Positions 1-64,000 of a stretch of 64,000 nucleotides of DNA are shown piece after piece. The translations under genes and the position numbers were made by a program. The DNA comes from Eublepharis macularius. Lineage: Eukaryota; Chordata; Lepidosauria; Squamata; Eublepharidae. The stretch is from contig NC_072793.1 in assembly GCF_028583425.1 (NCBI RefSeq), positions 96,085,689 through 96,149,688 on the forward strand, read 5' to 3'. The notes under the pieces were generated by a model. It did no database searches, had not been told where the DNA came from, and saw nothing but the letters and a program-made list of their open reading frames with translations. Numbering within the stretch: the stretch's first letter is position 1; each line of letters starts with the position of its first letter.

Positions 1-3000
1 TTATGAATTCTTGGTAACTTTAGTTGTTTCTATTAATAACACATTATCAGTGGCTGATAATTCTTTTCTTATCACCAAGTCATATAAATATATGGATTTT
101 GTGGGATTGTATACTCTGGTACATATTTATTGTACCTATTAATGTCCATCTAATAGGACTTGCATTTTGGAACCCACCAATATGTGCAAAATTATCATTA
201 CAAGTCCAGCATTTTAGATATCTTACTTAATCTTTCTGCTCTTAGATCCCATTGATACAAAAATTATATTTCTTATTCTTAAAATTTATATGAACAGAGT
301 GGAATAGATACAAAGACAGTTCCCACCTTTTATATTCCAAGAATTGCTTTTACAAAAAGGTAGCCCTTTTTCTTTTCAAACTGTTACCTAGATGTTGTTT
401 ACCCACCAACAATATGTTTTATATTTTGGATTGAAGTCTTATACTATTATATTGTTCCTCACATAGTGGTTCAATTTTAGTGTATAAACATTTTATTTAG
501 AATATATTTAGAAAATGTCCAAGATGCCTTTCATGAGATTTGCAGCATCTTAGCATTAGTATCCTCTAAGCTATTAATTTTATTTCTCTATAAACTAGTG
601 AAATAATATGGGTATTTCTCCATTCTGTGAGATAAACTTTGATGACCTCACTTAATAATTTTCATCACTTGGCATTTGATGTCATATCATTCCACAATCT
701 CAATAGATCAGCTATTATGTCTTGATCATTATAAACATGATAAAAAGCCAGTTATATGAAGATTCAGTTTCCTTTTTATTGGTTTGCTCCACACACTCAA
801 GTCTGATAAATACATTAACCGGGGGGGGGGGTATACAAAAAGGAATTGTCCTTTTGACAAAACCATGGTAAATAATTTAAAGGAAATTTGCTTCTTACTT
901 GTTCTATCTTTAATCATAAGGTACCATTATTTGATACAAGTTAATATAATATTCAATTATAATACATAGTATTATAGTGCAATATTAGGGAAGGCTAAGC
1001 TTTTCTTTTTACGTTTTTTCTGTAATGTTTTGGTTGACATTCTTACAGATTTCCATAACAAATAGATCAAGATTTTCAATATATTGCCAAGACTTTAAGG
1101 CCACAGAACCAACAAGCCATAACAAAATAGGAGTAATAACCTGGTGTCTTTATTGATTTATTTACCTGGCTACGTCTTTAGTTATTTAAAATGTGTACAC
1201 CCTACCTTTTATCCACATTACTCATGGCAGCTTCCAACCCATTTAACAAGAAATGCAGTATAAAACAATCAATACAAAATAAGACAAAAGCAATTACCAA
1301 CAGATTATTAAAGCAAAATTAGTTCATCATTCTATTACTAAAATCCTGGGTAAGCAAGGAAGATTTTGCCTAATACTTAAAACTCATCAACATAGGTGGG
1401 GCATGAATGAGCATGGAGGGGGGAGTTCCATAGACATAGGCACCATTGCAAGGAAAGTTCCTCACCTCAAAAGATGGAGGCTTCCAGTGCCAGACCTCCA
1501 TCAAAGATAATAACCAGGCAAGTTCATATGGTTTATAATATATTCAGCTTTAAGATGCAGAAGAAATTCTTGATGAGGAACTATGCCAGGCTATTAATTT
1601 TCCCAGTGAGGTGAATCTGGCACTCCTCCATAAGTGAATTGTGATAGGTAGATGCTGCTACTGGATATATACATATGAAAGACAAGACATAAATACTTAA
1701 CATGGGGTTGTGGGCTCAACAGAAGTGTGTACATGTACCTGAGACTGAAAATAAGTCTTTTGCATGCTGCATTCTCTAGCCAGACCCTGCTATTCCTGCT
1801 TTTCTGGCATATCATCCTGCCAGCTCTAACTCTGCTCCTCCTCTCCTCAGGCTTTTGAGCTGAACCAGTCCGTCCAGCAGGGAGGACGGGGAAGTAGAGC
1901 AGTTGACTCCTCCCTCCGCCCGTCTCCAGTGGAACGCAAGGTGGGAATCGCGCTCTGCCCTGCCCTTCCCCAAGGACGCATCTGGCTCCTTCCCTACCGT
2001 GCCCGAGCCTGGGCTCTCTAACCTTCATTTCAACTGGCATGCACCTAACAACTAACAGGGGCAGGGGCCAAACCCTTTGGAAATGGACTGGCCTCAAAAT
2101 TCACCCCCACACCATCTAGGAATGAGCGCGCTTCCTGTACAGACTCTCCTTGCGTCTCCTCTCTTACTCTAACACCTTCTTCCCCAGGCTCGCACAAGTC
2201 TTGCCCCAGGAAACGGCACTCTTGGGATATCTGACCTTATTGTATAGGGAAGCTTCATAGACTTGAATAGCCTGATCGTCCAAAATGTTTGGATAGTTTG
2301 AAAGTGGAACAAATGGGATTGCTAGGGCAAATATATATTTAATTGAAGCAAGGCTACCTGAATAACTAGGAGACTGGGATGATCAAAGTTATTATGATGA
2401 TCACTGGAAGTAAGGCATGGTTTTGCTTTCATCGTTGGGGGAGTATGAATTTCATTAAAGAGTAAGCAAAATTCCTAACCATGCCAAGAAATGTCAGAAA
2501 GAGGAAGAAAACTGGCTTTGTTATACTTGGCCATATGTATTTTTTTTTATCATGGTTACTGCACGTCATAACGAACTCAGGAAATCATCATCTTAACTTC
2601 CATTCCAATTCTGTCACTGTTTTTTATTGATAAGGGCTACTGTCATTCTAAGAAAAGGGGGAGATGGGTATGAAATTTTGAGAGAGAGAGAGCAGGGTAG
2701 GAGAAACTATGTGAGTTGAATTCACTAACATGTTTCTTCCCATGCTAAAGTTGTTCAAAGACTCTGTTGCAAGAACTAACCATGTCAGTTACTCAATCCA
2801 CATGGCTCTTCTTAAAAGATATTGCCAAACCAGAACTGAGCCATCTGGAAGCAGTTCCTACACTGGTTTGTTAATATATGGATGAGTCTAACTGGAAAAC
2901 CTTTCTTTGCATGAGACTTAGTACCCAGGGATGGTCTTCATTGATACATAGACGGCATTAATGAAGATGTTTGCTGCAACCTGAGATTGGCCAAGCGGTC

Positions 3001-3860
3001 CACAGCCTAAATATATTTTCTCTGGATTTGTAAAGGACTAAAGCCTCCCTGTAGTCAGCAATGTTGCCTCTCCCATGTGTGCACAAGATGGTGCATTGAC
3101 AGCAGACAGGAAATGCTACTGATTTATTTTATTTTCTAGGTTGAAGAGGCTGCCTGATTCAAATGTTAGGAACTTTCATGGCTATAAATAAACTGACAAA
3201 AAGAGAATCAGAAATTTTAGACATGATCCTGAGAACTGCAGCTTTCATTAATTTTTTCGATGTTTATTTAAAACATCAGTGCAACTTATTGCCCACATAC
3301 CTGCTCAGGGGCACATTTAGTCTGGGGAAACAAATTCATTTTTTTCTCTGATGGAAAAACAAACTTGAAAAGAAGTGCACTGAACTTGAAGTCATTTGCT
3401 TTCTTTCCCAGCCTTTTCCAACCAAGGATTCCCCTCTGTTTCAAAAACAAAGTGCCTCACCCTTGGAGGGTATTAGTCTGGACCACCAATACTAATTGCT
3501 TTCCTCTAAAGCTGATGTGCACTTTTGCCTAGAGGACTCTGGGATGTTCAGATAAAGGAAGCTAATGTTAATGGCATCATTGTTTTTGTTCAGTATATGG
3601 ATCTCCTATGTCACTCTCTACCCAGACTTTGGAAGTTTTCTGACCCTATGAACAAGGGAAGCAATTTCCCCTCCAGCCAAAGTCAACTGCTAGCAGTAGG
3701 TATGACTGTTTAGCAGGCTATATCTGCAGTCTTCAGTACTTACTAGAACTAACGTTCTGTATGTATTAACGTATGGTCTCATTCAAAAGCCAACTATCAG
3801 TACCTCATGCGTTTAATGTACCCCCAAATCTCCTGTTTGTACTTGCTGAACACATGTTGT

Positions 3861-3933
3861 TTAAAATGGATTGCACAATCAGTGACAATATAAACAGTGC
3901 ATATATTGTCACTGGTTGTGCAATCCATTTTAA
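3861..3933. repeat. Near-perfect 31-bp-stem hairpin flanked by TTAA
   Basis: The left arm (3861-3891) and right arm (3903-3933) are reverse complements over 31 bases with one mismatch, which would be a G-U wobble in RNA. The loop is about 11 nt. Both ends carry TTAA. This could be a tiny foldback MITE, possibly piggyBac-like because of the TTAA ends, or a pre-miRNA-sized hairpin in the SEMA3F intron. No known miRNA seed is recognised. The TTAA is itself palindromic, so it may simply be part of the stem. Confidence 0.7.
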
Positions 3934-5156
3934 CAAGCTGACAACAATATCAGGAACAATCCTGCTCCTCTTACTCCCTTGGGTGGCAACATGTGTTTGG
4001 CATACATTAGAAAGAGGAAGCAAGTCTTCAGTGATATCCTGCCACTATTGACCTCCCAAGTTGTTAACGTAATACATGGGGAAGAGCGTGGGTTGTTCCA
4101 GATGGTGGGAAGTTCCAAAGAGATAGGGTTAACAACCACAATATGTCATATGCTGCTGTAATCTTGAGTCCTTCATGCCCACATTTGTATCACTCTGAAC
4201 CTATGTTGTTACTGACAGAATACAATTTGTGACATTTCCACTAACACAGAATGACTCCTCTCTTGCACTGAAAGAGGTATTTATCCTAAACAGACTCAAT
4301 TTATTTGTGTTCCATGGAAAGAAGTCTATTTGTACTTTTGTTCAAGCAATGGACTTTCATTTGACAGGCATTTCTGTCTCCTGGAATGAAGAACTCCCTC
4401 CACATTCTTAATTCCTTTGAAAGGTATCCAGTGAAGTACCAACAATACCATTTGTGTAAGGAAAAGAATCACATGTCTTGAGTTACAAATATACAATAAG
4501 TGGTGAAAGGAGCTGACAGTGAAAATGATGGGATGGTATAAATGATTTTGTCAGCAGATGCTGTTATCAGAAGTGAACATAGACTGCTGCTATGTATTAT
4601 TTTTTAAATAATATTTTTAAAAACGGGAGTAGAAAAAATATTACAGTTACAGCATTTTTCTACTGTGAATTTTCCTGATTGTGGAAACTCAATTAAAACT
4701 TGCTTTGGAATATACCTATCCTGTATTTTCTGTTTTTATTAGAATAACTTTTTATAGACCATTGTGTGTTTTTGCACACATGCACTGTTTGAGCAAGAAA
4801 GATAGGAGGGAAGAGAGGGCACCTCCAGCTGAACAAAATCAGTGGCATTGAGAGATATTAGTAAACAAGACTACAGTTTACTGTTCAGCTCTAATTCCAG
4901 GCAAAATCAGTTCACAAACCCCCTCAAATTCCTGTAAGACGCATACATTCTATCATTAATATTGGACTTTTTTCTGTAGCCAACTTCTTTCAGATACTGT
5001 GCATGGTCATTTACAGTGGAGAGGAAGTGAGACCTCTACATTTTCTGGCAAAACTCTGATTTTTAAAAAATTGACTGTCTCTCTTTGGATGTGGCTTGAC
5101 TTTTGGATGTGCCTGTGCAAGCATTAGGTAGAAGCGCCTCATTCCTTATGCCCCTA

Positions 5157-5244
5157 CACTGCAATCCTAAAAAGAGTTTCTACAGTCTAAGCTCATTGAA
5201 ATCAATGGGTTTAGACTGAAGTAACTATTCTTAGGATTACACTG
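5157..5244. mobile_element. Palindromic MITE, family A, copy 1
   Basis: This 88-bp element is nearly palindromic. The left end cactgcaatcctaa matches the reverse complement of the right end at 12 of 14 positions, and the central arms pair around a core reading attgaaatcaat. A related copy lies at 20241-20311. It has no coding capacity. The family name is unknown to me. Confidence 0.6.
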
Positions 5245-6007
5245 CTAGTCTTGGCTGTTTTTTTCATCCTGTTCATTCATCCGAACTCTAATGTCCCTTA
5301 CACCACTGATACTGACTCAGCCCATTCCACTGAAAGCAGCTGACCTTAGCAATTCCTCAGGTGAAAGAGGAACTACAGAAAGGGATTTATTCTGTCCAGT
5401 CTAATCCATCTTTAAGACAGATTCAGCACCATTCAGCACAGTCTTGTGTGGTGGATGCTGACAAAAGAATTAATTCAATATGAAGGTATTTGAACCCTGC
5501 ATCTTGTGCTTCTCACCTTTTCAGTCCTCCTCCCACCCTGTTCTTATAACATAAAAATGATGACACTCTGGACAGAAAGAGTCCTAGAAAGTTTACACTT
5601 CCATTTTGTGGGCATTCTCTGCTAATAAATAGCCACAAATCCAGAATAGTATATGGATAATGGCCATTGTACCCCTATTGAAAAGAAGAGTATTGGGAGA
5701 GAAAAATATGGGAAATAATAGTATTTTAAAGGTCAGGATGGTAGTCTAATCAAATATCCTGACTTTAATTGTTCTCTTTACCTGATAATAATATTTTGAG
5801 AAATTTAAATAAAACTGCTGAAAGAATTATTTTTATACATCAGAAACTCCTCCCGAGAAATCAGTGATGTGGAAAATGTGTTTTGGCCCAAGTTAGGCAT
5901 TTTTTCATCTTGTTTATTTCAGTGAGAGGGATAAGCATGTGTTTAAATCTTCCTCATTGAAATCAGTGGGACTTTAAAAAATTGCTTAACTTAGGCTGGA
6001 ATGTGCT

Positions 6008-6196
6008 CAGGGCTTTTTTTCAGCTGGAACATGGGGTAACGGAGTTCCGGAACCTCTTGAAAATGGTCCCATGGCTGGTGGCCCCGCCCCCTGATCTCCA
6101 GACAGACTCCAGCAGGGGCCACCAGCCATGTGACCATTTTCTCTGAGGGCAACCCACTGAGGTCCACCACCTCTTTTCCCAGAAAAAAAAGCCCTG
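6008..6196. mobile_element. hAT-type MITE with perfect 8-bp target duplication
   Basis: A 189-bp element runs from cagggctttttttcagc to gaaaaaaaagccctg, with terminal inverted repeats of about 13-15 bp. It is flanked on both sides by aatgtgct (6000-6007 and 6197-6204), a perfect 8-bp target site duplication as made by hAT transposases. It has no transposase frame, so it is non-autonomous. The same termini bound the much larger element at 47977-50170. Confidence 0.9.
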
Positions 6197-7124
6197 AATG
6201 TGCTAATGTTTTTATCAAAAATATCAAAACACAAAATGCATCTGAGTTGATTCATTTTTCAAATGAAAGCAATCCTTAAAGCAGTAATTTCCATTTTAAA
6301 AAAAAAGTATTTAGTGATCAGACATTAGTTTTCTCAAATTTTGTTTCTGCCACCCTGCCTTGGCAGACTCCTTCTGTGACACTGGTACTTTCAAGCTCTG
6401 CTAGGCACTGGCATCCTAGCAACTCCCTTGGAAGACCAGAGGTGGATCATACATATATCATTTGGGAGTACTAGTCCGAGTTAGTAAATTTATTATAAGA
6501 ATATTCATTTATTTTGCATTCTTCAACTTAGTTTTTCTGCTTAAAGACCTGCATCACATCATCTCTAGTCATGGCTGGTGTTCTAATGTTTGCCCTCTGG
6601 GAGACTTACTTAGGGTGCTACCATGTACCGGTTGTGATATGTAGTTTGAATTTATTGCTGTGTGCATGTTCAGCAAGCTTTTTGCTTACCCAGTCCAAAG
6701 TTCTAGCATGTGGATAGGAAGGAAACACATGAAAATCAGTAGAAGGGTATTGCAGGAAATCCTGGAACCATCCAGAATGAAGGAAAATGTGAGGAACTGC
6801 AAAGGCAGGGCATCAGAACCCTTAGTCAACCAAAGCTTTGCAATATGTGGTCTTTAGCTACTTTTTACATCAATATCAACATGGGGTTATTTCCTACACA
6901 AATACATTTGTACATCAATGGTAGTTTTATCTTGAGGAAATAATGTGGAAGTAATGTGAGCTACTTGTGCTTCATGTAGTCTAATGTCAGCCCTAGAATT
7001 GGTTATGTTGTGTTTCAGCATTTCTTCAACTCTGTATTGAATTCCTGCTACTGCGATGACTTTGTAAACTTGTGTTTATCTACCCTATGGCATTGTTTAG
7101 GGAAATGTCCCTGATACTAACTAC

Positions 7125-7195
7125 TAATCTCACACTGTGCAATCCACCTTGAGTCTCTGTGAGAAAGGCGGACTATAAATGACATAAATAAACAT
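7125..7195 (+). mobile_element. LINE 3' tail (L2-like)
   Basis: A short segment resembles the 3' end of reptilian L2-like LINEs: a caatccaccttgag block, an aggcggactataaat block, then an A/T-rich short tandem tail. It is too short for firm family assignment. Confidence 0.45.
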
Positions 7196-7296
7196 TGTCA
7201 AAGATACTCGAAGACTATCTAAAGGTCACTTGAAGGCTGAGTTTCTTCTGATTAATATATGGAAGTGGAATATTGACATCCTATCTGATGTGACTT

Positions 7297-7427
7297 AGGG
7301 CCAAGCTACAAGTGACAAACGACACTTGAACGGCAAGTGTATTTCTCCCTGTTCACTTGCCCTCCACTTGCGCTCCACTCGATCCACTTGCCCTTCAAGT
7401 GTCATTCATCACTTGTAGCTTGGCCCT
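7297..7427. mobile_element. Foldback MITE with perfect 19-bp terminal inverted repeats
   Basis: The left end agggccaagctacaagtga (7297-7315) is exactly the reverse complement of 7409-7427. Similarity continues inwards to about 43 bp with a few mismatches, so almost all of the 131-bp element can fold. The interior repeats the word cacttg several times. I see no clear target duplication. It has no coding capacity. Confidence 0.8.
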
Positions 7428-8629
7428 GAGAATGCCAAAGAGGGGACAATGGTCATAATCATGTATGATTGAAGAAAATCAGGGCTGAGGCATATCAAAG
7501 ATCTCTGAAACTGATAATTCTGTGAATACTTTGCTGAGCCCCCCCCCCCCATTAAGTGGAAACCATATTGACCTATCTGTATACAGAAGGGATAAGAACA
7601 CAATGTTTCCCTTCCTGAGCCTTCATTATAGGGTAGGCAGTTATATTAACTAATTAATTATAGCTGCAAGAACAGCCCAGTATATTGCATCCATTCACAC
7701 TCTGTCAAAATCTTCCCTAATGTTCTGTGGAATTTCTAATAAGATTCCATTTGAGGCTAAACTACACTGAAGAATAAGGAACAGTAACTAAACGCATAGC
7801 TGTGCATAGCTTTTATATCACTCATTTTACATAAAAAGAAATTTGTATGTCTGCAGAAAGCTTGAAAATGTAATGGTGTTAACACTGAAGAGAAAATGAG
7901 AGGTTTCTGTAAAGATATTCCACAGATCAGCATTTCTGATCTTTTCCATGAATATGATATGTGACGTGATCATGAGATGGTGTGCACTAGAAATAGGATT
8001 TTTAATGCATGGCTTTATTAAATAATATCATGCAGGTAGATACTGTGGAATGTGGTATTTTAATGTCATTGATGTATTTTCCAACCACAGAACAGATTTA
8101 TTTAGGGCAAACTAACATTACTTTGACAACTTGAGCATGGGGCAGCTATTTTGAGGCTTGCATGAAAGTGGCAAAGTGATGTGCCTGTAAATAGGTTCAC
8201 AGGGCAGGGCAGTAACTATTAAGAGAATGGCTTTGCAACAGTGTTTCTTGTGGTTAGTGTGGGATTGATATAGGATAAAGCAGCTACTGTTAGAATACCA
8301 TGTAGACAGCGCTGTTGTTCCTAGTGTGTCATGGAGGTGTCAAGAGGGATGCTAATAATAGGTTGTTGCAAAAATGTGTTAAGAGCAGCTTCGATATTTG
8401 CTTTTATGGCTGCCAACGGACACTCTGGCCTAGTGTTCCTCAAACAGCCATTATATAGAGGCTGTTGCTCCCTTTGGTATGGTGGTTGCCTCCAAAAGTG
8501 AAGTCTTTTGCTTTGCCTTGCAATGCATGGAATCAGCCACTGGAGGAAATAGTTTAGAATGGCCTTCACAGAGGAGTCATACAGTATGCCAAGGCTTCCT
8601 ACTTGCAGCAGTTTATGTGAAGGGACTAC

Positions 8630-9350
8630 TGATTAAATTTGCAGGTGACTCCAAACTGGGAGTATTAGCAAACACCTTTGAAAATAGGGATAAAATTCCA
8701 ACAAGATGTGAACACACTGGAAAAGTAGGCAGATTTGAATAAGGTGCAATTTAACAAGGATAAGTGCCAGGTTCTCCACCTGGGTAACAAAATCACAGGA
8801 TGTCATTGTCCCACTATATACTGCATTGGTCAGGCACTACCTGGAGTATTGTGCGCAGTTCTGGAGGCCTCATTCCAAAAAGAATGTGAACAAATTGGCA
8901 TGGGTGCAGAGGAGAACAACCAGGATGATCAGGGTCCTAGAGACCAAGCTCTATGAGGAAAGACTCAGGAACCTGGGAATGTTCAGTTTAGAGAAGAAGA
9001 GTTTGAGGGGAGACATGATTGCTCTCTTTGAGTTTTTAAAAGGCTATCACTTAGAAGGAGGAAGGGGGCTGTTCCTGTTGACAACAGAGGATAAGACTTG
9101 AAACAATGGGTTTAAACTACAGCAGGGAAGATTCCAGCTGGGTGTCAGGAAAAAATTCTTCATGTTAAAAGTAATTCATCAGCGAAATCAGCTGCCTAGG
9201 TATAAGATGGGTTCTCCCTCGTTGGCAGTCTTCAAGGAGTGGGTGGATGAATACTTGTTGGGGATGCTTTGGGCTGTTCCTGCATTGAGCAGGAGCTTGG
9301 ATTAGATGGTCTGTAAGGTCCCTTCCAACACTATGATTTTATATCATTGG
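8630..9350 (+). mobile_element. CR1 LINE, 5'-truncated 3' end
   Basis: This is the 3' part of a CR1-type non-LTR retrotransposon: the C-terminal end of the reverse transcriptase frame followed by the 3' UTR. Frame fragments between 8735 and 9101 read RHYLEYCAQFWRPHSKK and MIALFEFLKGYH, typical of the CR1 C-terminus. The final words, ending in ggtcccttccaacactatga, are the usual CR1 3' end. Several frameshifts show it is dead. It lies just upstream of a SEMA3F exon. Confidence 0.9.
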
Positions 9351-9494
9351 ATGAAAATTCCATCACAGAAATGTATTTTTCACCAGTGCGCAGTGTGATT
9401 CATGCATGCACTCTCTCTAAATGAGCCAGGAAGACCAAAGGTAAGGTTATATGATCATGTAGATAATATATCCACCTGTTGCCTTCCATTTCAG

Positions 9495-41631
<32,137 letters not shown>

Positions 41632-41689
41632 AACTGACCAAGGGACTATGTAATGACAATGCTTTATTTCCCCAATTTTAATATTAAAA

Positions 41690-41698
41690 ATATCTATA

Positions 41699-41731
<33 letters not shown>

Positions 41732-41735
41732 CTAC
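41690..41735. repeat. (AT)n-rich tract in the SEMA3F 3' UTR
   Basis: Alternating AT interrupted by aaa, about 60 nt after the stop codon. It is likely to be length-polymorphic. Confidence 0.8.
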
Positions 41736-44429
41736 ACAAACACGCCCCGCTCTCCCTCAAGACAGTATTTATTTGTAGGTTGTACATAATCCTTGGGTGA
41801 TTTCAGTCTCACCTCAGTGTGAGACAGTGAGGAGCTCGGAGGCGTCTCTTCTGGCAGCTTGCCCTTCCTTCCCCCTTTTTATCTACGGTACTGTAAAAAA
41901 AAATCATGTGGAGGGGATTGAGAACAAGGGGAAATCGTTTATGTGCCAGCCCAAAAGCACACATGTGGCAGGGAAGGGGAAGGACAGGGACACCTGGAGT
42001 AACTAGTAATAAGGCCCATGCCTTGTTAGCTCAGTGGAACAAAATGTTCTTTTCGGAATCTGTGAATCCTGAATGGCTGACTAGAAGCTTCCCAGGGCAG
42101 GTCATCATTTACAAGTTGGGATTTCTGTGCTACCATCCTTGAAAGCATTCTTGGTAAAAATAAAAGCAGCTGTCAAACACTAAACAGAGTGAAGAGTAGA
42201 GCCCTGAGAAACACAGGGAGTCTCAGGCCCCTGCCAGTCCTCCCACCAGAGGTATGCCTAAACTCTGGCTATGCCTACAGAGTCTTTAGCACCTTTCATT
42301 CCTGCCATACTTTTCTCTCATTCAAAGCACAATTTGGCAGGGCAGTATCCAGGGTTGAGTATGTTGGATGGAGACTGAACCACTTGAGGAGCCAGACCAA
42401 TTTAAGAGAGAAGGAAACAGTCATCAAGGATATGCCTGCATAGCCCATGTGGTGCTCCTACATCTGCTTGGAGCAAGTGAATACCACCAATAGGAATCTG
42501 AGGAGCAATGTTGTGATTGTCAGTGATTTGATCTCAGTAGCTTGGCTGGCATGTGGCATGCCTCTGTGAGAGGTACAGTATCGGAAAGTCACAATACAAA
42601 GGTAGTAGATGACCTGTTGAAATAGATAGGACTCAAAGGGTGGTTGTATGTATCATTTTGTGAATATGTCTATGATCCTAGGCACCCAGCTTTGATAAGC
42701 CACTTTGCCTGATGGCTCAGGGCCCATGTGCGAGACACTCATCCAAATGTGTTATGCCAGGGAGACATAATGTACATATGAACCAAAGTTACTCTCCCAT
42801 AGTGCATGCACCAGAAAATTTTGAGGTCAAAGACAGCATGGGAATGAAAAGGGTTTAGACATCAGCTGGACAGCCATCAGAACACCTGGCTTCTCTGCTG
42901 GCCCATGGATGACTCAGTGCCTCAGTTTCCTTACTTGGTTATTTATTATAATTTAATAATATTAATTTGTTCGCTGCAAGTCCAGATCTTCAATCCGTTA
43001 GCACCAACCTATGTAGTACAAACCTAGAAGAGATGGGTCAGGTCTGAAGTATCTGTGTGCTTTGTAAAGGAATCCTGTGGCATTTTCATCACTACTCAGT
43101 AATCTAAACTTCCTGCCTCCAGTTTTCACTGCAGTGGTAAAGGACAACACATTGCTATGCCACTCAACATTAAAATCAAGCATGCAATATTATTGTTAAG
43201 GGGGACTGTAGGGGTTATGAATCCCATTGTACAGGTGAGAATTTGCCCAACAGATGCTCTTGGAATTAATTTCTTTTTAAAAAATACAGAAGGAATGGTT
43301 ATGGTTCGTGTCTGTGTTTAGGGACAGACTAAGAGAATAAAGTGTCACCTCTGAAGCATGAAAGAGAAAATAGACATCACAGGAAGGGGGATGTATGTGC
43401 ATGCTTATTTGTGTGCATGGGCTCTGGAGAGCTTGGGGAATTCATGAAAAGTATTTTGTATACAATGCAAAGGGCTTCATGTAAGTCAGGCTTGTCAAGG
43501 GTTTTCCCTGAAGCCTGTCAGGTATGTAGGAAATAAAGAACAGAGTGCTTCTGAGTCTGTCCACAGTGCATGTTCTTCACTGCTGGGTAACCACAGCAAA
43601 AGCAGATACCTGGGAGTGTGAAGACTGGTCTCTACGTCAAAAAGGCAGAAACCCAGGACAGGTTTAATCAAGCTCCAGATATAGCAGAGTCTCTCGAATT
43701 CCTGCTCCCTGCCTCATCTCTTGGTCTGTGTATTCCTACCACATTATAGTTTGCTGTAGCAAAATGTTTCGTTTGCTTTTTCTCTTGGGCTCTTCCTTCA
43801 GGCTGGTTTCATTGGTATGAGCATGACTTCTACATCTGCCACATCCAAATTCTGGTCAAATTCCCAGGTTGGAATATTTCACATGGCTTCTATTTGTGAA
43901 GTTAATGTGATTTACGCCTGTTGAACTTCAGTGCTTTCATCTCCCATTGCAGTGGCTGTGCAAGGAGAATGGCTGCTTGCTGCAGATTGGGGGTCCCTTT
44001 AACATTGCTAGTTACAAGAAGCTACAGGGGCTGTGATCACAGAGATAGTGTGTACAAAGTTCATGTCTACACCTATCAAATTACCTTTAAAATGTTGCCT
44101 AGATGAGCAAGAGTGAAAACTAGGCTGTTTCTTGTTCTTTGCCCCCTGTTGTCTATACTGCAAGGGAGACTCTCACTAATGCTTCCTCTGTGCCCTTTGG
44201 GTACCTTATAAGCTTTGGGTCCAACCCATTCACCATCATTCTTGCAGGTAGATTCCCTTCCCCTGCCAATTTGAGTGATCTGCGTGTACTTTCTATTGTA
44301 AATAGCTGTAAATCAAAAATGTAACAAAACCAGGGAACTGGAGCATCTGACAAGTAGCTCCTTATGATGAATTCAAGCGCAGAGCCACTTCGCGCCTGTA
44401 CTGTGAATTTCCGGTGGATAGAATGAGCT

Positions 44430-44435
44430 AATAAA
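44430..44435 (+). terminator. Candidate distal poly(A) signal of SEMA3F
   Basis: AATAAA followed about 8-20 nt later by a GT-rich stretch (ggctttgtttttg), the usual downstream element. A nearer AATAAA at 42159 is an alternative. Confidence 0.45.
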
Positions 44436-45088
44436 CACTGGCTTTGTTTTTGAAAACTTGAGACTCTTTCACCTTGACTCCAGCTCTTCTAAATGCCCCT
44501 TTCCTTCTTTAGGGCTGGGGCTTTCTTATATTCCTCTAGTTCAACCCATCCTGTGGATTACTCATTATCAGAATAGTTTAAATCAGGCCGATAAATGTTT
44601 GAGATTAAAATATCACACCTTCTTACCCTTTTAAGTTTGTTCACATTTTGGATTTTTATATATCTTTCTGATACAGTTAAAAGACAGGGCCCTCTTCACC
44701 TATCCCACTAACTCAGCACGTAAGATTCAGTCAGTGTGATTAGAATGTCAGATATCCCACAGAAAATCCTGGCTTTTTTATTTTTTGTTTTATTTATTTA
44801 TGTCATTTTTAGTCCAGCTATCTCACTCAGACTCAAGGTTATTGCACAGAGTGAGTCGGTACAATCAATATCAATATACATGCAAATCTATCAGTATTCA
44901 TGCAAATTTTCAAAGATTTAAAACCAACGGGAATCCAATACAGAGCTGAAGAAATGCTGAAACAACGCATAATATGACTGACATATTAAACAATATAGAA
45001 ACTAACCAGCAGGATCCTACTCACAGCAACATACATATTAGTAAAGTCTATAGTCCCTCTCTCTTTAGTGATGCATCTCAGAGTGTCT

Positions 45089-45553
45089 TTAGACATGCAG
45101 GTTTTTAAAGAGTTGGGTCTGGGTTACCTATACCCACCTTGTGTTCCCACAACCACACAGCAGCTGTGGGGAATGGCTATTAAATATAAAGGAGAGTCCA
45201 AACGGCCCCGGAATGCCTCTGTGCGGGGAGGAAGGGCTCCTGCCTATCCCCTCAAGCTGTTTAAAATTAGTGAGTAGGGAGTTCTCTGTTTTTGCAGCTT
45301 CACATGGAGTAATCTGTGCATGTGTAGCAGTAAAAACAGGCAAATAGTGCCCCCTCTGGTGCCATTTTGGCCTGGGGAAATGGCATAGAGGGGAAGTTCT
45401 CTCTTCCTTCCCTGTGGTGGCATTCTGAGGCCATGTGGGCTCTCCTTTATTTTTTAACAACCATTCCCTCCAGCTGCTGTGTGGCTGCGGGTAACGCAAG
45501 TTAGGTCCAGTAACCCAGATCCAATTCTTTAAAAACCTGTATGTCTTTAGGAT
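45089..45553. mobile_element. DNA element with about 140-bp inverted ends
   Basis: The left arm (about 45092-45235, beginning agacatgcaggtttttaaag) and right arm (about 45405-45550, ending ctttaaaaacctgtatgtct) are imperfect reverse complements. They share cacacagcagct and the aaaggagag blocks. The central 170 bp is unpaired. No transposase is seen. It is probably a non-autonomous foldback transposon just downstream of SEMA3F. Confidence 0.75.
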
Positions 45554-46052
45554 GCCACATTCCCCCGGGCTTGAAACAGGGAAATGGAGACATTCAGGGG
45601 GTGTGCACTGTGAGGACTCACCTCACCTCACTCATGCTAGCTTGGGAGGCAATTTTTATTAAATCAGCCCTGCGTGGGACCTGTCACTTCTGTGTTGCTC
45701 TGGGAACAACGTCATTCCCAGTACAACAAGGAAGTCCTTCAGAGCACACAAGTGTGTGCTGCAGAGCTCCCAGGCATATTTCCACACCCTTTCCCCCTGC
45801 TGGCCAGATGAGAAGTAGCGGGAGGGTAGAGGCTGAGAATGGGGGATTCCCCCACCCCCACCCGAGAAATGAGATCCCTAGTATGTAGGCTTCCCAGTTA
45901 CCCGCCGATGGTGAGCAATCTCCTGGGAGTTTGCCCTGTTGCCCACCGATCACTGGTGATCAGCAGGAGGTGGCAAACCCCTTGGTGATAGCCTGCCACT
46001 AGCCAGCATCCCAGGAAAGTATGTACTGGGCACATTCCCGGTAGGGTGTGAC

Positions 46053-46687
46053 TAGGGATGCCAGACCCCCAGCAGGGGCGGGGGATCCCCACCCCACCCC
46101 CACTTACCTGGCCAGTGGGGGGGCACACACCTTCCATGCATGCTCCCCTGTGGCGCTGCACACATTCATGTGCAGCAGCCACCTGGATCAGGCCCGTTTT
46201 GGCCGAGAGAGGGGCTGCCACAGAGCATGGGAGCGCTCCTGCGATCCGCAGCAGCCCAAAACGGGCCCATTTTGGCCCAAGTTAGGCTCGTTTCGGGCCC
46301 ATTTTGGTGCAGATCGGCCCCTTTTGGGGCCGCTGCGGAATGCAGGAGTTCTCCCATGCTTCACAGCGGCCCCAATCCAGGCCAAAACAGGCCCAATCTG
46401 CACCAAAACGAATCTGAAATGAGCCTGATTTGGGCTGAAATGGGCCTGTTTTGGGTTGCTGCAGAGCACAGGAGTGCTCTCACGCTCCGCAGCAGCCCCA
46501 ATTCGAGCCCCTGTGGAGTGTGGGCACACTCTCAGGGGGCTGTGTGATGACATCACTTCCTGGAAATGACGTCATTGCCCTTGTGGGGGCGCGCACATCT
46601 GCTTTGCATACGCGCACCCCCCACCCCAAGAGGTAAGTGCAGGGAGCCAGTCCCCCACCAGGAGGTTAAAAGGGACTGGCAACCCTA
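46053..46687. mobile_element. GC-rich hAT-type MITE with 8-bp target duplication
   Basis: It runs from tagggatgccagacccc to ggactggcaacccta. The flanks are ggtgtgac (46045-46052) and agtgtgac (46688-46695), matching at 7 of 8. The interior is built of near-repeats of ggcccattttggccc and gcaggagtgctc words. Open frames on both strands here come from this composition. The same family is at 29508-30480. Confidence 0.85.
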
Positions 46688-46879
46688 AGTGTGACAATGT
46701 CACTTTCCAAAGGAAGCATGCTCATGACCAGCACGATGATTTCACTTCCTGGAAGTGATGTCATCATGCCTTGTCAGCAGCACATGCCAAGAACTTTGCA
46801 TACATGTGAGAAGACAACTCCCAGAAAGTCCCCAGACCTGGGAACCAGACTAGTACTTCTAGAGGGACCTTTTGAGACC

Positions 46880-47060
46880 TTTACAGCCCTCCTATCTAAG
46901 TAAAAAGCCCTTTTGACTAATTCAGTTTTGGATAGTTTGCAGAAAGCCAAGAGAGTGGGAGCTTTCCTGACTTCTTCAGGTAAGCCATTCCATAAGGTGG
47001 GGGCCACCCCAGAAAAAGCATGTGAACAGGTACTGTTGATTTTACTCCTGTGCAAGCTCC
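46880..47060 (-). mobile_element. L2-type LINE, C-terminal coding remnant
   Basis: The minus strand encodes HAFSGVAPTLWNGLPEEVRK then a LLAFCKLSKTELVKRAF piece. This is the tail motif found after the reverse transcriptase in L2-like LINEs. The rest of the element is absent. Confidence 0.75.
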
Positions 47061-47688
47061 CTCCCCTCCCTATTGCCCTTCCTAGACTCTTCAGGAATTT
47101 CCCAACTAAGAGTTGGCATTGCTACACATGGCAGTCCTGGGGAAAGCAGAGAACACTGTGAAGTGCTGACATCTCTAACCTGTTACTAGAGTTGGGGAAA
47201 TAATCCAATCCCACTCATGTAGAGCTGCTTTCAATAAGATTTACTGCAATAATAGGCTTTGCAAAAAGCAATAATTAACTGTAGATCTTCCAAAAGAACA
47301 GAGAACTTCAGGATAAAAAGATATCTTACAGGCAAAAAGGAAGCACAACAAGAGCCCAGGGGGAAACCACAGAAGCACAGAGTAGTCCCTAAACAGTAGA
47401 GAGCATATACTATAATTCCCTCTAGCGTTCAAATGGAGTAAACATACCCTGTCTTAATGTTTCTGTTAATAATACATCTCACATGCTGTTGCCTCTCCAA
47501 AATGGCCATGGCTAGTTTGGAACCTTTCATCGGTGTCAAATTCAGCATGGGTTAAGGATTCCAGGCCAAGATTGGCTTGGTTGGAAAAATGAGTTGGTGA
47601 GGATGGGTTGATATCCAAGTCTGATAAATTCTTAAGGTCAAGTTAAAATCAAGTAATATCTACTAATATTCTGGTATTTTAGGATGTG

Positions 47689-47815
47689 TAGCTGTGGTAG
47701 TCTGTAGTAGCGGAACAAAACTGAAGTCCAGTAGTACCTTAGAGACAAAAATTTTCAGAGTATAACCTTTTGTAAGTCAAAACTCTCTTTGTCAGATACC
47801 AGATATATTCTGATG
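47689..47815. repeat. Dispersed reptilian repeat (family R2)
   Basis: gtggtagtctgtagtagcgg, then aagtccagtagtaccttaga and a ctctctttgtcagatacc end. It recurs at 62619-62760. The class is not assigned. Confidence 0.6.
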
Positions 47816-48222
47816 TTATCTTCTGCTGCCAATTTATCCATGTGTGTAGGTGGGTGGGTGATTTTGTTGTTGTTATTGTGCATATACTCACAAAAACAGC
47901 TTGTGGATAAAGGAATTGTCCTGTGCAATTCAGTGTCAGAAATATTAAAGGCAAGCAAGCAAGCAAGGGTTTTAATCAGGGCTTTTTTTCAGCCGGAACA
48001 CCATGGAACGGCATTCCAGCAGCTCTTGCCCTGGGCACAAAATTCTGAGGGGCACAACATTTCTCCAGCCCTGGGGCAGCAGACGGGAGTTCCTCATATC
48101 TATTGGGAAGACCCGTTCCTCACAATGATCCAGCCTCCCCTCCCTGAGCAGCCACTCACGCCGGATCTCCGAACAGCACCAAACAGCCGCGTGCCCACCC
48201 TTCTCCTTGCCACGGCCTCCTC

Positions 48223-48301
48223 ATTGGATGCTGTGTGGGGTGGCTCACTCCCATTGGCTGGAGGGCCAGCTGGGCCAGGAGCATGCTGGGAGATGTAGTT
48301 C
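48223..48301 (-). promoter_or_regulatory. Promoter-like module: two inverted CCAAT boxes and ZNF143-like site
   Basis: ATTGG (inverted CCAAT) occurs at 48223-48227 and 48253-48257, 30 bp apart, a common NF-Y spacing. At 48281-48300 gcatgctgggagatgtagtt is the reverse complement of the ACTACA..CCCAGCATGC promoter motif bound by ZNF143. The module lies inside the 2.2-kb hAT-like element. Activity is inferred only. Confidence 0.5.
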
Positions 48302-48312
48302 CATGAGCCCCG

Positions 48313-48941
48313 TGATTGCAGGTGCGCTCAGGAGCAGTGATGAACACCCAGTGTGGGAGCCAGTGGGTGCCTCGCTGCAGGGGAAGGAGTCGAGACAGCC
48401 GAGGAGAAGTGATGCAGTTCTTGGCCCAGCAGTAGCTCTGTGGCTGGGCAGGGGTGCCCATTGTTCCCGCCCAAGCTGAAAGCATGCATGGCCATTCTCG
48501 TGCGTGTGTGTGTGTGGGGGGTGAGCATTTACCAGATCCTGCAGAGAGGGATGAGCAGGGGATGAAAAAATATGCATGAAGGATAGGGTTGCCAGCTCCA
48601 GGTTGGGAAATTCCTGGAGATTTGAGTGATTGCAGGTGCACTCAGGAGCAGTGATGGACACCCAGTGTGGGAGCCAGTGGGTGCCTCGCTGCAGGGGAAG
48701 GAGTCGAGACAGCCGAGGAGAAGCGCTGCAGTTCTTGGCCAAGCAGTAGCTCTGTGGCTGGGCAGGGGCGCCCATTGTACCCGCCCAAGCTGAAAGCATG
48801 CACAGCCGCCCTCGTGCATGTGTGTGTGGGGGGGGGTGAGCATTTACCAGATCCTGCAGGGAGGGATGAGCAGGGGATGAAAAAATATGCATGAAGGATA
48901 GGGTTGCCAGCTCCAGGTTGGGAAATTCCTGGAGATTTGAG
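48313..48941. repeat. 314-bp direct tandem duplication (two units)
   Basis: Unit 1 is 48313-48626 and unit 2 is 48627-48941. Both start tgattgcaggtgc and end ggagatttgag, with only a few substitutions and small indels. Each unit ends with the first about 43 bp of a tagggttgccag element, so the duplication came after that insertion. A long minus-strand frame spans both units but has repetitive low-complexity content (PSPLKHPL-like and histidine/threonine runs) and is not taken as a gene. Confidence 0.9.
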
Positions 48942-49632
48942 GGATGAAGCCTAGAGAAGGCAGGCTTTGGAGAAGGAAAGGACCTCAACATGATATAATT
49001 CCATAGAGTCCTCCCTCCAAAGCAACCATTTTCTCCAGAGGAACAGATCTCTATGGCCTGGAGATCATTTGTAATTCTGGGAGATCTCCAGCTACCACCT
49101 GGAGGCTAAATACTACATATATAAATATTTATAAAGTGCTCTAGTGCCAAAGTGCTAATAAATATAAATATTTATTTATTTATTGAGGGAAGGGAACTCT
49201 ACCCATGGAGAAAACACATCCAAGAGGTTAACAAGCTTCATATACTTACCTGAGATGGATGAAGTTTCCTTCTTCATCTCACTGCACTTGCAAGAAGTAA
49301 AGATAAAGACTGCATTAAGGGTATCCTATGGACTGTGACATTGTGTCTTTGACATGTTTTGAATGATATTTCACATTGTTCGGCCGCTTTATATATACTG
49401 TTTATTGTTTACAAACAATTTTTTGGTCTGCTTAGATTGTGTACTTATTGATATGAGATTCTACATTGTTATAACTATATTTATTGATATTTATTGCTGG
49501 TACTAGAGCACTTTATAATTGGTTTTTGTTCCCTCAGTAAGAGTTTTTCTCTCTCCTTTGGCTTTGGGTTCTCCTTGGGGGTTGCGTTCTTGCTTTTTGT
49601 TCTTCACCACCTGGAGGTTGGCAACCCTAACA
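48899..49632. mobile_element. tagggttgccag-family MITE split by a 500-bp insertion
   Basis: It starts tagggttgccagctccagg and ends ggaggttggcaaccctaa. The interior follows the 36984-37178 copy. It is interrupted at 49106-49605. The outer flanks do not give a clean 8-bp duplication, perhaps because of the neighbouring tandem duplication. Confidence 0.7.
49106..49605. mobile_element. 500-bp retroposon-like insert with 12-bp target duplication
   Basis: It is flanked by accacctggagg on both sides (49094-49105 and 49606-49617). The AT-rich body contains an inverted pair (tataaagtgctctagt and actagagcactttata) and ends in T-rich tgctttttgttcttc. The family is not recognised. A 12-bp direct duplication points to target-primed insertion. 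Confidence 0.7.
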
Positions 49633-49705
49633 TTGAAGGGTCAAGGGAAGGATAGGCCAGCTGGCAATCCTGGTTCCAGGTGACCTCGCCTCATCCACGG
49701 ATGCT

Positions 49706-49900
49706 GGGTTGCCAGACTTCAGGTGGTGGCTAAAGATCTCCCGGAATTACAACTGATCTCCAGGCCACAGAGATTTCTTGGCTGCTTGGGCTGGTGGACT
49801 CTACGGCAGTGTACCCTGCTGAGGTCACTCCCCTACCCAGGCACCCCACACACACACACACACACACAAACTCCAGGAATTTCTCAACTGTCTCAAAAGA
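49706..49900 (-). mobile_element. Reverse-orientation copy of the tagggttgccag MITE
   Basis: gggttgccagacttcaggtg, aactgatctccaggccacag and aactccaggaatttctcaac are the reverse order of blocks in 48899-49632. A (CA)n tract at 49847-49868 lies inside. Confidence 0.65.
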
Positions 49901-51274
49901 GATTCATCAGTAAAGGGACAGGGAGGGACCCCAGAGGAACCCCAGACTTTACTACCATGGAGTTCACAACTATTGTGATGAGTATGATCCTACTGGGTAG
50001 TTCCTATGTCGTTTAATACTCCCACCCCCACAAGGTAGGAGGTTCAGTCTCTCAAGTTGATGCAAGTGCATAACGCATGAAAATAATATTACTTCAAAGA
50101 ATCCCATGTGTTTCTCCCTCGTTTCCCTCTTGAGAGTTCCACCACCTCTTTTCCCAGAAAAAAAGCCCTGGTTTTAATCATTATTGAATCAAAGTGCCAT
50201 TTGCTGGGGAGATGCTCCAGTTAATCTAGTTTTAGCTTCTTCCTATAGAGGGAGCTAAGGCAGAGTGTTGGCTGCTGTGACATTGCCTGTCCTTAGTTTA
50301 CAGGGCCATGAGTTCCCTTTTTATGAAGCAACCAGGTAAATGATTGTCTGCTCCTTCTGGTTTATGAGCAGTCAGGTCAGGAGGGAGGGAAAGTGGGGGC
50401 AGGTGTTGAATTTCTGAGGCCTGGCAGTGCCCCTCCTTGCTCTGCTGTCTACAGACAAAGGCTCCTTGTTCTATTGGTTTTCTAAAAAGAGAGAGAGAGA
50501 GAAAGAAAACCCTGCCTCTCTAGGGGAGTGTTGAGGCAGCCGGTTAAGCAAACACACAGGGAAACAGAATCAGGGTCATGGTCTCATTTTTTTTACTGCC
50601 CTCCCCTGTCAGTGGCTGAGCTGGGAAAGCAAGGACTCCCTCACGATCTGCACTGCTGGCCCAGGGCATGTTCTTCCTCTGCCCAGTTTTAAGCAGTCTG
50701 TGGACCTCACAGTCTCTGTATGTGCAATAACTTTTACCAGGACACTGATAACTCTGAACACAAACAGATCTGGCCACAAACCTTTTTGTAAAGGATGACT
50801 GAGACACGTTTTTGCAAAAGGAAGTTGTAATAGGTTTCCTGGCTTAGCAGAAGTCAGCTTCAAACAGCTTCTGTTCACTGCCAAAACCTTCTCACAAAGT
50901 ATGAACTCAAAGTAGGCTGGTGGGGGCATATTGAAAATAATGAATTCTAATTGCTTTTGGACTCAGTATTTCCAGTGTAATTGTATGTGCTATTGTCAAA
51001 CAGACTGAACTGAAAGATGAGATTTGCCTCAAAAGCTCACTTTTATGGGAATTTAGTAAAAATACATACAAATACATTTAACAGAAAATCATCTTTAATT
51101 GTGGTTCCTTTCGTGGAAAGGAGTTTTAATGGACAGAGAGGATCTATGCAGGCAGAAAATAACAGATGAAACTTTTCTTGACATGGAGATGCAGTGATGG
51201 GTGAAGAAAAATTAATTGATCTGTGCTTGACATGAGACCATAGCACTTCTGTGTATAGAAAGGGTGGCGGACTT

Positions 51275-51912
51275 AGGAGTGGACGCAATACAAAGGTAAG
51301 ATACCAAAAGTGGAGTAACACAAACAATTAAAAGATACTAAAGTCAAATCAAAATATATTCATCATACGAAGTGAAATTAATCATCCAAATAAGCAATTG
51401 AATCAAATTAATACAGTCAACGTGCCGTTATATAAAGTTTTTCAAACAGAGAAAGTATTGGAACAGGAAGACGAACAACACGTAAGTAAACTGTAGAGCT
51501 GGTACAATGAAATTCCAGTACAGGAAGACATCCAACAGGTAAGTCCCCGTAATGTCATGTAAACATGTAAGTATATAAATTCAAACCTAATGATTCTATT
51601 TCCTTTGTTGTAGGTGGAGATGAAATTAGCGGGAAGAAGCAAAGACTCCCTGTTGGATGTCTTCCTGTACTGGAATTTCATTGTACCAGCTCTACAGTAT
51701 ACTTACCTGTTGGTTGTCTTCCTGTTCCAATACTTTCTCTGTTTGAAAAACTTTATATAACAGCACAGTGACTGTATTAATTTGACTCAATTGCTTATTT
51801 GGATGATTAATTTCACTTTGTGTGGTGAATATATTTTGATTTGACTTTAGTATCTGTTAATTGTTTGTGTTACCCCACTTTTGGTATCTTACCTCTGTAT
51901 TGTGTTCAGTAA
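51275..51912. mobile_element. Long inverted repeat: about 260-bp arms, 111-nt spacer
   Basis: The left arm (about 51275-51538) and right arm (about 51650-51912) are reverse complements at high identity. For example, ccaacag ending at 51538 pairs with ctgttgg starting at 51650, and ggtaagatacc near 51295 pairs with ggtatcttacc near 51885. The spacer includes ttcctttgttgtaggtgg. It has no coding capacity. It is a large foldback transposon or a head-to-head duplicated repeat. Confidence 0.85.
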
Positions 51913-52335
51913 GTGGGTACCTGGCCTTTTTGTTAGACTTAGTAGTGGAGCATAGCTATTACTTCCTGACTGAGGAAAGAGAGAGTGCTATAGAAAGAAA
52001 GCTACAAATGGAGACAGAGCTATTCTTTGCCAAACCAACTGCTGTTGTTCTCCTGACAGGTGGAGGGTACAGTATTCTGGTTTTAGTATGCCTCCATGAC
52101 TACCCAATCCTTTCATCTCACACACACATAACCTCACATCCAAATACCATGAACGTGTAGTAGATGCTACCAGTGCAAAGTGGACAAAAAGCAAGGCTAG
52201 ACTGACTTGAATATCCTTAAACAGTTCTGTGGAACTTATCACAAAGCAGACCTTATCCAAGCTGGCAACATATAATATAAGACTTCCAAACTGAAATTCT
52301 GAATTTATTTATTTATCTGTTTACTTTATTTATAG

Positions 52336-52780
52336 CAGGGCTCCCTAACCTTGTTGAGCATGAGGGCACTTTTGGAATTCTGTCACAGGGTGGTAGGTGC
52401 AAGTACAAAATGGCAGCCATAGAAGGTGGAGCCAACCACAAAATTTCTGAGAGAGAGATCATGCATAACCTTAATGATAACTCTTCATCATTTCAGTCAG
52501 AAGCTCTGTTTAGCAAGATGCCTTTTAAAATAAACATATTGTTTAAAATATGCATATGCACAGCTTAGGTTCAGTCATGCTCTGAAGATCCTTGTGCTGT
52601 GGTGACAGCTGCTACTGAAGCAACTTTTTAAAAATCTGCCAGTCAGGTCTCCACTGGCCAATCAGAAGCTCTGCTAAGCAAAAGCTCCACCTGGCCCTGC
52701 CCATTTTCTAAAAACACTTGGCAGGTACTAGGAAAGGTGTTAGTGGGCACCACAGCACCCACAGGCACCATATGGGGGAA
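52336..52780. mobile_element. hAT (Charlie-like) non-autonomous element, degenerate
   Basis: It starts cagggctccctaacctt and continues with tttggaattctgtcacagg, aaatggcagcca and, near the end, aaaacacttggcaggta and ggcaccacagcac. This is the layout of a reptilian hAT-derived repeat. The right TIR is degraded and no target duplication is readable. Confidence 0.6.
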
Positions 52781-52999
52781 TGATTTACAGTCTTCCTTTC
52801 TTGCTGAAATGCAAGGCACATGTTGCCTAGTTGGGGTTGTACTAATCCTTTGACAAGTTTTTTGCAAAGGGAACATTTGTAGTGGTTGTTCCCCCTCTGG
52901 TGGCAGAATAGCACATTGTTGATTGAAGAATAGAGAAAATGCTTCTCTTTGCCACTAGGACAGGCATCTGTTCCTGCATGGGGTGGAGAGAAAAAGATT

Positions 53000-54050
53000 C
53001 CTAACAAAACTTTCACTTCCTTGGAGTCTGAGTGTGAAAGTGCAAATAAACTCAGAAGTCTTTGTTGCTATCACATACTAATCTTTTCTGGGGAATGCCA
53101 AATTGGACATAATGAAGCTCTTGATCTAACTGTACTCCAGATTTGCTATTAAATTGGGAATCAGAGTTAAGTGTTCCATTCCACTGAGTGGGTGCCAATC
53201 CATTTCCAACAGGTCTTCTCAATCAGATAGATATCAATTCAAGCTTTGCCTGTACCCACTGGCAGGCAAGCAAAGTGGTGCAAACTGGGAGGAGATATAG
53301 GAAGAGGCCCAGTTTTTCCTTCCCCAGCATGGGAACGACAGAGGAAAATGATAATCAGGCTATATGAGAGAGATCATAAATAAGGAAGTGATACAGAACC
53401 ATCAATCTAGTGTCTGAAAGAGCTCTTGACAGCATTCATTTCATATTAAAAAAATCTGTGCCCTTTCCCAGAAATAAATCCATCATCCCAACTGCTACTA
53501 ATTCAGATAGGTAAAAACAGGTTGGAAGAAATATTAATTGAGAGTTGATGTGGTAGAGAAGAGGACTTGCCTGCATTCAATTGCCACCTTTGTCATGAAC
53601 TGATTGTGGGCCCAGTAGACTAGTCATTTTCTCTCATTCTTGTTTCCCATTTGGAAATCAATGTATAGGACGCTTTACTTTGTAAATTAAAAGGTCATAT
53701 CAATGAGTAACAATTTAATTAGCTACTTTATCTTGATCAAGTTGTACATCCTGCACTCCATACCTTTTCTCCAAGTGATTTCATGTATGACAAACCTCTT
53801 CAGGTTTGACAACTATTCTATTTTGCATCAAGATAAAAATGATTCACTTAAAGCCAAGGTGAGTCTTGCAAATATGGGTCTTTTTCAAACCTGTTCCTGG
53901 CTGCTTTACTCCATATAGCACTGAGGGAGATGTATACCTTGGCCATGGGGAATATCTTTATAATGCACTGTTGATTCTTCAGATGGAAACTGCTGGATTT
54001 AGCATGTGGGGGGATTTGAGGGGCTTTATCTCAAAGCTTTAAGCTGCTGA
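53000..54050. other. Unannotated intergenic sequence upstream of GNAT1
   Basis: I see no gene, repeat family or strong motif here. Confidence 0.5.
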
Positions 54051-54063
54051 ACAAGATAAGTCA

Positions 54064-54341
54064 GATTAAAGGAGAGGCCCTGTGGGCGCATTACACTTGG
54101 CCCTTGCTTCACATTGGATGCCACTGAACCTCTGATTCCCATGGTGACAAATTCCCTTAAGTCAGCAAGTGGCTGATGCTGGCAAGGGGAAGGAGTACCA
54201 GTCAATCCTGAAACATCTCACAAGAGCAAGAGCAAGAAGGTGCTCTCTGCTTGGTACAAATAAAAAGCACAGGAGGCAGCCAAGGGGGAGTTCTTGGGAT
54301 TCCACATTGCTTGCTAAACAAACAAAAACAACAGAGCAGCA
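54064..54341 (+). promoter_or_regulatory. GNAT1: Candidate rod promoter and 5' UTR of GNAT1
   Basis: Upstream of the ATG lie GATTA (54064-54068; reverse TAATC, a CRX/OTX core), gtcagca (54161-54167; reverse TGCTGAC, an NRL/Maf half site) and an AT-rich TATA-like aataaaaag (about 54264), some 75 nt before the start codon. CRX plus NRL sites are known for rod genes. Short motifs occur by chance, so this is a model. Confidence 0.4.
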
Positions 54342-54447
54342 ATGGGTACAGGTGCTAGTGCTCAGGCAAAACACTCCCGTGAACTACAGAAGATGCTAAA
54401 AGAAGACGCAGAGAAGGATGCTAGGACTGTTAAGCTACTGCTTCTTG
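54342..54447 (+). CDS. GNAT1: GNAT1 exon 1, N-terminus
   Basis: 106 coding nt from ATG, donor g/gtaagt. It encodes [20 protein letters not shown] then [16 protein letters not shown], with the last Gly split. Gly2 and Ser6 fit the N-myristoylation consensus. The upstream in-frame sequence is not conserved, so this ATG is the start. Confidence 0.96.
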
Positions 54448-57400
54448 GTAAGTCCACCCCCCGCCCCTCAGCATCAAACTCAGGCTGTCACTGTGCTTCC
54501 ATTACTTATCTGCACCCCATGCCCCCCACAGCACACCCTTCTTAGCTCAATGCTGTGAATGTGGAAAGAGTGGCTAAAGGTGAGGATGTTAAATCATTGT
54601 TGAAAAAGAGCATGTCCTCTGTATAAGAGGGACCAAGAAAGACCAAGTGGAACCTGGCAGTACTATTGTCCAGTTTCGTAGCTGTTGTTGTTGGATTGGC
54701 TTGTTGGAAAGCAACTTCTGCTCTAGAAATTTGAGGAAGATAGAGGGATAGGGAAGAAATACTTGCACATATTAGAGGCAATAAAAGTGACAGTCTGGCT
54801 GCTTTAGGGAAGATATTGATGTCTCAGGGACTAGAGCTCAAGGCATCTCATATCCAGTATTGCTATTTGGGTTCTTACATGGCTTTTCTCAAACAGAAGA
54901 TCTGCTGCTGGGGTCATTGCCTCTTTCTCCCTTCACTAGTTTAAGCGGATCTGTTTTTGCTGCAAACTCTGAGTCATATTTCCAGCTGTTCTAACTGTAG
55001 ATTACTTATTCTGCTACCTCTTATAATTAGATTTAGGGAGCTGAGGGGAGCATGGCCTACCTGATGTGAATTCAATATGAGTTATATAACCACCTTGCAG
55101 TAAGCGTGCCTCCTTTCTTTAGTGCTTAGCTAGGCTCTAAACTCAGGGTCTCTTGCCTCCTTAGTACGGTTCAGCTATGACAATTAACTAAGGCTAGGGG
55201 TTGTATCTGCTAAGGAGCTGCCTGCTTAGGGTTACAATTGAGCTGCTGTGTTGAACCCAATTTCTGAAAGATCCTTACAATGCCTTCTACTGTATGCAAG
55301 AGAGATGTAAAAATAGGGGAGTGGCAAGTTCATTGAAATAAATAATAATAATAACATTCGATTTATATACTGCCCTTCAGGACAATTTAATGCTCACTCA
55401 GAGCGGTTTACAAAGTGTTATTATTACCCCACAACAATCACCCTGTGAGGTGGGTGGGGCTGAGAGAGCTCTAGAGAACTGTGACTCGCCCAAGGTCACC
55501 CAGCTGGCTTCGTAGAGGAGTGGGGAATCAAACCCGGCTCTCCAGATTAGAGTCCCGTGCTCTTAACCACTACACCAAACAAGATGCTTAGAAGGGTAGA
55601 CTATGGCACCATTGGTCTTGCAAGTGTATAACCATTGGCTAACAGCTTCAGGAACACAGGAGCAGTGAACATCTGGGCAATAGCTGAAAATGACATTGTG
55701 AGAATAAGATGTTGCCAGTCCAATCATCCATACCTTTTCTATAACCACTAGTGTTGTCACTCCACCTCCCTGCACCGGACTGAACATGATGTAGTGGTTA
55801 GAGTGTTGGACAAGGAGTCTAGGACCTGGGAGACCCAGGTTCAACCCTCCACTCTGCCATGGAAGCTTGCTAGGTGACCTTGGGCCTGTCACATATTCCC
55901 AGCCAAAGCCACCTCATAGCTTGTGAGGTTAAAATGGAGGAGAGGAGAATGATGTCAGCAGATTTGGGTCCCTGCTGGAGAGAAAGGCAGGGTATAAAGA
56001 ATGAAATAAGCAAACAAACAAGAACTTTCTCGCTAGCAGCACCATGAAGCCCACAAGGGCATTACTGCAGTAGCTCTAGCTGCCTCATTCCAGAGATTGG
56101 TTCAATAATTCAGTGCCTCTTCTTATAAAGCTAGGCATAACAAGCCAAAACCTCAGGGTGCCCCTGCACAACAGAGGAAAGTCTTCAGTCTCTCATCCTC
56201 ACCTGTGATGTTTTCATAACTACATATGTCTATATTGTGCCTTCTCTGTGAAGTATGCCTTTAAACTATGTATGATCCAAATCTCAGCCACAGAACTGAG
56301 TAATCTTAATCCATTTTAGACCAAAGCCTTTGGATCTGGGTAATCTTCCACAACTCACTTGCTGCAACACCAGCCAGAACCAGTCTACAATTGAAATGGG
56401 CTTCTGGACACATGAAAATGGATGGAAACCAAAACCCTTTATTCTTTAATATAGCTGTTATAGGTAATCTGAAATGGGAAATTATCATCAGGTTATAGTT
56501 TAATAGCAGCTGGTAGGAGGCAAGCTTACCCCTTTCCCACCCATGTTATTTTCCTGATAAAAATTGTTCTTCCTAGTTTCTCATTAGGGATTACATACAG
56601 GCAACTTTTTAAAAGTTAATTAAACTAAGGATCAAACTAAACGTGATGGAAGGGTGTTTATATGCAACCACCTGTCGGTATGTTAAGAAAGTGGCACATC
56701 TATGAAGGGGATCTAATTCTGCTCCTTTGTGGGCCTCCTTACACTATGATCCATTGCTTTCAGCTTTTTTGTCCTTGCCAGACTCACTTCCAATACTGGA
56801 GCCAGGCTGGAAGAAAACAAGGACTTGAAATGCTATCAGTAATACATGAATGATGGAGTTTGGTGTTTTAATGTTTTCAGTGTGGACTAATTTATACTGT
56901 ATAGTTTTGATATGATTTAAAATGTTTTGTCATCTGTTTTGAGTCCTGATTTAGAGAAAAAGGAATATAAACACTAAATAAAAGCTTCAAACACTGGATC
57001 AAAATAACTTAAGGTGCTGAGTGGGAGGGTTTAGCTCTTAAATTAAACATAAGCTTTGCCTTCTTTGTTTACACATAATCAGGTGGACTTAAAAAAATAG
57101 ATTTCCCTTATTTATTGTTATATATGTAAGCCTTTAAGAAGTACCAGGTTTAGGAATACTGCCATCTAGGTGGGAGGATAAAGAGAGATTTCAACAGAAT
57201 TTTGTTGAGGTGTTGCTTAGCAACAGCAGAGTAAGCAGCTTGACTGGTTTCCCTTGAGAGAGGATAGAGGAGGAGGACCGGAAGGGAGACTGCAAGGAAC
57301 ATCTGTTGAGAAGACAGCTGCGGGGACATATGAGGAGATACTGCATTTCAATTAGAACAGAAGTGTGGTTTTCTTGAAGGCGAGGAAACTTATATCAATG

Positions 57401-60400
57401 TCACTGGTATTCTGGTGTGAGCCCTTCCCTGACCCAGCCCATACCTTTGCTAGGAGGAAAGGCTGGGTTCCAGAATTCCTAAAGAATAGAGACCCATATG
57501 TGTATCCCACATCAACAGTGACTGCTGACACGCATCTGGACTCTTTTTGGAATTGTAAGTAAGGCCCTGAAGACTGAAGAGAACTACTTCTCATTCACAA
57601 CTATATTTTGGGTCTATTAGGTTGAACCTTGCTTCTGTGTATCACTTTTATTTTTAGCAACATAGCTCACTTAAAGCTCCCTATTATTATATCATTTCCT
57701 GTCTTTAAATAAATAGTAAAATTAGAGGTATTTTTTAGAAAATCATTTCTGATTTGAATGAGAGACAACTCTTTTGTGACCACCACTAGTGAGGCCCTTG
57801 CTGCTGAGCTGACAGAGTTTGTTATTATTTGCCCCACACACGCACCCACCTGCTTTCTTGGGTTGCCAATGGCCTCCCTGTGTCCATTATGCAAGCAAGA
57901 ATTTTAACAGCATATAAAACAGAGGTGCTGTATCTTCTTTGTGGCTTAAGAGGATTCTTTTGGTAAGCAGTGCAGTGGCTGAGAATTTCATCCCAACTGA
58001 ACAGACAGAAAAATTAGAAGCAGCAAAGATGTTTTCCAATGAAACAAAATCAAACTGAGTAATTTTAAAAAGTAGTTGTAAAAACATAACAGCAATTGTG
58101 CTGGGTCAGACAAATGGCCACTCTAGCCCAGCATCCCGTTTCCCATAGTAACCCACCAAATGACCCAGGGAAGCCTACAAGAAGGGCTTGAAAGTTGAAG
58201 CCTCTCTGTGTTGCTTGCCCTGGGAAAGGATATTTTGAAATGCTCTGCCTCGAACTTGGAAGCTGCAATAAAAAATGTAGTGCAACTGATTCAAAATTTT
58301 AAATAGAAAATGAGCTAAAACCATGAAGAAAGTGTGTATATCTCTAATCTAGATGGAAGTTCGCAATTTCCTACAATAAGTACCATGGATAGGAGAGGAA
58401 ACCCAGTTCTTGGTGTGTTTTAAACAAAAACAGTTAAAGGAAGAACATGAAGGGATTTGGGACATGTTTTTAATGTTTAGATTACAATAAATTTAAAAAG
58501 TTTATTTTCCTTGTGTTTCTTTATATCAAATTATGTAACCTGAAAAAAGTTTGAGCTCAAAGAACATCTTCCTTATCAAGACAATTTTCAAATGCTCAGT
58601 GAAGCAGTAAACATTTCATAACAATTCATTACAAGATCTAAAGCTTAGACGAGGCTGATCAATGCAGAAAAGGTACAATTTCATACATAAGATCTAAATG
58701 TTATAATGAAGTAGATAAGATCTAAATGTTATAATGAAGTAGATCTAGATAGTGATTGTCCGCAAAATACTAATGGGAGTAGTATTACACTGTTAGCTCA
58801 TGAATAAATACTAATATGGCACTCAAAAGACTAACAAAAATTATTCCTTGTAAGCTTTTGCAATCTAGAAGCCAGTTCATCAGAAATCTTGAGAAATGCT
58901 TAGAAGCAGTCATTTTAGGTTAGAGGATGAGGGGAAAATAGTAGAGTCAAGAGGCCATAAAATGCAAGATATGGGATAAATATGAGCAAAGGCTATATAA
59001 TTCAGATCTAATCAAGTAAAAAACCAGATCATTCACTAATTATGCTCTTAGCAAGACATTGGATCATATAAGCTGCTATTGGGCCTCAGACTTTTTCCAA
59101 ACTGATCTCTTTAACAGGAAATGCTTGTGACTGAAGCTGGAACCTTCAACGTGCAGTACATGAGCCCTTCTGACAGTAGCACAAACTTCTAGAATGACTG
59201 CATCTCTTTTGGAGGCAAAGGGAAGGAAATTAGAAGAGTCAGGCATTATTAGGGCCTCATATGTTTATAAGGTTTAATGTAGATTTGATAAATTACTAAA
59301 TAGTTGGTTTCCAAATGTGTGGGATTGTGTCATTGATAGATTTAGCTTTCTGGGACAGATACAGAATCATCTATTTCCTTTTCTTTTTTTTCTACCAGGG
59401 GCTGGAGAATCGGGCAAAAGCACCATTGTCAAGCAAATGAAGTAAGTTTTTGCACAGACAACAATTCCTAGGCATTCTCTACAGTAGCTTTTAAACTGTG
59501 ACAATGCCAGTTGGAGTTTCTTCACAGAGCAAGCGTACCTGAAGCATTTTAAGTATGCACTTAAAAACCTGCCAAGCAAAATCGGAAAACAAAACATATG
59601 ACTGCCTGGCTCCCCCCACTCCCAATTATATTTCCTTTTGTCATTCTCTTTTGGTGGCCCTGAGTCCTAACAGCATTCATATGCAGATGCAGCCCTCTGG
59701 AAAGCTTCCTGGAATTCTGGATTCATTTCGTCCTCTTAACTTCCACAGAATTATCCATCAGGATGGCTACTCCATAGAGGAGTGTTTGGAGTTCATCTCC
59801 ATCATCTACAGCAATACTTTGCAGTCCATACTGACCATTGTGAGGGCCATGGACACACTCCATATTCAGTATGGAGACCCGGCTAGAAAGGTAAGTAAAA
59901 AAGGAGGAGATACTGCAATTATTACTTTAGCACTTTAAACAGGTGCTAAACAGCTGTGCAATATAAAAAACATAGAATTAAAGAACTAAAATAAAAACAA
60001 CACTATCCTGCCCTTATGGTTATATTCAAAATAAATAGAAACCTAGAAATATATAATATAAATAGAAGGCAGAACTAGATTGTACAAATAGTCACAAATA
60101 TCTATAGGTAAGAATTCCAAATGTAATCTTTAGTTTAAGAATAATAGCGGAAGCAGAAAAACACAGGACTCTAGGAGTATGAAGAGAAATCTTTCCTCAT
60201 ACAACTCAACTCCTGTTTCAATTGTAGGATGATTCCCGCAAACTGCTGCACTTAGCAGACACCAGTGAAGAGGACACCATGTCTACGGAGATGTCTGACA
60301 TCATCTGCCGCCTCTGGAAGGACACAGGCATCCAGGCCTGTTTTGACAGAGCCTCAGAATACCAGCTGAATGACTCAGCTAGCTAGTAGGAACCTTTTGC

Positions 60401-61067
60401 TTGTACCCCTTGAGAGACTCCAGAGAATTTCAGGGTGTGCAACATGAACCCTAGGGTTGTGTACATATTGGAGAAGCTGTTGGTGCATAATGTCTTAGAA
60501 ATTTGTATCCCTCTACCTGTGGTTTTGCTAGACAGGGAACATCTCTATCCTACAAGCAGATACAGCAGTGTATGAAGTCAATGGAGACTGGCCTTGAATA
60601 TTGTTTTGAAGATTGTACCCAGTGTGGTTGTAAGGTAATGGGTGATTCTAGGAAGGACTGGACTGACATCAGGTACCTACAACTGAATTGGATCTTTGAC
60701 CACAGTTGCATAGGAGGGCTTACTGTAATTCTCTGGCCTAATTTCTGAGAGTGTTGTTGTCTGGGCATGTGTAGCATTTCTCTCCCTCTGTTCTTGAAAA
60801 GCATCAGACATACACTATTCTTGCTCATACAGTCTGCCACATACCTTATCCAGCTCACTGGGGAACCGGACATTTGACTGCCCTCTCTGAAGGCTAGAAG
60901 TAGCTCCCATTGTAGACTTTCCATCTTTCTATCTTCAGTTACCTGAACGATCTGCCACGGTTGGTGACACCAGGATACATCCCTACAGAGCAGGATGTTC
61001 TGCGCTCCAGGATGAAGACTACGAGCATCATTGAAACTCAGTTTTCCTTCAAGGATCTTAATTTCAG
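54342..61067 (+). CDS. GNAT1: Rod transducin alpha subunit (exons 1-5; exons 6-8 outside window)
   Basis: GNAT1 is the alpha subunit of the heterotrimeric G protein that links rhodopsin to cGMP phosphodiesterase in rod outer segments. Exons are 54342-54447, 59399-59441, 59749-59890, 60228-60385 and 60939-61067 (106, 43, 142, 158, 129 nt), exactly the classic Galpha-i/t exon lengths. They encode residues 1-193. Visible are the N-myristoylation signal MGTGAS, the P-loop GAGESGKST, the helical domain and switch I with the catalytic Arg174 and Mg-binding Thr177. The short N-terminus (no ELAKRS-type insert) favours GNAT1 over cone GNAT2. Residue 179 is Ser instead of the near-invariant Gly. No stop or frameshift is present. 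The exon with the DVGGQ switch II was not found before 64000. Confidence 0.95.
55337..55580 (-). mobile_element. tRNA-derived SINE, family S1, copy 2
   Basis: On the minus strand, gtttggtgtagtggttaaga (A box), ggtttgattcc (B box) and an (ATT)n tail. It closely resembles 19586-19838. Confidence 0.9.
55788..56020 (+). mobile_element. tRNA-derived SINE, family S3
   Basis: gatgtagtggttagagtgtt (A box), ggttcaaccc (B box), a ggtgaccttgggcctgtcac block, and a tail of gcagggtataaagaatgaaa. It is distinct from S1 but shares the tRNA-derived head. Confidence 0.88.
56920..56996 (+). mobile_element. LINE 3' tail (L2-like)
   Basis: aatgttttgtcatctgtttt, a degenerate gagtcctgattt block, then aaaggaatataaacactaaa. 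Weak similarity to the tails at 14048 and 33925. Confidence 0.4.
58080..58265. mobile_element. Common reptilian dispersed repeat (family R1)
   Basis: It starts aaaaacataacagcaattgt, then gctgggtcagacaaatggcc and ctagcccagcatcccgtttc. The layout is a frequent amniote LINE-derived repeat. Related to 29364-29507. Confidence 0.55.
58687..58742. repeat. 28-bp tandem duplication
   Basis: A 28-bp unit beginning ataagatctaaatgttataa is repeated twice without mismatch. Confidence 0.9.
59399..59441 (+). CDS. GNAT1: GNAT1 exon 2, P-loop
   Basis: 43 nt, acceptor tctaccag, donor aa/gtaagt. It encodes [15 protein letters not shown] across its junctions. The Walker A/P-loop that binds GTP phosphates is intact. 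The exon length is the family standard. Confidence 0.97.
59749..59890 (+). CDS. GNAT1: GNAT1 exon 3, helical domain
   Basis: 142 nt, acceptor ttccacag, donor aag/gtaagt. It encodes [40 protein letters not shown] and YGDPARK. Phase 0 out. Confidence 0.97.
60228..60385 (+). CDS. GNAT1: GNAT1 exon 4, helical domain
   Basis: 158 nt, acceptor attgtag, donor ta/gtagga. It encodes [39 protein letters not shown] and [13 protein letters not shown]. Without splicing the frame stops at once (tag tag), so the boundary rests on the family length and on exact joining to Tyr150. The donor is weak, with A at -1. Confidence 0.93.
60939..61067 (+). CDS. GNAT1: GNAT1 exon 5, switch I with Gly179 to Ser
   Basis: 129 nt, acceptor atcttcag, donor ag/gtatca. 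It encodes [20 protein letters not shown], then [17 protein letters not shown] and KDLNFR. Arg174 and Thr177 are kept. Codon 179 (61024-61026) is AGC, Ser, where almost all Galpha proteins have Gly. Confidence 0.96.
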
Positions 61068-62618
61068 GTATCACAGAGTTGCAGTAGCTGGACCATCTGC
61101 CACAACTTGTGAAGAGGGAGGATTACACACACCATTCCAAGAAGCAAAAAGATGGGTGGGTTGTGAGGGGGTCATCCAAATATATTCACTATAACAATCT
61201 AAGGTAAAATTGATAGTGACCAGATCAAAAAATGCTTCCTGGCCATTTTCTTTTAAAAAATCAATTTAGCTTTAATAGTAAGCCATTGGAAACTTCAAAC
61301 TGGCAAAGAATTATTCATTTGTCTACCATAGACATTTCCTGTGGAAAGATGTTGCCGTGGAGGAAAGTGAGGCTCAGGAAATTGGAAGAAGGCTGAATGG
61401 GGGGAAGGAGGCAATTGTGGAGGACAATGGAGCTGGCTGCAATGTAGCAGGGCAGGGCAGGAGGATGACAACACTGGAATAAAGAGGAATAGGGACGCCG
61501 GCAAAATCTGCTTGAATTAGAAGGAAGGCATTGTGGCCCAGACACAAAAAGGAGGAAATTAAACTTAATAGCTCCTGATTTTAGAATTGGGACAGGCATT
61601 GTTTCCATGGTTCTGCTGCTTTGTGATGAGAGAAATTTTTAACCTGCTCTGCTGATGTTACAAAAGACACAGAAGTCCCTTTCAGGGTTAGGAACTGGCA
61701 ACCTAATCCTGTTTAGGAAACAGACTGATTTTGTAGATCAGATGCTTGCTTTGCAAGATGCAGCTTGACAGTAACTAAGGAGCAAACAAGAATCGGATGT
61801 AACACTAAAAGTACCAACATGGCAACTGCATGTCTAGGTTTCCCCTCCAATACATTTAGTACACCTTGTGTTGGGATGTCATGGTATCCTTGTTTCACCC
61901 ATCACTGCCTGCCAGTGATGTACAGCAGGGACAGAATAATGTGGTGCGTTGTTTTGTTGTTGACACTACAAAGTATGTTGTTGTTGACACTACAGAGGGG
62001 AACACATGAAGTAGGTGTAGTTTGCCCTGGGAGCCTCTGTGAGGCATCCCATTGTGTCTCATCTATGGTTTATTTAATTCCCGCCCCCCTTATCCTGATC
62101 TGTATTCCACACGCTGTTTCCTGCTGCTTCCATGCACATGCTATCCTTCAGTCCACAATACACGATTAAAAATGGGAAACCAGGCAGAGACCCTGAGGAA
62201 GCGTGACTAATGGACTTGACAGAGAACTATTGACATTGCTTGCCACAGAACTATTGGGCTAGTATAGGATAGAAGGCAAGGGAAGATGGAATGTCAGGCC
62301 ACCCCTGCCTGACATTTCATATATGCATCTATCAGGCACCTCATTTACTTGCTACTGAATTAGCAGTTTGGTAAAATCTACTTGTGAGGATTTAGCACCC
62401 TCTAAGGATACACAGTAAAAATGTAAGAACTCCAATCTGTGAGGGAGGCTTTAATCTGCTTTTACTTAAAAAAAAATGTCATTGTTCTCTTCATCCCAAA
62501 ACAGCGAACAACTCATTAAACATACTCTTCTTGCAAGTACATCTTTCTTCTTTCTGTGACTTTTAGTCTTAGGACAAGTGTCACACAAACATTTCTCATA
62601 CATAGTTTCAGGCAGGTA

Positions 62619-62760
62619 GCCATATTGGTCTGTAGTAGAAGAGCAAGATTCAGGTCCAGTAGCACCTCAGAGACCAACTAGATTTCCAAGGTATGAGCTT
62701 TCAAGAGTCAAAGCTCTCTTTGTCTCACACCCTGGAAATTTAGTTGATCTTTCATACAAT
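62619..62760. repeat. Dispersed reptilian repeat (family R2)
   Basis: tagccatattggtctgtagt, aggtccagtagcacctcaga and gtcaaagctctctttgtctc. The same layout as 47689-47815. Confidence 0.6.
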
Positions 62761-62789
62761 ACAGCTAGGTTGAGTCTTAATATTAATAT

Positions 62790-63030
62790 TTATAACAACA
62801 ACATTCAATTTATATACCGCCCATCAGGACAACTTAATGCCATATTCACAGCAGCTTACTAAGTGTGTTGTTATCCTCATAACAGTCGCCCTGTGAGGTG
62901 GATGGGGCTGAGAGAGCTCTGAGAAAGCTGTGACTGACCCAAGGTCACCCAGCTGGCTTCAAGTGGAAGAGTGGGGAATCAAACCCGGCTCTCCAGATCA
63001 GAGTCCTGCTGCTTTTAACCACTACACCAA
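62790..63030 (-). mobile_element. tRNA-derived SINE, family S1, copy 3
   Basis: On the minus strand, tggtgtagtggttaaaagca (A box), ggtttgattcc (B box), and an A/T-rich tail. Third copy of S1. Confidence 0.88.
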
Positions 63031-63471
63031 AGTGGCTATTATTTTCCCTCATCTCCATTCAGGGCATCGATTATAAATCTTGTTAGAGGTTTCATTGTGG
63101 GGGAAATACTTTACATTAATCCCTTACAAGCTTTATATTGCAAAGTGACACCCAGAGCAACAATTCTGTACATCTAGAGGCTTGCAGATAAATAAATCAC
63201 TCGTTCAAACAGAGTGTGGAATTCCAATAATACACTCACCCTCCTGTCTTACTGAGGCATTGTCCCAATCCTTTGTTTACCTCTGTTACCAGCACTTGTA
63301 TTTGTGTTACACTTGCTTTTCCACTCAATGTGTTCTTTACCTGACTTCCTTTAATAACTTGGTCATACAATCAAGAGCTTCAGTTGCCTCAGTTCTCCGC
63401 AGTATGCAGCCTTAAGTACTAAGGTTTTTTTCAGATCCCCTTCCTCATCAGCCCATCTTGTCTCAGTTCCA

Positions 63472-64000
63472 TTTCATAGAATCATAGAATCTCAGAGTTG
63501 GAAGGGTCCATACAGACCATCTAGTCCAACCCCCTGCCCAGTGCAGGATCAGCCTAAAGCATCTCTGACAAGTATTCATCCAGCCTCTTCTTGAAAACTG
63601 CCAGTGAAGGGGAGCTCACCACCTCCCTAGGCAGCTGATTCCACTTTTGAACTACTCTGTGAAAAAGTTTTTCCTAATATCCAGCCAGTACCTTTGTGCA
63701 TGTAATTTAAGCCCATTGCTTCATGTCCTACCCTCTGCTGCCAACTGGAACAGCTCCTTGCCCTCCTCCAAATGACAGCCTTTCAAATATTTAGAGAGAG
63801 CAATCATGTTCCCCCTCAACCTCCTCTTCTCCAAACTAAACATTCCCAAGGCCCTCAGCCGTTCCTCGTAGGGCTCAGTCTCCAGACCCCTGATCATCCT
63901 CGTCGCTCTCCTCTGCACCCTCTTGATTTTGTCCACATCCTTTTTGAAGTGAGGCCTCCAGAACTGCACACAATGCTCCAGGTGAGACCAAGGCAGTATA
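63472..64000 (-). mobile_element. CR1 LINE 3' end, continues past the window
   Basis: It begins on the + strand with the inverted CR1 3' end (atagaatcatagaatctcag, agttggaaggg). The minus-strand frame at 63721-63969 reads MQFWRPHFKKDVDKIKRVQR, RATRMIRGLETEPYEERLRA and LGMFSLEKRRLRGNMIALSK. This is the CR1 reverse transcriptase C-terminus. It is better preserved than the copy at 8630-9350. Confidence 0.92.

What the first reader, a model, noticed from the sequence alone, without database searches (positions are those of the whole stretch)
61024..61026. Rod transducin with the RGS-insensitive Gly-to-Ser change in switch I
Codon 179 of GNAT1 reads AGC (Ser) in the context [10 protein letters not shown]. 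Counting from the start ATG across the five exons gives Arg174, Thr177 and Ser179, so numbering matches bovine transducin. This glycine is near-invariant in Galpha proteins. The equivalent changes in Galpha-i1 (G183S), Galpha-o and Galpha-i2 (G184S) and yeast Gpa1 (G302S) are classic mutations that block RGS binding while leaving intrinsic GTPase activity. Rod recovery depends on RGS9 acting on this surface. If real, this animal's rod transducin should escape RGS9 and shut off slowly, or the gene is relaxed (for example, in a lineage with modified or lost rods).
Basis: partly seen in the sequence, partly recalled or inferred. Interest (0 to 1): 0.92.

Follow-up and report, generated by a model that had tools for sequence, protein, structure and literature searches.

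The report
Gecko rod transducin losing its off-switch site
A gecko's rod-vision G protein naturally carries the same one-letter change that laboratories use to stop a G protein being switched off, most likely because geckos lost true rods and the protein's docking surface is no longer strictly maintained.

Summary
Window 54342-61067 (+) holds GNAT1 exons 1-5, in frame with canonical splice sites; codon 179 (61024-61026) is AGC, Ser. Of 225 fetched G-alpha rows with a residue there, 223 have Gly and none Ser. The window also has Val175Met.

The animal is a gecko: its GNAT1 groups with Euleptes, Paroedura and Gekko kuhli (100/99). Those three keep Gly179 but carry Thr178Met, seen in no other fetched row. 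These residues equal G-alpha-i1 Val179, Thr182 and Gly183, which papers name as RGS-contact or RGS-insensitivity sites. So the RGS-docking loop changed in at least two ways within geckos.

At sites invariant in 15 other GNAT1s, gecko rows change at 9-17 (Gekko kuhli's doubtful exon 1 left out); five held-out lineages change at 1-6, gecko GNAT2 at 2-3, GNAT3 at 1. Papers report that geckos lost rhodopsin. Best reading: a still-open GNAT1 under relaxed constraint, its RGS9 interface eroding, its product probably RGS-resistant. Slow rod shut-off is then largely moot. Adaptive RGS release and recent gene death are not excluded; exons 6-8 lie outside the window.

The parts
54342..54447 (+). GNAT1 exon 1 (residues 1-35 and first base of codon 36); [35 protein letters not shown], with Q8, Q16 and M18 not seen in the other geckos (P0045's exon 1 left out) or the 15 outgroup GNAT1s
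59399..59441 (+). GNAT1 exon 2, P-loop GAGESGKST intact
59749..59890 (+). GNAT1 exon 3 (helical domain, recalled)
   Evidence: first used a start one base too far right and was discarded
60228..60385 (+). GNAT1 exon 4 (helical domain, recalled; gecko-shared Ser149)
60939..61067 (+). GNAT1 exon 5, containing switch [11 protein letters not shown]
61009..61011 (+). Arg174 (AGG), catalytic arginine, intact
61012..61014 (+). Met175 (ATG) where 222 of 225 aligned proteins have Val, 2 Ile and 1 Ala; G-alpha-i1 Val179 equivalent
   Evidence: RGS interface per PMC7572916 legend
61021..61023 (+). Thr178 (ACG, holding a CpG); Met in the three other gecko GNAT1s; G-alpha-i1 Thr182 equivalent
61024..61026 (+). 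Ser179 (AGC), the finding; G-alpha-i1 Gly183 equivalent
27136..27414 (+). open frame containing a class 3 semaphorin exon upstream of GNAT1 (SEMA3F expected by synteny, recalled)
37324..37659 (+). open frame containing a cysteine-rich semaphorin (PSI-like) exon, read by eye
40231..40713 (+). open frame with a weak Ig-domain match, probably the semaphorin Ig exon
   Evidence: E 0.024, below Pfam cut-off

Best explanation
This is the rod transducin alpha gene (GNAT1) of a gecko. Geckos lost rhodopsin and run rod-shaped cells on cone machinery, so GNAT1 lost its demanding rod job. Its frame is still open (exons 1-5), but selection on partner surfaces has weakened, and the switch I loop that RGS9 grips has been altered in at least two ways: Val175Met plus Gly179Ser here, Thr178Met in the other geckos. 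The Ser179 protein most likely still binds and slowly hydrolyses GTP but is poorly accelerated by RGS proteins. Shown: the residues, gecko placement, GNAT1-specific acceleration and open frame. Inferred: rod loss as the cause, and RGS resistance.
For: Ser179 and Met175 in the window. Gecko clade 100/99, built without columns 175-181. Thr178Met in 3 of 3 other gecko GNAT1 rows and in no other of 225 aligned rows. At sites invariant in 15 chosen non-gecko GNAT1s: window 11 of 128, Euleptes 10 of 261, Paroedura 17 of 261, Gekko kuhli 9 once the 20 changes of its doubtful residues 1-35 are set aside; held-out lacertids 3 and 2, birds 1 and 2, mammal 1, frog 2, shark 6 of 262-267. Gecko GNAT2 2-3 of 188-193 and GNAT3 1 of 199. 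Relative-rate test, window against Lacerta: 20 to 5 with tiger as outgroup (P 0.003), 19 to 8 with duck (0.034), 18 to 7 with frog (0.028); Paroedura P 0.0016 or less over the whole protein. Of 8 window-only new residues, 6 fall on invariant sites, about what 128 of 192 would give with no constraint, though the counting rule favours invariant sites. Equivalent Gly-to-Ser changes in Gi, Go, Gz and Gq members are used as RGS-insensitive mutants and prolong deactivation (PMC7572916 passages).
Against: The gene is not free: the window side shows 18-20 changes against lacertids, while a neutral simulation gives 20 changes at 0.05 substitutions per site and 67 at 0.2; given the great age of the gecko split (recalled), constraint was strong for most of that time. 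The speed-up is not significant in every test: Euleptes with duck as outgroup gives P 0.06-0.10. Clustering in switch I over the window's span is weak (3 of 7 against 18 of 121, P 0.086; 3 of 7 against 7 of 139 for residues 174-350, P 0.007, chosen after seeing the data). Paroedura's own new residues are not concentrated on invariant sites (6 of 12). No dN/dS was possible: no nucleotide orthologues at hand. Gecko GNAT1 expression is unknown here.
Confidence: 0.6

Rival explanations
1. Adaptive RGS release: geckos keep GNAT1 in use (dim-light retina, pineal or taste cells) and selection favoured weaker RGS control, giving a slow, sensitive transducin. Different gecko lineages hit the same loop in different ways.
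For: At least two different changes at adjacent RGS-docking residues; frame, P-loop, Arg174 and Thr177 intact in the window, and the C-terminal tail intact in the three other gecko rows; switch I denser in changes than the rest of residues 174-350 (P 0.007, post hoc).
Against: Changes are spread over the protein, not only the RGS surface. Cited literature says the tokay gecko uses cone-specific machinery (PMC7702016 passage; Zhang 2006 itself not read). If ancestral codons were GGC, GTG and ACG (not seen), the three loop changes are plain transitions, one at a CpG, which fits mutation bias.
Confidence: 0.22
2. Recent gene death in the window's species: GNAT1 is already non-functional and the open exons 1-5 are simply too young to show a stop; damage may lie in exons 6-8 or in regulation.
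For: Window-only new residues fall on conserved sites about as expected without constraint (6 of 8, with a counting rule that leans that way). With 0.02-0.03 neutral substitutions per site, 55-67% of simulated copies still have no stop. The Gekko kuhli model has a different exon 1 and misses residues after 97.
Against: Five exons, their splice sites and the nucleotide-binding motifs within the window are intact; Euleptes and Paroedura have full 350-residue models.
Confidence: 0.13
3. Base-calling or assembly error, or a rare allele in the sequenced individual.
For: A single base (G to A) would make the difference; no reads were available.
Against: The surrounding exon is clean, a second change (Met175) sits in the same loop, and the gecko relatives show a change next door.
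Confidence: 0.05

Closest known systems
Laboratory RGS-insensitive G-alpha mutants (Gi1 G183S, Go and Gi2 G184S, Gq G188S and others)
   Same: Same Gly-to-Ser change at the same switch I position (PMC7572916, PMC10996109; passages)
   Different: Natural, in transducin, accompanied by Val175Met and other changes; RGS response not measured
Grass G-alpha (rice RGA1 Asn195) with loss of the RGS partner
   Same: A natural single change in switch I, at the Thr182 equivalent, proposed to have uncoupled G-alpha from RGS (PMC3386157, section 8 read); the same position as Thr178Met in the three other geckos
   Different: Plant G-alpha; the RGS partner gene was lost there (the paper allows that the loss came first); in geckos the upstream receptor (rhodopsin) was lost and the fate of RGS9 was not tested here
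G-alpha-12/13, natural RGS-insensitive family
   Same: Val179 and Thr182 equivalents replaced (by Lys), incompatible with RGS binding (PMC7572916 legend)
   Different: Family-wide feature; dedicated RH-RhoGEF partners (PMC3386157 section 8)
GNAT1 of other vertebrates
   Same: Ungapped residue numbering over 1-192 and nucleotide-binding motifs
   Different: Switch I KTTGI (176-180) invariant in the 15 non-gecko GNAT1s compared; Thr178Met or Gly179Ser only in the gecko rows

Membership tests
GNAT1 (rod transducin alpha) | Closest sequence match to G-t-alpha-1 rather than G-t-alpha-2, gustducin or Gi | tested here: met
   353 bits to Gt-alpha entries against 265 gustducin and 255 Gi1; GNAT1 rows apart from GNAT2 and GNAT3 rows at 100/99, gecko GNAT1 clade 100/99
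GNAT1 (rod transducin alpha) | Conserved neighbourhood (semaphorin 3 gene upstream, recalled; GNAI2 neighbour, PMC5896119 passage) | tested here: inconclusive
   Class 3 semaphorin exon on the same strand upstream; the downstream side lies outside the window
GNAT1 (rod transducin alpha) | Complete 350-residue frame with Gln200, NKKD, TCAT and CGLF tail | not testable with these tools
   Exons 6-8 are not in the window; the genome search did not complete
RGS-insensitive G-alpha (Gly-to-Ser type) | Ser at the switch I glycine | tested here: met
   Codon AGC at 61024-61026
RGS-insensitive G-alpha (Gly-to-Ser type) | No RGS binding or acceleration | not testable with these tools
   Needs a GTPase assay
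RGS-insensitive G-alpha (Gly-to-Ser type) | Intrinsic GTPase kept | not testable with these tools
   Arg174, Thr177 and P-loop present; Gln200 outside the window
Pseudogene | Stop, frameshift or broken splice site | tested here: not met
   None in exons 1-5; exons 6-8 not seen
Gene under relaxed selection | Faster protein change than in related lineages and than in paralogues of the same group | tested here: met
   Relative-rate tests (significant for the window with all three outgroups, not for Euleptes with duck) and invariant-site counts
Gene under relaxed selection | dN/dS closer to 1 on the gecko branches | not tested
   No nucleotide orthologues were available

The most novel reading that the evidence does not exclude
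Geckos repeatedly and independently disabled RGS control of rod transducin (Val175Met plus Gly179Ser in one lineage, Thr178Met in others) while keeping the rest of the protein working, producing a natural slow-off transducin that serves a dim-light or non-retinal pathway in an animal without rhodopsin.
Probability: 0.2. Interest if true: 0.85.

Novelty: new variant of a known kind. Interest (0 to 1): 0.6.

Why it matters
The switch I Thr-Gly pair is almost unchanging in the G-alphas compared here, and Gly-to-Ser there is a standard laboratory tool. Finding it in nature, with a different hit at the neighbouring residue in related geckos, gives a test of how a signalling protein is dismantled after its receptor is lost: is the off-switch interface the first to go, and is it neutral or favoured? 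It also bears on whether gecko GNAT1 still has a job and where. The grass G-alpha case (PMC3386157) is a clear plant parallel.

Tried and rejected
Ser149 as a second oddity: rejected, because all gecko rows have it and the GNAT2 rows aligned have Ser there too. Paralogue mix-up (GNAT2, GNAT3, Gi): rejected by scores and tree. Rod promoter elements in the 600 bases upstream of exon 1: no CRX TAATCC, one TAATCY, two NRL-like TGCTGA half sites, a number reached by 9% of window stretches; no lizard comparison, so uninformative. Placing the window inside Gekkota: unresolved, so whether Thr178Met came before the split or arose elsewhere stays open. Structure prediction was not run: a 192-residue fragment cannot report on RGS binding. 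One search used an exon 3 start one base off and gave false stops; one search replaced it. Literature: all ten paper searches listed no title or abstract on gecko GNAT1 switch I, but several listings were capped (25 of 88, 15 of 326, 20 of 517, 15 of 46 shown), the library is open-access only, and the most relevant works (Schott 2019, Zhang 2006, Pinto 2019) were seen only in reference lists, not read. One search used a taxid cut short in a listing and returned a plant; ignored.

Full report
What is there. Five exons on the plus strand between 54342 and 61067 encode residues 1-192 of a transducin alpha subunit, with canonical splice sites and no stop. The best solved-structure matches are G-t-alpha entries (353 bits), well above gustducin (265) and Gi1 (255), and Pfam gives G-alpha. 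tblastn of two gecko GNAT1 proteins finds exons 1-5 only, so exons 6-8 are not in the window. A class 3 semaphorin exon lies upstream on the same strand, as expected for GNAT1 (order recalled). Codon 179 is AGC, serine; codon 175 is ATG, methionine, instead of valine.

How rare it is. Three searches listed 235 different proteins (120 best hits each, of 7980, 7980 and 2345 scored candidates; many rows are 90%-identity clusters). Of these, 225 have a residue aligned to Gly179: 223 Gly, one Lys in a frame-shifted fragment (P0165) and one Cys in an unnamed ENA protein (P0215); none is Ser. At 178, 219 of 225 have Thr; three have Met, and these are exactly the three gecko GNAT1 rows (Euleptes europaea P0001, Paroedura picta P0007, Gekko kuhli P0045); the other three are single rows with Ala, Asn or Ser (P0108, P0165, P0213), all odd in this stretch. 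At 175, 222 of 225 have Val, two Ile, one Ala, none Met.

Which animal. With the switch I columns 175-181 left out of the tree, the window groups with the three gecko GNAT1s at 100/99; its highest identity is to Euleptes (92% of the kept columns). Seven residues are shared by all gecko rows with data and absent from 15 non-gecko GNAT1s, four of them at otherwise invariant sites. Order inside the gecko clade is not resolved, so I cannot say whether the window's lineage split before Thr178Met arose. The window's own Thr178 codon is ACG, one CpG transition from ATG (Met); codons of the other geckos were not seen.

What the loop does. In published work, Thr182 of G-alpha-i1 (178 here) is held by RGS4 Asn88 and Asp163 (PMC8252600 passage). 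Val179 and Thr182 (175 and 178 here) are the switch I positions whose replacement in G-alpha-12/13 is given as a reason for no RGS binding (PMC7572916 figure legend). Gly-to-Ser at 183/184/188 (179 here) makes RGS-insensitive Gi, Go, Gz and Gq members with prolonged recovery (PMC7572916 passages); in Gi1 the change alone did not alter adenylyl cyclase inhibition, and expression was lower (PMC10996109 passages). Transducin shut-off depends on RGS9-1 with G-beta-5L (PMC7591391 passage). By equivalence, the Ser179 protein should be RGS-resistant. This was not tested, and I saw no measurement on transducin itself.

Why it probably happened. Papers report that nocturnal geckos have lost the rhodopsin and blue cone pigment genes and carry cone pigments in rod-shaped cells (PMC11007431 passages; PMC10061024 passages), and that the tokay gecko uses cone-specific phototransduction machinery (PMC7702016 passage, citing Zhang 2006, not read). 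Against 15 GNAT1s that I chose (two lacertids, two birds, tiger, frog, shark and eight bony fishes; other GNAT1 rows, many of them fragments or isoforms, left out), the window has new residues at 11 of 128 invariant sites, Euleptes at 10 of 261 and Paroedura at 17 of 261; Gekko kuhli has 29 of 250, of which 20 lie in residues 1-35 of a doubtful exon 1. Lineages held out in the same way give 3 and 2 (lacertids), 1 and 2 (birds), 1 (mammal), 2 (frog) and 6 (shark); single rows held out one at a time, fishes included, give 0-6. Gecko GNAT2 gives 2-3 of 188-193 and gecko GNAT3 1 of 199, so the speed-up belongs to GNAT1. Some controls were higher: the snake GNAT2 row gave 17 of 210 (14 of them in residues 1-38) and the tuatara GNAT2 row 11 of 204 (all in residues 41-54), which I take for exon-model errors; three snake GNAT3 rows gave 5-7 of 209. 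Relative-rate tests of the window against Lacerta and Zootoca with three outgroups all point the same way, P 0.003 to 0.034; Paroedura P 0.0016 or less over the whole protein; Euleptes P 0.009 to 0.10, not significant with duck as outgroup.

How far it has gone. The gene is not simply dead since the origin of geckos: a neutral simulation on the window's coding sequence (half of the changes transitions) gives 67 amino-acid changes at 0.2 substitutions per site and leaves 4% of copies without a stop, while the window side shows 18-20 changes against lacertids. However, 6 of 8 window-only new residues fall on invariant sites, close to what no constraint would give (the counting rule leans that way; Euleptes 4 of 5, Paroedura 6 of 12, Gekko kuhli 1 of 3), and a death too recent to show a stop is not excluded. 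Whether switch I is hit more than the rest is borderline: P 0.086 over residues 1-192, 0.029 over the whole protein and 0.007 over residues 174-350, all chosen after the fact.

Reading. Gecko GNAT1 lost its rhodopsin-driven rod job, purifying selection relaxed, and the RGS9-docking loop was altered in at least two ways in different geckos. A natural plant parallel exists: most monocot G-alphas changed the same threonine to asparagine, proposed as the step that freed grasses to lose RGS (PMC3386157 section 8). The adaptive alternative, an RGS-free slow transducin kept for a dim-light or non-retinal role, remains open; it needs expression data, more gecko genes and a GTPase assay. I saw no paper on this in the listings of my ten searches (several capped), but the specialist gecko paper (Schott 2019) was seen only as a reference, so I do not claim it is unpublished.

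Noticed in passing
P0001, P0007, P0045, residue 178: All three other gecko GNAT1s carry Thr178Met, at the residue corresponding to G-alpha-i1 Thr182 in the RGS interface; Paroedura also has His209Tyr (switch II by recall).
   Followed up: partly
P0045 (Gekko kuhli): The GNAT1 model has a different exon 1 and lacks eight residues after position 97; either a poor model or a decaying gene.
   Followed up: no
protein searches: Eublepharis, Gekko japonicus, Heteronotia and Sphaerodactylus show GNAT2 and/or GNAT3 clusters but no GNAT1 cluster named for them among the listed hits; they may sit in the three-member Euleptes cluster or lack the gene.
   Followed up: no
P0215, switch I: An unnamed ENA G-alpha (23 member sequences) reads KTTCIIET, Cys at the same glycine.
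   Followed up: no
window 55345-55555 and 62792-63006: Two copies of a dispersed repeat of about 210 bases, 80-93% alike by segment, in introns on both sides of GNAT1 exons 2-5 (SINE-like by eye).
   Followed up: no
window 27136-41631, + strand: Exons of a class 3 semaphorin gene upstream of GNAT1 (one confirmed by search, others read by eye).
   Followed up: partly
window 58687-58744: Perfect 28-base tandem repeat, 2.1 copies, in GNAT1 intron 1.
   Followed up: no
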